Position numbers and translations under genes: made by a program
Shown: piece by piece, positions 1 through 64,000 of the stretch
Position numbering within the stretch: position 1 is the first letter of the stretch
Layout of the letters: every line of letters begins with the position of its first letter
DNA from: Gemmatimonadota bacterium
Lineage (GTDB): Bacteria > Gemmatimonadota > Gemmatimonadetes > Gemmatimonadales > Gemmatimonadaceae
Assembly: GCA_028287305.1 (NCBI GenBank)
Contig: JAQBPX010000038.1
Span: 62,001 to 126,000 of the forward strand
Direction of reading: 5' to 3'
DNA length: 64,000 nucleotides
The notes under the pieces: model-generated
Seen by the model: only the letters and a program-made list of their open reading frames with translations
Told to the model about the DNA's origin: nothing
Database searches by the model: none

Positions 1-248
1 CGGTGCGCGAGGCGGGCGGAACGCGCTTCGGCGTGCGTGACACGGGCGTCGGCATCGGCGCGGAACATCTCTCGCGCGTCTTCGAGCGCTTCTACCGCGT
101 GGACGCGGCGCGATCGCGCGAGGAAGGCGGCACCGGCCTCGGCCTGGCGATCGTGCGGCACCTGGCCGACGCGCACGGCGGCACGGTATCGGCGGAGAGC
201 ACGCTGGGCGAAGGCACGACCATCTCGGTCTGGCTGCCGCAGGGCTGA
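1..248 (+). CDS. Sensor histidine kinase, C-terminal end (PhoR-like), partial
   Basis: Only the last 80 or so residues are inside the window; the gene begins before base 1. They form the ATP-binding end of a HATPase_c domain: the G1 box DTGVGI, the F box region ERFYRVD and the G2 box GTGLGL are all present, followed by the usual end GTTISVWLP. The protein would be a membrane sensor kinase that phosphorylates a response regulator encoded upstream. The next genes, on the opposite strand, are a phosphate transporter and its DUF47 partner, so a PhoR role in phosphate sensing is likely but is inferred from context only. Its stop lies 1 bp from the stop of the convergent transporter gene. Confidence 0.9.
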
Positions 249-249
249 C

Positions 250-1287
250 TTACATGCCGGTGGCGGCCGCCAGCGCCCAGTAGCTCACCGCCGCCATCAA
301 CGCCGCCGCAGGGATGGTCACCACCCACGCCCAGACGATGCGCCCGGCCAGTCCCCAGCGCACCGCGGAGAGGCGATGCGTGGCCCCCACGCCGACGATC
401 GAGCCCGTGATCGTGTGCGTGGTGGACACCGGGATGCCGAAGTGCGTCGCCATGAGGATTGCCGCCGCTCCACCGGTCTCCGCGGCGAAGCCGCCGACGG
501 GACGGAGCTTCGTGATGCGCGAGCCCATCGTGTGCACGATGCGCCATCCGCCGAAGAGCGTGCCGAGCGAGATCGCGGTGTACGCGCAGATCTCCACCCA
601 GTACGGGATGGTCTTGTTGTCGGCCAGGTAGAAGTGGTGCAGGAAGCCGGTCTCGTTCACGAACAGCCCCTTCGACGCGACCAGCAGCCCCACGATGATG
701 CCCATGGTCTTCTGCGCGTCGTTGCTGCCGTGCGAGTAGGAGAGCAGCGCCGAGCTCGCGAGCTGCGCGGGGCGGAAGATCCGGTCCACCTTCTTGGCCG
801 ACACCTTCTGGAAGAGCCAGTACACCAGGATCATCAGCGTGAACCCGGCAGCGAGGCCGACGAGCGGGGAGATCACGATGAACGACAGCGTCTGGATCCA
901 CTTGGTGCCCCACGTGATCGCGGAGAGCCCGGCCTTCGCCACCGCCGCGCCGGCATACCCGCCGATCAGCGCATGCGACGAGCTCGAGGGGATGCCGTAG
1001 TACCAGGTGATCAGGTTCCAGATGATCGCACCGAGCAGGGCGCCGAAGATCACGTTCGGCGTGACGATCGACTGCTCGATCATCCCGCCACCGATCGCCT
1101 TCGCCACCGCGAGCGTGCCGGTGAAGGCCGCGGCGAAGTTGAACACCGCCGCCCAGATCACCGCGGCCAGGGGGCTGAGCACCCGCGTGCCCACGATGGT
1201 GGCGATGGAGTTCGCCGAGTCGTGGAAGCCGTTGATGAAGTCGAACAGGAACGCGAAGACGACGATCGCGAGGACGTAGTAGATCAC
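250..1287 (-). CDS. pitA: Inorganic phosphate transporter, Pit family
   Basis: Low-affinity inorganic phosphate permease of the inner membrane, 345 residues, which is short for PitA but normal for the bacterial Pit subgroup paired with DUF47 proteins. The duplicated PHO4 signature is visible: FDFINGFHDSANSIAT near the N-terminus and LLSYSHGSNDAQKTMG in the second half. About ten hydrophobic segments run through the protein, including IPSSSSHALIGG and IPVSTTHTITG, the paired conserved loops. It lies 13 bp downstream of the DUF47 gene on the same strand, the classic pit-accessory pair. The substrate could include metal-phosphate complexes. Confidence 0.93.
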   Translation of the reverse strand: MIYYVLAIVVFAFLFDFINGFHDSANSIATIVGTRVLSPLAAVIWAAVFNFAAAFTGTLAVAKAIGGGMIEQSIVTPNVIFGALLGAIIWNLITWYYGIPSSSSHALIGGYAGAAVAKAGLSAITWGTKWIQTLSFIVISPLVGLAAGFTLMILVYWLFQKVSAKKVDRIFRPAQLASSALLSYSHGSNDAQKTMGIIVGLLVASKGLFVNETGFLHHFYLADNKTIPYWVEICAYTAISLGTLFGGWRIVHTMGSRITKLRPVGGFAAETGGAAAILMATHFGIPVSTTHTITGSIVGVGATHRLSAVRWGLAGRIVWAWVVTIPAAALMAAVSYWALAAATGM

Positions 1288-1300
1288 GCGCGCGCCGCCG

Positions 1301-1918
1301 TCAGCCGTTCTTCAGCGCGATGCTCTGCAGCGCCTGGGCGACGCCCATGCACTGGTCGATGGTCCGCTCGAGCGTGTCGAACATCTCCTTCCAGCGGATG
1401 ACGTCGATCGCGTCGATGTGCCCGTCGAACAGTGCGCCGACCGCGGTGTGATAGATGGCGTCGCCCTCCTCCTCCAGCCGCTTGATCTCCGAGACGAAGC
1501 GATTCACCTCGGTGGGCTTCTTGAGCGAGCGCACGGCCTGCTGGATGTGCTGGCCGGCGTCGCAGAGGATGCGCGCGAGCTCCCTCGCCTCCGGCTTCAC
1601 CTCCGTGATGCGCAGCATCTCGTAGCGGCGCGCGGTGCCGTCGATCAGGTCGATCACGTCGTCCAGGCGTACGGACAGCGTGTGGATGTCCTCGCGATCG
1701 AACGGCGTGATGAACGTCTTGTCCAGCCGCTGGTTGATCGAGTGCATCAACTCGTCGGCCGCATGCTCGACGTCCTTGATCGCCTTCACCTGCTCGGCCT
1801 GGCGCGCGGGCTCCGCGAACAGCGTGGCCAGCAGTCCGGCGGACTTCGTCAGGTGCGCGGCAAGTTGGTCGAACGAGTCGAAGAACGAATCGTCGGAGGG
1901 GATCAGGCGACCGAGCAT
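1301..1918 (-). CDS. DUF47 family PhoU-like protein, Pit accessory
   Basis: A 205-residue all-helical cytoplasmic protein of the DUF47 (PhoU_div) family, usually encoded next to Pit transporters and thought to modulate them. Family hallmarks include the N-terminal segment FFDSFDQLAAHL, VKAIKDVEHAADELMHSIN and FITPFDREDIHTLSVRLDDV, where the acidic D/E residues would bind metal as in PhoU. It precedes the transporter gene with a 13-bp gap and is very probably co-transcribed with it. Function is by family association; the exact biochemical role of DUF47 is unsettled. Confidence 0.9.
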   Translation of the reverse strand: MLGRLIPSDDSFFDSFDQLAAHLTKSAGLLATLFAEPARQAEQVKAIKDVEHAADELMHSINQRLDKTFITPFDREDIHTLSVRLDDVIDLIDGTARRYEMLRITEVKPEARELARILCDAGQHIQQAVRSLKKPTEVNRFVSEIKRLEEEGDAIYHTAVGALFDGHIDAIDVIRWKEMFDTLERTIDQCMGVAQALQSIALKNG

Positions 1919-2162
1919 GGCGGGAGGCGTGGGGTGGTCGTGACACGATCGTGGGGCAACCGTGACGCAGGCTGCCTTGCGGCCGGAAAGCTATCCTGCC
2001 TTCCCCGCAGCAGCAAAGCTGGCAGTCTCGCGAGGTTGCGCTCGTTACCGGAGTGTTACGCACCTCCTTCCTGCCAAATCGGCGCATCCAGCGGGTCCCC
2101 CCCTTGCCACTAGCTCCAGCGGCAGACCCGCACGACCTCACTCCCAACCCAACATCCGCATC

Positions 2163-4115
2163 ATGGCTGACAAAGTCATCGGCATCGACCTGGGGACCAC
2201 GAATTCCGTGGTGGCCGTCATGGAGGGCGGCGACCCCGTCGTCATTCCCAACGCCGAGGGCGGGCGCACCACGCCTTCGGTCGTCGGCTTCACCAAGGAC
2301 GGCGAGCGCCTCGTGGGGCAGGTGGCCAAGCGCCAGGCTGTCACCAACCCCACCAACACGGTCTTCTCGATCAAGCGCTTCATGGGCCGCCGGCTCGAGG
2401 AAGTGCAGGACGAGACCAAGCGCGTTCCCTACGCCGTGGTGAAGGGGCAGAACGACGTCGCCTCCGTCGAGGTCCAGGGCAAGCGGTACTCCGCGCCCGA
2501 GGTCTCCGCGATGATCCTCCAGAAGATGAAGCAGACCGCCGAGGACTACCTCGGCCACACGGTGACCAAGGCCGTCGTCACGGTCCCCGCCTACTTCAAC
2601 GACGCCCAGCGCCAGGCCACGAAGGACGCGGGCAAGATTGCCGGCCTCGACGTGCTCCGCATCATCAACGAGCCCACGGCCGCCGCGCTCGCGTACGGCC
2701 TCGACAAGAAGGGCAAGGACGAGAAGATCGCCGTGTTCGACCTCGGCGGCGGCACCTACGACATCTCCGTGCTCGAGCTCTACGACGTGGACGGCACCCG
2801 CCAGTTCGAGGTCAAGGCCACCAACGGGGACACCCACTTGGGCGGCGACGACTTCGACCAGCGCGTGATCGACTGGATCGTGGCGGAGTTCAAGAAGGAC
2901 CAGGCGATCGACCTCTCCAAGGACCCCATGGCGCTCCAGCGCCTCAAGGAAGCCGCCGAGAAGGCCAAGATGGAGCTGTCGACCACCCAGTCGACCGACA
3001 TCAACCTGCCCTTCATCACCGCCGACCAGAGCGGTCCCAAGCACCTCAACTACTCGCTCACGCGGGCGAAGTTCGAGCAGCTGGTGGACGACCTGATCAA
3101 GCGCACCATCCCGCCCATGCAGCAGGCGCTCAAGGACGCCGGCCTGCAGCCCGGCGAGATCGACGAGGTGCTCCTCGTGGGCGGCTCTACGCGCATCCCG
3201 AAGATCCAGGAAGAGGTCAAGAAGTTCTTCGGCAAGGATCCCAACAAGGGCGTGAACCCCGACGAGGTCGTCGCCATCGGCGCGGCCGTGCAGGGTGCGG
3301 TGCTCACCGGCGAGCAGAAGGACGTCCTGCTCCTCGACGTCTCCCCCCTCTCCCTGGGCATCGAGACGCTGGGCGGCATCACCACCGTGCTCATCCCGCG
3401 CAACACGACCATCCACACCAAGAAGTCGGAGACGTTCAGCACCGCCGACGACAACCAGACCCAGGTGGAGATCCACGTGCTGCAGGGCGAGCGCGACCTG
3501 GCCCGCGACAACCGCACCATCGGCAAGTTCCAGCTCACGGGCATCCCGCCCGCTGCGCGCGGCATGCCGCAGATCGAGGTCACCTTCGACATCGACGCGA
3601 ACGGCATCCTGCACGTCTCGGCGCGCGACAAGGCCAGCGGCAAGGAGCAGAAGATCCGCATCGAGGCCTCGAGCGGGCTGTCCGACACCGACATCGACAA
3701 GATGGTGAAGGATGCGGAGCGGAATGCCGGCGAGGACAAGAAGCGGCGCGAGGAGATCGACACGCGCAACCGGCTCGACAGCCTGACCTACGAGGTGGAG
3801 AAGAACTCCGCCGAGTGGGGGGAGAAGCTTCCGGCCGAGCTCAAGACGCGCCTGGATGCCGCCGTCGAGCGCTCGCGGTCGGCGCTCAAGGGCGACGACA
3901 GCACGGAGATCAAGGCGGCGCAGGAAGAGCTGTCGCAGGCGTTCAGCGCAGCCGGCCAGTCGTTCTACGCGCAGCCCCAGGGCGGCGAGGGACAGCCGGC
4001 CGAAGACGCCGGCGCCGCTGCCGGCCAGCCGGGTTCCACGGGTGGGGCGCAGGCCCCGGGCGGCGAGGACGTGGCCGAGGCCGACTACGAGATCGTCGAC
4101 GATCCCAAGAAGTAG
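2163..4115 (+). CDS. dnaK: Molecular chaperone DnaK (Hsp70)
   Basis: Cytoplasmic Hsp70 of 650 residues. The ATPase domain begins [17 protein letters not shown] and contains [15 protein letters not shown] and [12 protein letters not shown]; the substrate-binding domain contains [17 protein letters not shown], and the helical lid ends in a Gly/Ala/Gln-rich tail before YEIVDD. The ATG at 2163 is chosen because the family N-terminus starts exactly there, although the frame stays open for about 200 bases upstream. No grpE or dnaJ gene is adjacent, unlike the common grpE-dnaK-dnaJ order. The 244-bp region upstream (1919-2162) should hold the promoter, but I see no CIRCE inverted repeat and no convincing heat-shock sigma motif. 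Confidence 0.98.
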
Positions 4116-4142
4116 TTTCCGGAGTACGCGATAGTCAGTAAA

Positions 4143-4205
4143 CCCCGGCGAGTTGTCCGCGTGTCGAAAGGGCAGCCGCCCGAAACTTGCGGCGGCTCGC
4201 CGGGG
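4143..4205. repeat. Imperfect hairpin between dnaK and degP-like gene
   Basis: Ten-bp arms CCCCGGCGAG (4143-4152) and CTCGCCGGGG (4196-4205) enclose a second small stem (AGCCGCC paired with GGCGGCT). It may terminate dnaK transcription or shape the leader of the next gene; there is no T-run, so rho-independent termination is uncertain. Confidence 0.4.
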
Positions 4206-4239
4206 TAGCATGTTCTGACCATCCTCTCAGAGACCCAAC

Positions 4240-5784
4240 ATGTCGTCCAACAAGTTTGCACGGGCGCGCATCGCCGGGTACGTCGGCATCGCGTTCCTTT
4301 GCGGTTTGATTTTCGCCTCGGGCTTCGACCTCACGCACTTTTCCTGGGCGCAGTCCAAGACGGCGCCGAAGCCGAGCGTCTCGGAAGTGAAGTCGCTGGC
4401 GGAGGTGGGCAGCGCATTCGAGGCCATTGCCGACCACGTGACGCCGGCAGTCGTGTCCATCCAGAATGAACGGCTGGCGCCGCAGCGCTCGCGCCAGCGC
4501 GCCAATCCGAACGCGCCGCCGGGGTTCGAGGACCTCATGCGCCAGTTCGGGGGCGAGTCCCAGCAGCCGCAGGAGTCGAGCGGCTCGGGGTTCATCGTCT
4601 CGAAGGACGGCTACATCCTCACCAACAACCACGTGGTGGCCGACGCCGACAAGCTCACGGTCACGCTGCTCGACCGCCGCACCTTCACGGCGAAGGTCGT
4701 GGGGCGCGACCCGACCACCGACGTCGCCGTGATCAAGATCGACGGGGCGGGCGACCTGCCTGTCGTCTCGCTTGGTGACGATGCCTCGGCTCGCGTGGGC
4801 CAATGGGTGCTGGCGATCGGCAACCCGCTCGGGCTCGACTTCACCGTGACCGCCGGCATCGTGAGCGCCAAGGGGCGCGGCCTCGCGGGGCTCGCGCAGG
4901 ACAACTACTCCATCCAGGACTTCATCCAGACGGATGCGGCGATCAACCCGGGGAATTCGGGCGGCCCGCTGGTCAACATTCGCGGTGAAGTGATCGGCAT
5001 CAACTCGGCGATCGCGAGCAACACGGGGTACTACGCGGGCTATGGCTTCGCGATTCCCGTCACGCTTGCGCGCCAGGTGATGAACGACCTGATCGAGTTC
5101 GGCAAGGTGAAGCGCGCGGTATTGGGCGTGAGCATCCAGCCGGTGACGCCGGCCGATGCGAAGGGTGCGGGGCTGCCCGACATCCGCGGCGCCAAGGTGA
5201 GTGCGTTCACCGACGACGACAGCCCGGCCCGCAAGGCGGGGATGGAGATCGGCGACATCATCATCACCGCCGCCGGCACCAAGGTGGAGACGGTGCCCTC
5301 GCTGCAGCGGGCGATCCGGGGCTACAAGCCGGGGCAGACGGTGGAAGTGGAAGTGATGCGCTTCGGCAGCAAGAAGACCTTCCGCGTGAAGCTGGCGGAG
5401 GTGCCCGACGATCCCGCGCAGCGCGTGGCGTCGAGCGACACCCGTGGCGGCGATGGCGTGGAGCCGGTGGACGCGCGCAGCTACGACAAGCTGGGGCTCA
5501 CCGTGCAGCCGGTGCCGAGCGCGATGGCCACGCAGGCGCGACTGTCGGACGATGCGCGGCGCGGGCTCCTGATCACCGACGTCTCGGTCACCGGTCCGGC
5601 GTATCGCGAGCTGTTCGCGCGGCGCGACATCATCCTGCGCGTGCTGAATCCCGTGAAGAAGGAGATCATGAACGCGCATGACCTCGACACGGCGCTGAGC
5701 GGGATCAAGCGGGGCGAGGTGATCACGCTGGTGGTGTATGACACGGCGGCGCAGAGCACGCGCGTGGTAAGCATTCAGCTCTGA
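4240..5784 (+). CDS. degP: Do-like periplasmic serine protease/chaperone (DegP/HtrA family)
   Basis: Envelope quality-control protease of 514 residues. An N-terminal hydrophobic segment at about residues 12-30 serves as signal or anchor. The trypsin-like domain carries the catalytic triad His131 (in TNNHVVA), Asp161 (in TTDVAVIK) and Ser240 (in GNSGGPL). Two PDZ domains follow, the first around KAGMEIGDIIITAAG and the second near the C-terminus around GLLITDVSVTGPAYRELF. It is transcribed in the same direction as dnaK, 124 bp downstream, but probably from its own promoter. Degradation of misfolded periplasmic proteins is the family role. Confidence 0.93.
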   Translation: MSSNKFARARIAGYVGIAFLCGLIFASGFDLTHFSWAQSKTAPKPSVSEVKSLAEVGSAFEAIADHVTPAVVSIQNERLAPQRSRQRANPNAPPGFEDLMRQFGGESQQPQESSGSGFIVSKDGYILTNNHVVADADKLTVTLLDRRTFTAKVVGRDPTTDVAVIKIDGAGDLPVVSLGDDASARVGQWVLAIGNPLGLDFTVTAGIVSAKGRGLAGLAQDNYSIQDFIQTDAAINPGNSGGPLVNIRGEVIGINSAIASNTGYYAGYGFAIPVTLARQVMNDLIEFGKVKRAVLGVSIQPVTPADAKGAGLPDIRGAKVSAFTDDDSPARKAGMEIGDIIITAAGTKVETVPSLQRAIRGYKPGQTVEVEVMRFGSKKTFRVKLAEVPDDPAQRVASSDTRGGDGVEPVDARSYDKLGLTVQPVPSAMATQARLSDDARRGLLITDVSVTGPAYRELFARRDIILRVLNPVKKEIMNAHDLDTALSGIKRGEVITLVVYDTAAQSTRVVSIQL

Positions 5785-5809
5785 CGGCGTTCCAGAGCAG
5801 GGCCGCATG

Positions 5810-5843
5810 AACGAAGGGGCGACCGGTTGGTCGCCCCTTCGTT
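5810..5843. terminator. Bidirectional terminator hairpin, degP-like gene / tRNA-Leu
   Basis: A perfect 15-bp stem (arm AACGAAGGGGCGACC) closes a GGTT loop, placed between the end of the plus-strand protease gene and the 3' end of the minus-strand tRNA-Leu. Strength and position suit a shared terminator for the two convergent genes; there is no long T-run on either side. Confidence 0.7.
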
Positions 5844-5846
5844 ACA

Positions 5847-5928
5847 TGCGAGAGAGGGGACTTGAACCCCTAAACCTTTCGGTGCCAGATCCTAAGTCTG
5901 GTGCGTATGCCAATTCCGCCACTCTCGC
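5847..5928 (-). tRNA. tRNA-Leu (anticodon UAG)
   Basis: The minus strand folds as a class II tRNA: acceptor stem GCGAGAG/CTCTCGC, anticodon arm CCAGA-CTTAGGA-TCTGG with anticodon TAG, a variable region around CACCGAAAGGT, and T arm GGGG-TTCAAGT-CCCC. The discriminator base is A at 5847. The CCA end is not encoded. The anticodon reads CUN leucine codons. A 24-bp hairpin lies immediately upstream of the tRNA on its strand. Confidence 0.95.
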
Positions 5929-5961
5929 GGCCCCGCTCCAAGCTAATAGCCTGGCTCCTCG

Positions 5962-6018
5962 CGCTCCACACGTAGGGGTCTCTCGCCGGTACGCCGAGAG
6001 ACCCCTACGTGTGGAGCG
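5962..6018. repeat. Perfect 24-bp inverted repeat upstream of crtB
   Basis: The arms at 5962-5985 and 5995-6018 are exact reverse complements over 24 bp around a 9-base loop (CCGGTACGC). The element sits between the divergent tRNA-Leu and carotenoid operon, where promoters for both should lie. It has no T-run. It could be an attenuator, a processing site, a two-fold operator or a mobile palindrome; sequence alone does not decide. Confidence 0.75.
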
Positions 6019-6086
6019 GGACAGAGCTGGACGGGAACCCCCATCGCCGGGGGAGCGTTCGCCCCGGTATCGAACCCGATCCCGGT

Positions 6087-6971
6087 ATGCCCCAGGCCGA
6101 CGCCGCGCTCTGTTGCCGCATCACCCGCGCCCACGCGCGCACCTTCTCGCTGGCCAGCCGCTTCCTGCCGGCGGCGAAGCGGCGCGCGGCATTCGCCGTC
6201 TACGCATTCTGCCGCGTAGCCGACGACATCGTGGACGACCCGGGCGCCTCTCGCGCTGAAGCCGAAGCGCGCCTCGCATGCTACCGTGCGCGCCTCACCA
6301 TGGCCCTCGAGGGCGCACCCGACGATGGCGTCTTCCGCGAGCTCGCGCGCGCCGTCGCCGAGTTCAGCGTGCCGCACGCCGTGCTCTACGAGTTGCTCGA
6401 GGGCGTGGCGCGCGACCTCGTTCCGCCGCACTACCGCAGCTGGAGGGAGCTCGCCGCCTACTGCGAGGGCGTGGCAAGCAGCGTGGGCGAGATGTGCACG
6501 CACGTCTTCGGGGTCAATGGCGATGCCGGCGATCGCGAGCGCGCGCTGCGCTACGCGCGCACCATGGGACTGGCGATGCAGCTGACCAACATCCTGCGCG
6601 ACGTGGGCGAGGACGCGAGGCGCGGCCGCTGCTACCTGCCCGACGACGACCTGGCGCGGTTCGGCCTGTCGCGCGGCGAAATCCTCGCCAACCCCGACCT
6701 GGGGCGCGACGAGCGCTGGGCGCCCTTCGTGGCGTACCAGATCGGCCGCGCGCGATCACTGTACGAAGCGGCGCGCCCCGGCCTCGCGCTCCTCGCGCCC
6801 GATGCCCAGCGCTGCGCCTTTGCCTGCGCCAACGGCTACGCGTCGATCCTGGGCGCCATCGAGGAGATCCGCTTCAACTCCGTGTCCCTTCGCGCGAGCG
6901 TCTCGGGCATGGAGCGCACCTGGCTGCTCTGGCGCACCATGCGCGCGCCGGTGATGGCGAGGATGGCCTGA
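6087..6971 (+). CDS. crtB: Phytoene/squalene synthase family protein, likely phytoene synthase
   Basis: Condenses two geranylgeranyl diphosphates to phytoene, the first committed carotenoid step. The 294-residue protein has both Asp-rich substrate motifs: CRVADDIVDD near residue 43 and the second around QLTNILRDVGEDARRGRCYLP. The ATG at 6087 is taken because homology-like sequence (ITRAHARTFSLASRFLP) starts just after it. Its stop overlaps the start of the next gene by one base, and the third gene overlaps as well, so the three form a translationally coupled carotenoid operon. Squalene synthase is the alternative family function, made unlikely by crtI nearby. Confidence 0.93.
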   Translation: MPQADAALCCRITRAHARTFSLASRFLPAAKRRAAFAVYAFCRVADDIVDDPGASRAEAEARLACYRARLTMALEGAPDDGVFRELARAVAEFSVPHAVLYELLEGVARDLVPPHYRSWRELAAYCEGVASSVGEMCTHVFGVNGDAGDRERALRYARTMGLAMQLTNILRDVGEDARRGRCYLPDDDLARFGLSRGEILANPDLGRDERWAPFVAYQIGRARSLYEAARPGLALLAPDAQRCAFACANGYASILGAIEEIRFNSVSLRASVSGMERTWLLWRTMRAPVMARMA

Positions 6972-7798
6972 TGCACGCCGCGATTCGCGGCCGGGTGGCG
7001 AGCGGGCTGCTCGCGTCGCACGTGGTGCTCATCGCGTTCTCGACGCTCGCGCTCACGACCTTCCTCGCCGGCACGCCGCCGGCGTGGTTGCTGCAGCCGG
7101 CCAGCCAGCGGGCGCTGCAGGTCGGCTGGACATGGTCAGGGCCCAGCTACGTGGTGCTCGGGGCGCTCGCCGCGATCGCCTTCCTGGCCGCTCGCGTGGG
7201 CGCCGCCCGCGCCTTCGCGACGTTCGCGGCCACGTCGCTGATCTCGCTCGGCGCGGAGCTGCTGGGCACCTCCACCGGCATTCCCTTCGGCCCTTACGCA
7301 TACACCACGCTCCTCGGCTACCGCATCGGGGGAAGGGTTCCCTTCCCGATCCCGGTCTCGTGGTCCTACATGGTGCTCGCGTCGGTGGTGATCGTCTCGC
7401 GACTGATGCAACGCGCCGATGACTCGTCGATCACCAGGTGGCGATGGGCCCTCGCATCGGCGGCGGTGCTCACGGCGTGGGACGTCTCGATGGACCCAGC
7501 GATGGTCGTCACGAGCCACTGGACCTGGCACGCGCCGGGCTTCTTCTACGGCATGCCGCTGGTCAACTGGCTCGGCTGGCTGCTCACCGGCACCATCATC
7601 GCGCGCGTGCTGCTCGCGATCGTGCCACCCACGATCGTGTCGCGCGAGCTCGCGACGTCGCGCCTGCCACTCCTGCTCTATGCGGCGAACGGCGTGTTCC
7701 CGATTGCGATCTGCCTCCGGCACGAGCTCTGGTGGGCCGCGGCGCTCGGCGCCGCGGCGATGGGCGCGCCCCTCGTGCTCGCGCTGCGAACGAAGTGA
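6971..7798 (+). CDS. cruF: Carotenoid biosynthesis membrane protein, CruF-like carotenoid 1,2-hydratase
   Basis: A 275-residue integral membrane protein with about seven hydrophobic helices. It matches the CruF/DUF422 family, which hydrates the terminal double bond of gamma-carotene or bacterioruberin precursors to give tertiary hydroxyl groups. Family-like segments are LGTSTGIPFGPYAYTTLLGY, WDVSMDPAMV and WHAPGFFYGMPLVNWLGW. The ATG overlaps the crtB stop (TGATG), and its own stop is overlapped by the crtI GTG start. The substrate here is inferred from the neighbours; no lycopene cyclase or glycosyltransferase is seen next to it. Confidence 0.82.
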   Translation: MHAAIRGRVASGLLASHVVLIAFSTLALTTFLAGTPPAWLLQPASQRALQVGWTWSGPSYVVLGALAAIAFLAARVGAARAFATFAATSLISLGAELLGTSTGIPFGPYAYTTLLGYRIGGRVPFPIPVSWSYMVLASVVIVSRLMQRADDSSITRWRWALASAAVLTAWDVSMDPAMVVTSHWTWHAPGFFYGMPLVNWLGWLLTGTIIARVLLAIVPPTIVSRELATSRLPLLLYAANGVFPIAICLRHELWWAAALGAAAMGAPLVLALRTK

Positions 7799-9267
7799 AG
7801 GTCGTCGTCATCGGCAGCGGCTTCGGGGGCCTCGCCGCGGCGATCCGCCTGCAGGCGGCGGGAAACCAGGTGACCATCGTGGAGCAGCGCGACAAGCCGG
7901 GCGGTCGCGCCTACACGTACGAGCAGGATGGGTTCACCTTCGACGGTGGGCCCACGATCATCACGGCCCCGTGGCTGCTGGAGGAGCTGTTCGAGGTCGC
8001 GGGCCGGCGCATCGCGGACTACGTGACGCTCGTTCGCCTCGACCCGTTCTACAACGTGCGCTTCGAGGACGGTACGGTGTTCCGCTACAATGGCGACGCC
8101 GGGGCAATCGCCGCACAGGTGCGCGCGCTCAGCCCCGGCGACGTGGACGGGTACCTGGCGTTTCGCGCCGAGGCCGAGGACATCTTCGAGACGGGGATGC
8201 GCCTGATCGACCAGCCCTTCACGCGCATCAGCGACATGCTCAAGGTGCTCCCCGACCTGGTGCGCCTGCGATCGCATCGCTCGGTGGCCGCGCTCGCCGC
8301 GCGCCACGTGAAGGACGAGCGCCTGCGCCAGGTGTTCAGCTTCCATCCGCTGCTCGTGGGCGGTAACCCCTTCCAGACGACGAGCATCTACGCGCTGATC
8401 CACACCCTCGAGCAGCAATGGGGTGTCTGGTTCGCGATGGGCGGCACCGGGGCGCTGGTGAAGGCGCTGGTGCGGCTGTTCGAGGAGCTGGGCGGCACGC
8501 TGCACCTCGACACGGCGGTGAGCGAAGTGAGCATCGACGGCGAGAGCGGGCGCGCCACCGGCGTGCGCCTCGCCGCTGGCGATCAGCTGCCGGCGGATGC
8601 AGTGGTCAGCAACGCCGACGTCGCCTTCACGTACAAGCGACTGGTGCCCGCGCGCTTCCGGAAGAAGTGGACCGACGAACGCGTGAATGCACTCGACTAC
8701 TCGATGTCGCTCTTCGTGCTCTACTTCGGCACCGATCGCCAATACCACGACGTGGCCCACCACGAGATCCTCATGGGGCCACGCTATCGCGAACTGCTGG
8801 CCGACATCTTCGACCGGAAGGTGCTGGCCGAGGACTTTTCGCTCTACCTGCACCGGCCGACTGCGACGGACCCGTCACTCGCCCCACCGGGCTGCGACTC
8901 GTGGTACGTGCTCTCGCCGGTGCCGCACCTGGGCGGCGACACCGACTGGCGCACGGCGGCGAAGCCGTATCGCGACGCAATCGTGCAGTATCTGGAGGAG
9001 CGCTACCTGCCGGGGCTCTCGAGCCATATCGTGACCGAGCGCTACATCGACCCGCTGCACTTCCGCGACACCCTCAGCAGCCACCTCGGCAGCGCCTTTT
9101 CGGTACAGCCGACCCTCACGCAGTCCGCGTGGTTCCGTCCGCACAACGTGAGCGAGGATGTGCCGAACCTCTACTTCGCCGGCGCCGGCACCCACCCTGG
9201 TGCCGGAATTCCGGGGGTCCTGTCGTCGGGGAAGATTGTGGCGGAACTGCTGGGTGTGAGGAGCTGA
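7795..9267 (+). CDS. crtI: Phytoene desaturase (CrtI family)
   Basis: FAD-dependent desaturase of 490 residues that turns phytoene into lycopene or related products. It begins with the dinucleotide-binding motif GSGFGGLAAAIRLQAAG and RDKPGGRAYTYEQDGFTFDGGPT, and ends with the CrtI C-terminal signature LYFAGAGTHPGAGIPGVLSS. The start is GTG at 7795, overlapping the preceding stop as GTGA, which supports coupling. The stop codon at 9265-9267 lies inside the stem of a strong hairpin that closes the operon. Confidence 0.95.
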   Translation: MKVVVIGSGFGGLAAAIRLQAAGNQVTIVEQRDKPGGRAYTYEQDGFTFDGGPTIITAPWLLEELFEVAGRRIADYVTLVRLDPFYNVRFEDGTVFRYNGDAGAIAAQVRALSPGDVDGYLAFRAEAEDIFETGMRLIDQPFTRISDMLKVLPDLVRLRSHRSVAALAARHVKDERLRQVFSFHPLLVGGNPFQTTSIYALIHTLEQQWGVWFAMGGTGALVKALVRLFEELGGTLHLDTAVSEVSIDGESGRATGVRLAAGDQLPADAVVSNADVAFTYKRLVPARFRKKWTDERVNALDYSMSLFVLYFGTDRQYHDVAHHEILMGPRYRELLADIFDRKVLAEDFSLYLHRPTATDPSLAPPGCDSWYVLSPVPHLGGDTDWRTAAKPYRDAIVQYLEERYLPGLSSHIVTERYIDPLHFRDTLSSHLGSAFSVQPTLTQSAWFRPHNVSEDVPNLYFAGAGTHPGAGIPGVLSSGKIVAELLGVRS

Positions 9268-9326
9268 GGGGCTGGGGCATGAGGACAGCGGTTCCTCATC
9301 TCCCCAAACCTCAGCCCCTCAGCTCC
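9260..9326. terminator. Stacked hairpin closing the carotenoid operon
   Basis: A perfect 15-bp outer stem (arms 9260-9274 and 9312-9326) encloses a 7-bp inner stem ATGAGGA/TCCTCAT. It spans the 44 or so bases between the convergent crtI and the minus-strand barrel gene and includes the crtI stop codon. It is likely a bidirectional terminator or 3'-end stabiliser. No T-run is present. Confidence 0.6.
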
Positions 9327-9331
9327 CGTTG

Positions 9332-9895
9332 CTAGAACGCGTACCCCAGCTGGAACCGGAAAATTCCCGCGGCCGCATCGAGGCGGATCCGGTCACGCTC
9401 CACCTTTGACGCGAACAGGCGCTTCGCGCCGATGCCAAGGCCCACCGCAAAGCGCTTCCGCGCGCCGAGCAGCCAGTCGTAGTCCACGATCACGCCGAGC
9501 GTCGGCGAGCTCACCGACGTCTTGGTGGACGTGGTGAAATTGCCGTTGTACTCGTCGCCCCGCTGCTTCGTCCAGCCGCCGGTGAGGCCCACCGAGAATC
9601 CCTTGAAGGGCAGCTCGTTGGGGAAGTAGCGCAGCTTGAAGTCCACGTTCGTGAACGGGTCGTCGCTGCTCGCCGGACTGTAGTGGCTGAAGGCGAGGCC
9701 GATCGTCGCACCGCCGCCCACCGACGTGTTGCCCTCCACGTCCAGGTATCCGAACGGGATGCCGAAGGGGTCGATGGAGAGCTCACTGGCGTACGGCTGC
9801 GTGGGCGCCGGAAGCTGCGCGCGGGCCATGGCCGGAATCACGGCAAGCGCCAGGGCGGCGCCGATCAGGGTGCGTCGAAGGTGCGAGACGATCAT
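9332..9895 (-). CDS. Predicted exported outer-membrane beta-barrel protein
   Basis: A 187-residue protein I cannot place in a named family. It has a clear signal peptide (RRTLIGAALALAVIPAMARA, cleaved near Gln27). The rest alternates polar and hydrophobic residues in short strands with glycine turns, and it ends in aromatic GYAF, a pattern typical of small outer-membrane barrels that need a C-terminal Phe for BAM recognition. It is a single gene, convergent with crtI. Barrel topology is inferred from composition. Confidence 0.7.
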   Translation of the reverse strand: MIVSHLRRTLIGAALALAVIPAMARAQLPAPTQPYASELSIDPFGIPFGYLDVEGNTSVGGGATIGLAFSHYSPASSDDPFTNVDFKLRYFPNELPFKGFSVGLTGGWTKQRGDEYNGNFTTSTKTSVSSPTLGVIVDYDWLLGARKRFAVGLGIGAKRLFASKVERDRIRLDAAAGIFRFQLGYAF

Positions 9896-10081
9896 TGCGA
9901 GTCGGGGATCGGGGACGTGTATGGGCCAGCCTGAACCGGTCCTTTCATACCCTGATACGGCAAAGAGTTCTCTGCCGGTTCAAGCCTGCACAACATCTTA
10001 CCGTTCATTAGCTTTCCCATACAGTAGGAGGGCCGCGCCCGTGGCCGGCTCATCCATTAAGGAAGCGATTCAGGCAATCCC

Positions 10082-11320
10082 ATGAACATCCAGATCACCA
10101 CCAAGAAGAGCGAAGGCGTCGAACGGCTGCTGGAAGTCTCGGTCCCCGTCGAGACCGTTCGGGACGCCGAGGAGCAGACCGCGCGCCGCTATGCGACGCA
10201 GGCCCGCCTCCCCGGCTTCCGTCCCGGCAAGGCGCCCGCGTCCATCATCCGCAAGAAGTTCAAGGATGCCATCCGCCAGCAGGTCATCGAGACGCTGATC
10301 CAGGAGGCCTTCAAGGAGGTCATGGATCGCGAGAAGTTCGACGTCGCCGGCCAGCCGCACATCCACGACCTCAAGTTCGACGAGGGGCAGCCGATGACCT
10401 TCGAGCTGCACATCGAGGTCCGCCCCACGATCGAGATCACGAACACGAGCGGCTTCACGGTCACGCGCCCGGTCGCGTCCGTCACCGACGAGACGGTGAA
10501 CGAGCAGCTCGACACGATCCGCGACCAGAAGGCCAGCTGGACGCCCTCCGAGTCGAAGCCCGCACCGGGCGACATGGTCACGGTGCTGCTCGCGACCGCC
10601 GAGGACGACGGCACCATTCCCGAGGGCAAGGAGTATCGCCTCGAGCTCGGCGGCGGCCAGGCGATTGCCGGCGTCGAGGAGCTCATCATGGAGATGACCA
10701 CGGGCGAGACCATCGAGCGCCCCGTGAAGTGGCCCGACGACTTCCCCGACGATGCGCAGAAGGGCAAGACCAAGCCGGTTCGCGTCACCCTGCAGGACGT
10801 GAAGAAGAAGTCCATGCCGGCGCTCGACGATGCCTTCGCGCGCGAAGTCGGGGACTTCGATTCGCTCGACGCGCTGCGCGCGGCGGTGAAGTCCGACCTG
10901 GTCGAGAATTCAACCCGCGAGAGCGAGGCGCAGGTCCGCCAGCAGCTCGTCGACAAGGTGGTCGAGGCGAACCCGTTCGAGATCCCGCCAAGCTGGGTGA
11001 ACCAGATGATCGACGCCTACATGAAGGCGTACCAGGTGCCCGAGGAGGAGCGCGAGCGCTTCGCCGGCGAGTTCCGCACGGTCGCCGAGCGCCAGGTGCG
11101 TCGCGACGTGATCATCGACACGCTGGCCGAGAAGCACGAGCTCAAGGCGAGCGAGAAGGACGTGGACGAGAAGATCGCCGAGATGGCCGCCAAGCGCGGC
11201 GCGGACGCGGGCGCGGTCTACTCGCAGCTCCAGAAGGCGGGTCGGTTGAACGAGATCGAGCGCAGCCTCACGGAAGAAAAGGTCTTCGCGTGGCTGATGA
11301 ACCAGAACACGGTCGAGTGA
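10082..11320 (+). CDS. tig: Trigger factor, ribosome-associated chaperone and prolyl isomerase
   Basis: A 412-residue trigger factor. The N-terminal ribosome-binding domain carries the signature GFRPGKAP at residues 43-50; the middle PPIase domain includes [11 protein letters not shown]; and the C-terminal chaperone arms are charged and helical, with the typical [11 protein letters not shown]. It binds nascent chains at the exit tunnel. It heads the tig-clpP-clpX-lon block, and clpP starts 16 bp after its stop, so the two are probably one transcript. The 186-bp region upstream contains an 8-bp inverted repeat (TGAACCGG/CCGGTTCA around 9933-9982). Confidence 0.96.
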
Positions 11321-11336
11321 GAAAGTGAGAGAGCCC

Positions 11337-11984
11337 ATGGCGAGCATCTATCCCCCGTACGTCATCGAACGGTCCAGCCGCGGCGAGCGGAGCTACGACA
11401 TCTTCTCGCGCCTGCTGATGGATCGCATCGTGTTCCTCGGCACGCCGGTGAACGATGACGTGGCGAACATCATCATCGCGCAGCTGCTCTTCCTCGAGGC
11501 CGACAACCCCGAGAAGGACATCCACCTCTACATCAACAGCCCGGGCGGCAGCGTCTCGGCCGGCCTGGCGATCTACGACACGGTGCAGTTCCTCAAGAGC
11601 CCAGTGAACACGATCTGCATGGGCATGGCCGCGAGCATGGGCGCGTTCCTCCTGGCCGCCGGCCGGAAGGGCAAGCGTCACGCGCTGCCGCATTCGCGCA
11701 TCATGATCCACCAGCCCTCGCAGAGCGGCGGCGGCGGGTCGGCGAGCGACATCGAGATCCAGGCGAAGGAGATCCTCTATCTCCGCAGCAAGCTCAATGA
11801 GCTGATGGCGAAGCACACGGGCCAGTCGATCGAGGTGATCGACAAGGACACCGATCGTGACCGCTTCATGTCGGCCGACGAGGCCAAGGCCTACGGCCTG
11901 ATCGACCACGTGATCGCGAATCGCGGCGAGATCATCACCGCGGAAGTCGTCGCGGCGCAGCAGGCCACGAAGATCGGCGCGTAA
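11337..11984 (+). CDS. clpP: ATP-dependent Clp protease proteolytic subunit
   Basis: A 215-residue ClpP serine peptidase that forms the tetradecameric chamber of ClpXP. The catalytic Ser100 lies in GMAASMGAF and His125 in RIMIHQPS, the 25-residue spacing of the family; the acid is in the DKDTDRD segment. The INSPGGSV oxyanion motif is present. The ATG at 11337 is preferred over the GTG at 11325 because it follows a purine-rich ribosome site (GAGAAAGTGAGAGAG) and gives the usual [12 protein letters not shown]-terminus. It is in tandem with tig and clpX. Confidence 0.97.
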
Positions 11985-12037
11985 GGCCCCTCGGGAAACG
12001 CTTCCGGAGGGTCGCTCGTCCAGTAACAGGGAGTCGC

Positions 12038-12066
12038 TTGACCGGCCCGAGCAATGGGCTTTAAGG
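12038..12066 (+). promoter_or_regulatory. Possible sigma-70 promoter for clpX
   Basis: TTGACC at 12038-12043 and TTAAGG at 12061-12066 with a 17-base spacer, 56 bp before the clpX start. The -35 is good and the -10 poor, so this is only a candidate internal promoter between clpP and clpX. Confidence 0.3.
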
Positions 12067-12121
12067 TTCAGGCAGAGGCATCCGGCCCCGGCCGGTATTC
12101 CAGCATCATTCGGTGACCCGC

Positions 12122-13390
<1,269 letters not shown>

Positions 13391-13422
13391 GGCGAATAGG
13401 CGTTGCAGGCTCACGCACCAGG

Positions 13423-13457
13423 CAGGACTCCGATACCAATCGGAGTCCTGTTTTTTT
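13423..13457 (+). terminator. Intrinsic terminator after clpX
   Basis: Perfect 12-bp stem (CAGGACTCCGAT / ATCGGAGTCCTG) with loop ACCA, followed at once by seven T residues at 13451-13457. This is the most canonical rho-independent terminator in the window; it ends the tig-clpP-clpX unit 33 bp after the clpX stop. Confidence 0.93.
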
Positions 13458-13555
13458 GCCGCGGACCAGCGCGGACAAGCGCGAAGAACTGCCAACCTTA
13501 TCTGCCTTTTCCGCGCTCGTTCGCGACAAGGCTGTTGACCTTGTAACTTCATGGC

Positions 13556-15967
13556 ATGCCCATTTTTACCCGCGAAGGGGAGATCATCTCCGTCGCTGAC
13601 CGGATCCCGGTCCTCCCGCTGCGCGACGTGGTCGTGTTTCCCTACGTCGTCATGCCCCTGCTCATCGGGCGGCCCGCCTCGCTGGCCGCCCTCCAGGCAG
13701 CCCACGAAACGGATCGCCTGATCTTCGTCGTCGCCCAGCGCGACGCCGAGACGCAAGAGCCGGCCGCTGCCGACCTCTACCGGGTGGGCACGCTCGCCCG
13801 CGTCGCGCAGCTCACGACCCTCCCCAACGGCTCCACGAAGGCCCTGATCGAGGGCATCGCCCGCGCCCGCGTGAGCCGCTTCGCGCCCTCCGGCGGCGTG
13901 CTGCGCGCGACGCTCGCCGAGCCGGAGCGCGACGTGCAGCCCCGCGAGGCCACCGAGGTCCTCGCGCGCCGCGTGCTCACGCTGTTCGAGGAATACGTCT
14001 CCATGCACCGCCGCCTGCCGGCGGAGCTCGTGGGCCTCATCCAGAGCACCGAGTCGCACGCCCGCCAGGCGAATGGCATCGCCGCGCACCTCGGCATCCG
14101 CCTCGAGATGCGCCAGCAGCTGCTCGACGCACCCACCCTCTCCGCACTGCTCGCGCGCCTCGCCGAGGTCATTGCCGGCGAGCTCGAGCTGCTCGGCCTC
14201 GAGCGCAAGATCGAGGAGGAGGTGCGCGGGTCGGTGTTCCAGAACCAGCGCGAGTTCTACCTGCAGGAGCAGCTCAAGGCGATCCATCGCGAGCTCGGGC
14301 AGGAAGATGGCGACGACCTGCAGGAGCTCGAGCGCACGGTGGAGGCGAAGGGCCTTCCCGAGCCGGTGAAGGCCCGCGCGCTGCGCGAGGTGCGCAAGCT
14401 GCGCAAGACGTCGCCGCTGTCGCCCGAGGCGACCGTCTCGCGCAACTACCTCGAGTGGCTGCTCGCGCTGCCATGGAAGGAGCGCACCGACGACATCCTC
14501 GACGTGGCGCATGCGCGACGCATCCTGGACGAGGACCACCACGGCCTCGAGGAAGTGAAGGAGCGGATCCTCGACTACATCGCGACGCTGTCGCTCGTCG
14601 GCCGGCTGGACGGTCCCCTCCTCTGCCTGGCGGGGCCGCCGGGCGTGGGCAAGACGTCGCTGGGCCGCTCGATCGCCCGCGCGCTCGGGCGGAAGTTCGT
14701 CCGCATGTCGCTCGGCGGCGTGCGCGACGAGGCGGAGATTCGCGGCCACCGTCGCACGTACATCGGCGCGATGCCGGGACGCGTGCTGCAGGCCATGCGT
14801 CGCGCCGAAGTCGTGAACCCCGTGATCCTGCTGGACGAGGTGGACAAGCTCGGCCAGGACTGGCGCGGCGACCCGAGCGCGGCGCTGCTCGAGGTGCTCG
14901 ACCCGGAGCAGAACCGCACCTTCAGCGATCACTTCGTGGAGCTGGACTACGACCTCTCGCAGGTGCTGTTCGTGACGACCGCGAACTACCTGCCCCAGAT
15001 CCCGGAGCCGCTGCGCGACCGCATGGAGATCATCCGCCTCAGCGGATACCTCGACCAGGAGAAGCTCGCGATCGCGCGACAGTTCCTGGTGCCCAAGCAG
15101 CTGCGCATGCATGGCCTGGAGCCCGCCGAGGTGACGTGGGAGCCCGACGCGCTGCCGACGCTCATTCGCGGCTACACGCGCGAGGCGGGCGTGCGCGACC
15201 TCGAGCGGCGCATCGGTCGCGTGGCGCGCAAGCTCGCGCGTCGCACGGCTGAGTCGCAGGGCACGGCGAGTCCCGTCGACAGGCACCTGGTGAGCGCCGA
15301 GGACCTGCACGCGCTGCTCGGCCCCGCGCCGTTCGACGACGAGGAGCAGGTGATCGAGGACCGCGTGGGCGTGGTCAATGGGCTCGCGTACACGCAGGCC
15401 GGCGGCGAGACGCTCGAGATCGAAGTGGCCACCGTGCCGGGGCGCGGACGACTCCAGCTCACGGGCACGCTCGGCGACGTCATGAAGGAGAGCGCGAGCG
15501 CCGCGATGAGCTACACGCGGTCGCGCGCGCGCGCGCTCGGCCTGAGTCGAGACTTCCACAAGCAGCTGGACGTGCACGTGCACATCCCGAGCGGCGCCAC
15601 GCCCAAGGACGGGCCGAGCGCGGGGATCGCGATCGCGACGGCGATTGTATCAGCCCTTACCGGCAGGCCTGTAAGGGCCGACGTGGCGATGACCGGCGAG
15701 ATCTCCCTGCGCGGTCGAGTGCTGCCGATCGGCGGGCTGAAGGAGAAGGCCGTGGCGGCCCATCGCCACCTCTTCAAGCACGTGATCATTCCGCGACTGA
15801 ATGCGAAGGACCTGGAGGAGCTGCCCGAGGAAGTGCGTGCTGGGCTCACCTTCCACGTGGTGCGCTCGATGGACGAGGTGCTCGCCATCGCGCTGCGCAC
15901 GGAGATCGTGGTGAACGCCGAGACGGCGGGCTACGATGCCGACGACGCCGACGTGAGGGCGCATTGA
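13556..15967 (+). CDS. lon: ATP-dependent Lon protease
   Basis: An 803-residue LonA protease: N-terminal LON substrate domain (residues 15-205), AAA+ domain with Walker A GPPGVGKT near residues 360-367, and a C-terminal peptidase domain with the Ser/Lys dyad Ser688 (in KDGPSAGIA) and Lys729 (in [10 protein letters not shown]). It degrades misfolded and regulatory proteins in the cytoplasm. The ATG of engB overlaps its stop, so the two genes are coupled. The promoter should lie in the 98 bp after the clpX terminator. Confidence 0.97.
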
Positions 15968-16626
15968 TGGCAAAGGACCCCCTCGTCATCCGTCACATCG
16001 ACTACCTCGGCCCCATGGCGACGGCCGAGGGATGGCGTCCGGAAGTCACGTTGCCGGAGATCGCATTCGCGGGGCGCTCGAACGTGGGCAAGTCGTCGCT
16101 CATCAACAAGCTCACGCGACGCAAGGCGCTCGCGCGCGTGAGCAAGACGCCGGGGCGCACGCGCGAGATCCACTTCTTTCGCGTGAACGACGACTTCGTG
16201 CTCGTGGACCTTCCCGGTTACGGCTACGCGCGCATCGCGAAGGAACGCAAGGCCGAGTGGAAGCCGCTGATCGAGGGCTTCCTCAGCCAGAGCCCGCGGC
16301 TGCAGGGCATCGTGCAGCTGCTCGACGTGCGGCACGATCCCACCATCGACGACCTCGAGATGCTCGAGTACCTGGCGGAGATCGGCGTCCCCACGCTGGT
16401 GGTAGTGACGAAGGTGGACAAGCTGAACAAGTCGGAGCGCTGGAAGCGCATCGTCGCCATCGCGCACCAGACAGGGGTGGATGACGACCAGGTGATCCCC
16501 TTCAGCGCCGAGACGGGCGAGGGGCGCGACGAGCTGGCGGAAGCGGTGATGCAGATCGTGAAGATGCCGGACTGGCGGCTGCCGCAGCCCGTGGAAGGAG
16601 AAGCGGAGCCGGAGGCGGGCGAGTGA
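15967..16626 (+). CDS. engB: Ribosome biogenesis GTP-binding protein YihA/YsxC/EngB
   Basis: A 219-residue TrmE-Era-EngA-EngB-Septin GTPase needed for large-subunit maturation. G1 is GRSNVGKSSLINKL, G3 is DLPGYGYA, G4 TKVDK and G5 SAETGEG. The ATG at 15967 overlaps the lon stop (TGATG), which fits the frequent lon-engB adjacency. The following gene again overlaps by one base. Confidence 0.95.
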   Translation: MAKDPLVIRHIDYLGPMATAEGWRPEVTLPEIAFAGRSNVGKSSLINKLTRRKALARVSKTPGRTREIHFFRVNDDFVLVDLPGYGYARIAKERKAEWKPLIEGFLSQSPRLQGIVQLLDVRHDPTIDDLEMLEYLAEIGVPTLVVVTKVDKLNKSERWKRIVAIAHQTGVDDDQVIPFSAETGEGRDELAEAVMQIVKMPDWRLPQPVEGEAEPEAGE

Positions 16627-17300
16627 TGCGCGGCGTCGCGATCGGTGTGGCGTTGATTGCCGCGAGCGCATGCAGCCGCGGCGCTACGGCGCAGCAGCCC
16701 GCGCCGGTTCCGGCGGATGCATCGCAGCCGTCGGTCACGGACACGATCGGGCTGGTGCCGCCGGGGTTCGGGTCGCTGCGACAGGACGATATTGCGCTCC
16801 GCCTTGCGATCGAGAACGTGCAGGTGAAGCTGGTGCCGCTCGACGAGCGCGTGATCCGCACGCTGTCGCCGGACTCGTATCGGGCATTGAAGGACCTGGT
16901 CACGAGCCGCAACGAGCAGCTCTCGCGCCTCGTGCAGCGACATGGGCTGCGCGAGCGGCACCTGTTCTATGTGACGTTCTACGGCCTGGCGCCGGACGCG
17001 CGCTTCTCGCCCCTGGACCTCACGCTCTCGGCGTCCGGCCGCGAGTTCCGCCCGCTCGAGGTGCTGCCGCTCTCGGCGCGCTTCGGCGAGCAGCGCCTGC
17101 AGCCGCGCGAGACGCAGTCCGCCATCTACCTGTTCGAGGACGGGCTGGATGAGGCGCAGCCCTTCGTGGTTCGGATGGGGACCGACTCGAATTCCGAGTG
17201 GGCGAACACGCTGCGGCTGCTGGATCGCGAGCGGAGCCTCATTCGCAGCAGGGCCAGCCAGAAGCGCGTAGTACGTACCCCTGCGCCGCCTGCGCGTTGA
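16626..17300 (+). CDS. Hypothetical exported protein (possible lipoprotein)
   Basis: A 224-residue protein that I do not recognise. It starts with a signal-like segment (GVAIGVALIAASACSRG), and Cys16 follows a weak lipobox (ASAC), so it may be lipid-anchored; otherwise cleavage after TAQ is possible. The rest is a compact mixed domain with many charged residues, no repeats and no further membrane segment. The ATG overlaps the engB stop, so it is the last gene of the lon-engB unit. Confidence 0.75.
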   Translation: MRGVAIGVALIAASACSRGATAQQPAPVPADASQPSVTDTIGLVPPGFGSLRQDDIALRLAIENVQVKLVPLDERVIRTLSPDSYRALKDLVTSRNEQLSRLVQRHGLRERHLFYVTFYGLAPDARFSPLDLTLSASGREFRPLEVLPLSARFGEQRLQPRETQSAIYLFEDGLDEAQPFVVRMGTDSNSEWANTLRLLDRERSLIRSRASQKRVVRTPAPPAR

Positions 17301-17468
17301 GGTCAGGTACAGACTGACAACTGCATTCGCCAGGACAACTACGGACAATTGCTGGAGAGCCGCGGAGCACGCGAACTGGGCGTACCCGACATTCGAGTCG
17401 TTGTCCAGCAGCCGTCCGATGTGGTCCTTGCAAGGCTTTTTCTTGATCCTTCACTCACCCGACCCCGA

Positions 17469-19109
17469 ATGCCACTTCGTGCCCGCCTGATTCCGGCCGC
17501 CACGCTCCTCGCGTTTGCCGCGGCGCTCCCAATCCACGCCCAGCAGTCCCCCACCCCCGACCCGATCATCAACCGCATCTGGTCCATGGGGATGGACAGC
17601 TCCCACACGATGGAGCTCTCGTCGATCCTCTTCGACTCGCTCGGACCGCGCCTGCAGGGCGCGCCCGACACGAAGCGCGCGCAGGACTGGCTGGTCAAGA
17701 CGTACAAGTCCTGGGGCATCGAGGCGGCCAACGAGAAGTACGGCACCTGGCGCGGCTGGCGTCGCGGGCACTCGCACGTGGACCTCATCTCGCCGCGCGT
17801 CCGCACGCTCGAGGCGACGATGGTCGGCTACAGCCCCGGCACGGGCGCGAAGGACCGCATCGCCTCCACGATCATCCTGCCCCGCTTCGCCGACTCCACC
17901 GAGTTCGTGAAGTGGCTGCCGCAGGCGAAGGGCAAGCTCGTGATGGTGGATGGCCCGGCGCTCACCTGCCGCCCCACCGAGGACTGGACGGCCAGCGCGA
18001 CGCCTGCGTCGAAGGCTCGCATGGACTCCCTCAAGCTGGCGATGCGCCGCGAGTGGGGCGGACGCAACGTGCGCGGCACCGGGTTGAGCCTCGCGCTCGG
18101 CGGCGGTGAGCTGGGCATGCGCCTCGACAAGGCGGGAATCGCCGGGCTGCTCACGTCGCGACCCAAGGACGCGTGGGGCACCCGCGAGATCTTCGAGACG
18201 TACAACACGAAGTCACCCGCGCTCTCGCTGTCGTGCGAGGACTACGGGCTGGTGTTCCGCCTCACCGAGCGCGGCGCGAAGCCGAAGATCCGGATGAACC
18301 TCGACGCGCAGCTCCTCGGCGAGCAGCCGGTGTTCAACACCGTGGCGCAGATCAAGGGACAGAATCCCGACCAGTACGTGATGCTCTCCGCGCACTTCGA
18401 TTCGTGGGACGGCTCGTCCGGCGCCACCGACAACGGCACCGGCACCATCACCATGCTGGAAGCGATGCGCATCCTGAAGCAGGTGCTGCCGAACCCGAAG
18501 CGCACGATCCTCGTGGGCCACTGGACGGGCGAAGAGGAGGGCGAGGTCGGCTCGAAGGCGTTCTACGAGGATCATCCCGCCGTCGTCGCCGGGCTACAGG
18601 CCCTGTTCAACCAGGACAACGGAACAGGGCGCGTGGTGAGCATGGATGGCGGCGGACTACCGAACGGCGACGTACACCTGCGGTCATGGCTCGATCGGCT
18701 GCCGACGGAGCTCAGGACGCAGGTGAACTACGGAGGAGTAGGGCGTCCCGCCGGCGGGGGCAGCGACGACTTCTCATTCGGCTGCGCCGGCCTGCCCGCG
18801 TTCGGGCTCGGCTCGCTCAACTGGAACTACTTCAACTACACCTGGCACACCGACCGCGACACGTACGACAAGATCGTGTTCGACGACCTCAAGTCGAACG
18901 CGACGCTCGCGGCGATGCTCGTGTACATGGCGAGTGAGGACGCGTCGCAGGTGACGCGGGAGCGCGTGGACCTCGTGGAGCTCGCGCGCGCGGATTCCGT
19001 TCGCGCCGCGCAGAATCCACAGGCGAACGGTCGCGGACGTCGCCCTCGTTCCACCACCTGGCCGGCCTGCGAGAAGGCCGCTCGCGTCACGGCGCCGCGG
19101 CTGAAGTAG
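17469..19109 (+). CDS. Exported M28-family zinc peptidase (aminopeptidase-like)
   Basis: A 546-residue secreted peptidase. The signal peptide runs from the start through ALPIHAQ. The C-terminal half has the M28 zinc site: LSAHFDSWDGSSGATDNGTG (His, then bridging Asp), TGEEEGEVGSKAF (catalytic Glu pair) and the late His in YTWHTDRDTYDKI. The first half contains a PA-like insert region (residues 100-260). It probably removes N-terminal amino acids or trims peptides in the periplasm. The ATG at 17469 is chosen because the signal peptide begins there; upstream codons in the same frame lack family features. Confidence 0.9.
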   Translation: MPLRARLIPAATLLAFAAALPIHAQQSPTPDPIINRIWSMGMDSSHTMELSSILFDSLGPRLQGAPDTKRAQDWLVKTYKSWGIEAANEKYGTWRGWRRGHSHVDLISPRVRTLEATMVGYSPGTGAKDRIASTIILPRFADSTEFVKWLPQAKGKLVMVDGPALTCRPTEDWTASATPASKARMDSLKLAMRREWGGRNVRGTGLSLALGGGELGMRLDKAGIAGLLTSRPKDAWGTREIFETYNTKSPALSLSCEDYGLVFRLTERGAKPKIRMNLDAQLLGEQPVFNTVAQIKGQNPDQYVMLSAHFDSWDGSSGATDNGTGTITMLEAMRILKQVLPNPKRTILVGHWTGEEEGEVGSKAFYEDHPAVVAGLQALFNQDNGTGRVVSMDGGGLPNGDVHLRSWLDRLPTELRTQVNYGGVGRPAGGGSDDFSFGCAGLPAFGLGSLNWNYFNYTWHTDRDTYDKIVFDDLKSNATLAAMLVYMASEDASQVTRERVDLVELARADSVRAAQNPQANGRGRRPRSTTWPACEKAARVTAPRLK

Positions 19110-19140
19110 GGCACTGGCATTGGCGGGATCTCACAAAATC

Positions 19141-19173
19141 GACGGCCAGCCTCACCAACCGAGGCTGGCCGTC
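19141..19173. terminator. Hairpin after M28 peptidase gene
   Basis: A perfect 13-bp stem (GACGGCCAGCCTC / GAGGCTGGCCGTC) with a 7-base loop, 31 bp after the peptidase stop and about 50 bp before the next start. Probable terminator without a T-run. Confidence 0.65.
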
Positions 19174-19224
19174 GTACGTTGGGGTACGCACGCCGACGTC
19201 TCCCTCCCCCCTCCCGAGGCTCGC

Positions 19225-19668
19225 ATGGCCACTTCCCTCCCCCCGCAGAGCGCCGAGAAGCACGCGCGCTGGGTGCCCGGCTTCCACTTTCTTGGCGGCT
19301 TCCTCGTGATGGCCGTGCTGGCCTGGACGCTCTATCGCGTAGCGCGCTGGCACACGCATGACACGTATCTCGAGCTGCTGATGGCACTCGCCCTCGTGAC
19401 CATGTTCTGGTACACGCGCGCGTTCCCCATGGCAGTGCAGGATCGCCTCATTCGACTGGAAGAGCGCCTTCGGCTGCAGCGCCTGCTCCCCGCCGACCTG
19501 CAGGGGCGCCACGAGGAGTTCACGCCGGGACAGCTGATCGGCATGCGCTTCGCCTCCGACGCCGAGCTGCCCGACATCGCCCGCAAGGTGCTCGACGGAA
19601 AGATCCAGGACCGCAAGACGATCAAGGGCATGGTGACGAACTGGCGCGCTGACCACATGCGCGCCTAG
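19225..19668 (+). CDS. DUF6526 family membrane protein
   Basis: A 147-residue protein with two hydrophobic helices (residues 20-40 and 50-70) followed by a soluble tail. The tail, with QDRLIRLEERLRLQRLLP, TPGQLIGMRFASDAELP and the end KGMVTNWRADHMR, is characteristic of the DUF6526 family found in Gemmatimonadota, Bacteroidota and Acidobacteriota; no function is known. The ATG at 19225 is taken because the N-terminus EKHARWVPGFHF is the conserved family start; a frame extension upstream crosses the hairpin and is unlikely to be translated. Confidence 0.82.
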   Translation: MATSLPPQSAEKHARWVPGFHFLGGFLVMAVLAWTLYRVARWHTHDTYLELLMALALVTMFWYTRAFPMAVQDRLIRLEERLRLQRLLPADLQGRHEEFTPGQLIGMRFASDAELPDIARKVLDGKIQDRKTIKGMVTNWRADHMRA

Positions 19669-19695
19669 TTCGCTCACCGCACTGCTCAGCGCGCG

Positions 19696-22563
19696 CTACG
19701 CACTGCGCGGATCCGGCTTCACGGTGAATGGCTGCGTGTACGACTTGCCATTCACCGTGAGGCGCGCAGTGAATGTTCCCGTGTAGACCGGCACCGCGTC
19801 GTCGCCACTGCCGTCGAAGGTCGGCTGGCCGCGACCTCGCGTGTTGATTGGATTCCAGACGGCGCGGTGCATTCCGGCCGCCGCTGAGAACGGCACCGCC
19901 GGCACGCGCCAGAGCGCGGTGGTGTTCGGGATCCCCGTGCTCGCGCCACCCTGCCCGCCACGCCTTCCGCCCCCGGCGCCCTGCGCGGCCGGATCACTCG
20001 AGAATGTCCGCAGTACCTTGCCTGCCGCGTCGAGGATCTCGAGCGTCACCGGCGCACTCGGCGCTCCCTTCAGCCAATAGTCGATGTACGCGCCGGCCGG
20101 CGGATTCTGCGCCTGCGGCTCGTCCTTCTGCACCGGCGTGCCGTTGTCGCCACCCTGCGCGTAGGCGATGGCATCCGCCGGCTTGAACAGGTAAGCGTCC
20201 GCCGACAGCACGTCGTCACTCACCTGGCGCAGCGCGATGATGTCGTCGATCACCCAGAAGCCGCGGCCGTGCGTCGCGACGATCAGGTCGTTCTCGTAGA
20301 CCTCGAAGTCGCGCATCGAGGTCACCGGCAGGTTGAGCTTGAGCGACTGCCAGCTGTCGCCGTCATCGAACGACACGTGCACGCCCTGCTCGGAGCCAGC
20401 GAACAGCAGCCCGCGTCGCACGTGGTCTTCCTTCACCGTGTGCAGGTATGCGCCCGCGGGAATGCCGGTGGTGATGCGCTGCCAGGTCTTCCCGGCGTCG
20501 CGCGTGCGGTAGATGTACGGCTCGTAGTCCTGGAGCTGGTGACGATCCACGCTCGCGTAGGCGACGTTCGCGTCGAAGTGGCTCGCCTCGACCATCGTGA
20601 CGCGACTCCATGGCGTGACGGCGGCAGGCGTCACGTTCGTCCAGGTCTTCCCGTCGTCGGTACTGCGATGGATGAGTCCATCATCGGTGCCAACCCAGAG
20701 CACCGGTGCCTGCAGCGGCGACGGCGCAATGGTGTAGATGACGCCGAGCTTGCCATTACGGTCGACCTGCGCCGCGGCGGCCGCGTCGAGGTTCGGCGTG
20801 ACCACCACCTCGGCGCGCGTGAGGTCCTCGCTGATGCGCGTCCACGTCTTCGCGTTGTCGGTCGTCTTGAAGAGGTACTGGTTCGCGTAGTAGAGCGCGT
20901 GCGGATCGGCGCGCGAGAACACCAGCGGCTGCGTCCAGTCTCCGCGAGCGGTCACGCCCTGCGGCACGGCTGGCTGCGTGGTGCCCGCGAGGGGTGTGTT
21001 GTTCACCAGGTCGTAGCGCTGGCCGCTGCCACCCATCAGCACGCCGGGATGCAGTGGATCTCCCGCGGTGTATCCGCTCTCGCCACCGGCGCCGATCGGC
21101 TCCCAGTCGCGCACGGAAATCTCGCCGAACTTGCCGCGCGAGCGCACGGCCACCGCCCCGCTGTCCTGCTGCGAGGCGGTCACCCAGTAGGGCGTGCGCG
21201 GGTCCACCGAGACATGGTAGACCTGCGCCGTGGCCTGGTTGAGCCACGAGCTCCACGTCACGTCGCGCGGGTCGGCCGCCTGCGCATTGCGCGTGACGAT
21301 GGCACCCTGGTCGCTGGCGACGATCATCGTGTTCGGCTCGTCGGGCGAGATCCACGCCTGGTGGTAGTCGTCACCGCCGGGCGAACCGCGGAGTGGCACC
21401 CACGTATGCCCACCGTCCATCGAGCGACTCACGCTCACGTTGGGGACGTAGACGATGTCGGCATTCTTCGGGTCTACCGTGACCTTCGAGAAGTACCAGC
21501 CGCGTCCCCACAGGGCGGGGTCGGTGCTCAGTCGCGTCCACGTGGCGCCAGCGTCGTCCGAGCGAAAGAAGCCCCCGAGCTGCGGCGGGGGCGCCGGCTG
21601 GCGGCCTGGCGCCGGTGCAGGAGGTGCGGGCGCCGCAGGATCGGGCAGCAGGCAGTCCACCACGGCGTACACGCGCTTCGGGTTGGTGGGCGAGACGGCG
21701 ATGCCGGTGCGCCCTATTCCGTCGGCGGGAAGGCCCTGCGCGAGACGCTTCCAGGTTGCGCCACCATCCACTGATTTGAAGATGCCGCCGCCCGGCCCGT
21801 TCGTCGGCGCATAGGTGAACCAGGGGGGGCGACGCGTGTTCCACAGCCCCGCGTACACCACCTTCGAGTTGGTGGGATCGATCACGACCTCCACCGCGCC
21901 CACGTTGTCGTCGCCGAGTACCTTCTTCCAGGTGACGCCGCCATCGCGGCTGTGGAACACGCCGCGCTCCGCGTTCGACGCGTAGAGGTGGCCGATCACG
22001 GCGACGAACACGTTGTCGGGATTCCGCGGGTCCACCGCGATCTTGCCGATGTGCTGCGAGTCGGCGAGCCCGATGTGCGTCCAGCTCTTGCCGGCGTCGA
22101 TCGACTTGTACATGCCGTTGCCGTAGCCGTTCGAGTCGCGCAGCGTGGACTCCCCACTGCCCACGTACACCACGCTCGGCTTCGACGGCGCCACGGCGAT
22201 CGCGCCGATCGAGGCGATCGGCTGCGAGTCGAACACCGGGAACCACACGCGACCGGCGTCGACGGTCTTCCAGACGCCGCCGTTCACCGCGCCGTAGTAG
22301 AACTCGTTCGGCTTGCCCGGCACGCCCGAGGCCGAGGCGACGCGACCCCCGCGAAAGGGGCCAAGGTGGCGCCACTGCAGCCCGCCGCTCATGGCACTCG
22401 CCCAGTCGGGCGACCGTGGCGCAATGCCGAGGTCGGCGAGCGTCAGCGCGTGCGCGGAGGTGGCCGAGACGAGCTGCCGCAGTGCGGGTGCGGCGAGCGC
22501 GAGCGCGCCGCCGGCCTGGCCGGCGCGCAGGAGGAAGTCGCGGCGCGAGAAGTGGTTCGTCAC
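19696..22563 (-). CDS. Tat-exported BNR/sortilin-type beta-propeller protein (glycosyl hydrolase-like)
   Basis: A 955-residue exported protein. It starts with a twin-arginine signal (SRRDFLLRAG followed by GALALAAPALRQL). The body holds many BNR/Asp-box repeats, such as SIDAGKSWTHIGLAD, SRDGGVTWKKV, SDDAGATWTRL, STDDGKTWTNVTP and TRDAGKTWQRI, consistent with two large propellers of the VPS10/sortilin type, followed by a C-terminal beta-sandwich (residues 800-955). Homologues are usually labelled glycosyl hydrolase, but no catalytic residues can be assigned here. The GTG at 22563 gives a compact Tat signal; an upstream ATG would add about 36 residues. It diverges from the SDR gene. Confidence 0.82.
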   Translation of the reverse strand: MTNHFSRRDFLLRAGQAGGALALAAPALRQLVSATSAHALTLADLGIAPRSPDWASAMSGGLQWRHLGPFRGGRVASASGVPGKPNEFYYGAVNGGVWKTVDAGRVWFPVFDSQPIASIGAIAVAPSKPSVVYVGSGESTLRDSNGYGNGMYKSIDAGKSWTHIGLADSQHIGKIAVDPRNPDNVFVAVIGHLYASNAERGVFHSRDGGVTWKKVLGDDNVGAVEVVIDPTNSKVVYAGLWNTRRPPWFTYAPTNGPGGGIFKSVDGGATWKRLAQGLPADGIGRTGIAVSPTNPKRVYAVVDCLLPDPAAPAPPAPAPGRQPAPPPQLGGFFRSDDAGATWTRLSTDPALWGRGWYFSKVTVDPKNADIVYVPNVSVSRSMDGGHTWVPLRGSPGGDDYHQAWISPDEPNTMIVASDQGAIVTRNAQAADPRDVTWSSWLNQATAQVYHVSVDPRTPYWVTASQQDSGAVAVRSRGKFGEISVRDWEPIGAGGESGYTAGDPLHPGVLMGGSGQRYDLVNNTPLAGTTQPAVPQGVTARGDWTQPLVFSRADPHALYYANQYLFKTTDNAKTWTRISEDLTRAEVVVTPNLDAAAAAQVDRNGKLGVIYTIAPSPLQAPVLWVGTDDGLIHRSTDDGKTWTNVTPAAVTPWSRVTMVEASHFDANVAYASVDRHQLQDYEPYIYRTRDAGKTWQRITTGIPAGAYLHTVKEDHVRRGLLFAGSEQGVHVSFDDGDSWQSLKLNLPVTSMRDFEVYENDLIVATHGRGFWVIDDIIALRQVSDDVLSADAYLFKPADAIAYAQGGDNGTPVQKDEPQAQNPPAGAYIDYWLKGAPSAPVTLEILDAAGKVLRTFSSDPAAQGAGGGRRGGQGGASTGIPNTTALWRVPAVPFSAAAGMHRAVWNPINTRGRGQPTFDGSGDDAVPVYTGTFTARLTVNGKSYTQPFTVKPDPRSA

Positions 22564-22692
22564 GAGGACCGGGATCGAGTGTGGGGAGTGCGGCGTTTCT
22601 CGAGGGGAATCAACGGCGTGACACAGGAGTGTCAAGCTGCCGGCGCGCGCATCGCGATAGATTCCGGTCATGGCTCACACGCGAGGAGACTC

Positions 22693-23439
22693 ATGACGGA
22701 CCAGGTGGTGGTCATCACCGGCGCGAGCAGCGGCATCGGCGCTGCGCTGGCCGAGCAGCTGGGGGCGAAGGGCGTTACGGTGGTGCTGGTCGCGCGACGG
22801 GAGGAGGCGCTGCGCGAGGTGGCCGCACGGGTCGGCGCGAAGGCTCACGTAATCGCGGCGGACGTGACGCTGCGCACCGAGGTCAAGCGGGTGGTGCACG
22901 CGGCCATCGCGCAGTGCGGACACATAGACGTCTGGGTGAACAACGTGGGCCAGGGCATCACGCGGGTGCCGAGCGAGCTGACCGACGAGGACATCGACGA
23001 GATGATGCGCGTGAACGTCAAGTCGGCGCTCTATGGCATGCAGGAGGTGCTGCCGCACATGAAGGAGCGCGGCCGCGGGCAGGTGATCAACGTGTCGTCG
23101 CTGCTCGGCCGGGTGCCGATGGCGCTGTTCCGGGCGGCGTACAATGGCGCGAAGCACTTCCTGAATGCGCTCACCGCGAACTTCCGGATGGAGGTGCAGG
23201 CCACGCACCCGGACATCCAGGTCACGCTGGTGTCGCCAGGGGTGGTGCGCACGCCTTTCGGGTCGAACGCGCTGCACGGGGGGCCGGATTCCCGTTCGCT
23301 GCCGGAGTCGCAGAGCGCCGAGGAGGTGGCAGCGGTGATCGTGGGGGTGATCGAGTCGCGGGCGCCGGACGTCTACACGCGCCCCGGCTCGGCGGCCTGG
23401 ATTGCCGGGGTGTATTCGTCGATCGGGGTGGATGGGTAG
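22693..23439 (+). CDS. Short-chain dehydrogenase/reductase
   Basis: A 248-residue classical SDR. The Rossmann cofactor motif is TGASSGIGAALAEQ; NNVGQG is the NNAG-equivalent; the catalytic set includes Ser in INVSSLLG and the YxxxK in AAYNGAKHF. The basic residues after the second strand (VARREEALREV) suggest NADP(H). Substrate is unknown. It is divergent from the BNR propeller gene across 129 bp, and a palindromic repeat element follows its stop. Confidence 0.92.
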   Translation: MTDQVVVITGASSGIGAALAEQLGAKGVTVVLVARREEALREVAARVGAKAHVIAADVTLRTEVKRVVHAAIAQCGHIDVWVNNVGQGITRVPSELTDEDIDEMMRVNVKSALYGMQEVLPHMKERGRGQVINVSSLLGRVPMALFRAAYNGAKHFLNALTANFRMEVQATHPDIQVTLVSPGVVRTPFGSNALHGGPDSRSLPESQSAEEVAAVIVGVIESRAPDVYTRPGSAAWIAGVYSSIGVDG

Positions 23440-23453
23440 GCGCCGTCCAGAGG

Positions 23454-23655
23454 AGTGAAACTGCCTCAACTGCAACTGCTTTCGACACGGATTTCACGGG
23501 CCGCCTGCGGCGGCACACTGATACGGCGCTCGTGGCCATCAAGAATTCGTCGTGCCGGGCCGAAATGCGTTTTCTTTTCGGTGGATGGCGGGATCCGTGT
23601 GGCGCGCCGAAGGCGCGACCAGTGAAATCCGTGTCTCAAGGCAGTTAGCTTTTTC
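23454..23655. repeat. Dispersed palindromic element, copy 1
   Basis: Perfect 14-bp arms GACACGGATTTCAC (23484-23497) and GTGAAATCCGTGTC (23622-23635) flank a GC-rich core. Sequence outside the arms also matches two other copies at 29722-29874 and 57685-57816: AGTGAAACTG on the left and TCAAGGC then a T-rich run on the right. Inside the arms all copies share a CGC-rich segment ending CACTG and a mirror segment containing GTGT...CGC...CCAGTGAAA. This copy carries about 70 extra bases in the middle. It lies between convergent genes. Confidence 0.8.
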
Positions 23656-23673
23656 GCTGTCCAGTAAAGGAAC

Positions 23674-25104
23674 TCAGCGCACCGGAAACGGGCTCGCGAA
23701 CTTCGCGGCCTTGAGCAGTACCGGATCGGTGAGCGTGTTCAGGTACGCCACCAGCGACGCGCGGTGTGACGCGGTGAGGCCCAGTCGCTTGGGCAGTCCG
23801 CCTGCGCCGCGCAGGCGCGGGTCGAGGTTCGGGTTCGGCTGCACCTGCGAGTCGTAGAACTCCACCACCTGCGCGAGCGTCTTGAAGCGGCCATCGTGCA
23901 TGAACGGGGCGCGCACCGCCACGTTTCGGAGTGACGGGGCCTTGAACCGGCCGCCACCAGCGCCCACGTCGGTCACCGTGGCATCGAGTCCCGTGTTGTG
24001 CACGTCGTCGCTGACGTTGGCATTCGTGCCATGACACGCGGCACATCCCGCGGGTCCGTTGAACAGCTGAAACCCTTCCTGTTCCTGCTCGGTGAGGAGC
24101 GCGAGGTTCACGGTATTGCCGCCGGCGAACGAGCTGTCGAAGCGCGATCCGGTGGAGACGATGCTGCGCACGTACTGCGCGAGCGCGCGCGCAATCCGGT
24201 CGGTCGTCACCTCGCTGGTGCCGAAGGCAGCCTGGAAGAGCGGCGGATAGTACGACGTCGCCGACACCTTGAGCCGCAGCTGCTCGAGGGTCATTCCCAT
24301 CTCGACAGGATTCTGGATCGGCTGCAGCACCTGCGCCTCGAGGGAGCTGGCGCGCTCGTCCCAGAAGAACCTGCCACGCTGGTAGAAGCGCGCGTTCACG
24401 ATGCCCATCGTGTGCCGGGTCGTGACGCCGCCGTTCGAGCCGGCGCTGAAGCGCGCCGAGTCGCCGAAGCCGAGCGACTGGACGTGGCAGGAACCGCACG
24501 AGATGCGATCGTCGACGGAGAGGCGCACGTCGTGGAAGAGGACGTGACCGAGCGCTGCTCCCGGGTTGGTGATCGCGTTGTCGCCCGGCGTGTTGTCGGC
24601 GCCGGCCAGCGGCCCGCCACGGTAGTGTGCGGGGAGCGGGGCGCTGGCGTCGGAGTAGGCAAAGTCGACGGTGGGCAGCACGGGGAGCGGCAGGCCATTC
24701 GCGAAGGCCACGATGGCGAACGACTGGCTGGCGGTGTCTCCCTTCACGTCCGTCGCGACCACGCGCGCGGTGATCACGCCGGGCGTGGCTGGAGCGCCGG
24801 TGATCACCCCGCCCTGCGCCACGAGGCCGTTCGCGCTCGGCGAGAAGCTCACCTGGTAGGTGAGCCCTCCCTTCTTCGGGTCGGTGAAGAGCGTGTTCGC
24901 GAGGCTCGCGTCGCAGCCGAAGGGCTGGCCCACGGAGGCGACCTCGGTCGGGTGCGCGATGGCGGCGGCGGGGCCGGCGACGGGGGTGACGGGAGTGGTG
25001 GTAGTGGTGATGCTGGTCGTCGCAGTCGAGTCGGTTGCGGAGCCGCACGCCGCGAGGAGTGCGGCGGCGAGAAGGGCGATCGAGGTCGAGTGAGTGCGAC
25101 GCAT
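23674..25104 (-). CDS. MauG/cytochrome c peroxidase-like dihaem lipoprotein with N-terminal Ig-like domain
   Basis: A 476-residue exported lipoprotein: lipobox LLAAC with the acylated Cys at position 20. A Thr-rich linker is followed by a putative Ig (He_PIG type) domain around VGQPFGCDASLANTLFTD and GVITGAPATPGVITARV. The C-terminal two thirds is a di-haem peroxidase with two CxxCH sites, CGSCH and CAACH, and the usual APFMHDGRFKTLAQVVEFYD end region. It likely handles peroxide or oxidises a partner in the periplasm. It is divergent from a PQQ dehydrogenase-like lipoprotein gene across 100 bp. The ATG at 25104 sits directly before the signal peptide. Confidence 0.88.
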   Translation of the reverse strand: MRRTHSTSIALLAAALLAACGSATDSTATTSITTTTTPVTPVAGPAAAIAHPTEVASVGQPFGCDASLANTLFTDPKKGGLTYQVSFSPSANGLVAQGGVITGAPATPGVITARVVATDVKGDTASQSFAIVAFANGLPLPVLPTVDFAYSDASAPLPAHYRGGPLAGADNTPGDNAITNPGAALGHVLFHDVRLSVDDRISCGSCHVQSLGFGDSARFSAGSNGGVTTRHTMGIVNARFYQRGRFFWDERASSLEAQVLQPIQNPVEMGMTLEQLRLKVSATSYYPPLFQAAFGTSEVTTDRIARALAQYVRSIVSTGSRFDSSFAGGNTVNLALLTEQEQEGFQLFNGPAGCAACHGTNANVSDDVHNTGLDATVTDVGAGGGRFKAPSLRNVAVRAPFMHDGRFKTLAQVVEFYDSQVQPNPNLDPRLRGAGGLPKRLGLTASHRASLVAYLNTLTDPVLLKAAKFASPFPVR

Positions 25105-25204
25105 GCGAGTGTCCCGGCGTGTCTGGTTGTGCGCATGAACACGGCACGGTCGCTCGACCCTAGTGATCGGTGCCAGCGGCCGGGCTCCTGCAGTACGAGG
25201 GGAC

Positions 25205-26530
25205 ATGAATAAACATGCGCTACTTCAGCTGTTTACGCTCGCGATGCTTGGGTCGGTCGCGTCGCTCGCGTCGTGTGGCTCACCGGCGTCGCTTCCCGTC
25301 TCGGCTGGAACGGGGCCAGCGCCGGAGCTCCCCGCACCGGAGCACAAGCTGATCCCGGTGGTGCACGTCGCGAAGGCGAAGGGCTGGCCCGAGGGCGTGA
25401 CGCCAACTGCCGCCGCCGGACTGGCGGTGAACGCGTTCGCGAGCGGCCTCGATCATCCGCGCTGGCTGTACGCGCTGCCCAATGGCGACGTGCTCGTGTC
25501 GGAGACGAACGGGCCGCCACGCCCGGACGACGCGAAAGGCATCAAGGGCTGGTTCTTCAAGCGATTCCAGATGAAGGCGGGCGCGGGAGTGCCGAGTGCG
25601 AATCGCATCACCCTGCTGCGAGACGCGGACGGCGATGGGGTAGCCGAGTTGCGCACCGTGTTCATGGACAGCCTGATGTCGCCGTTCGGGATCGCGCTGG
25701 TGGGCAGCACCCTGTACGTGGCGAACAGCGATGCGCTGGTGCGCGTGCCGTATGAGACGGGTGTGACGCACATCGGCGTGACGCCCGTGAAGGTGACCGA
25801 CCTTCCAGCGGGCCCGCTCAATCACCATTGGACGAAGAACGTCATCGCCTCGCCGGATGGCCACACGCTCTACGTGACCGTGGGATCGAACAGCAACGCG
25901 GGCGAGAACGGGATCGACAAGGAGGAGGGTCGCGCGGCGATCTGGCAGGTGGACGCGCAGACCGGCGCGCACAGCGTGATGGCGAGTGGCCTGCGCAATC
26001 CCGTGGGACTGGCGTGGCAGCCGGAAAGCGGGCAGCTCTGGGTGTCCGTGAACGAGCGCGACGAGCTCGGGAGCGACATCGTGCCCGACTACATGACGCA
26101 CGTCACGCCGGGTGCCTTCTACGGATGGCCGTGGAGCTATTATGGCCAGCACGAGGACTCGCGCCCGAAGCCGGCGCGTCCCGACATGGTGGCCAGGGCG
26201 ATTGCGCCCGACTACGCGCTGGGTCCCCACACCGCGTCGCTCGGCCTGGCGTGGTCGGGCGGCGCCGCGCTGCCTGCGTCGTTCACGCACGGCATGTTCG
26301 TGGGGCAGCACGGATCGTGGAACCGGAAGCCCTTCAGCGGCTACGCGGTGGTGTTCGTGCCCTTCGCGGGCGCCACGCCGCTCGGCGCGCCGCGCGACGT
26401 GCTCACGGGATTCCTGGGCGCCGGGGGCGAGGCGCGCGGACGACCCGTGGGCGTGGCGCTCGACACGCGGGGCGCGCTGCTGGTGGCCGATGACGTAGGC
26501 AACACGGTGTGGAGGGTGGTTGGGCGGTAG
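25205..26530 (+). CDS. PQQ-dependent sugar dehydrogenase-like (sorbosone dehydrogenase family) lipoprotein
   Basis: A 441-residue exported protein with a lipobox (LASC, Cys25) and a six-bladed propeller of the soluble glucose/sorbosone dehydrogenase type. Visible family segments are [69 protein letters not shown] and [14 protein letters not shown]. It would oxidise a sugar in the periplasm with PQQ; no pqq genes are in view. Its divergent neighbour, the di-haem lipoprotein, could accept or process redox equivalents, which is an inference from position. Confidence 0.88.
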
Positions 26531-26554
26531 GCGCCGAATTCGATAGATTCGGGC

Positions 26555-27424
26555 ATGCCCTACCTACCGCTTCGTTCCCTTCCCGACCGCCCGACCACCA
26601 CGCTCGCCACGGCGTGGCTGGAGGAGCTCGGCGCCCAACTGCTGGATTCGGCCACCGACCGCAACGTGCTCGTGCGGCGCACGCTCACGGAGCTGCTATT
26701 TCCCGAGTATGCGGCGAACTGGGAAACCGCCGTGGTGGACACGAAGCTCACGCGCGCCACGCGGATGTCGCTCGCGACGCTCGACCCGCGCAACATCACG
26801 CTCGAGCCGGAATACTACGGCGAGTGTGACGACGCGAAGTTCCAGCCGATCAAGCCGTTGCTCTGGCTCTGGTACTCATTCGACCGGACGCACCTCGCGG
26901 GCCAGAACGTCTGGCTGGGAGTGGAGCTGCGACGGCTGCTGGCGGGGCACATCTTCAAGCGGGTGGGAAGCAACTTCAAGTGCTTCCAGCACGTGGAATT
27001 TTCGTTCGGCTACAACATGGAGGTCGGCGACGACGTGGTGGTCCACCGCCACGTGCTGCTCGACGACCGCGGCGGCATCGTGATGGGCAATCGCGTGTCG
27101 GTGAGCGACTACGCGAACATCTATTCGCACACGCACTCGATCGTGGAACAGCGCGACGTGACCAACGCGGTCACGCGACTGGATGACGATGTGCGCATCA
27201 CGTACCACGCGACGGTGCTCGCCGGCGTGCACGTGCACGAGAACGGCATGGTGGGCGCGAACGCGGTGGCGACGAAGGACGTCGACGCCTACCACGTGAA
27301 CGTGGGCATCCCGGCAAAGTCAGTGCGGGTGAAGCCGAATGCGCCGGAGCTCAAGGATGCGCACGTGCTGAAGACGGCGCGTGATCGCGGCGTGACGCCT
27401 CCCGGGAGTGCAGGAGAGGGTTAG
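26555..27424 (+). CDS. Left-handed beta-helix acyltransferase (LbH, acetyltransferase-like)
   Basis: A 289-residue protein whose second half has the hexapeptide-type pattern: FGYNMEVGDDVVVHRHVLLDD, GNRVSVSDYANIYSHTHSIVE, ITYHATVLAGVHVHENGMVGANAVATKDV and the closing VNVGIPAKSVRVKP. The central His of SHTHS is the likely catalytic base. The first 120 residues are helical and unassigned. The family transfers acetyl or other acyl groups to sugars or amines. Its stop codon overlaps that of the convergent GspE-Nudix gene: TAG on one strand and TAA on the other share two bases. Confidence 0.85.
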   Translation: MPYLPLRSLPDRPTTTLATAWLEELGAQLLDSATDRNVLVRRTLTELLFPEYAANWETAVVDTKLTRATRMSLATLDPRNITLEPEYYGECDDAKFQPIKPLLWLWYSFDRTHLAGQNVWLGVELRRLLAGHIFKRVGSNFKCFQHVEFSFGYNMEVGDDVVVHRHVLLDDRGGIVMGNRVSVSDYANIYSHTHSIVEQRDVTNAVTRLDDDVRITYHATVLAGVHVHENGMVGANAVATKDVDAYHVNVGIPAKSVRVKPNAPELKDAHVLKTARDRGVTPPGSAGEG

Positions 27425-29634
27425 CGCACTCGCAGCACGTCTTCCACCGCGCCGGCATCTCCCGTGGATAGCAGCATGCGGACCTGCTGGAGCGCCAGCT
27501 TCTCACTCGGCCAGACGAATCGCTCGGCCGCGTCGTCCGGCGACAGCCAGGCGTACGCGACATGCTCGCCATCGAGTTGCACGGCTGCATCCTCGTTCAC
27601 GAACACCGCGAACACGCACGCCAGGGTGACTACGCTCGCGCGGTGCATGTAGAACGGGTTCACGGTGATGCTGTAGAGGCGGTCCGACTCTAGCCCGGAC
27701 TCCTCGCGCACCTCGCGAATCGCGGCGTCCTCAGGGCGCTCTCCGGGCTCGATGCGGCCGTGCACCGTTTCCCATGAGCCCGGACAGCGTGTGTCGTTGC
27801 CGCGCTGCAGCGCCAGCACCAGCCATCCTTCGGGGCGCGGACGGATCACGAACACGTCCACCGTCGCAATTTCGATCTTCACTTCACTCACGTCATTCAC
27901 CGCCGGGCCGAGTCGGTCGCGTCGCTGCACCGCGGCGGGTGTCGCCGCCACCGGGAGATAGCCGGTCGCGGGCATGCTCGCCACCCTCCCCAACTCCGCG
28001 ATGGAGGTGTCGCCGCGCGCGACATGCAGCATCCCGGATTCCCAGAGCGGGCGCATCCCACTCTCGCGCCCCACGCGCGCCACCTGCTCGGCGCTCGCCC
28101 CGCTGGCGACGGCCTGCTCGAACGCCGGCGAGCCGATCAGGACTTCTACCACGGCGAGGCGGCCGCGATATCCATCCCCCTCGCACGCCACGCAGCTCTC
28201 GCTCACGCGACGCGCGTCGGCGGTGCCGCGACAGGTGGGGCAGAGGCGGCGCACCAGTCGCTGCGCGATGATCCCCTTCACGGACGCGGCAATCTTGTAG
28301 CCGGCGACGCCGATGTCGCTGAGCCGCGCGACCGCACTCGCGGCGTCGTTGGTGTGGAGGGTGGACAACACCAGGTGACCCGTGAGCGAGGCCTGGATGG
28401 CGATCTCGGCGGTCTCGCGATCACGAATCTCGCCGATGAGGAGGACGTCCGGGTCCTGGCGCATGATGGAGCGAAGGGCCGATGCGAAGGTGAGCCCTGC
28501 TCGCTCGTGCACCTGGACCTGGACGATGCCGGGAATCCGGTATTCGATCGGATCCTCGACAGTGACGATGTTCAGCCCGCGCGCCTGGATGCGGCGCAGC
28601 GCGGCGTAGAGAGTCGTGGTCTTGCCACTGCCGGTTGGCCCCGTGACGAGGATGAGCCCCTCGCGCGCGTCGAGCAGCTGCTCGATTCGCGCCTGCTCGT
28701 CGGGGTTGAAGCCGATGGCGTCCAGGTTGAGCACCGTGGAGCGCCCGTCGAGCACGCGCACGACCACCTTCTCGCCCAGCGCCGCGGGGAGGGTGGAGAC
28801 GCGCAGGTCCACGGCGACGCCATTCACCGCGATGCGGGCCCGTCCGTCGTGCGGACGCAGGCGGTCGGCGATGTCGAGTCCCGAAAGGATCTTGATGCGT
28901 GATACCAGCGCCGGCGCGAGCTCGCGCGGCAGGACACGCACCTGCTTCATGACACCGTCGATGCGATGCCGCACCGCGAGCCCCTTCTCCTCCGGCTCGA
29001 TGTGGATGTCGCTCGCATGCGCGGCGATGCCGTCGCCCAGGAGCTGGTCCACCAGCCGGATCACGAGGGCAGTGGAATCCGGCGACTCCACGGGGGGCGC
29101 GCTATCCATTCCGGAGGCGAGATGCTGGACCTCCACGGTGCCGACTCCGGGGTTGCTCGAGCCGAACTCGCCGCGATAGCACTCGTCGAGCCGGCTGGCG
29201 ATCGCGCGCGGGCTCGCCACCGAAAAGCGCACCGCGCGACCAGTCGCGAAGGCGACGCTGCGCTCGCACTCCACGTCGAGCGGGTTTGCGGTGGCGAGCT
29301 CGATGATGCCATCGGTGACGCTGAGGGGCAGCACGCGAAAGCGCCGCGCCCAGCGCTCGGGGAGCAGGTCCATGGCGCGGGGGCTCACGGCGCTGGTGTC
29401 GGCCGCGGGAACGCCAAGGTGCGCGGCGACCGCGTGCACCAGCGTGGACTCGTCGAGGATCTTCTCGGCCACCACCGATTCCCAGAGGCTCTCGTGCTCG
29501 TGCTGCCGCAGTCGCTCGAGTTGCGGCGTGGAAAGCAGCGTCTGCAGGATGGGCAGCAGCCAGCTGTCGCGCGGGCGCGCCGGCGGCGCGCTGGGGCGAA
29601 GGATGGGCTGGGTCTGGCGCTTGAGGCGGAGCAT
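27421..29634 (-). CDS. GspE/PilB-type secretion ATPase fused to a C-terminal Nudix hydrolase
   Basis: A 737-residue protein in one uninterrupted frame. Residues 40-150 form the MshEN-like N-terminal domain; 185-555 are a T2SSE ATPase with Walker A TGPTGSGKTT (331-340), the Asp box VEDPIEY, Walker B DPDVLLIGEIRDRETA, the His box TGHLVLSTLHTND, and a zinc site with Cys465, Cys468, Cys481 and Cys484. The ATPase ends as usual at DTSIAELGRVASM. After a linker of about 30 residues comes a complete Nudix domain (585-737) with a perfect box from Gly626 to Leu648, including GRIEPGE and REVREESGL. The first part would power pilus or type II secretion assembly; the second would hydrolyse a nucleoside diphosphate-linked substrate. 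No pilus genes adjoin. No stop or frameshift separates the parts, though a GTG near the linker could start a separate Nudix protein. Confidence 0.9.
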   Translation of the reverse strand: MLRLKRQTQPILRPSAPPARPRDSWLLPILQTLLSTPQLERLRQHEHESLWESVVAEKILDESTLVHAVAAHLGVPAADTSAVSPRAMDLLPERWARRFRVLPLSVTDGIIELATANPLDVECERSVAFATGRAVRFSVASPRAIASRLDECYRGEFGSSNPGVGTVEVQHLASGMDSAPPVESPDSTALVIRLVDQLLGDGIAAHASDIHIEPEEKGLAVRHRIDGVMKQVRVLPRELAPALVSRIKILSGLDIADRLRPHDGRARIAVNGVAVDLRVSTLPAALGEKVVVRVLDGRSTVLNLDAIGFNPDEQARIEQLLDAREGLILVTGPTGSGKTTTLYAALRRIQARGLNIVTVEDPIEYRIPGIVQVQVHERAGLTFASALRSIMRQDPDVLLIGEIRDRETAEIAIQASLTGHLVLSTLHTNDAASAVARLSDIGVAGYKIAASVKGIIAQRLVRRLCPTCRGTADARRVSESCVACEGDGYRGRLAVVEVLIGSPAFEQAVASGASAEQVARVGRESGMRPLWESGMLHVARGDTSIAELGRVASMPATGYLPVAATPAAVQRRDRLGPAVNDVSEVKIEIATVDVFVIRPRPEGWLVLALQRGNDTRCPGSWETVHGRIEPGERPEDAAIREVREESGLESDRLYSITVNPFYMHRASVVTLACVFAVFVNEDAAVQLDGEHVAYAWLSPDDAAERFVWPSEKLALQQVRMLLSTGDAGAVEDVLRVR

Positions 29635-29721
29635 GGGCGCATTGTGACACCACGATGCGCCGCGGCCGTCATCCGTTCGCGGCAGTGAGGATCATTTGGC
29701 AGGCGCCATTCAGGACCAAAA

Positions 29722-29874
29722 CACTGAAACTACCAAACAGAAAAAAACATTGAGCCACGGGTTGCACTGAGCCGCTGCGCGGCTGACACTGGCCCCGATC
29801 GCAGTGTTGCGACCGCGAAGCGGGCGCCAGTGAAACCCGTGGCTCAAGGCCTTTGCTTTTTGGTTTTTTCAGTG
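29722..29874. repeat. Dispersed palindromic element, copy 2
   Basis: 20-bp arms (29750-29769 and 29828-29847) with one mismatch, reading TTGAGCCACGGGTTGCACTG on the left. Outer flanks are also inverted: CACTGAAA at 29722 and TTTTCAGTG ending at 29874. The core repeats the segments of the other copies. It lies between the start of the GspE-Nudix gene and the end of the barrel gene (both minus strand), so it is downstream of the barrel gene. Read 5' to 3' on the plus strand it ends with TCAAGGCCTTTGCTTTTTGG. Confidence 0.82.
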
Positions 29875-29883
29875 CGCCCAGGT

Positions 29884-32004
29884 CTACAGCAGCGTCCAGA
29901 ACTCCCGCGCGACATCGAGGGAGATCATCCAGCGGCCTCCCCGCAACCCGCGCGCGACATCCAGCCTGAGAAAGTCGAACGGCGAGTACACAGCCATTCC
30001 CACGGACGGATACGCCCCCGACTCCCGCGCCGAATATCCAGACCGAACCAATCGCGACCCGCCGAGCACCGCAACGTGTGCATACGGCGCCACCTTCACG
30101 CGTGACGGGCTCCGTCCAAACCGCCCCAGTGAGAACGAGGGAAAGGGCACCGACGACTGCCACTCCACTCGCTGCGTGAGGAGCAACGTGCCCGAGAGCT
30201 CGTGGTATTCGTAGCCCGGAGCGGAGGTCGCGCCACCCGCGTACGCGAGATCGTACGACGGAACACCGTTCTCGTCGGCACCTGCGCGCACCAGGGTCCC
30301 TGTCGTGCGGAGCACCAGCGACTGGTCGCCGAACGGGCGCGATCCCGAGGCCGAACCGGAGAGACGCAGCATGGGATGAAGGATCGACCCGGACCCGATG
30401 TTGTCGATGCCGGGCATCCGCACGTCCGCGTCGAGGTTGGCCAGCATGGCACGACCCGATTCCTGCCACTGCCACCTCCCACTGTCGAACTGCCGCTCCA
30501 GGAACGCCTGTGCGCCGAGCAGCGACCGATTCCCTCCGTTCAGCGTCTCGCCGAAGCTGCGCGTCGCCGACACCGCACGCACCGCCACCGGCCGTCCCCG
30601 CTCCGCGAAGAGCCCCACTCCCCACACTCCCCGGTACAGGGGCATGGTCGCGCCGAGCTCGAGCCGCTCCACCCTGTAAGGATCCGACCAGTCGCTCCCG
30701 AACTCCTGCGCCGCGAAGCTGTTGATCAGCCGCGAGCGCTCTACCTCATCGCCGGCCTCGCCCAGCCCCGACACCCCCGCCACGCTCAACTCGTATCGCG
30801 CGCGCTGGAGCGCCAGCCGCGATTCCCACTTCGCGCGCTTGTCGTCCAGGCCGTAGCGTCCGCGCACGGCCAGGGTGATCCCCGCACCTGGCCGCAGCAG
30901 CGTGCCCGCCCCCAGCGACAGCCCCTCGGCGCGATTGAACTGCACGAAGTCCGACACGTTCCGCGCGCTCAGCCGCGCACCCTGCGGGCGCTCGAGGGCC
31001 TTGGCCCGCACCAGCGCTCGCGCTTCCTCCTGCACGGCGCGGACATCGTCGTTCGTCGCGAGCTTCACGTCACCCGGCAGTGAGTCGAGCACGCGCAGCG
31101 ACTCCCACACGTGCGCCTTCTGCTCGGCCGCCGGCGCCGCCACGATCTCGTCGCCGCCGAATCCCTGCGCCACGTAGCCGCGATTCAGGGTGTAGTCGCC
31201 GATCTCCCAGCGCCCGCGAATGATGCCGGTCACGGGCCAGTCCATGAACGTCCCTTCACGCTTGATCTCGATCTCCTGCCGCCGGGGCAGCCAGAATCGC
31301 GCGCCCACCAGGCCGTTCTCGAGCACGATCGACAGCTCCTGCAGCTGCTTGTCCAGGAAGGCCGCATGCGTGAACGAGAACGCCATGCGCACCACCTGTG
31401 CGCTCCCCTGCTCCACGTACAGGGCACCGACGACGCGCGCGTCGCGGTCGTTCTTCGGCCGCACCTTGACCTCGTACACCTCGATCGCGCGCCCCGGCAG
31501 CTGGATGCGCAGCGAGTCCGCGATGTGGAAGTCATAGAGCTGCCGGCCGATCACCGACAACGGATGCGGGACGTCGGCGACCTCGTCGCCATCACCCAGC
31601 CGGATGATGTCCGGGAAGTTGTTCTGGACGATCCCCAGGTGGTCGCGATGGTACGCGATGTCCGTGGGGAGCAGCAGCGTGTCGCGTCGCCCGATGATGC
31701 GCTGCTTGCTCAGGTTCGGCGCCTTCCAGTACACTTCCAGCGCGAGCTCGTCCGCCTTCAGGATTTTGGGTGGCAGTCGAAATCGCTCGCCGACCTGCGC
31801 GAGGAATGTCAGGTAGCCGTGCGCGGTCGCCTGGTAGTCCACCAGCCCGGTGTCGGCCAGCTGGCGGGCGCGGCGCGCCACGGCGGAATCCACCAGGTCA
31901 CGAGTGCGCGGGTCATTCCAGAGCTGCGCGCTCGCGGCGCGACAGGGCAGCATCACACCGAGCAGACAGGCTGCGGCGCCGAGCGCCGCGAGGATACGCC
32001 GCAT
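29884..32004 (-). CDS. Large exported protein, predicted outer-membrane beta-barrel
   Basis: A 706-residue protein I cannot name. It has a signal peptide (RRILAALGAAACLLGVMLPC, cut near AASAQ), then a soluble domain to about residue 300 with beta-sandwich features (VRMAFSFTHAAFLDKQL), and a C-terminal half of alternating strands with Gly/Arg/Asp turns, such as GLSLGAGTLLRPGAGITLAVRGRYGLDDKRAKWESR, given here only as its start. It ends ISLDVAREFWTLL. The layout resembles proteins with an N-terminal domain followed by a surface-antigen-like barrel. The ATG at 32004 is preferred because the signal peptide follows directly; the frame is open further upstream but would overlap trpE. It diverges from trpE. 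Confidence 0.75.
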   Translation of the reverse strand: MRRILAALGAAACLLGVMLPCRAASAQLWNDPRTRDLVDSAVARRARQLADTGLVDYQATAHGYLTFLAQVGERFRLPPKILKADELALEVYWKAPNLSKQRIIGRRDTLLLPTDIAYHRDHLGIVQNNFPDIIRLGDGDEVADVPHPLSVIGRQLYDFHIADSLRIQLPGRAIEVYEVKVRPKNDRDARVVGALYVEQGSAQVVRMAFSFTHAAFLDKQLQELSIVLENGLVGARFWLPRRQEIEIKREGTFMDWPVTGIIRGRWEIGDYTLNRGYVAQGFGGDEIVAAPAAEQKAHVWESLRVLDSLPGDVKLATNDDVRAVQEEARALVRAKALERPQGARLSARNVSDFVQFNRAEGLSLGAGTLLRPGAGITLAVRGRYGLDDKRAKWESRLALQRARYELSVAGVSGLGEAGDEVERSRLINSFAAQEFGSDWSDPYRVERLELGATMPLYRGVWGVGLFAERGRPVAVRAVSATRSFGETLNGGNRSLLGAQAFLERQFDSGRWQWQESGRAMLANLDADVRMPGIDNIGSGSILHPMLRLSGSASGSRPFGDQSLVLRTTGTLVRAGADENGVPSYDLAYAGGATSAPGYEYHELSGTLLLTQRVEWQSSVPFPSFSLGRFGRSPSRVKVAPYAHVAVLGGSRLVRSGYSARESGAYPSVGMAVYSPFDFLRLDVARGLRGGRWMISLDVAREFWTLL

Positions 32005-32058
32005 GATGACGCAATCTCGCGGGGGGCCCATGCACGGGCAACTCGCTCGCACCCCGAC

Positions 32059-33564
32059 ATGACGTACCAGCGCTTTCGCGACATCGCCCTCCCGGGGCAC
32101 CTCGTTCCCGTGTGGCGCGACGTGGTGCTCGACTCCATCACGCCCCTGTCTGCCTTTACCCGCCTCAGGCGCGGCCCCTTCTCATTCCTGCTCGAGTCCG
32201 CCCCAGCGGGCGGCGAGACGTGGGCGCGCTACACGTTCATGGGTACCGAGCCGCGTTCGGCGTGGCGGCTGCGCGATGACACCATCGAGACATGGACGCC
32301 GGCCACAGGGTGGCATGGCGCGCGCCCCTGCGCCGATCCACTGGCCGACCTCGAGCGCCTGCTCACCGAATTTCCCCCTGTGGAAGTCGAGGAGCTCGGC
32401 GACTTCTGGGCCGGCGCCGTGGGCTACTTCAGCTACGACGTAGTGCGCCAGGTCGAGCGACTCCCCTCCCCTCCGCCTCGCGCCAACGACCTGCCCGACG
32501 CGCTGTTCGTCTTCACGCGCGTGCTGGCGATCGTGGACAACCTGCGCTCGCGGTTGCGTCTCGTCGCGGCGGTGCAGGTGCCGCCTGCCGCGACCGATGA
32601 CGACCTGCAGCGCCTGCACGCCGAAGCCGAGCGGGACATCGCTGACGCGCTCGCGCGACTGGCCACTCCCGCCGAGCTCCCGGCGCTCGACCTCGATCCC
32701 TCCGCGCCCCCCGCAACGGGCGCGTCGAGCCTCACGCGCGAGGAGTTCATCCAGCGAGTGGATCGGATCAAGGATTACATCGCGGCCGGCGATGCCTTCC
32801 AGGTGCTGCTCGCGCGACGGATCAGCCTCGCGCACGACTTCGATTCCACGTCGCTCTACCGCGCCCTGCGCGTGCTGAATCCCAGCCCGTACATGTACCA
32901 CCTGGCGCTCGACGGAATCGAGATCGTGGGCAGCTCGCCGGAGCTGCTCGTGCGCGTCGCCGGCGATCGCGTCACGGTTCGCCCGATCGCCGGCACGCGC
33001 CGTCGCGGGAAGACCGCCGCCGAGGACCAGGCGCTCACCGCCGAGCTCAAGGCCGACGAGAAGGAGCGCGCCGAGCACCTGATGCTCGTTGACCTCGGCC
33101 GCAACGACGTGGGTCGCATCGCGCGCTACGGCACGGTGAACGTCACCGACCTGATGGTGGTCGAGCGCTACTCCCACGTGCTCCACATGGTGAGCCAGGT
33201 GGAGGGGATCATGCGCGAGGGACTGACCGCCATGGACGCGCTCCGCGCGACCTTTCCCGCCGGCACCATGACCGGTGCACCCAAGGTGCGCGCGATGCAG
33301 ATCATCGACGAACTGGAACCCGTGCGACGCGGCCCATATGCGGGCGCCATCGGCTACCTGGCCGCGGGCGGGAGGCGCATGGACCTGGCGATCACCATCC
33401 GCACCTGCGTGATCTCGGGCGGCGAGGTGGCGGTCCAGGCGGGAGGCGGAATCGTCCACGACTCGGTGCCCGCCCTCGAGTGGGAGGAGACTGAGAGCAA
33501 GGCGCGGGCGATGCTCACGGCCATCGGGCAGGTCCGGGCCGCCTCGGGGGCAACCGGGCGCTAG
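32059..33564 (+). CDS. trpE: Anthranilate synthase component I
   Basis: A 501-residue chorismate-using enzyme that makes anthranilate, the first step of tryptophan synthesis. Near the N-terminus is the LLES motif tied to tryptophan feedback binding. The catalytic half contains PSPYMYHLALDG, VGSSPELLVRV, RPIAGTRRRG, LVDLGRNDVGR and FPAGTMTGAPKVRAM. TrpE rather than PabB is favoured by LLES and by overall length. No trpG or other trp gene is adjacent, and no leader peptide or attenuator is visible in the 54 bp upstream. The ATG at 32059 is where family similarity begins. Confidence 0.93.
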   Translation: MTYQRFRDIALPGHLVPVWRDVVLDSITPLSAFTRLRRGPFSFLLESAPAGGETWARYTFMGTEPRSAWRLRDDTIETWTPATGWHGARPCADPLADLERLLTEFPPVEVEELGDFWAGAVGYFSYDVVRQVERLPSPPPRANDLPDALFVFTRVLAIVDNLRSRLRLVAAVQVPPAATDDDLQRLHAEAERDIADALARLATPAELPALDLDPSAPPATGASSLTREEFIQRVDRIKDYIAAGDAFQVLLARRISLAHDFDSTSLYRALRVLNPSPYMYHLALDGIEIVGSSPELLVRVAGDRVTVRPIAGTRRRGKTAAEDQALTAELKADEKERAEHLMLVDLGRNDVGRIARYGTVNVTDLMVVERYSHVLHMVSQVEGIMREGLTAMDALRATFPAGTMTGAPKVRAMQIIDELEPVRRGPYAGAIGYLAAGGRRMDLAITIRTCVISGGEVAVQAGGGIVHDSVPALEWEETESKARAMLTAIGQVRAASGATGR

Positions 33565-33598
33565 TGGAGAGGCCCTCCGGAGGCGATATTCCCCCGCA

Positions 33599-35191
33599 AT
33601 GCGCTACAAGCTCATCGCCGCCGACAACGTCACGCACTTCGACCTGAGGACGGGCGCCCCACTCGTGGTGGGTCGCGCGCCGACGAGCGACATCCCCGTC
33701 TTCGACCCGACCATCTCCCGGCGTCACGCCGAGGTGGTCGTGAACGACGAGGGAGTCCACGTGCGCGACCTCGGCTCGAGCAACGGCACCTTCCTCAACG
33801 GCGCGAAGATCGAGACGGCGTCCCTGGCCCTGGGCGACAACATCACCTTCGGCAAGGTGGCGTTCACGCTCGGCCGGATCATGGAGACGCCGGCGCCACA
33901 GCCCGTGGTCGAGAAGGCGCAGGACGCACCCCCCGGCGCGACGATCGTGCGCTCGGTGCCGATCGTGCCGGGAGGCACCGTGGTGGGAATGCGGGCCGCC
34001 ACGCCGGGCGCGGCGGGCGCCGGTGGTGCTGCCGCCGCGCAACCCGACCTCACGCAGCAGAAGCTCTCGATCCTGCTCGAGGTGTCGAAGGGGCTCGGCC
34101 GCGCGGTGGACACCGACTCGATGCTCGAGAAGATCGTCGAGTATGCCTACCAGATCCTCGACGTGGACCGCGTCGCGATCCTGCTGATGGACGAGGCCGG
34201 AGAGCTGCAGCCGAAGATCGGGCGCGACAAGCGCGGCACCGACCAGCCGCGCGCGGTGCCGCAGTCCATCGCGCGCGTGGCCGTGCAGGACAAGGTGGCG
34301 ATCCTCTCCGACAACGCCGGCGAGGACCAGCGATTCGGCGGCGCCTCCATCCTCATGCAGCAGATTCGCAGCGCGGTGTGCGCACCGCTCGTCGCGAGCG
34401 AGGATCGGGTGCTGGGCGTGATCTACGTGGACAACATCTCCACGCATCGCTTCAAGGAGGACGACCTGGAGTTCGTCGTCGCGTTCGCCGGCATCGCCGC
34501 GGTCGCCATCGAGAACTCGCAGTTCGCCGAGCGCATCCGCAAGGAGCTGCTCGCGCGCAGCAACTTCGAGCGCTACTTCACGCCGCAGCTCGCCGCGCGA
34601 ATCGCCAGCTCGGCGGAGGGCACGAAGCTCGGCGGCGACAAGCGCCCGGTGGCGGTGCTGTTCAGCGACATCCGGGGATTCACCGCCCTCTCGGAGACCA
34701 TGCTCCCCGACGAGATGGCGTCCATCCTCAACCAGTACTTCTCCGAGATGGTGGACTGCGTGTTCCGCAACAACGGCACGCTCGACAAGTTCATCGGGGA
34801 CGCGGTGATGGCGCAGTGGGGCGCGCCGATCCACACGCCGGAAGACGCCGACAGCGCGATGCAGGCCGCCATCGAGATGATGCACGAGCTCGACAAGCTC
34901 AACGCGCGCTGGAAGGCCGAGGGCCATCCGGAGCTGCAGATCGGGATCGGCCTCAATTACGGAGAGGCCTTCGCCGGCAACATCGGCAGCGAGCGCCGCC
35001 TGGAGTACACGGTCATCGGTGACACCGTGAACACGGCGAGCCGCCTGTGCGGCGCCGCCGACGGCGGCGAGATCCTGCTGAGCGAGGACATGAAGCGCGT
35101 CCTCACGAAGGTGCCCGAGCTGGACGAGTGCCCGCCGATGGAGCTCAAGGGGAAGAGCCAGCCCGTGCCGGTCTACCGGGTCCGTCGCTGA
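33599..35191 (+). CDS. FHA-GAF-class III adenylate/guanylate cyclase
   Basis: A 530-residue cytoplasmic signalling protein with three domains. Residues 1-90 form an FHA phosphothreonine-binding domain (VVGRAPTSDIPV, ISRRHAEVVV, GSSNGTFLNG). After a Pro/Gly/Ala-rich linker, residues 150-315 form a GAF sensor domain. Residues 320-530 form a class III cyclase with both metal aspartates (VLFSDIRGFT and FIGDAVMAQWG), the Lys of DKFIGD, and YTVIGDTVNTASRL. The product is most likely cAMP. It follows trpE by 34 bp but is unrelated in role. The next gene overlaps its 3' end. Confidence 0.93.
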   Translation: MRYKLIAADNVTHFDLRTGAPLVVGRAPTSDIPVFDPTISRRHAEVVVNDEGVHVRDLGSSNGTFLNGAKIETASLALGDNITFGKVAFTLGRIMETPAPQPVVEKAQDAPPGATIVRSVPIVPGGTVVGMRAATPGAAGAGGAAAAQPDLTQQKLSILLEVSKGLGRAVDTDSMLEKIVEYAYQILDVDRVAILLMDEAGELQPKIGRDKRGTDQPRAVPQSIARVAVQDKVAILSDNAGEDQRFGGASILMQQIRSAVCAPLVASEDRVLGVIYVDNISTHRFKEDDLEFVVAFAGIAAVAIENSQFAERIRKELLARSNFERYFTPQLAARIASSAEGTKLGGDKRPVAVLFSDIRGFTALSETMLPDEMASILNQYFSEMVDCVFRNNGTLDKFIGDAVMAQWGAPIHTPEDADSAMQAAIEMMHELDKLNARWKAEGHPELQIGIGLNYGEAFAGNIGSERRLEYTVIGDTVNTASRLCGAADGGEILLSEDMKRVLTKVPELDECPPMELKGKSQPVPVYRVRR

Positions 35192-35949
35192 CCGACCTCC
35201 CCGACGGCTACGCGAGCGTTCGCTGCGAGTTCGGCGACGCGATCGTGCTGCACGCGGCGGCTGACCCCGTAGCCGAGATCCTGGAGCGTGAGGAGCTGCA
35301 CGCATGGGCCGCGCACCAGGAAGGACGCGTGGAGCTGCAGGGCCGCGGCATCGCCTACATGGTCGCGCTCCCGGGAGTTCCCGGGCGCGTAGTGGTGCGA
35401 CACAACCGCCACGGTGGCCTGCTGGCGCCCCTTACGGGCGACCTGTTCCTGCCGCCCACGCGCGGTCCGCTCGAGCTCGCGGCCTCCGTGCAGCTGCGCA
35501 AGCTCGGCGTGCCGACGCCGGAAGTGGTCGCAGTGGCCACCACGCGCGCCGCCGCGCTCTTCCGCCGCGCGGACGTTGCGACGCGCGCGCTATCACCAAG
35601 CATGGACCTGGGGGCGGCGCTCGTGAGCGGCGATGACGGCGTGCGCATCGCCGCAATCGAGGCCGCGAAGGCGCTCATGTCGCAGCTGTCGAAGGTTGGC
35701 GCGCGGCACCCGGACCTCAACGTCAAGAACGTGCTGCTCGTGGGCGACCCGCACGCGCCGGTCGCGCACGTGCTCGACGTGGACCGCGTGGTGTTCCGCA
35801 CCGATCACGTGGCGGTCGCCCGCGACAATGCGAGCCGGCTGCAGCGCTCGGCGCGAAAGTGGCGCGTGGAGCACCAGGCGCACATCACGGACGAGGAGCT
35901 GGTGGAGCTGTGTGATGCGGCGGTTGCGGGAGCCGAGGGCGCTACCTAG
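35128..35949 (+). CDS. Lipopolysaccharide core kinase-like protein (KdkA/InaA type)
   Basis: About 270 residues of a small kinase-fold protein. The catalytic loop reads ARHPDLNVKNVLL, as in Kdo kinases (HxDLNxxN), and the metal site reads HVLDVDRVVF. N-terminal PGRVVVRHNRHGGLL matches the family's nucleotide loop region. It would phosphorylate a sugar of the LPS inner core. The neighbouring glycosyltransferases support this. The start is uncertain: GTG at 35128 lies inside the cyclase gene, while a CTG at 35188 would overlap the cyclase stop as CTGA and give a more natural N-terminus. Confidence 0.8.
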   Translation: MPADGAQGEEPARAGLPGPSLTDLPDGYASVRCEFGDAIVLHAAADPVAEILEREELHAWAAHQEGRVELQGRGIAYMVALPGVPGRVVVRHNRHGGLLAPLTGDLFLPPTRGPLELAASVQLRKLGVPTPEVVAVATTRAAALFRRADVATRALSPSMDLGAALVSGDDGVRIAAIEAAKALMSQLSKVGARHPDLNVKNVLLVGDPHAPVAHVLDVDRVVFRTDHVAVARDNASRLQRSARKWRVEHQAHITDEELVELCDAAVAGAEGAT

Positions 35950-37040
35950 TCGGCGCCGAGCACCCGCCGGTACACGGCCTCGGTGCGCTCGGCCATCTTT
36001 TCGAGCGTGAACTCGCGCACGCGCTCGCCCGCCGCGGCGCTGATGCGCTCGCGCAGCGCGCGGTCCTCCACCAGGCGCACGATCGCCAGCCCGAGCGCGT
36101 GATGATCGCCCACCGGTGCCAGCAGTCCATTGATCTCGCGGTCAATAACCTCGGGAATGCCCCCCGCCTGCGTCGCCGCGATCGGCTTGCCAAGGAACAG
36201 TGCGTCGAGGAGCACCGATCCCATTCCCTCCTCGCGTGAGCTGAGCGACACCACCGTCGCGCTGGCCAGCAGGCGATCGGCATCGGGACGGTAGCCGAGC
36301 ACGTGCAGCGCGTCGCCGAGCTTGAGGCGCGCGACTTCGGCGTCCACGTCCACGCGGAGTGGTCCGTCGCCGGCAAGCAGGCCATGGAGGTTGGGCACGC
36401 GGTTACGGGCCGCCGCGAACGCGCGCACGAAGTTGACGGGATCCTTGTGCGCCACGAGCTGCGCGACCTGCACCACGAGCGGCGCGTTCTCGGGAACGCC
36501 GAGGGTCGCGAGCTCGGCACGGGTGAGCGGCTCGATGTCGCGGTTGACGTCCACGCCGTCCGGGATGATGTCGATGCGCTCGCGCGAGATGCCACTGGCC
36601 ACCAGGACATCGGCCACCGCGCGCGAGATCGCGATGATCGCCCGGGCGCGACCGTACTTCCATCGGGTGCCGGCGTTCCTGCGCAGGGGAAAGTCCACCC
36701 GTCGCGCGGCCACGAGGCGCGCCGAGGTGCCGAGGGTGGCGAGCGCGCCAAGTCCCACGGCGTGCGCGGTGTGGGCGTGGAGCAGCTGGATGTCGTGTCG
36801 CACGATCGCGCTCCGCAGGCGCAGGGCGGCGAGGAGGTCCGCCTCGCCGCGCGCGTCGCAGGGCAACACGGTCAGTCCCGCAGCGATGCCGCGCGTGGCG
36901 AGGGGCTCGTCGGGTCGCGCTGCCAGGATGGAGTCATGGCCGCGCTTCGAGAGCGCCTGCGTGAGCCAGAGGGCCTGGCGCTCGCCGCCGCGCCATCCCC
37001 GCTCCGTGTCCACGTGCAGGATGCGAAGTGGCGTCGACAT
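35946..37040 (-). CDS. Glycosyltransferase family 4 protein
   Basis: A 364-residue GT-B enzyme. The N-terminal domain begins ILHVDTERGWRGGERQALW with the acceptor-side loop, followed by LLHAHTAHAVGLGAL. The C-terminal nucleotide-sugar site has IIPDGVDVNRD, LVVQVAQLVAHKDP, and the EX7E-like stretch SSREEGMGSVLLDALFLGKPI. It likely adds a sugar to LPS core or O-antigen from a nucleotide donor. It ends 4 bp inside the convergent kinase gene and is divergent from the GT9 gene 32 bp away. Confidence 0.9.
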   Translation of the reverse strand: MSTPLRILHVDTERGWRGGERQALWLTQALSKRGHDSILAARPDEPLATRGIAAGLTVLPCDARGEADLLAALRLRSAIVRHDIQLLHAHTAHAVGLGALATLGTSARLVAARRVDFPLRRNAGTRWKYGRARAIIAISRAVADVLVASGISRERIDIIPDGVDVNRDIEPLTRAELATLGVPENAPLVVQVAQLVAHKDPVNFVRAFAAARNRVPNLHGLLAGDGPLRVDVDAEVARLKLGDALHVLGYRPDADRLLASATVVSLSSREEGMGSVLLDALFLGKPIAATQAGGIPEVIDREINGLLAPVGDHHALGLAIVRLVEDRALRERISAAAGERVREFTLEKMAERTEAVYRRVLGAD

Positions 37041-37072
37041 GAACGGGATGAGGGGAGCCCGCCCTTGCCCGC

Positions 37073-38092
37073 ATGCGGGCGCCCGGGCGAAGTTGCCGCT
37101 TCGTGTCCCCCAATCTAACGCTGATTCCCGATCCCTCGCGGATCCTGATCGTGAGCCTGGACAACCTGGGCGACCTCGTGTTCGCCTCGGCGCTCGCGCC
37201 GCCGCTGCGCGAGCGCTACCCGGGGGCCGAGATCGGGGTGCTGTGCAAGCGCTACGCGGCGGAAGTCGCGCCGCTCATCCCGGGCGTCTCGCGGGTGTTT
37301 GCGGCGGACCCCTTCTGGGACCGGGCGCCGGGGCGCGGCAAGGGCGCGACGCTGCCCTTCCTGCGCGCGCTGGGTGAGGTGCGGCGGGCCAGCTTCGACG
37401 TCGCCATCCTGGCGGCCGCGCCATGGCGGACCTCGGCGGCGCTGGCGCTCACCGGCATCCCGGTGCGGATCGGGCTGGAGCGTCGGCGGAACGCGCGCTG
37501 GCTCAGTCATGCGCTGCCCGCGGAGGACGTGCACCGGCCGGTCTTGGAGGAGGAGGCGAGGCTGCTGGAGCCGCTGGGGATCCGGGTGTCGGGGCTGCGG
37601 TATCGGCTTTCGAGGCCGTTGGGCGTTTTGAACAGCGGAGCGCGGACGGCGGCGCTGCATCCGTTCGCGAGCAAGCGGAATCGATGTGTGGGGCTGGAGG
37701 TGTGGGCTTCGGTAGCGCGGTCGCTGGACGCGGATGGCTGGTCGGTGCTGTGGATCGGGAGTGGGGCGGAGATGGATGAGGTGCGATCGGTGGTCGGCGG
37801 TGAGGGGCGGTTTGTGGATCGGGAGTTCGGGGAATCGCTGATCGACACGGCGCGGGCGCTGGCAGGGGCGGAGTTGTTCATCGGGCATGACTCGGGGCCG
37901 CTGCATGTCGCGGGGGCGTTCGGGGTGCCCGTGGTTGGCATCTTTGCGCCGGGGGAGCCGGATCGGACTTTTCCGCAGGGCGTGGGGCCGGCGCGGATGA
38001 TATCGCGGGGGGGGCCCGCGGAAGTGACGGCTGACGACATCCTGGGCGAGGTTGCTGTCATCCTGAGCGCAGCGAGGGATCTGCCGTTGTAG
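37073..38092 (+). CDS. Glycosyltransferase family 9 (heptosyltransferase-like)
   Basis: A 339-residue GT-B heptosyltransferase-type enzyme: RILIVSLDNLGDLVFASAL at the N-terminus, then the donor site AALHPFASKRNRC and LFIGHDSGPLHVAGAFGVPVVGIFAP. It would transfer heptose or a related sugar to LPS core. The ATG at 37073 is followed by an atypical leader; GTG at 37103 gives a shorter N-terminus closer to family size. The last 12 residues (AVILSAARDLPL) are encoded by a dispersed 38-bp repeat, not by family sequence. A large palindrome follows the stop. Confidence 0.88.
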   Translation: MRAPGRSCRFVSPNLTLIPDPSRILIVSLDNLGDLVFASALAPPLRERYPGAEIGVLCKRYAAEVAPLIPGVSRVFAADPFWDRAPGRGKGATLPFLRALGEVRRASFDVAILAAAPWRTSAALALTGIPVRIGLERRRNARWLSHALPAEDVHRPVLEEEARLLEPLGIRVSGLRYRLSRPLGVLNSGARTAALHPFASKRNRCVGLEVWASVARSLDADGWSVLWIGSGAEMDEVRSVVGGEGRFVDREFGESLIDTARALAGAELFIGHDSGPLHVAGAFGVPVVGIFAPGEPDRTFPQGVGPARMISRGGPAEVTADDILGEVAVILSAARDLPL

Positions 38093-38094
38093 TT
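38057..38094. repeat. 38-bp dispersed repeat, copy 1
   Basis: Starts GTCATCCTGAGCGCAGCG and ends GCCGTTGTAGTT. A second copy, 33 of 38 or so identical, is at 45329-45366. Similar CCTGAGCG(A/C)AGCGA sequences are known to me as common dispersed repeats in many bacterial genomes. This copy covers the end and stop codon of the GT9 gene. Confidence 0.8.
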
Positions 38095-38156
38095 GGGCCC
38101 TCTACCGGTACTGCAGGCCGGTGGTCTGTGGTCTGTGGTTCGGACAGGATGCGGAA

Positions 38157-38185
38157 GGCGGGCGCCGGCAGGCGCCCGCCTTTGT
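38157..38185 (+). terminator. Terminator for plus-strand GT9 gene
   Basis: Stem GGCGGGCGCC / GGCGCCCGCC with loop GGCA, followed by TTTGTCATT. It sits at the inner end of the left arm of the large palindrome, 65 bp past the stop. Confidence 0.7.
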
Positions 38186-38465
38186 CATTGGTTCGTAGTC
38201 AACATGTTCGAGGGCGCGGCGTGCACGCCGATACCGCGTGTACGCTTGCCCGTAGCCCGAAGCCAGAAGCTCGAGCACCGACACGGAAGCGCTGCGCGAT
38301 TCGTTATGCGTTCGCCGTTAACATGTTCACGGATGACGAAGCGGCGGCCGCAGCCCGCCGCGTACCGCATCTGTGCTCGAGCCTCCGGCTTCCGGCTTCA
38401 GGCAAGCCCGAACCCGGTATCGGCCGACCAGGCGCCAACTCCGAACCCCAAACACAGAACCCAAC

Positions 38466-38495
38466 GACAAAGGCGGGCGCCCACAGGCGCCCGCC
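38466..38495 (-). terminator. Terminator for minus-strand GT9 gene
   Basis: Mirror image of the previous hairpin: on the minus strand, GGCGGGCGCC, a four-base loop, GGCGCCCGCC, then TTTGTCGTT. It terminates transcripts arriving from the gene ending at 38586. Confidence 0.7.
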
Positions 38496-38585
38496 TTCCT
38501 CATCCTGTCCGAGCCACAGACCGCAGACCACAGTCCTGCAGTACCGATAGAGGGCCCACTAGAACGACAGGCCCCTCGCTGTGGC

Positions 38586-39635
38586 TCAGGGCGACAACCT
38601 CAACAGCTCCGCCTTTACCCCTTCCCAAACCGCAGCCACGGGCATCCCCATCAACGTCGCCGCCTCCGTCCGCACGACCTTCCCCTTCGCCCGGTACGGC
38701 TCGAACTGCGCCGACACGCTCGACGGGTACATCACCACCATCGGCACCCCCGCCGCCGCCGCCGCGTGCGCGATCGACGTGTCCGGCGTGAGCACCAGCT
38801 CCGCCGCCCCCACTACCGCCAGCGCGTCGCGCAGCGACGCATCCAGTGGCACTCCATGCACCGCCGCGGCGATCGTCCGCGCCGATACGCGCTCGCTCGG
38901 CGCTGCAGTCACGGCCACGCGCACGTCCGGTCGCGTCTCGCGCATCGCGCGCAACACGGCCACGAACCGCTCGTCGGGCCAGCGCCGCCACGTCTCACCC
39001 GAGGAGAGGTTCACCAGCAGCCGTGGCCCCGACCCAGGCACCCCCGCCCAGAACGCTTCCGCATGCTCCCTTTCCAAAGCAGTCCGCACCAGCTCCGGCG
39101 AGAAATCCGTGACCCCGGGATTCACCCCGAACGGTGCCGCCAGCGCTCCGAGGAACTCCACGTGATGCGCATCGTCTCGCATCGGCCGCACACGGTGCGA
39201 ATAAAGAAAGTCGTTCACCCGCGACCCGATCCCCACACGCACCGGCGCCTGCGACGCGAGCATCATCAGCGCCACGCCGGTGTTCACGCGCGGCTTGAGC
39301 GCGAATGCATCGATCACCGCATCGAACTCCATCGGCGCGAACAGCTCGCGCGCCGCGCGATACCCGGCCACCCCGCCGCTCACCACGTGCACCGCATGCA
39401 CGTTCGGGTTTCCGCGAATCACGTCGGCATTGGCCGCCGAGGCAGCCACGTGAATCTCCATGCCGGGGTGCGCCCGCCTCAGCTCGCGCAGCAGCCCCGT
39501 GGTCATCAGCATGTCGCCGATCCGATCGTTGCGCAGCACCAGCACCCGCCGCGCCTCGAGGGGGTTGCCTCCGCGCGGCATCAGCCGCGCGAGGCCGCGA
39601 AACGCCGCACCGCGTAGCAGGCTATCGAGGCGCAC
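38586..39635 (-). CDS. Glycosyltransferase family 9 (heptosyltransferase-like)
   Basis: About 349 residues: ARRVLVLRNDRIGDMLMTTG at the N-terminus, then GSGPRLLVNLSSGETWRRWP and VLTPDTSIAHAAAAAGVPMV, the donor-sugar site of GT9. It would act in LPS core assembly. The GTG at 39635 is chosen because a purine-rich site (AGGACGGGGG) precedes it and an ATG further upstream at 39664 would overlap the start codon of the divergent GT9 gene. The only 28 bp between the two starts must hold both promoters, or they are expressed from within each other. Confidence 0.87.
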   Translation of the reverse strand: MRLDSLLRGAAFRGLARLMPRGGNPLEARRVLVLRNDRIGDMLMTTGLLRELRRAHPGMEIHVAASAANADVIRGNPNVHAVHVVSGGVAGYRAARELFAPMEFDAVIDAFALKPRVNTGVALMMLASQAPVRVGIGSRVNDFLYSHRVRPMRDDAHHVEFLGALAAPFGVNPGVTDFSPELVRTALEREHAEAFWAGVPGSGPRLLVNLSSGETWRRWPDERFVAVLRAMRETRPDVRVAVTAAPSERVSARTIAAAVHGVPLDASLRDALAVVGAAELVLTPDTSIAHAAAAAGVPMVVMYPSSVSAQFEPYRAKGKVVRTEAATLMGMPVAAVWEGVKAELLRLSP

Positions 39636-39663
39636 GCGCCCCCGTCCTGCTAACTTCCCGCCC

Positions 39664-40707
39664 ATGATCGAGGCGAAGCTCGACCGCATCGGCATCGTGA
39701 TGATGAGCGCCGTGGGAGACGCGGTGCACGTCCTCCCGGTGATCAATGCCCTCAAGCGCCGCGCGCCGCAGTCGCGCATCACGTGGGTGCTCCAGCCGGG
39801 GCCCGCCACGCTCGTGCGCGGCCATCCCGCCGTGGACGACATCGTGCTCTTCGATCGCGCGAAGGGACTCCGCGCCTACGCCGACACGCGACGCGAGCTC
39901 GCCACGCGCCCCTTCGACGTGGTCCTCGCGCTGCAGGTCTACTTCAAGGCCGGCGTCGTCACGAGCTTCACCCGCTCCCCGATCAAGCTCGGCTTCGACC
40001 GCGAACGCGCGCGCGACGCGAACTGGCTCTTCACCACGCACCGCGTCCCGGCACGCGAGGGGCAGCACGTCCAGGACCAGTACTTCGAGTTCCTCGAGGC
40101 GCTCGGCGTCCCCCATGAGCCGGTCGAATGGAAGCTCGGCCCCTGGGACAGCGAGCGCGCCTGGCAGCGCGACTTCTTCGCGAAGCTCGAGCGCCCCGCG
40201 GTGCCCATGGTCATCGCGACGAGCAAGCCCGGCAAGGACTGGATGCCCGAGCGCTGGGCGCAGGTGAGCGACGCGCTCTGGCACGACTTTCACATGCAGG
40301 CGGTGCTCGTGGGAGGACGCTCGCCGCGCGAACTCGCGGCCGAAGCCATCATCATGCAACAGGCGAAGCGGAAGCCGGTCAGCGCGCTCGGCTCCGGCCT
40401 CCGCAACCTGGTGGGCATCCTCGATGGCAGCGCGCTGGCGATCTCCCCCGACACCGGCCCCCTGCACATGGCCGTGGCACTCGATCGACCGGTGATCTCG
40501 CTCATCGGCTACACGAACCCCAAGCGAGTCGGTCCCTACCGCCGCTTCCGCGATTTGATGATTGACGCCTACGGCGATCCCGGCGAGGACTACCCGCTCT
40601 CGATGGAGTACCGCACCGGGCGCATGGAGCGCATCAGCGTGCGCGACGTGCTCGACAAGGTGGAGCACTGGCGCGCGCATTACGCGCGCAAGGGACCGAA
40701 CGCGTAG
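39664..40707 (+). CDS. Glycosyltransferase family 9 (heptosyltransferase-like)
   Basis: A 347-residue GT9 enzyme: RIGIVMMSAVGDAVHVLPVI is the nucleotide-fold start, followed by IVLFDRAKGLRAYADTR; the C-terminal donor site is AISPDTGPLHMAVALDRPVI with FGYTN-like SLIGYTNPKRVGPY. It is the third GT9 in this cluster, all presumably acting on LPS core. It ends 28 bp inside the convergent maf gene, so the two coding regions overlap tail to tail. Confidence 0.9.
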   Translation: MIEAKLDRIGIVMMSAVGDAVHVLPVINALKRRAPQSRITWVLQPGPATLVRGHPAVDDIVLFDRAKGLRAYADTRRELATRPFDVVLALQVYFKAGVVTSFTRSPIKLGFDRERARDANWLFTTHRVPAREGQHVQDQYFEFLEALGVPHEPVEWKLGPWDSERAWQRDFFAKLERPAVPMVIATSKPGKDWMPERWAQVSDALWHDFHMQAVLVGGRSPRELAAEAIIMQQAKRKPVSALGSGLRNLVGILDGSALAISPDTGPLHMAVALDRPVISLIGYTNPKRVGPYRRFRDLMIDAYGDPGEDYPLSMEYRTGRMERISVRDVLDKVEHWRAHYARKGPNA

Positions 40708-41270
40708 CCCACGCCGAAGCCCTCGATCAGCCGCACCAGGCGATTGAGCGGCAGCCCCATCACCGCGAAGTAGTCGCCGTTCACGCGCTCCACGATCGTG
40801 GCGCCGTACCCCTGGATGCCGTACGATCCCGCCTTGTCCATCGGCTCGCCCGTCTCGATGTACGCGTCGATCTCGTCATCGGTGAGCTCGCGAAAGGTGA
40901 CGTCCACCTGCTCCACGGCCGAGCGCAGCTCGCCGTGATACGCAACCGCGACCGCCGTGATCACCACATGCGAGCGTCCCGACAGCCGGCGCAGCATGAC
41001 GCGTGCGTCGTCCCTCGTCTTCGGCTTCCCGAGCACGTCGCCGTCCACCACCACGATCGTGTCACTGCCGATCACGAGCGCTTCCGACGCATGCACGGCC
41101 TCCGCCTTGCCCCGCGCCAGCCGCTCGGCGTGACCGAGGGGCGTCTCGCCCACCATGTAGGATTCGTCGATGTCGGCCGGTCGCACTTCATGCACGATGC
41201 CGATGAGCGTCAGCAGCTCGCGGCGGCGGGGCGATTGCGACGCGAGGATCACGCGCGGGGCGTCGGTCAT
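40680..41270 (-). CDS. maf: Maf family nucleotide pyrophosphatase
   Basis: A 196-residue Maf/YhdE-type enzyme that hydrolyses non-canonical or excess nucleoside triphosphates (dTTP, UTP). It has the family start [13 protein letters not shown], the catalytic [16 protein letters not shown], and [21 protein letters not shown] given here only to its core GSYGIQG. The ATG at 41270 overlaps the dtd stop (ATGA), and the gene is last in a long minus-strand run that starts at arsR. Coding overlap with the GT9 gene is 28 bp. Confidence 0.94.
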
Positions 41271-41716
41271 TTCTCGAGCCAGAGGGTCACGGGTCCGTCG
41301 TTCACGAGCTCCACGTCCATCATCGCGCCGAACTCGCCCGTCTCGACCTGCAGCCCCTTCGCGCGCAGCAGCGCCACGAAGCGCTCGTAGAGCGGTATGG
41401 CGACGTCTGGCCGCGCGGCGTCGATGAAGCTGGGTCGCCGGCCCTTGGCGGCGTCGCCGTAGAGCGTGAACTGCGAGACGACCAGCAGCGCCCCTCCCAC
41501 GTCCTCGAGCGCCAGGTTCATCTTCTCCTCGGCGTCGGAGAACAGCCGCAGTCCGGCGACCTTGTCCGCCATCCACGCGAGCTGCTCCTCGGTGTCGGCG
41601 TGCGTGAGCCCTACGAGCAGCAGGAAGCCGCGCCCGATGCGACCACTCACGCGCGACTCGCCTCCCTCGCGAATCCGCACCTCGGCACTCGACACCCGCT
41701 GCAGGAGCACGCGCAT
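41267..41716 (-). CDS. dtd: D-aminoacyl-tRNA deacylase
   Basis: A 149-residue DTD that removes D-amino acids and glycine mischarged on tRNA. The first catalytic motif SQFTLY and the Gly-cisPro motif NDGPVT are both present; [12 protein letters not shown] is the usual N-terminus. It lies 9 bp after the Cys-rich gene and overlaps maf by 4 bp, so it is co-transcribed with its neighbours. Confidence 0.95.
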
Positions 41717-41725
41717 GCGGAAAAG

Positions 41726-41983
41726 CTAGCGAGCGCCGAGCAGCAGCGCCTCTACGCCCTGGCCCTGCCAGGATTGGTGGATGCTCGGCGCGTCCGTGCC
41801 GGGAGGCCAGCTGCCGATCACGCGCCCGGTGGCCCGGGCGAGGGCGACGAGGGTTCCGTCATGCTCGGTCCTGACTTCCACCACACTCTCTAGCGGCGCG
41901 CCCGGGTCCGCGCGAAACTCGGGACAGCAGGTGGACGCAGGGCCGCAGCACGAGCCATCGAGTGCGCATTCGGTGTCCGACAT
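41726..41983 (-). CDS. Small Cys-rich protein in the arsenic operon
   Basis: 85 residues, no family recognised. Five cysteines cluster at the N-terminus (Cys6, Cys12-13, Cys19-20 in CALDGSCCGPASTCCPE), and the remainder is a small soluble domain (VVEVRTEHDGTLVALARATG). The CC-GPAS pattern resembles the Cys-rich N-terminus of the ArsM encoded in the same operon (SCCAPAS), which suggests soft-metal or metalloid binding; this is inference. It is separated by 8 bp from ynfA and 9 bp from dtd. Confidence 0.78.
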   Translation of the reverse strand: MSDTECALDGSCCGPASTCCPEFRADPGAPLESVVEVRTEHDGTLVALARATGRVIGSWPPGTDAPSIHQSWQGQGVEALLLGAR

Positions 41984-41991
41984 GGCGCGTC

Positions 41992-42330
41992 TCAGGGAAT
42001 GACGTCGCGCGCCCGCGGTGCGAACATGATGATCGCGGCGCCGATCAGGCAGACCACGGCGCCGAGCATGTCGGCGGTGTCGGGGCGGGTGCCGTCCATG
42101 CGCCAGCCCCAGAGCAGCGAGAGCACGATGAACACGCCGCCATACGCCGCATATGTTCGCCCGAACGATGCAGGCTGGTAGGTGGCGATCACGCCGTAGA
42201 GCGCCAGGAGCGCGAGTCCCGCTACGCCGGAAGCAACGCTCGACGACCCGCGCAGCCAGCGCCACACCAGCCATCCGCCGCCGATCTCGGCCAGCCCCGC
42301 GGCGACGAACAGCGCAATGGATCGGAGCAT
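41992..42330 (-). CDS. YnfA family (UPF0060) small membrane protein
   Basis: A 112-residue protein with four transmembrane helices, characteristic of UPF0060/YnfA: LFVAAGLAEIGGGWLVW, YGVIATYQP, GRTYAAYGGVFIVLSLLWGW and GAVVCLIGAAIIMFAPR. The family is related to small multidrug transporters; substrate here is unknown. The ATG overlaps the stop of the MerT-like gene (ATGA). In this operon a role in exporting an arsenic product is possible but unproven. Confidence 0.9.
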   Translation of the reverse strand: MLRSIALFVAAGLAEIGGGWLVWRWLRGSSSVASGVAGLALLALYGVIATYQPASFGRTYAAYGGVFIVLSLLWGWRMDGTRPDTADMLGAVVCLIGAAIIMFAPRARDVIP

Positions 42331-42746
42331 CACGGCTCGCTTGCTGGTGCAGCGCGCAGAGGCACGGGACACGACTGGATCATGCGCGCGTTCCAGATGG
42401 TGGCGAGCAGCAGGAGCACCGCGCCGCCGCCGATGAGCAGCTTCGACAGCACGCCGTGCGTGAACACGACCCCGATCACGAGGGTGCCGGCACCAACGAG
42501 CCCCAGCACCAGCGGAGCCGCCGATCCATGCTGCCTGCGCCCGAGCCAGAATGCCCCGAGCGCCACGAGCAGCGCGACGCCGATCACCGGCAGCAGGATC
42601 GCGTCGTTGCGCAGGAAGCTCAGCCCGGTGGCCGCCAGGATGCTCACGATGATCGGTGCACCCGCGCAGCAGAGCGCCGCGCACGTTGCGCCGATCACTC
42701 CGGCGCCGCCGGCAAACCGCGAAACATGTCGAGCAGTGACGTTCAT
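42330..42746 (-). CDS. MerT/MerC-like small membrane transport protein
   Basis: A 138-residue membrane protein with four hydrophobic helices. The first contains TCAALCCAGAPIIVSILAA, a vicinal cysteine pair like that of mercuric transporters, and a last Cys lies in IQSCPVP near the C-terminus. No merA or merP is present, and the setting is an arsenic operon, so the ligand may be a thiophilic metalloid rather than mercury. It overlaps both its neighbours by 4 bp. Confidence 0.75.
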   Translation of the reverse strand: MNVTARHVSRFAGGAGVIGATCAALCCAGAPIIVSILAATGLSFLRNDAILLPVIGVALLVALGAFWLGRRQHGSAAPLVLGLVGAGTLVIGVVFTHGVLSKLLIGGGAVLLLLATIWNARMIQSCPVPLRAAPASEP

Positions 42747-43531
42747 CGTGCGGGAGTGAGGGATGAGTCGGCGGCCGTCCTCGCGAGCGCTCCGCCGGTG
42801 CGAAGATACTCCGCGAACTCCCCCGGAAGCGAGCTGGCGAGGATCGCCTGCGCGGCGGCCTCCACGTCGTAATCCACCCGCAGGAACTCCACGCTCACCC
42901 CGCCCTCGCGAACATCGAGCACCACGTACCCAGCGCGCGGGTCGCCATCCTTCGGCCGCCCCGCGCTCCCGGTATTCACGAAGCTCACGCCGCCCACCTC
43001 GCGGTGAAACGGCTTGTGCGTGTGCCCGAAGCACACGACGTCGCCCGAACGCGAGCCAAGCGACGCACCCATTTGCGCGAGAAACTCATCGCTCCGGTCC
43101 GCGTGAACATAGACCGTATTGAGCGACTGGTTGCCGTGCACCAGCGTGACGGTCGGTCCCGAGACATGTCCGCCGAGCGGCCGGATGTCGATGCGGAACG
43201 GAAGCCCGCCGAGCCACGCCTTCGTGCGCGCCGATACATGCTCGCGTGTCCAGGCATACGAGAGGTGCGACAGCTCCTCCTGGCGCGAGTCTTCGTACTG
43301 GCAGCCACAGTGCTTGTAGTCCGTGGCGACCGTCGAGTCGTAATTCCCCGCGACTCCCGGAATGCCGCGCTCGCGCAGCAGCGCCACGACCTCGTTCGGC
43401 CACGGCGCGTAGCCTACCAGGTCGCCCAGGTGGTACGTCGCACTGATGTCGTTGCGACCGCCGATGTGCTCGAGCACCGCCTCGAGCGCGGGCAGGTTCG
43501 CGTGCACGTCCGACAGCAGCGCGTATCGCAT
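42743..43531 (-). CDS. Metallophosphoesterase in the arsenic operon
   Basis: A 262-residue calcineurin-like phosphoesterase: ALLSDVHANLPALEAVL, HLGDLVGYAPWPNE, GNYDSTVA, LVHGN and CFGHTHKPF give the five metal-binding blocks. A cysteine patch (KHCGCQYED) follows the third block. It sits between arsN2 and the MerT-like gene with overlapping ends, so it belongs to the operon. Substrate is unknown; a phosphodiester or an arsenical product are both possible. Confidence 0.9.
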   Translation of the reverse strand: MRYALLSDVHANLPALEAVLEHIGGRNDISATYHLGDLVGYAPWPNEVVALLRERGIPGVAGNYDSTVATDYKHCGCQYEDSRQEELSHLSYAWTREHVSARTKAWLGGLPFRIDIRPLGGHVSGPTVTLVHGNQSLNTVYVHADRSDEFLAQMGASLGSRSGDVVCFGHTHKPFHREVGGVSFVNTGSAGRPKDGDPRAGYVVLDVREGGVSVEFLRVDYDVEAAAQAILASSLPGEFAEYLRTGGALARTAADSSLTPAR

Positions 43532-43998
43532 CAGCTGGTGGCGCCGCCGAGCGAGAGCTCCATCACCGACGCACTCGCGGGGCACGCGCCCTGGAACTCG
43601 GCTGTCGCCTTCACGTCCGCTGGCACGGCCTCACGTGTCACGGGCGCGAAGCCGAAGCTTGGGAAATAGCCCTCGGCGGTCGTCGTCAGCAGGTAGAGCG
43701 CGTTCATTCCCTTGGACTCGGCGTCGGCGATCACGCGCGTCACGAGCGAGCGTCCGAGCCCGCGACTGCGCCATTCGTCGCGCACCGCCACCGACCGCAG
43801 CAGCCCGTTCGCGGAGCAGCACTCCAGCCCTGCGACGCCGACGATGGTGCCATCATGCTCGGCCACGATGAACGTGTCGAGCGACTCGGCCACGCCGTCG
43901 AGCGGCAGCCCGCTCACGGTGAGGAGCTGCTCGACGCGCGCGAGGTCGCCCTGCGTCGCTCGCCGCAGCTCGGCGGTGGGTGTAGTAGTCGTCGTCAT
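43531..43998 (-). CDS. arsN2: GNAT acetyltransferase, arsenic resistance ArsN2-like
   Basis: A 155-residue GNAT protein of the short ArsN2 type. Residues [17 protein letters not shown] begin the fold; the acetyl-CoA site reads [28 protein letters not shown]-like [15 protein letters not shown] closes it. ArsN relatives acetylate arsinothricin-like compounds; ArsN2 function is less certain. The ATG at 43998 overlaps the arsM stop and its own stop overlaps the phosphoesterase start. Confidence 0.87.
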
Positions 43999-44879
43999 GC
44001 GCAGCACTCCGGTCCGCAGCAGCTCTTCGCAGCTGCCGGCTTGGTGGCCCGAATGAACCCGCTCAAGATCTTGCCCTCGATGCCGTCGGCGAGCTGCGGG
44101 GCCAGCCCCGTCCCCTCGATCAGTGCCAGCGCGTCGGCCTTCGTGTACTCGCGCGTGGGCTCGATGCTCGGGTTCACGAAGCCCACGTCGCGCAGCATGG
44201 AGAGAAACTCGGTCTCCTCGAGCGCGCCCGCAACACAGCCGGTCCAGAGCGCCATGTTTTCCTTCACCGCCTCGGGCAGCCCGCCGCGCACCACGATGTC
44301 GCTCACCGCGAACCGGCCGCCGGGCTTGAGCACGCGGAAGCTCTCGGCCAGCACCTTCCGCTTGTCGCCACTGAGGTTGATCACGCAGTTCGAGATGATC
44401 ACGTCCACGCTGTTCGACGGGAGCGGAATGGACTCGATGTGCCCCTTGAGGAACTCGACGTTCGTGGCGCCGGCCTTTGCCTTGTTCTCGAGCGCCAGCG
44501 CAAGCATCTCGTCCGTCATGTCGAGGCCGTACGCCTTGCCGGTCGGTCCCACGCGGCGGGCCGAGAGCAGCACGTCGATTCCGCCGCCGGAACCCAGGTC
44601 GAGCACCGTCTCGCCCGTCTTGAGCTCGGCCAGCGCAGTGGGGTTGCCACAGCCGAGCGACGCGAGTAGCGCCTCGGCGGGAATGCCGCTCACCTGCCCC
44701 GCGTCATAGAGGTCGGAGGTGATGGGGTCCCAGCTTTCGGACGTAGTGCCGCAGCAGCCGCTGGACTCGCCGGATGCCGGCGCGCAGCAGCTGGCGGCGC
44801 CCTGTCCAGCGCTGACCTTGGAAGCCGTCGCGCCGTAGCGTGCGGCGACCGTGGCCCTGAGGGAATCAATGTCTGACAT
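43995..44879 (-). CDS. arsM: Arsenite S-adenosylmethionine methyltransferase
   Basis: A 294-residue ArsM that methylates As(III). The SAM motif is [16 protein letters not shown]. The three catalytic cysteines expected of ArsM are Cys77 (SLGCGNP), Cys165 (ISNCVINLS) and Cys215 (LWTGCVAG). The N-terminus is unusually Cys-rich (Cys31-32, Cys42-43) and the C-terminus ends SCCGPECCA, giving two additional thiol clusters. A very strong ribosome site (AGGAGGAGG) lies 4 bases before the ATG. An ArsR-type operator and a hairpin occupy the gap to arsR. Confidence 0.95.
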
Positions 44880-44894
44880 GGTCCTCCTCCTGTC

Positions 44895-44912
44895 TATCAA
44901 AAAATGTTGATA
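44895..44912. promoter_or_regulatory. ArsR-type operator upstream of arsM
   Basis: Perfect inverted hexamers TATCAA and TTGATA separated by six bases (AAAATG), inside the 77-bp arsR-arsM gap. ArsR/SmtB repressors commonly bind ATCAA-N-TTGAT palindromes. It suggests a second, internal control point in front of arsM. Confidence 0.65.
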
Positions 44913-44939
44913 CATCGAACGGAAAGCAAGGCGCGCCGT

Positions 44940-44961
44940 GGTGAGGCCCATTGGCCTCACC
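44940..44961. terminator. Hairpin overlapping the arsR stop codon
   Basis: A perfect 9-bp stem GGTGAGGCC/GGCCTCACC with loop of four bases. It includes the arsR stop at 44957-44959 and may attenuate read-through into arsM or stabilise the upstream mRNA. Confidence 0.5.
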
Positions 44962-45289
44962 CGCAGCAGCGCCCGGCCTTGCTGTTCAGGATCCTGAGCT
45001 TCGACGGCTGCATCCCCACGGCCAGGTCATGAACCTCGGCCAGGGCATCCGCCTCGATGCTGTAGTACGACCACCGCCCTTCCTTCCGGTCCGAGACGAG
45101 CCCCGCTTCCTTGAGCACGCGCAGGTGGAAGGAGAGCCGGCTCTGGGCGGCCCCGAGCTCGTCCTGCAGGTCGCAGACGCACTGCTCGCCGCGCCGGAGC
45201 ATCTCGAGGATGCCGAGCCGGGTGGCGTCGGAGAGCGCATGAAACAGCTGCGCGGCGCGATCGAGGTCGAGTGCTGAGGAAGCGGTCAC
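44957..45289 (-). CDS. arsR: ArsR family metalloid-responsive transcriptional repressor
   Basis: A 110-residue winged-helix repressor. [17 protein letters not shown] is the first helix pair; the As(III) site CVC (Cys37, Cys39 in GEQCVCDL) follows; [19 protein letters not shown] is the recognition helix. The C-terminal RCCG (Cys108-109) adds a second candidate thiol site, as in C-terminal-type ArsRs. It starts with GTG at 45289, only 5 bases after the predicted -10 element, so the transcript may be leaderless. First gene of the operon. Confidence 0.93.
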
Positions 45290-45294
45290 GCCGA

Positions 45295-45324
45295 ACTATA
45301 CAACAACGGATTTTGATTTGTCAA
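45295..45324 (-). promoter_or_regulatory. arsR promoter with operator in the spacer
   Basis: Minus strand: -35 TTGACA (45324-45319), 18-base spacer, -10 TATAGT (45300-45295). The spacer holds ATCAA...TTGTT, a near match to the ArsR operator found before arsM, so repressor binding would block polymerase. The start codon follows the -10 by five bases. Confidence 0.8.
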
Positions 45325-45328
45325 GGCA

Positions 45329-45366
45329 GTCACCCTGAGCGAAGCGAGGGGCCTGCCGTTGCAGTT
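45329..45366. repeat. 38-bp dispersed repeat, copy 2
   Basis: GTCACCCTGAGCGAAGCG ... GCCGTTGCAGTT, aligned with the copy at 38057-38094. It lies between the arsR promoter and the 3' end of the DoxX gene; its last two bases belong to the DoxX stop codon. Confidence 0.8.
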
Positions 45367-45787
45367 ACGCCTTGCGCCTTCCAATCGAATCATCCACCGA
45401 CATTCTCCCCGCCCCCGCCACCGCCAGCGTCGCACTCATCGCGCACAGCAGCAGCACCAGCTCCATCCCGGTAGGCGCAAAGAACCCATTCTTCCCATGC
45501 ACCATGACGATGGCACCGAGCATGTCGAATGCGAGCAACAGCGCGAACGGCCGCGTCGCGAGCCCGATCATCAATGCCACGCCGCCGAAGAACTCGAGCG
45601 CCCCAATGCCAGGCCCCGTGATCGCCGGCAGCGGCACGCCCATCTGCGTGAATCCTTGCGTGACGCCCGCAATGCCATAGACGAACAGCTTCTGGTACCC
45701 GTGCATGGCGAACGTGAAGCCGGTGACGAGGCGCAGGATCAGGAGCCCCACACTGTGCTGCTGCTCGGTGGCAGGTCGAAAGATCAT
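45365..45787 (-). CDS. DoxX family membrane protein
   Basis: 140 residues with four transmembrane helices and the DoxX signature: LLILRLVTGFTFAMHGYQKLF, GIGALEFFGGVALMIGLATR and FALLLAFDMLGAIVMVHGKNG (each shown in part). DoxX proteins are linked to quinone or thiol redox in membranes, but a precise role here is unknown. It is divergent from the DUF983 gene; a 17-bp palindrome lies between them. It is upstream of arsR on the same strand, separated by arsR's own promoter. Confidence 0.9.
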   Translation of the reverse strand: MIFRPATEQQHSVGLLILRLVTGFTFAMHGYQKLFVYGIAGVTQGFTQMGVPLPAITGPGIGALEFFGGVALMIGLATRPFALLLAFDMLGAIVMVHGKNGFFAPTGMELVLLLCAMSATLAVAGAGRMSVDDSIGRRKA

Positions 45788-45839
45788 GGAAAAGCTCCCG
45801 GTGCCGAATGAAATAGGTGACGCGTCAAGTATCGCTTCT

Positions 45840-45856
45840 GCAATCTAGTAGATTGC
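45840..45856. promoter_or_regulatory. Perfect 17-bp palindrome in a divergent promoter region
   Basis: GCAATCTA-G-TAGATTGC, symmetrical around one central base, between the DoxX start (45787) and the DUF983 start (45887). The AT-rich symmetrical site has the form of a dimeric repressor operator (MarR/HxlR-like); no regulator gene is adjacent. Confidence 0.6.
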
Positions 45857-45886
45857 GTGTAGCGAACATCCCCCACCGCAGTGACC

Positions 45887-46300
45887 ATGCCCACGCGCGC
45901 GACGAACGACTCCCCAATGGAAGTGCCCGGTTTCGGCCGGGCGCTGCGCCTGCTGGGACGCATGCTCCTGCTGCGCTGCCCGAATTGCGGAGGCGCCCCG
46001 GTGCTCAAGGGCTTCGCCACCGTGCATGAGCGCTGCGCGAGCTGCGGATTCAAGTTCGAGCGCACGCCGAACTTCTTCCAGGGCGCAATGTTCTTCCACT
46101 ACCTGGTGGGCGCCGGCTGCTTCCTGCTCGGACTCGGCGCATTCCTGGTGCTCTCGTGGCCCGATGTGCCATGGGACGCCCTCACCTGGGGCGCCCCACT
46201 CGCACTCGTTGCATTCATGCTGCTGTTCTACCCGCTCTCGAAGGTCATCTGGCTGACCGTCGATGTGTTCATGCGGCCGGTGACCCAGGCGGAATTGTAA
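45887..46300 (+). CDS. DUF983 family zinc-ribbon membrane protein
   Basis: 137 residues: an N-terminal zinc ribbon (LRCPNCGGAPV ... RCASCGFKFERTPNFFQGAMFF) and two transmembrane helices (residues 60-80, 92-112). Both CxxC pairs are intact. DUF983 proteins are small inner-membrane proteins of unknown function, often near haem or oxidase genes. The ATG at 45887 is preferred over the GTG two codons upstream. Confidence 0.88.
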   Translation: MPTRATNDSPMEVPGFGRALRLLGRMLLLRCPNCGGAPVLKGFATVHERCASCGFKFERTPNFFQGAMFFHYLVGAGCFLLGLGAFLVLSWPDVPWDALTWGAPLALVAFMLLFYPLSKVIWLTVDVFMRPVTQAEL

Positions 46301-46317
46301 CCGACGAATTCGCTCCG

Positions 46318-46620
46318 CTATTTGAACTCGGCGAGCTCCTGATCGGAGAGCGGACTAATTGAGCCATCGCGAGCAAGTCGGAATCCGTCAGCGTCCACTC
46401 GCACGAGGAAGAACTTCGGCTGCGGCGGCCCAATCTGGACCACTATTCGAACGGCGTGCTTTTCGAGATGGCGATAGGTCGTGAGCGACCATATCTCGGC
46501 TCCAAAAGGAACATCGTCGATGGTAATGGGAGGAAGGTTCTCCAGATCCTCGTACCTCTCAGACCTCAGTCGACGGAGCCGGTCATCAATCTGCTGACGT
46601 GCAGCCTTGCTGCTGACCAT
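46318..46620 (-). CDS. Hypothetical protein, 100 residues
   Basis: No family recognised. A soluble protein with a basic, helical N-terminus (RQQIDDRLRRLRSERYEDLE) and a beta-rich C-terminal part (VRIVVQIGPPQPKFFLVRVD). Its codons are noticeably less GC-rich than those of neighbouring genes, which may indicate recent acquisition. An AGAGG site precedes the ATG. Confidence 0.65.
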   Translation of the reverse strand: MVSSKAARQQIDDRLRRLRSERYEDLENLPPITIDDVPFGAEIWSLTTYRHLEKHAVRIVVQIGPPQPKFFLVRVDADGFRLARDGSISPLSDQELAEFK

Positions 46621-46700
46621 TTGCCTCTGAAAAGTGGTGTTACGGCCGAGGGTTCATCCCTCGTCCCTGAGGCGCGGATATAGCGAGCAGCGACGACCGA

Positions 46701-47114
46701 TTAGCCGAGGAGCGCGCCCACCACATCGGGAAGAGCATCGGGCCCCGCGAACTCCCGCATCTCCCCCGCCTTCTCCTGGAATCCCGCGCCCGGCACCCGC
46801 TCCGTCGGCGCAAACCGAATGGCTCCGCCATCGACATCGATAGTCGTCAGCCGCGCCATCTCCTCGAACGCGCGCCACGACTTCGCACCAGCCGACTCCA
46901 CTACCACGGGCTGCGGAAATGATCGCCGAGAGGGCCGCGGCACCGCCGGATTGCCCCGCTCCATCGCGCGCTTCAGCGCCGCCGTCAAGCTAGCCGCATC
47001 CGGCGCTGTAACGGTGTCTACCGGCTCCGCCTCGAGGTGGATCCCATCAGGCGTGCGCTGCACGGTCGGAATGATGAAGCTGCCGTCCGGCAGCCGATAC
47101 ACATGCAGTCGCAC
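46701..47114 (-). CDS. Hypothetical protein, 137 residues
   Basis: No family recognised. The start MRLHVYRLPDGSFIIPTVQ reads as a small beta hairpin; the middle is Pro/Arg-rich and the end is acidic and helical. Codon use resembles the host better than the preceding small gene. It is downstream of glmS on the same strand but separated by a terminator. Confidence 0.65.
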   Translation of the reverse strand: MRLHVYRLPDGSFIIPTVQRTPDGIHLEAEPVDTVTAPDAASLTAALKRAMERGNPAVPRPSRRSFPQPVVVESAGAKSWRAFEEMARLTTIDVDGGAIRFAPTERVPGAGFQEKAGEMREFAGPDALPDVVGALLG

Positions 47115-47154
47115 GATGGACCCTGGGCGAAGTGTTGACCCCGCAGTCTACGAC

Positions 47155-47183
47155 AAAGGCCCCGCCAAGTCCAAGCCGGGGCC
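47155..47183 (-). terminator. Terminator after glmS
   Basis: On the minus strand a GGCCCCG/CGGGGCC stem with a GC-rich loop is followed by TTTGTCGT. The same TTTGTC(A/G)T tail follows the two hairpins in the 38-kb palindrome. It lies about 75 bp past the glmS stop. Confidence 0.65.
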
Positions 47184-47258
47184 CTCATCCATCAAGTCAC
47201 TTTTCCGCGCAAGTCCGCCCTCGTCCGCGAAAGTCCGAGGAACCGGCCCCGCCACAAC

Positions 47259-49091
47259 TCACTCCACCGTCACCGACTTCGCCAGGTTGCGCGGCTGGTC
47301 CACGTTCAACCCACGCTTGTTCGCGATGTAGTACGCCAGCAGCTGCAGCGGGATCGCCGCCAGCACGGGGTACAGCATGTCGATGGTCTTCGGGATCCGG
47401 AACTCGAAATCCACCTTCCCCTCGAGCGAAGGCTCCTCCTCCGAAAGGATCGCGATCACCCGACCACCACGCGCCTTCACCTCCTGCACGTTCGACACGA
47501 CCTTGTCGAACACGGAATCATGCGGCGCGATGAACACCACTGGCATGCTCTCGTCGATCAGCGCGATCGGCCCATGCTTCATCTCCGCCGCCGGATATCC
47601 CTCGGCGTGGATGTAGCTGATCTCCTTCAGCTTGAGCGCGCCCTCGAGCGCCACGGGGAAGTTGAAGCCGCGACCCAGGTACAGGAAGTTGGTCGCGTGG
47701 TCGAACTCGTCCGCGATCTTCTCGATCTCCGACGCCCGGTCCAGGATCTCCTGCACCTGCTCCGGCAGCTTCATCATCGCCTGCGCCACCTCGCGACCCT
47801 TCACCACGCTCATGTCGCGCAGTCGTCCCAGCTTCAGCGTGAGCAGCGCGAGCGCCACCACCTGACTGGTGAAAGCCTTGGTGCTGGCGACGCCGATCTC
47901 CGGCCCCGCATGCAAATAGATGCCGCCGTCATCCTCACGCGCGATCGTCGAGCCCACCACGTTCACGAGCCCCAGCGTCTTCGCGCCGCGCCGCTTGGCC
48001 TCGCGCATCGCCGCCAGCGTGTCCGCCGTCTCGCCGGACTGCGAGATGACGATGCACAGCGTGCGCTCCGTGACGATCGGATTCCGGTAACGGAACTCCG
48101 ACGCGTACTCCACGCTCACCGGGATCCGCGCATGCTCCTCGATCATCATCGCGCCGATCAGCGCCGAGTGCCAGCTGGTGCCGCACGCGGTGATGATCAC
48201 GCGGTCGATGTGCTGCAGCTCTTCCTTCGACAGGTTGAGGCCGCCGAGCTTCGAGAAGCCCTCGCTCTCCACCAGTCGCCCGCGCATCGTGTTCTCGATG
48301 GTCTGCGGCTGCTCGAAGATCTCCTTGAGCATGAAGTGGTCGAAGCCGCCCTTCTCGATCTGGTCCAGGTCCCAGTCGATACGGCTCACGCCCTTCTTGA
48401 TGCGCACGGCGTTCAGGTCGTTGACGTGATACCCGTCGCGCGTGAGCACCGCCATCTCGCCGTCATCCAGGTACACAACCTGGCGCGTGTGCTGGAGGAT
48501 GGCGGCCACGTCGCTGGCCACGAAGTACTCCCCGTCACCCAGCCCGATCAGCAGCGGGCTTCCCTTCCGCGCCGCCACGATCTTGTTGGGGTCCTTGCTC
48601 GACACCACCGCGATGCCATACGTCCCTTCCACCAGCCGGAGCGCGTCCATCACCGCGTCTTCCAGGGTGTCGTCGTAGACGGCCTCGATCAGGTGCGCGA
48701 GCACTTCCGTGTCAGTTTCAGACACGAAGGTGTGTCCTTCCGACTGCAGCTTCTTCCGCAGCGCCGAGTAGTTCTCGATGATCCCGTTGTGCACGAGCGC
48801 GATCTCGCCCTTGCAATCGGTGTGCGGATGCGCGTTGCACTCGTTCGGCTGCCCGTGCGTGGCCCAGCGCGTGTGCGCGATGCCCACGTTGCCGTCCAAT
48901 GGGCTAGCGACCAGCGCATTTTCGAGCATGGCGATCTTGCCCTTCGCCTTGCGCGTCTGCAGCCCGCCCCCATTGTCGTCCATCATGGCGACGCCGGCCG
49001 AGTCGTAGCCGCGATACTCGAGGCGCTTCAGCCCCTCGATGAGCATCGAGCCCGCGGTGCGGGGACCGATGTATCCCACGATTCCACACAT
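47259..49091 (-). CDS. glmS: Glutamine-fructose-6-phosphate aminotransferase (isomerizing)
   Basis: A 610-residue cytoplasmic enzyme giving glucosamine-6-phosphate for peptidoglycan and LPS. The glutaminase domain starts MCGIVGYIG with nucleophile Cys2 and includes HTRWATHGQP and RRLEYRGYDSAG-like LEYRGYDSAG. Two SIS domains follow (ACGTSWHSALIGAMMIEEHA and VISQSGETADTL); the C-terminus reads LAKSVTVE. It follows glmM by 25 bp on the same strand, so glmM-glmS is an operon. That gap is too short for a glmS ribozyme. Confidence 0.97.
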   Translation of the reverse strand: MCGIVGYIGPRTAGSMLIEGLKRLEYRGYDSAGVAMMDDNGGGLQTRKAKGKIAMLENALVASPLDGNVGIAHTRWATHGQPNECNAHPHTDCKGEIALVHNGIIENYSALRKKLQSEGHTFVSETDTEVLAHLIEAVYDDTLEDAVMDALRLVEGTYGIAVVSSKDPNKIVAARKGSPLLIGLGDGEYFVASDVAAILQHTRQVVYLDDGEMAVLTRDGYHVNDLNAVRIKKGVSRIDWDLDQIEKGGFDHFMLKEIFEQPQTIENTMRGRLVESEGFSKLGGLNLSKEELQHIDRVIITACGTSWHSALIGAMMIEEHARIPVSVEYASEFRYRNPIVTERTLCIVISQSGETADTLAAMREAKRRGAKTLGLVNVVGSTIAREDDGGIYLHAGPEIGVASTKAFTSQVVALALLTLKLGRLRDMSVVKGREVAQAMMKLPEQVQEILDRASEIEKIADEFDHATNFLYLGRGFNFPVALEGALKLKEISYIHAEGYPAAEMKHGPIALIDESMPVVFIAPHDSVFDKVVSNVQEVKARGGRVIAILSEEEPSLEGKVDFEFRIPKTIDMLYPVLAAIPLQLLAYYIANKRGLNVDQPRNLAKSVTVE

Positions 49092-49116
49092 ATTGGTCGT
49101 TCCGGAAGGGGTCTGT

Positions 49117-50484
49117 TTAGCGGAGCGCGTCCAGCGGCTCGCGCGATTGCCGAACCAGCGCCGCGGCCTCATCAGCAGTCGGCGCCTCGGCGATCACACG
49201 CACAATCGGTTCCGTCCCGGACGGGCGCACGTGCACCCACCGATCCGGCCACGACAGCCGCAGTCCATCCTGCCTGTCAACATGCGCCCCGGGGAAGGCC
49301 CCCGTGAGGGCGGCATACACCGAATCGAGCGGCGCGTTCGGCCGGTCGAGCTTGTCCTTCACGATCACGTAGCGCGGCGACTCCGCCACGATCGCCGACA
49401 GCGGGCGCGCCTCCTCCGCCAGCAGCTGCAGCACCAGCGCGATCCCCACCGGCGCATCCCGCCCCAGGTGCAGCTCCGGCAGGATCACCCCGCCGTTGCC
49501 CTCGCCTCCGATGGGCGCGTTGGTTTCGCGCATCTTGACCGCGACGTTCACCTCGCCGACCGGCGCACGCTCCAGGGTGGATCCACACGCGACGGCCGCG
49601 TCCTCCACCACCCGGCTCGTGGAGAGGTTGGTGACCACCGGGCCCTTCCGATAGCGCAACACCAGCCGGCTCGCGAGCGCGAGCGTGTAGTCCTCGCCGA
49701 TCGCCTTCCCTTCATCACTCACGATCGCCAGCCGATCCACGTCCGGGTCCACCGCAAAGCCGATCTCGGCGCCGCTCGACTTCACCAGCTGCTCGAGATC
49801 GCGCAGGTTGTCGCCGGTTGGCTCGGGCGGGTGCGGAAAGCGGCCGTCCGGCTCCATGTGGATGGCCGTCACCTGGCAACCGAGCCGCTCCAGCAGCTGC
49901 GGGACGATCACCGCCCCCGCGCCGCGCACGCAGTCGAGCGCCACCCTGAACTTTCGCGCACGAATCCGCTCGACGTCCACGTAGGGGATCGCGAGCACCA
50001 TCTCCAGGTGGCGATTGGCTGCTTCGGTGTCGGCTTCCACGGCCCCGAGCTTGTCCCACGTGACGCAGGAGATGTGGCGGTCGGCAAGCGCCCGCATCGC
50101 CGTGCCTTCATGCGCTTCCAGAAAGAGCCCGCTCGACCCGATGAACTTGAGGGCGTTCCACTCGATGGGATTGTGGCTCGCCGAGAGCATCAGCCCGCCC
50201 GCGGCGTGGTGATGCTCGACCGCCAGCTGGCAGGTGGGCGTGGTGGTGAGGCCGATGTCGATCACGGTGCAGCCCACCGACTGCAGGGCGCCGAGCACCA
50301 CGCGATGGAACATGGGGCCCGACACTCGGCTGTCGCGCCCCACCACCACCTTGCCCGACTTCCCCTGCGCCAGCGCCCAGGCGCCGAACGCCGAGGCGTA
50401 GCGCACCATGACTTCCGGTGTCAGCGATTCCCCAACCCGTCCGCGAATCCCCGACACGCTCACCATCAGCCCGTCCTGCGACAT
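49117..50484 (-). CDS. glmM: Phosphoglucosamine mutase
   Basis: A 455-residue alpha-D-phosphohexomutase converting glucosamine-6-P to glucosamine-1-P, the step after GlmS. Conserved segments: SGIRGRVGESLTPEV, phosphoserine loop LSASHNPIEWNALKF, metal loop DPDVDRLAIVSDEG, sugar loop GGEGNGGV and phosphate loop RPSGTEPIVRV. It precedes glmS on the same strand. The GEGNGG sugar loop suits GlmM, but a ManB/Pgm alternative cannot be fully excluded. Confidence 0.93.
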   Translation of the reverse strand: MSQDGLMVSVSGIRGRVGESLTPEVMVRYASAFGAWALAQGKSGKVVVGRDSRVSGPMFHRVVLGALQSVGCTVIDIGLTTTPTCQLAVEHHHAAGGLMLSASHNPIEWNALKFIGSSGLFLEAHEGTAMRALADRHISCVTWDKLGAVEADTEAANRHLEMVLAIPYVDVERIRARKFRVALDCVRGAGAVIVPQLLERLGCQVTAIHMEPDGRFPHPPEPTGDNLRDLEQLVKSSGAEIGFAVDPDVDRLAIVSDEGKAIGEDYTLALASRLVLRYRKGPVVTNLSTSRVVEDAAVACGSTLERAPVGEVNVAVKMRETNAPIGGEGNGGVILPELHLGRDAPVGIALVLQLLAEEARPLSAIVAESPRYVIVKDKLDRPNAPLDSVYAALTGAFPGAHVDRQDGLRLSWPDRWVHVRPSGTEPIVRVIAEAPTADEAAALVRQSREPLDALR

Positions 50485-50615
50485 CCCATCCCCCGACGTG
50501 AAGGTCCAGCGTAAAGTTATCCGTTACGGTGCGACCGCGCTCCGTGGCGGCGTTGCCGTGCTTTACAATCGCGCTCGCGCCGACCTAACTTGGCCTTCCA
50601 CCCTGGAGGTCGCTC

Positions 50616-52364
50616 CTGTCCGCACCCCCCGCCGGCCGACACGCAACCGGCCTGCCCTTCCGCCTCAAGATGGCCGCGATCAGTGCCGCGGCCGTTTTCG
50701 TCACCCTGGCGGTGGTGTTCATCCCGGTCTTCCTGCAGACGCGCAGCACGCTCGTGCAGGTGCAGGGACGCCAGTTGCTCACCATGGCCCGCAGCGCCGC
50801 CGCCGCGCTCAATGGTGACTCGCTCGACCTCGTGGCCAGTGGCGTCTCGCCCGACTCATCGGGCGCGCGACAGATGCGCTCCGAGCTCGCGCGCCTCTGG
50901 AAGGCGAACGGGGGAAGTGCCGAGGACCTGATTCATGGCATCGCCGTGATCCGCCGCGACTCGGCGAACACGTGGCGATACCTCCTGCACTCGTCGTGGC
51001 TTCCCACCTCATCGCAGTTTCGCGAGCAGTGGGCACCTCCGGGCGGGATCGAGGACAGCCTGGCCGTCGGCCGGGAGGGCGTGACATCGCCCTACTCGAG
51101 CGAGGACGGCGACCGCATGCTCGCGGTGGCGCCCGTCAAGCGCGCGAGCGGCACCGTCGCAGGATTCGTGGTCGTGACCTTCGCCGCCGACCGCTTCCTC
51201 TCCGACATCCGCTCGCAGCTGTTGCGCTATTCGCCCTTCGGTGTGCTCGCCTTCATCCTCTCGGTTGCCCTCGCGTACTGGGGCGCACTGCGCCTCACGC
51301 AGGGCATGGAGGAGATCGCGCGCCACGCCGAGCGCATCGCGCGCGGCCAGCTGCACCAGGACCTGGACTATCACGCGAACGACGAGCTCGGGCAGGTGGC
51401 CGACGCCTTCCGCGACATGACGACCAGCCTTCGCGCCCTGCTCTCGGAGATCGACGTCGGCTCCGGCGAGGTGGCCGACACCGCCGACCAGCTCTCGGCG
51501 GGCGCCGAGGAGATGACGGCGAGCACCACGCAGGTCGCGAGCGCCGCGACGTCGATCGCCGGCAGCGTGGAGATCCAGACGCGCGGCATCACCACCGCCG
51601 CGGACGCTTCCACTCGCGTGGCCGAGCGGGCGTTCGTCGTCGCCGGTCATGCACGAAGCGCACAGACCGCATCCGGCGTGGTCGCGCGCTCCGCACGACG
51701 CGGTGTCGCCGCCGCCGAAGAGGCGCTCGCGAGCATGAGTGCCATAACCGAGGTCACGCGCGAGGCGGTGCCCGCCGTGGTGGAGCTGGGCGAGAAGTCG
51801 CAGCGCATCGGCATGATCACCGACGCCATCGGTGGCATCGCGCGACAGACTAACCTGCTTGCGCTCAACGCCGCGATCGAGGCGTCGCGCGCGGGCGAGC
51901 ACGGCAAGGGCTTCGCCGTGGTCGCCGAGGAAGTGCGCAAGCTGGCGAACGAGAGCGCGAAGGCGCTCGACACCATCCGCAAGCTCGCGGTCGAGATTCG
52001 CACCGCTGCCATCCGCACCGAGGAGCGCATCGTCCAGGTGAGTGATCGCGTGACGGGCGGTGAGTCGGTCATCCGCGCCTCGGCCGACGCGCTCACGCAG
52101 ATCGGCCGTGAGATCGAGGCGAGCCGCACCGCCGTCGACCTCATCGTGGCCAGCGCCGAGGCGCAGCGCGAGGAAGCCGCGGCGCTCGCGCGCGAGATCG
52201 AGGCGATCGCGAGCGTGGCCCAGGCGAACGCTGCCAGCAGCCAGCAGGTGAGCCAGGTGGTGGAGCAGCAGACCAAGGCGATGGCCGGCGTGCAGGAGTG
52301 GAGCACGCACCTGGCGACGATCGCCGACCGGCTGAAGGCCTCGATGTCGCGCTTCCACCTCTAG
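50616..52364 (+). CDS. Methyl-accepting chemotaxis protein
   Basis: About 582 residues. N-terminal helix ([19 protein letters not shown]), a periplasmic sensor domain of about 170 residues, a second helix ([20 protein letters not shown]), HAMP, and a signalling domain with the hairpin tip [20 protein letters not shown] and [14 protein letters not shown]. The start is unusual: the first ATG (50670) has no ribosome site and would cut off LPFRLK, which normally precedes the first helix. A CTG at 50616 lies six bases after GGAGG and keeps that part, so CTG initiation is proposed. No che genes are nearby. Confidence 0.88.
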
Positions 52365-52370
52365 CGCGCC

Positions 52371-52997
52371 GTGCGCGACCCGCTGTCCCTGCTGCCCTAC
52401 TCGCTCGCGGCGGGTGGAGGCTCGATCGATGAACTCGAGGTGCAGCAGCTGGTGGCGGCGGGACTCACGCTGCTCCAGCGCAGCGCGCCGCTCGTGCGCG
52501 CGCTCGCTCGGCACCGCTCGGCCATCCTGCTTCCCGCCGGCGCGGCGTACATCACCGCGCTCGCCGCGAGCGAAGGGCGCGGCGCGCTGCTGCTCGATCC
52601 CGCGAGCTCCGCCGAGTCGATCGCCAACCACCTGCGCGACGCGAACGCCAGCGTCGCCTTCACGATCGCTTCGCTCGCGCATCGGCTTCCACCGGGCACA
52701 CCGCACGTCCTGCTCGACGCGTCACCTCGCTCCGCTCGCGTGATCATCGGCGAGGTCACAGCCGACGTGGACCTCGGCTCCCACTTCGGGCTCACGCTCG
52801 AGGGCGACCCGGATGCCGAGGGGGCCGACGAGGAATGCGTGCTCATGTTCGAGGACTCGCGGCTCGTGAGGCTAACGCATCGGGACGTGCTCGCCGAAGC
52901 CCGCTCGGCACAGCACGACCATGCGTCCAGCGAGCAGTGGTTCACTCACCACGGCTTCATCGCCGCGATGGCGCCCCTCGTCAGCCGATCGACGTAG
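52371..52997 (+). CDS. ANL superfamily N-terminal-like protein lacking the P-loop
   Basis: 208 residues, start GTG six bases after the chemoreceptor stop. Residues 50-100 (AILLPAGAAYITALAASEG, GALLLDPASSAESIANHLRD) look like the N-terminal subdomain of acyl-CoA synthetases and other ANL enzymes. Near residue 160 comes VLMFEDSRLVRLTHRDVLAEA, aligned with the usual ILYTSGTTGRPKG-VxLTHRNLL, but the glycine-rich AMP loop is gone, and the C-terminal half of the enzyme is absent. The frame is open and the ending is clean, so it reads as a shortened pseudoenzyme and not as simple decay. It overlaps the convergent response regulator by 17 bp. Confidence 0.72.
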   Translation: MRDPLSLLPYSLAAGGGSIDELEVQQLVAAGLTLLQRSAPLVRALARHRSAILLPAGAAYITALAASEGRGALLLDPASSAESIANHLRDANASVAFTIASLAHRLPPGTPHVLLDASPRSARVIIGEVTADVDLGSHFGLTLEGDPDAEGADEECVLMFEDSRLVRLTHRDVLAEARSAQHDHASSEQWFTHHGFIAAMAPLVSRST

Positions 52998-54072
52998 CCG
53001 GCGCCGCCGGCGTGAGGATCGGCGCGCGCAGCTGCTGCGGGATGAGCGCGAGCTTGCCGTCGTCCGCCGCTCGCACCACGGCCGTGACGATCTCCGGGTC
53101 GAACTGCGACCCGGAATTCGCCTTGAGCTCGTGGATCGCCTCGGCCATCGTCAGCGGGGCGCCGCGATAGGGACGTCCGCTGGTCATGGCATCCAGCGAG
53201 TCGGCGCAGGCGGCGATGCGCGCTTCGACCGGGATGTCGGTTCCGGCGAGTCCATCGGGAACGCCGCGGCCGTCGAAGCGCTCGTGATGCGACCGCACGA
53301 TGCGCAGCGCCATCGGCGCCTCGGACAGCAGCGGCGCCATGATGCGCCACCCGAGCACGGGATGCGTCATGATGTGCTCGTACTCGTCACTCGTGAGCGG
53401 GCCGGGCTTGTTCAGCACCGCCTCTCGCACGCCGATCTTGCCCAGGTCGTGCACGTGCCCGCCGAGCTCGATCTGCTGCACCAGCTCCAGGTCGAGCCCG
53501 AGCGCGCGCGCGATCACCGAGGAGTAGAGGCTCACGCGCACCGAGTGGCCGCGCGTGTAGGGGTCCTTGAGCTCCAGCGTCTCGGCCAGCGACTGGATGC
53601 TGGTGAGGAACAGCTCCTCCAGCCGGCGCGCCTGCACGGCCACGCGGTCCTCGAGGCGCTCCTGGTAGTCGCGGTTGTCGAGGATCAGCCGTCGCTTCTC
53701 GAGGGCCTGCGCCACGCGAGCGCGCACCTCTTCGAGATGGAACGGCTTGGTGAGGTAGTCCATCGCCCCCATCGAGAGGCAACTCACCGCGACTTCGACG
53801 TCGGCGACCGCGGTGATCATCACGACCGCGGTGTCGGGCCAGCGCGCGCGCACGGTGCGCAGCAGGTCCTTGCCGTCCATGCGCGGCATGCGCAGGTCGC
53901 TCATCACCAGGTGCACGGGCTGCTTCTCGAGGATGGCCACGGCGTCGAGGCCGTCGCCGGCTTCGAGGCACTCGAACCCGTCGTTGCGCATCAGGTGGAT
54001 GAGCACCTGGCGCAGCCGGGGCTCGTCGTCCACCACCAGGCAGAAGTTGGAAGGGCTAGTCGGCAGGGTCAT
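52981..54072 (-). CDS. Response regulator with HD-GYP-like output domain
   Basis: A 363-residue protein: receiver domain (residues 10-125) with CLVVDDEPRLRQVL, phospho-acceptor Asp in VMSDLRMPRMDG and TKPF; coiled region; then an HD-GYP-type domain with HVHDLGKIGV and HHERFDGRGVPDG. The GYP tripeptide reads GVP, with Tyr replaced. HD-GYP proteins hydrolyse c-di-GMP; whether the change affects this is unclear. It is convergent with the ANL-like gene and divergent from the PLP enzyme. Confidence 0.9.
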   Translation of the reverse strand: MTLPTSPSNFCLVVDDEPRLRQVLIHLMRNDGFECLEAGDGLDAVAILEKQPVHLVMSDLRMPRMDGKDLLRTVRARWPDTAVVMITAVADVEVAVSCLSMGAMDYLTKPFHLEEVRARVAQALEKRRLILDNRDYQERLEDRVAVQARRLEELFLTSIQSLAETLELKDPYTRGHSVRVSLYSSVIARALGLDLELVQQIELGGHVHDLGKIGVREAVLNKPGPLTSDEYEHIMTHPVLGWRIMAPLLSEAPMALRIVRSHHERFDGRGVPDGLAGTDIPVEARIAACADSLDAMTSGRPYRGAPLTMAEAIHELKANSGSQFDPEIVTAVVRAADDGKLALIPQQLRAPILTPAAPATSIG

Positions 54073-54152
54073 TCGTTTGCGTTCGCTCGCCCGCTGGAGA
54101 GCGTGGGATTAGCTTTCACGGAATCTAAGTCCTTCAACGCAGAGCAAACGTC

Positions 54153-55370
54153 ATGACCCGCGTCTTCGACGACGACCTGGCCCAGGGCTTCGCCACCCGC
54201 GCAATTCACGCAGGGCAGCGCCCGGAACCCCTTGCCGGCGCGATCATGACGCCGGTCTACCTCACCTCGACTTACGTCCAGGACGAGCTGGGTGTCAACA
54301 AGGGCTATGAGTACGCCCGCGGCAAGAACCCCACGCGCCAGGCGCTCGAGCGCAACGTGGCCGCGCTGGAGGGGGGCAAGCACGGCTTCGCGTTCAGCAG
54401 CGGAATGGGGTGCGTGGACTCCCTCATGAAGCTCTTCCGGGCGGGCGACCACATCGTCTGCGGCGAGAACGTCTACGGGGGCACCTACCGGCTGTTCGAC
54501 AAGATCCTCCAGCACATGGGGCTGTCGTTCACCTTCGTGGATACGCGCGATCCCCAGAGGATTGCAGACGCCTGCACGCCCGCGACGCGGGCCATCCTGG
54601 TCGAGACGCCCACCAATCCGCTCATGCGGATCACCGACCTCCGGGCAGCGGCCGAGATCGCGCACAGGCACGACGCGCTCCTGATCGTGGACAACACCTT
54701 CGCGAGCCCGTTCTTCCAGCGTCCCTTCGAGTTCGGCGCCGACATCGTCTACCACTCCACCACCAAGTACCTGAACGGCCATAGCGACATGATCGGTGGC
54801 ATGGCCGTCCTGAACGACGACGCCCTGGCCGACCGCATCCAGTTCATCCAGAACGCGGCCGGCGCGGTCCAGGGTCCCTTCGACTGCTGGCTCGCCCTGC
54901 GCGGCACCAAGACGCTCCACCTGCGCATGCCCCGGCACGACGAGAATGGCCGGGCCGTGGCAAAGTTCCTGGTGGAGCAGGTGGGCGAGGAGCAGGTGAT
55001 CTACGCCGGCCTCGAGAGCCATCCACAGCACGAGCTGGCGAAGAAGCAGATGAAGGGCTTCGGCGGCATGATTGCGCTCGAGCTCGGCACCAAGGAGCGC
55101 GCGAACCACCTCCTCAGCCGCGTTCGCGTCTTCGCCCTGGCCGAGTCCCTGGGCGGGGTCGAGTCCCTGATCAGCCACCCCGCGTCCATGACGCATGCCT
55201 CCGTGGAGCCGGACCGCCGGTCCGCGCTCGGGATCACCGAGGGCATGGTGCGCCTCTCCTGCGGCGTGGAAGACGTAGCCGACCTGCTCTCCGACCTCGA
55301 GCAGGCGCTCGAGGGGATGCCGGAGCACGGGGCCGCCCGCGCGCGCCGCGAAACGGCCGGCGCCGCCTGA
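54153..55370 (+). CDS. Trans-sulfuration PLP enzyme (cystathionine gamma-synthase/lyase family)
   Basis: A 405-residue Cys/Met metabolism PLP enzyme. The PLP lysine is in HSTTKYLNGHSD; upstream are YEYARGKNPTRQALE, FSSGMGCVDSLM and IVDNTFASPFFQRP; the C-terminus has GGVESLISHPASMTHASV. It catalyses a gamma- or beta-replacement or elimination on homoserine esters, cystathionine or methionine. Which member (MetB, CTH, MGL) cannot be fixed from the sequence alone. A hairpin follows its stop, and it is divergent from the response regulator. Confidence 0.93.
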   Translation: MTRVFDDDLAQGFATRAIHAGQRPEPLAGAIMTPVYLTSTYVQDELGVNKGYEYARGKNPTRQALERNVAALEGGKHGFAFSSGMGCVDSLMKLFRAGDHIVCGENVYGGTYRLFDKILQHMGLSFTFVDTRDPQRIADACTPATRAILVETPTNPLMRITDLRAAAEIAHRHDALLIVDNTFASPFFQRPFEFGADIVYHSTTKYLNGHSDMIGGMAVLNDDALADRIQFIQNAAGAVQGPFDCWLALRGTKTLHLRMPRHDENGRAVAKFLVEQVGEEQVIYAGLESHPQHELAKKQMKGFGGMIALELGTKERANHLLSRVRVFALAESLGGVESLISHPASMTHASVEPDRRSALGITEGMVRLSCGVEDVADLLSDLEQALEGMPEHGAARARRETAGAA

Positions 55371-55379
55371 GAATCTATT

Positions 55380-55411
55380 GGTGGCGCTGCCTCGTATTGG
55401 GCAGCGTCACC
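55380..55411 (+). terminator. Hairpin after PLP enzyme gene
   Basis: 12-bp stem GGTGGCGCTGCC / GGCAGCGTCACC with one mismatch and an 8-base loop, nine bases past the stop. No T-run. Confidence 0.5.
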
Positions 55412-55436
55412 GACCGTCATCCTGACCCGAGAGACC

Positions 55437-56423
55437 ATGGCCCCCACCACGCGCGTTCCGCTCACGCAGATCTCCTCCCGCGCCTGGGAGCACCCGGCCG
55501 ACAAGGCCGCGCTCCAGGCGCTTCGTGCCCTGCCCGGCTTCGACGAGATCCTGCGTCGCGTGATGGGCGCGCTCGGCGAGCGCGGCATCCGCCAGCTCTT
55601 CCTGGCGAACGCGGTGAAGGTGAGTCCCACGCAGCGCCCCAAGCTCAACGCGCTGTACGCCGAGGTGCTCGAGACGCTCGACGCCCCGGAGCGCTACGAC
55701 CTCTACGTGTCGCAGACGCCGATCGCCAATGCATTCGCGATCGGCTTCGAGCGCCCGTTCATCGTGATCAACTCCGGGATGCTCGAGATCCTCAGCGAGG
55801 ATGAGCGTCGCTCCGTGCTTGCGCACGAGGTGGGGCACATCATGAGCGGGCACAACGTGTACACCACGCTCGCGATGCTCTTCATCTTCATCGGCACCGC
55901 GAACCTCCCCTTCTTCGCAGGCATCGCGCTGCTCCCCTTCGAGCTCGCGATCCTCGAGTGGTATCGCAAGGCGGAGTTCTCCGCCGATCGCGCCGCGCTG
56001 CTGGGCACGCAGGATCCGGACGGCACCATGCGAGTGTTCCTCAAGCTCGCCGGCGGCGCGGAGCTCGACGATCCGATCGACCTGCAGGCGTTCCTCGCGC
56101 AGGCGAACGAGTATGAGTACGACACGGGACCGTACGACAAGATGTGGCAGGTGCTCAACACGATCTTCCGCTCGCATCCCTTCGCCACCGTGCGCGCGGC
56201 CGAGCTGCAGCGCTGGATCCGCGGCGGGGACTACGACCGCATCCTGCGCGGCGAGTATCCGCGTCGCACCGAAGCCTCGGAGCCGATCCAGCAGGACGTC
56301 GAGGACGCGGTGGAGTACTACGGTGCGCGCGCGCGCCGCGCCGCCGAGACGGTGAACGACGCCGCGCGCCGCGCGAAGGATGCATTCTCCACTGCCTTCA
56401 GCAAGCGAGACGGCACGACGTGA
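55437..56423 (+). CDS. M48 family metalloprotease
   Basis: A 328-residue membrane-associated peptidase: zinc motif LAHEVGHIMSGH with the third ligand in KAEFSADRAAL, and a hydrophobic pair of helices (LAMLFIFIGTANLPFFAGIALL). The N-terminal 100 residues lack the usual long membrane bundle of HtpX, and the C-terminus is Ala/Arg-rich and helical. It resembles the shorter M48 peptidases seen in many bacteria. It overlaps the purD start by 4 bp (GTGA). Confidence 0.9.
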   Translation: MAPTTRVPLTQISSRAWEHPADKAALQALRALPGFDEILRRVMGALGERGIRQLFLANAVKVSPTQRPKLNALYAEVLETLDAPERYDLYVSQTPIANAFAIGFERPFIVINSGMLEILSEDERRSVLAHEVGHIMSGHNVYTTLAMLFIFIGTANLPFFAGIALLPFELAILEWYRKAEFSADRAALLGTQDPDGTMRVFLKLAGGAELDDPIDLQAFLAQANEYEYDTGPYDKMWQVLNTIFRSHPFATVRAAELQRWIRGGDYDRILRGEYPRRTEASEPIQQDVEDAVEYYGARARRAAETVNDAARRAKDAFSTAFSKRDGTT

Positions 56424-57718
56424 TCATCCTGGTCGTCGGCGGTGGCGGCCGTGAGCACGCGCTCTGCTGGAAGCTGAAGCAGGAGAATGCGAATCACGAC
56501 CTCCACGCGGCCCCGGGAAATCCCGGGATCGCCGAGCTGGCGACCTGCCACGCGGTGGACCTCTCCGACCTCAATGCGATCGAGACGATCGCGCGCGAGC
56601 TCGACGTCGACTTCACGATTGTGGGTCCCGAAGCGCCGCTGGCCGCGGGCATCGTGGACCTCTTTCGCTTCAAGGGACTCGCGGTGTTCGGGCCCACGCA
56701 AGGCGCCGCCGAGATCGAGACGTCGAAGTCATTCGCCAAGGAGCTGATGACGCGCGTGGGTGTGCCCACGGCGCGCGCCGAGATGTTCGAAGACGCGGCG
56801 GCCGCCAAGCAGGCGGCGCGCGCATTCGGCCTGCCGGTGGTGATCAAGGCGAGCGGGCTCGCGGCGGGCAAGGGCGTGGTGGTGTCCGGGTCGCTGGCGG
56901 ATGCAGATCGCGCCATCGACTGGATGCTCACCGATCGCGCGTTCGGTGAGTCGAGCAGTGAGGTGCTGGTCGAAGAGTTCATGGCTGGCGAGGAACTGTC
57001 GTACTTTGCCCTCACCGACGGCTACTCGGTGCTGCCCCTTGCCCCGAGCCAGGATCACAAGCGACTGCTTGCCGGCGACGCGGGTCCCAACACCGGCGGC
57101 ATGGGCGCTTATTCGCCGGTCTCGCTGTCGCCGGGGGCGGTGAACGAGACCGTGCTGCTGCCGACGCTCCGGGAGCTGGCGCGGCGCGACCGGAAGTTCA
57201 CGGGGCTCCTCTACGCCGGCCTCATGATCGAGAACGGCGAGTCGCGCGTGGTGGAGTTCAACTGCCGCTTCGGCGATCCGGAGACGGAAGCGGTGCTCCC
57301 GGTCTCGATGCTGGAGCCGAGCCTGGGCGAGTGCCTCTACTCCATTGCGCGCGGCGAGCTGCTGCCATCGGAGGCGAAGTGCACGGTGGAGGGATTCGCC
57401 GTCACCACCGTGCTGGCGGCGGCGGGATATCCCGCGAGGCCGGTGCTGGGAGCGGTAATCGACATCCCGCGAATCCCCGAGGGAGTGCTGGTCTTTCACG
57501 CGGGCACGAAGCGCGATGACGCCGGCCGCCTGGTGGTGAGCGGCGGCCGTGTGCTGGCGGTCACGGGACTCGGCGCGACCCTGGAGGAGGCGCAGGAGCG
57601 CTCGCTGGACTTCGCGGAGGCGATCGAGTTCGAAGGGAAGCAGTATCGGGCCGACATCGGCTTTCGGGAGCTTGCGCGGCGGGCCACTGAAACTGCAAAA
57701 GAAAAGACAACTGCCTGA
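56420..57718 (+). CDS. purD: Phosphoribosylamine-glycine ligase
   Basis: A 432-residue GARS, second step of purine synthesis. The N-domain starts ILVVGGGGREHALCWKL; the ATP-grasp has VVIKASGLAAGKGVVV, LVEEFMAGEELSYFAL, DHKRLLAGDAGPNTGGMGA and VVEFNCRFGDPETE. Start GTG overlaps the M48 stop. The last ten or so residues (ATETAKEKTTA) are translated from the left end of a dispersed palindromic element and are not family sequence. Otherwise the length is normal for PurD. Confidence 0.97.
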   Translation: MIILVVGGGGREHALCWKLKQENANHDLHAAPGNPGIAELATCHAVDLSDLNAIETIARELDVDFTIVGPEAPLAAGIVDLFRFKGLAVFGPTQGAAEIETSKSFAKELMTRVGVPTARAEMFEDAAAAKQAARAFGLPVVIKASGLAAGKGVVVSGSLADADRAIDWMLTDRAFGESSSEVLVEEFMAGEELSYFALTDGYSVLPLAPSQDHKRLLAGDAGPNTGGMGAYSPVSLSPGAVNETVLLPTLRELARRDRKFTGLLYAGLMIENGESRVVEFNCRFGDPETEAVLPVSMLEPSLGECLYSIARGELLPSEAKCTVEGFAVTTVLAAAGYPARPVLGAVIDIPRIPEGVLVFHAGTKRDDAGRLVVSGGRVLAVTGLGATLEEAQERSLDFAEAIEFEGKQYRADIGFRELARRATETAKEKTTA

Positions 57719-57816
57719 GACACGGATTTCACTGGTCGCTGCGCGACACACTGGTACTACCCGTGTTCGCGGCGCGCAGCGCCGCCCGTGAAATCCGTGT
57801 CTGAAGGCTTTTGACA
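57685..57816. repeat. Dispersed palindromic element, copy 3
   Basis: Arms GACACGGATTTCAC (57719-57732) and GTGAAATCCGTGTC (57788-57801) are the same 14-mers as in copy 1. The left flank CACTGAAACTGCAAAAG matches copy 2's start, and the right end TGAAGGCTTTTGACAA matches the shared right flank. It fills the whole purD-fpg gap and begins 33 bases inside purD. The core repeats CACTGGT...GCGCGACACACTG. Confidence 0.85.
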
Positions 57817-57817
57817 A

Positions 57818-58645
57818 ATGCCTGAGCTACCGGAAACCGAGACCATCGCGCGCGATCTCGATCGTGAGATCACAAATCGCAAGGTTGTTTCAGTGCTCGT
57901 GGAAAAAACGGACGTGCTGCGTGAAGTCGATGCTACGCAGTTCTCCGAGCGGCTCATCGGCCAGCGAATCGAAAAGGTCTGGCGCCGCGCCAAGCTGGTC
58001 GTGATCGACCTCTCCTCCGGCGACCACATCGTCGTCCAGCCTCGCTTCACCGGCGCCCTCCTCATCGACGCCGGCGACCTCCCCGCCCGCGAGCGCCAGT
58101 ACTCCTGCCTCCACTTCGCGCTCGATGACGGCCGGCTACTCCACTACCGTGACATCCGTCGCCTTGGCACCGTCGCACTGATGACGCACGCGGGTTTCGC
58201 CGCCTACACGGCCACCCTCGGCGTCGAGCCGCTGGATTCGTCCTTTTCACCAGCGGTACTTTCGGGTATCCTTCGGGCCTCTCGACAGGCGGTGAAGAAG
58301 GTGCTGATGGACCAGCGAGTGCTCGCCGGAGTGGGCAACATCTACGCGAATGAGGCGCTCTGGCGCGCGGGCATCGACCCGTCGCGCGAGGCGAAGCGCA
58401 TCTCTGCCAGCGAGGCGGAGTCACTGCACGCGGCGATCACCAGCGTGCTGTCGGAGTCCATCGCACACCGCGGCACCAGCTTCCGCGACTACGTGGATGC
58501 CTCGGGCGGCAAGGGCGGCTTCGTCGAGCACCTCGCAGTCTATGGGCGCGAGGGACTTCCCTGCCCGCGCTGCGGCGCGAAGCTCATCGGCACGCATGAA
58601 ATAGACGGTCGCTCGACGGTCCTGTGCGCAAGCTGTCAGCGCTGA
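57818..58645 (+). CDS. mutM: Formamidopyrimidine-DNA glycosylase
   Basis: A 275-residue Fpg/Nei base-excision glycosylase that removes oxidised purines. It starts MPELPETETIARDL (catalytic Pro2 and Glu3), has the helix-two-turn-helix around KVLMDQRVLAGVGNIYANE, and the zinc finger CPRCGAKL ... TVLCASCQR. Lys at about position 58 (QPRFTGALL region follows) fits Fpg more than Nei. The start is preceded by a repeat element, not an evident promoter. The next gene overlaps by 22 bp. Confidence 0.95.
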   Translation: MPELPETETIARDLDREITNRKVVSVLVEKTDVLREVDATQFSERLIGQRIEKVWRRAKLVVIDLSSGDHIVVQPRFTGALLIDAGDLPARERQYSCLHFALDDGRLLHYRDIRRLGTVALMTHAGFAAYTATLGVEPLDSSFSPAVLSGILRASRQAVKKVLMDQRVLAGVGNIYANEALWRAGIDPSREAKRISASEAESLHAAITSVLSESIAHRGTSFRDYVDASGGKGGFVEHLAVYGREGLPCPRCGAKLIGTHEIDGRSTVLCASCQR

Positions 58646-59733
58646 AGGCGCTCAAGCGCCTTCCGACGCCGGAGGAGCAGCTTGCCCTGATGCGCGAGCA
58701 CGTGCGCTCGGGATGCGAGGGACGGCCGGGCGTGTACCGCATGCTCTCCGACGAGGGCGAGATCGTTTACGTGGGCAAGTCCAAGAACCTCCGCACGCGG
58801 CTGCTCAGCTACTTCCGCTGCGTGCCCGGTGAGAAGGGCGCGAGCATCGTGCGCAACGCGACCGCGATCGAGTGGAGCTACGAGCCGAGCGAGTTCGCGG
58901 CGTTGCTCACGGAGCTGAGGCTGATCAAGCGCTACCGGCCACGCTACAACGTGGCGATGAAGCGCGACGCGCGGCACTTCTGCTTCATCAAGGTCACGCG
59001 CGGCTCCGCGGCGAAGCTGGTGGTGGTGCGCGGCGCCACGCACGAGGACGCGGCCACCTACTACGGCCCCTTCCACGGTGCGTCCCGCGTCGGCGACGCC
59101 GTGCGCGAGCTGAGCGACGCGCTCGGCCTCCGCGACTGTCGCGCCGACCAGCCGATGCACTTCAACGACCAGCCCGAGCTCTTCCAGTTCGGCGCGCGCA
59201 CGCCCGGATGCATTCGCTACGAGGTGAAGAAGTGCCTTGGGCCCTGCGTGGGCGGATGCTCGACCGCGCAGTACGGCGATCGCGTGATGCTCGCGCGCGA
59301 GTTCCTCGACGGCGCCAGCGACGCGCCCATCGAGGAGCTGCGCGCCGAGATGGACGCGGCCGCCGAGCGCCTGGAGTACGAGCGGGCCGCGACATTGCGC
59401 GACAAGGTGGCGCGGCTCGAGGAGCTGCGCGAGCAGTTCATCCGCTTCCGGTTCGCGGTGGAAACGCTCTCCTTCGTCTATCGCGTACCGTCACACGAGG
59501 GCGCGGATCGCGTGTACCTCATTCGTCGCGGTCGCGTGCGTGCCGAGCTGGCCGCGCCGAGCACGCCCGCCGAGCAGCAGGAGCTCGATCGCCTGGCCGC
59601 GGAGATATTCAGCAGCAACGAGCGCGAGACGGCGCAGGTCCCCACGCACGAGATCGACGAGCTGCTGCTACTGTCGAGCTGGTTTCGTCGCTTTCCTGTT
59701 GAGCTCGAGCGCACCGGCAAGCTGGCGTCGTAG
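58624..59733 (+). CDS. UvrC-like GIY-YIG nuclease, short form
   Basis: 369 residues: GIY-YIG domain (GVYRMLSDEGEIVYVGKSKNL, RTRLLSYF), then a conserved cysteine cluster CIRYEVKKCLGPCVGGC as in UvrC, and a UvrB-binding UVR motif (EYERAATLRDKVARLEELR). The C-terminal RNase H-like incision domain and HhH motifs of full UvrC are missing. It could act as a Cho-like 3' incision protein or a UvrC relative. Start GTG at 58624 lies inside fpg, so expression is coupled to a DNA repair gene. Confidence 0.88.
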   Translation: MRKLSALKALKRLPTPEEQLALMREHVRSGCEGRPGVYRMLSDEGEIVYVGKSKNLRTRLLSYFRCVPGEKGASIVRNATAIEWSYEPSEFAALLTELRLIKRYRPRYNVAMKRDARHFCFIKVTRGSAAKLVVVRGATHEDAATYYGPFHGASRVGDAVRELSDALGLRDCRADQPMHFNDQPELFQFGARTPGCIRYEVKKCLGPCVGGCSTAQYGDRVMLAREFLDGASDAPIEELRAEMDAAAERLEYERAATLRDKVARLEELREQFIRFRFAVETLSFVYRVPSHEGADRVYLIRRGRVRAELAAPSTPAEQQELDRLAAEIFSSNERETAQVPTHEIDELLLLSSWFRRFPVELERTGKLAS

Positions 59734-59821
59734 GTCGCCCCGCCGCAGCAACCCGCGCATGGCAATCCTCTTGCGTTAGCCATGCTCCAGCGAGGGCGCG
59801 TGCCGCCCCGGGGGAGCTTCC

Positions 59822-60040
59822 GTGACGACTGGCTATCAACCGACGACGCTGGTGCAGTGTGTCAGTCTCGAGCCGTGGCTCAACTACCCCGGCTGCGACG
59901 AGGCCGGTGGCTGCCACGACCTCACGCTCGGAAAGGTGTACGAGCTGCTTGGCATCGAGGCGAATGGGTCGTTCTACCGGATCGTGGACGACTCGAACGA
60001 CGACTTCCTCTATCCGGCGTCGCACTTCAAGGCGTTCTAG
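59822..60040 (+). CDS. Small SH3-like protein of unknown function
   Basis: 72 residues. The second half, LTLGKVYELLGIEANGSFYR followed by IVDDSNDDFLYPASHF, matches a widespread small beta-barrel (SH3-like) protein seen in phages and bacteria. Two cysteines (YPGCDEAGGCHD) sit just before it. Start is GTG at 59822; the second GTG is farther in. It stands alone, between the UvrC-like gene and a hairpin. Confidence 0.72.
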   Translation: MTTGYQPTTLVQCVSLEPWLNYPGCDEAGGCHDLTLGKVYELLGIEANGSFYRIVDDSNDDFLYPASHFKAF

Positions 60041-60047
60041 CTAAGCG

Positions 60048-60108
60048 CGCCGGGGCCAACGACACTTTGCCGCGGACGACCGCGGCTAAATGTCGTTCAA
60101 GCCCGGCG
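60048..60108. terminator. Bidirectional hairpin between convergent genes
   Basis: Arms around CGCCGGGG and GCCCGGCG enclose CGACA-N-TGTCG and a GCCGCGG/CCGCGGC core. It fills the 75 bases between the small SH3-like gene and the convergent phosphodiesterase gene and likely ends both transcripts. Confidence 0.65.
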
Positions 60109-60115
60109 AAAAGAC

Positions 60116-60592
60116 CTACCCCGGCAAGTCCGTCAACGCGACGCTCGGAATCCCCTTCGCGATCGTCAGCACCCCACAACTCGGCAGCAGGTTGAACCGT
60201 CGCGCACCCGCGGCGCCGGGGTTCACCGCAATGCGATTGCCCTCGCGCACCACCACCTGCCGGTGCGTGTGGCCGAACATCACCACCTGGTGCGGATAGG
60301 CCTCCAGCAGCTTCGCCGGCGTCGGCATCCCGAGCTCGTGCCCATGGCTCACGTGAATCGATACGCCATCGATCTCGAGCTCGACCTCCTTCTCCAGCGA
60401 CTCATCCGCCCAGTCGGTGTTGCCGGCCACCGCCCGCACCGGGGCGATCGCCGACAGCTCGGCCAGCACGCCGTCGCCCACGTCGCCGGCGTGCAGGATG
60501 AGCTCCACGCCCTCGAGCACCCCGAAGACCTCCGGGCGCAACAGCCCGTGCGTGTCCGAGATCAACCCGATGCGCCTCGTGCTCACCGTCAC
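60116..60592 (-). CDS. YfcE-type metallophosphoesterase
   Basis: A 158-residue phosphodiesterase: RIGLISDTHGLLRPEV, HAGDVGD, GNTDW, SHGHELG and FGHTHRQ supply all metal ligands. YfcE homologues cleave small phosphodiesters. It is the last gene of the menaquinone run, its GTG start overlapping the UbiX-like stop by 4 bp. Role in menaquinone synthesis is not implied; it may be a passenger. Confidence 0.92.
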   Translation of the reverse strand: MTVSTRRIGLISDTHGLLRPEVFGVLEGVELILHAGDVGDGVLAELSAIAPVRAVAGNTDWADESLEKEVELEIDGVSIHVSHGHELGMPTPAKLLEAYPHQVVMFGHTHRQVVVREGNRIAVNPGAAGARRFNLLPSCGVLTIAKGIPSVALTDLPG

Positions 60593-61188
60593 TCCGCGGG
60601 CGCCGTGTCGCCCCATCGACTGCCGAGGGCGTGCTCGACGTCCAGGTGATCGAGCACCCGGGCCGCGACGAAGTCCACCAGGTGGGCGATGCTGGTCGGC
60701 CGATGGTAGAAGCCGGGAGACGCGGGCATCACGATCGCGCCCGCCTGCGTGAGCCGGAGCATGTTCTCGAGGTGAATCGCGCTCAGCGGCGTCTCGCGCG
60801 TGACGAGGATCAGCTTGCGGCGCTCCTTGAGCGCCACGTCTGCGGCGCGCTCCACGAGTGAGCGCGACGTCCCCAGGCTCACGGCCGCGAGCGTCCCCAT
60901 CGAGCAGGGGCAGATCACCATTCCCGCCGAGAGCGCCGAGCCGCTGGCCGGCTTCGCGCCGCGATCGCTGTCGTCGTACACCGTCACCAGGCGGTCGAAG
61001 CGCTCACCGCCGGTCGCCTCACGCAGGCCGGCCACGTCGCTCACGTCGGTCTCGGTGGCGAGCAGGCGCATGCCGTGCGAGCTCACGATCAGCTGCACCT
61101 CGCGCTCGGCCACGAGCAGCTGCTCCAGCACGCGAATCGCGTACGGCGCGCCGCTCGCGCCCGTGATCGCGAAGACGATCGGCTTCAT
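60589..61188 (-). CDS. mqnM: UbiX-type flavin prenyltransferase (MqnM-like)
   Basis: A 199-residue flavin prenyltransferase that makes the prenyl-FMN cofactor of UbiD decarboxylases. It has the start VFAITGASGAPYAIRVLEQL, MVICPCSMGTLAAVSLG and LILVTRETPLSAIHLENMLRL in part. Adjacent UbiD-like and UbiA-like genes suggest it serves the futalosine pathway (MqnM). The ATG at 61188 overlaps the UbiA-like stop by 4 bp. Confidence 0.9.
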   Translation of the reverse strand: MKPIVFAITGASGAPYAIRVLEQLLVAEREVQLIVSSHGMRLLATETDVSDVAGLREATGGERFDRLVTVYDDSDRGAKPASGSALSAGMVICPCSMGTLAAVSLGTSRSLVERAADVALKERRKLILVTRETPLSAIHLENMLRLTQAGAIVMPASPGFYHRPTSIAHLVDFVAARVLDHLDVEHALGSRWGDTAPAE

Positions 61189-62087
61189 CCGCGCACCACG
61201 CGCTCGGCCAGCACGAATCCGAAGAGCACCATCGAGATCACGCCGTTCATCGTGAAGAAGGCCGCGTCGAGCTTCGAGAGGTCGTCCGCGCGCACCAGCC
61301 TGTGCTCGTAGAGCAGGAGCGAGGCCGCGATGGTCACGCCGATCGCATACAGCCACCCCGCGTGCGTCGTGACGCCCACCGCCACGAGCATGAGCACGGT
61401 GATCACGTGCAGCACCCGGGAGACCGTGAGCGCTCCTGCGGGCCCGAGCGCGGCAGGCAGCGAGTGCAGTCCCTGCTCGCGGTCGAACTCGGCGTCCTGC
61501 AGTGCATAGAACACGTCGAAGCCGCCGGACCAGGTCGTCACCGCCAGCGCGAGCGCGCAGAGCATCCACCACGGCTGGCTCCAGTGGCCCGCAATCGCGA
61601 GGTATCCGCCCACCGGCGCGATCGCCAGGCCCAGCCCGAGCGCGAGGTGCGCCCAGCGCGTGAAGCGCTTGGTGTAGCTGTAGAAGAGCACCCACGCGAG
61701 CGCCACCGGCGACAGCCGGCCACACATCGGATTGAGCTGCCACGCCGCGAACACGAACACCAGGCTGGCGACGATCACCGCCGCGCGAGCCTCAGCCACC
61801 CCGAGCAGCCCCGAGGGAATCTCGCGCTGCTTGGTGCGGGGATTCACGGCGTCGATGTGGCGATCGGCGATGCGGTTGAACCCCATCGCGGCGAATCGCG
61901 CTGACGTGAATGCGAGCACCACCCAGCCGAACGCGCGAAGCGTGACCGGCGACGCATACGACGCGAGCACCACGCCCACCAGCGCGAATGGCAGCGCGAA
62001 CACGGTGTGCGGCAGCTTCACGAAGTTCGCGTAGAGCACCAGGCGCGAGCGCCCGGCGAAGGTCTGCCCCTCGCGCACGTCGCTCAC
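61185..62087 (-). CDS. mqnP: UbiA-family prenyltransferase, MqnP-like
   Basis: A 300-residue membrane prenyltransferase with eight or so helices. The two Asp motifs are NRIADRHIDAVNPRTKQRE (NxxxDxxxD) and DVFYALQDAEFDREQGLHSL. The sequence pattern fits MqnP, which prenylates 1,4-dihydroxy-6-naphthoate in the futalosine menaquinone pathway; UbiA of ubiquinone synthesis is the alternative. Linked to UbiD/UbiX genes by 4-bp overlaps. Start is GTG. Confidence 0.88.
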   Translation of the reverse strand: MSDVREGQTFAGRSRLVLYANFVKLPHTVFALPFALVGVVLASYASPVTLRAFGWVVLAFTSARFAAMGFNRIADRHIDAVNPRTKQREIPSGLLGVAEARAAVIVASLVFVFAAWQLNPMCGRLSPVALAWVLFYSYTKRFTRWAHLALGLGLAIAPVGGYLAIAGHWSQPWWMLCALALAVTTWSGGFDVFYALQDAEFDREQGLHSLPAALGPAGALTVSRVLHVITVLMLVAVGVTTHAGWLYAIGVTIAASLLLYEHRLVRADDLSKLDAAFFTMNGVISMVLFGFVLAERVVRG

Positions 62088-63565
62088 CTCGCGATCCCCA
62101 GCTTCGACCAGCGCGCGTCCACCTTCTGCTTCGTCTCGGGGTCCATCACGATCACCTTGGGCCAGTCCCGCGTGAAGCCTTCCTCGGGCAGCTTGCGCGT
62201 GGCGTCGAGCCCCATCTTGGAGCCGTACGTGAAGGCGCGCGACGCATGGTCGAGCACGTCCATCGGGCCCATGGTGAATCGCGCGTCACGCTCGGGATCG
62301 ATGTTGTTGAGCGCCACCCACCAGGCTTCCTTGGGATCGCGCACGTTCACCCAGTGATCCACCACCACGATCACCTTCGCGAGCGACATCAGCCCCTGCC
62401 CCCAGAGCGCATTCATCACCTTGTGCGCCTGCCCCGGAAAGTCCTTTCGGATGCTCACGAACACCAGGTTGTGAAAGATCCCCTCGGCCGGCATGTGGTA
62501 GTCCACGACTTCGGGAATCGTCAGCTTGAGCAGTGGCAGGAAGATCCGCTCGGTCGCATGGCCCAGGTAGAAGTCCTCCATCGGCGGACGGCCCACGATC
62601 GTGGCGGGCATGATCGGCTTCTTCCGCATGGTGATCGTGGTGACATGCACCTGCGGATACTCATCGGCCAGCGAGTAGTAGCCGGTGTGGTCGCCGAAGG
62701 GGCCTTCCATCACGAGCGCTTCCGCGGGATCGATGTAGCCCTCGAGCACGAAGTCGGCCTCGGCGGGCACCTCCAGGTCACAGGTGAGCGCCTTCACGAG
62801 CTGCACCGGCTTCGAGCGCAGGAATCCCGCGAAGATGAATTCGTCCACCGTGGGGGGCAGCGGGGCCGACGCCGAGTACATGGACGGCGGGTCGGCGCCG
62901 AGCGCAATGCACACGTGCATCTTCTCGCCGCGCTCCGCCATCTCGCGCCAGTGCGCGGCGCCCACCTTGTGTCGCTGCCAGTGCATGGCGAGCGTCGCCC
63001 TGCCCGTGCGCATGATGCGGTACATCCCCACGTTGCGGATGCCGCGCACCGGGTCCTTCGTGATCACCATCGGGAAGGTGAGGTACTCGCCACCGTCCTC
63101 CGGCCAGCACTTGAGCAGCGGGAGCTTCGTGAGGTCCACGTCGTCGCCCTTGAGCACGACCTCCTGGCTGGCCGCGCCGCCCGACTTGGTGCGCGGCGGA
63201 AACTTGGAGACCTCGAGGAGCTTGGGAAGCAACGAGAGCTTCCCCAGCAGCCCATCGGGCACCTTCATGTTCAGCAGCTCGGTGATGCGGTCGCCGATCG
63301 AGTCGAGGTCGGTGACGCCGAGGGACATCGCCATCCGCTTCATCGAGCCGAAGAGGTTGATGCCCACTGGATACGCGGAGCGGCTGCCATCCATCAGCAG
63401 CACATGCTCGAACAGCAGCGCGGGTCCGCCGCCCGGCATCTTCATGGTGCGGTCGGCGATCTCGCACAGCTCGCGGTCCACGGAGACGGGCTCGCGAACG
63501 CGCACCAGCTCCCCCGCTCCGTCCAGCGCGTCCACGAAGTCCTGCAGCGTATCGAAGGCGTTCAC
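62084..63565 (-). CDS. mqnL: UbiD-family decarboxylase (MqnL-like)
   Basis: A 493-residue prenyl-FMN-dependent decarboxylase. The prFMN/metal site includes TKDPVRGIRNVGMYRIM, EGPFGDHTGYYSLADEYP with the catalytic Glu, and MPATIVGRPPMEDFYLG. In this setting it would decarboxylate prenylated dihydroxynaphthoate to demethylmenaquinone. UbiD itself is a less likely alternative. Its stop overlaps the MqnP GTG. It follows the methyltransferase gene by 16 bp. Confidence 0.92.
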   Translation of the reverse strand: MNAFDTLQDFVDALDGAGELVRVREPVSVDRELCEIADRTMKMPGGGPALLFEHVLLMDGSRSAYPVGINLFGSMKRMAMSLGVTDLDSIGDRITELLNMKVPDGLLGKLSLLPKLLEVSKFPPRTKSGGAASQEVVLKGDDVDLTKLPLLKCWPEDGGEYLTFPMVITKDPVRGIRNVGMYRIMRTGRATLAMHWQRHKVGAAHWREMAERGEKMHVCIALGADPPSMYSASAPLPPTVDEFIFAGFLRSKPVQLVKALTCDLEVPAEADFVLEGYIDPAEALVMEGPFGDHTGYYSLADEYPQVHVTTITMRKKPIMPATIVGRPPMEDFYLGHATERIFLPLLKLTIPEVVDYHMPAEGIFHNLVFVSIRKDFPGQAHKVMNALWGQGLMSLAKVIVVVDHWVNVRDPKEAWWVALNNIDPERDARFTMGPMDVLDHASRAFTYGSKMGLDATRKLPEEGFTRDWPKVIVMDPETKQKVDARWSKLGIAR

Positions 63566-63581
63566 GTAAGGATGGTCGGGG

Positions 63582-64000
63582 TCAGCGCTCGCCGGCGTGG
63601 ATCGCCGCGATGCCCAGCGTCAGCGTTTCCCAGCGCACGTTGCGAAAGCCGGCGGACGTCATGCGCGCGGCGAGCGTGAGCTCGTTTGGGAAGTGCGCCA
63701 CCGACTCCGGCAGGTATCGATATGCGCTGCGGTGGCCGCTGATCAATCCGCCGATCAACGGCAGCAGCCGGTGGAAGTAGAAGTGGTATCCGGCGCGCAC
63801 GATGGCCGAGCGCGGCGTGGTGAACTCGAGGATCACGAACGTCGCGCCGGGGCGAAGCACGCGATGCACCTCGCGAAGCCCGGCGTCGAGGCTCGCGACG
63901 TTGCGGATGCCGAAGGCGACGATGGCGCCGTCGCAGCTGGCATCGCCCAGTGGCAGCTCCAGCGCATCGGCCACCACGGGACGCAACCGCTCCGCCGGCG
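63582..64000 (-). CDS. menG: Menaquinone C-methyltransferase UbiE/MenG, partial
   Basis: The C-terminal 140 residues, continuing past base 64000. Visible are VVADALELPLGDASCDGAIV, FGIRNVASLDAGLREVHRVL and LIGGLISGHRSAYRYLPESV (UbiE signature), ending with WETLTLGIAAIHAGE. It methylates demethylmenaquinone, the last step. It precedes the UbiD-like gene, completing a four-gene set in order. A TTG at 63986 is not the true start because the frame stays open upstream with family sequence. Confidence 0.92.
   Translation of the reverse strand, partial: PAERLRPVVADALELPLGDASCDGAIVAFGIRNVASLDAGLREVHRVLRPGATFVILEFTTPRSAIVRAGYHFYFHRLLPLIGGLISGHRSAYRYLPESVAHFPNELTLAARMTSAGFRNVRWETLTLGIAAIHAGER

Follow-up and report, generated by a model that had tools for sequence, protein, structure and literature searches.

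In a 64,000-nucleotide stretch of DNA from a Gemmatimonadota bacterium, hereafter the window, a single gene encodes a PilB/GspE-type motor ATPase joined in frame to a Nudix hydrolase. The merger is genuine and is conserved in at least nine genera of one family of soil bacteria. We think it probable that its product is a conserved bifunctional protein, in which a putative Ap4A-hydrolase-like enzyme is tethered to an accessory motor ATPase. A search of the open-access literature found no paper on a PilB/GspE–Nudix protein.

Architecture and locus of the fused gene

The fused frame opens with ATG at 29634, closes with TAA at 27423–27421 and contains 737 codons without a stop. Its Pfam domains run from MshEN through T2SSE to NUDIX, the last at residues 591–710 (Table 1), which bears out the proposal of a first-pass annotation that ATPase and Nudix share one uninterrupted frame. 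The zinc cysteines (465, 468, 481 and 484) and a perfect Nudix box (626–648) lie exactly where that annotation put them. Its Walker A motif (GPTGSGKTTT) is present but sits at 332–341 rather than 331–340, and its linker of some 30 residues measures about 28 (557–584).

AlphaFold models the N-terminal domain and ATPase with confidence, and likewise the Nudix domain (pLDDT 95.5 when modelled alone), with linker residues 558–582 disordered. Because overall pTM is low (0.49), the placement of the Nudix domain relative to the ATPase is not fixed in the model. The predicted picture is of two well-folded units joined by a disordered tether.

The fusion lies in a conserved block ordered tig-like, clpP-like, clpX-like, lon-like, GTPase, acetyltransferase-like, fusion, DUF5686-like, trpE-like and FHA–GAF–cyclase; the first five we take to be such genes from our own reading of their translations. 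The fusion and the convergent acetyltransferase-like gene share bases of their stop codons at 27421–27424, and several relatives show a similar overlap.

Table 1. Features of the fusion locus in the window (aa, residues of the fused protein).
Feature	Position	Strand	Basis
Fused gene, PilB/GspE-type ATPase and Nudix hydrolase, 737 aa	27421..29634	-	Single open frame; fusion in 37 genomes of 9 genera
MshEN-like domain, aa 75-156	29167..29412	-	Pfam PF05157, 1.4e-16
T2SSE motor ATPase domain, aa 187-548	27991..29076	-	Pfam PF00437, 1.9e-126
Four-Cys zinc motif CPTC...CVAC, aa 465-484	28183..28242	-	Motif position check
Linker, aa 557-584, site of the lost REC domain	27883..27966	-	AlphaFold pLDDT <50 for 558-582; in-frame length variation among relatives
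Candidate internal Nudix start, GTG, aa 582 (others 27898-27900, 27880-27882)	27889..27891	-	Start-column conservation; mRNA-structure dip
Nudix hydrolase domain, aa 585-737, conserved C-terminal tail VEDVLRVR	27424..27882	-	Pfam NUDIX 1.9e-18; model pLDDT 95.5; single subfamily copy in genome
Nudix box GRIEPGERPEDAAIREVREESGL, aa 626-648	27691..27759	-	Perfect GX5EX7REUXEEXGU, 34/34 fusions
Convergent acetyltransferase-like gene, syntenic marker	26555..27424	+	4-base overlap with the stop of the fusion
DUF5686-like gene upstream of the fusion, syntenic marker	29884..31956	-	Weak Pfam match; synteny with relatives

The fusion is conserved across genera

We searched the whole 737-residue protein against 179 genomes of the same family and obtained end-to-end matches at roughly 50–64% identity. 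The fusion is present in 37 genomes, the window genome included, spread over nine genera (g1, g2, g5, g7, g10, g13, g14, g20 and g30). ORF analysis of the loci confirmed 34 fused genes, and three more (G091, G185 and G194) were added from open-frame lengths and positions; motif and alignment counts below cover the 34 aligned fusions. The named genomes are mostly metagenome-assembled. One genus, g13, has both fused and unfused members, and no fused locus was found among the loci examined from two sister families (f2 and f3).

A recent accident, in which a lost stop codon or an error of sequencing joined two frames that selection does not maintain, is scarcely credible. In its favour are unfused relatives where just one in-frame stop parts the two genes (L100, L103 and L111), a state that the first-pass annotation had named as a sign of accident; such loci do exist, yet the fusion is nonetheless conserved in distant genera, which rules out both accident and error. 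The same architecture stands in 37 separately assembled genomes, so it is not chance, and the 36 end-to-end fusions besides that of the window dispose of that annotation's concern about an isolated event or an error in the linker. The T2SSE-then-Nudix order it had looked to relatives for recurs in one frame in these genomes, with the Nudix box kept in all aligned fusions. Linkers vary from about 22 to 62 residues through insertions and deletions; because so many lengths all keep the frame without a stop, read-through looks selected.

Several loci are interrupted or rearranged. G195 carries an in-frame TAG within the ATPase. Inserts interrupt the fusion locus of G013, where ~7 kb breaks it (L066, 5441–14507) and the ATPase 3' half (residues 363–553) recurs within that stretch in two additional partial copies; the last partial ATPase copy remains in frame with Nudix (395 aa). 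In G012 a segment made up of part of the ATPase 3' end and Nudix is duplicated at 97–98% identity, about 5–6 kb apart (L072, 3544–4076 and 8502–9992).

Origin from a gene pair

Elsewhere in the order, most genomes have at this syntenic site an ATPase orthologue whose C-terminal domain is a response-regulator receiver (REC). These GspE–REC proteins are about 50–58% identical to the fusion; unlike it, they end in the receiver, and Nudix is encoded by a separate, usually adjacent gene. That gene lies downstream on the same strand in 30 of 37 REC-type loci, mostly as the next gene and sometimes across gaps of up to about 7 kb, and its product is 42–57% identical to the fused Nudix domain; the wider set of REC-carrying orthologues gives 42–60%. 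In G028, ~7.2 kb separates gspE-REC from its Nudix gene (L071, 11451–18675); by eye from translations, ORFs in this gap encode a SusC/TonB-type receptor-like protein (1047 aa) and a SusD-like protein (459 aa).

REC is ancestral, since the paralogues that served as outgroup also carry it. REC types form one group in the ATPase tree, on which REC presence changes twice. Unfused genes without detectable REC occur in g13, g14, g15, g16 and g19, and in the three loci named above a single in-frame stop separates the frames. Because orthologues carry REC and because REC-less, stop-separated forms exist, the fusion arose by loss of REC together with the stop. Comparison thus shows an origin from a gspE-REC gene and a separate Nudix gene. 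The first-pass suggestion that two genes were joined by stop loss was right about the pair, which relatives retain, usually side by side, but incomplete about the event, for the whole REC domain has gone and not the stop alone.

The fusion may have arisen once, with later splits, or several times: fused and unfused states change five times on the ATPase tree and seven times on the Nudix tree. The tails of g13 proteins look collinear with a receiver over their last 45 columns, yet hhalign gives a probability of 1%, and we do not claim a degenerate receiver there. An FxLxDD linker motif occurs in 25 of 37 REC types, and a few linkers of g14 have it too; as a pattern picked after seeing them, it is only suggestive of a fossil of the pre-REC linker.

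The ATPase half

The ATPase belongs to the T2SSE motor superfamily: the Pfam T2SSE match covers nearly the full model, and Walker A and B, Asp and His boxes are all present. Walker A, Asp box, Walker B and His box (TGH) are each kept in 34/34 aligned fusions, and the four-Cys motif is missing from those of g2 and g7. With PilB/GspE assembly ATPases (PF00437 with MshEN) the fusion shares this full core and usually the four-Cys motif, and among solved structures PilF/PilB and GspE come closest to it. It differs from them in its C-terminal Nudix, in the absence of a platform protein gene nearby, in a c-di-GMP motif that was not found, and in scoring below both NCBIfam equivalog cut-offs, with 510.6 bits against 630.25 for GspE of type II secretion (TIGR02533) and 488.6 against 675.65 for PilB of type IVa pili (TIGR02538). 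The MshEN c-di-GMP receptor is defined by two tandem RLGxx...LxxxLxxQ motifs (PMC5013675), which binding of c-di-GMP requires; a motif scan found no RLG motif in the N-terminus of the window protein and few across the family, which does not qualify this domain as such a receptor.

The window genome has only two platform (T2SSF) loci, one a PilC next to pilT and the other a Tad-like pair, and on this ground we reject a type II system of the fusion's own. PilB-like genes lie at two contig ends of the same genome. Its contig C8 (L210, 3104–12161) holds two tandem paralogous ATPase–REC genes, the REC of the first matched only in part, together with a CHASE3 hybrid histidine kinase, an Hpt protein and a single REC protein. 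Because paralogues cluster with these components, the arrangement suggests that REC-bearing members of the family are phosphorelay outputs; the fused lineage would then have lost its phosphorelay input.

The Nudix half

The C-terminal domain is a Nudix hydrolase superfamily member (Pfam NUDIX 67.2 bits against a cut-off of 21.1), and with its GX5EX7REUXEEXGU box in 34/34 fusions it is catalytically intact by motif and presumably active. Its nearest solved proteins are Ap4A/Ap6A hydrolases (profile 2e-13, Foldseek about 6e-10, ~24% identity); NudB and MutT types follow closely, and many Nudix families are nearly equal in score. The best reading is of an Ap4A-hydrolase-like domain, a candidate substrate class drawn from fold and profile resemblance. 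NUDT2 and Ndx1, the Ap4A/Ap6A hydrolases, and NudB share its fold and box and give the best profile and Foldseek matches, but the fused Nudix, ~24% identical, has its own conserved C-terminal EDVLRV tail and falls below the NudB cut-off (dihydroneopterin triphosphate diphosphatase, PRK09438; 46.7 bits against an equivalog cut-off of 103). A folate link through PabB was considered and rejected: the neighbouring chorismate enzyme matches TrpE best (510.8 bits, just below the cut-off of 517.7), and the Nudix lies far below that of NudB.

This Nudix enzyme is nearly universal in the family. Its subfamily profile is found in 160 of 179 family genomes and 99 of the 105 of high quality, nearly always in one copy and rarely in two; in each fused genome the profile search found one copy, the fused one. 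A taxonomic scan, in which each of 84,980 species was represented by one genome, kept 80 loci, all named as Gemmatimonadota members except two, whose labels are Kuenenia and 'bacterium'. These two have the same synteny as the Gemmatimonadota loci and may be mislabelled or unclassified bins.

The gene also persists where the ATPase does not. In genus g22, Nudix is present in 29 of 30 genomes, and we found no ATPase orthologue in the 30, the best matches (E about 1e-87 to 1e-102) being at paralogue level. In Gemmatimonas-like records, Nudix stands alone between a trpE-like gene and a homologue of window positions 16755–17300, and the ATPase, DUF5686-like and acetyltransferase-like genes are missing from the site. 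Because it is kept in many genera that lack the ATPase, Nudix has a role of its own and is not primarily an ATPase regulator; and since fused genomes showed no second copy of this near-universal family enzyme, the fused domain must still do its own reaction.

These observations weigh against a regulatory reading, which we consider unlikely, that Nudix replaced the receiver as input and sets the motor's state by binding or cleaving a nucleotide signal such as Ap4A. The first-pass annotation had likewise proposed an ATPase tuned by a nucleotide-derived molecule, which would be a conjecture at this stage. The domain does occupy the exact place of REC in the orthologues, the fusion is conserved with its frame kept, and the paralogous gspE-REC genes of the phosphorelay cluster make C-terminal regulation plausible for this ATPase family. 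But catalytic residues are intact, the tether is disordered in the AlphaFold model with no fixed domain placement, and a separate Nudix protein coexists with REC in relatives, besides the many genera that keep Nudix without the ATPase. An allosteric link from one half to the other is conceivable. Since the Nudix gene also lives apart from the ATPase, a Nudix that tunes the motor is not the default reading.

A candidate internal start

Fused genes often retain a start codon where the standalone Nudix begins. The start column holds ATG in 20 and GTG in 6 of 34 fusions, never CTG, ATC or GTC, and separate Nudix genes, by our own count, have ATG or GTG there in 29 of 42 cases. No other linker column shows such a pattern, and neighbouring codons are not conserved, in a count whose column anchor miscounts the window gene. 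Folding energies indicate that the mRNA is weakly structured over about nine codons on either side of the Nudix start (z about +1), and gene starts in the window show a similar dip. A separate start near 27890–27900, as the first-pass annotation had envisaged, is in keeping with the start codons kept there in most fusions and with the window gene's GTGs beginning at 27900, 27891 and 27882; the exact column, however, is GAA in the window gene, with a GTG two codons upstream.

Because start codons are kept and mRNA structure is locally weak, free Nudix may also be made, and dual translation of the fused gene is a plausible candidate. A stronger version, in which the gene yields a read-through fusion plus free Nudix and the tether itself has little function, we hold to be a serious possibility short of an even chance. 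Conservation of the ancestral start in 26 of 34 fusions amid unconserved linker codons speaks for it, as does the structural dip. The window gene, though, has lost the start codon at the exact column, Shine–Dalgarno enrichment at the internal start is not clear (the window's gene starts show none either), and part of the dip may reflect the higher AT content of the beta strand just downstream. With the conserved starts and low mRNA structure, free Nudix might even be the main working product.

A model for the fusion

The reading we favour, a putative hydrolase tethered to an accessory motor, can be laid out as a sequence of events. In Gemmatimonadaceae, judging by the names of matching records, the ancestral arrangement was a gene pair, gspE-REC and, behind it, a standalone Nudix gene. 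When the receiver domain and stop were lost, the downstream Nudix gene was brought into the ATPase frame. The N-terminal two thirds remain an intact PilB/GspE-type motor ATPase, presumably a hexamer that uses shared type IV filament parts with phosphorylation control through REC gone. The C-terminal third is a flexibly tethered, probably active Nudix, nearest in fold to diadenosine polyphosphate hydrolases. This near-universal enzyme would keep its own reaction, now carried on a motor, and the retained internal start may release free Nudix as well. It is rather improbable that, beyond dual tethered and free products, the tethered enzyme links turnover of a nucleotide such as Ap4A to the motor in place of the phosphorelay input.

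The fusion exemplifies how a regulated motor ATPase exchanges one C-terminal domain for another when its gene merges with the neighbouring one; relatives still preserve the ancestral state of this swap as well as partial ones. A core enzyme has become one domain of a motor that is itself dispensable, and the fusion permits a clear test of functional coupling against mere tethering.
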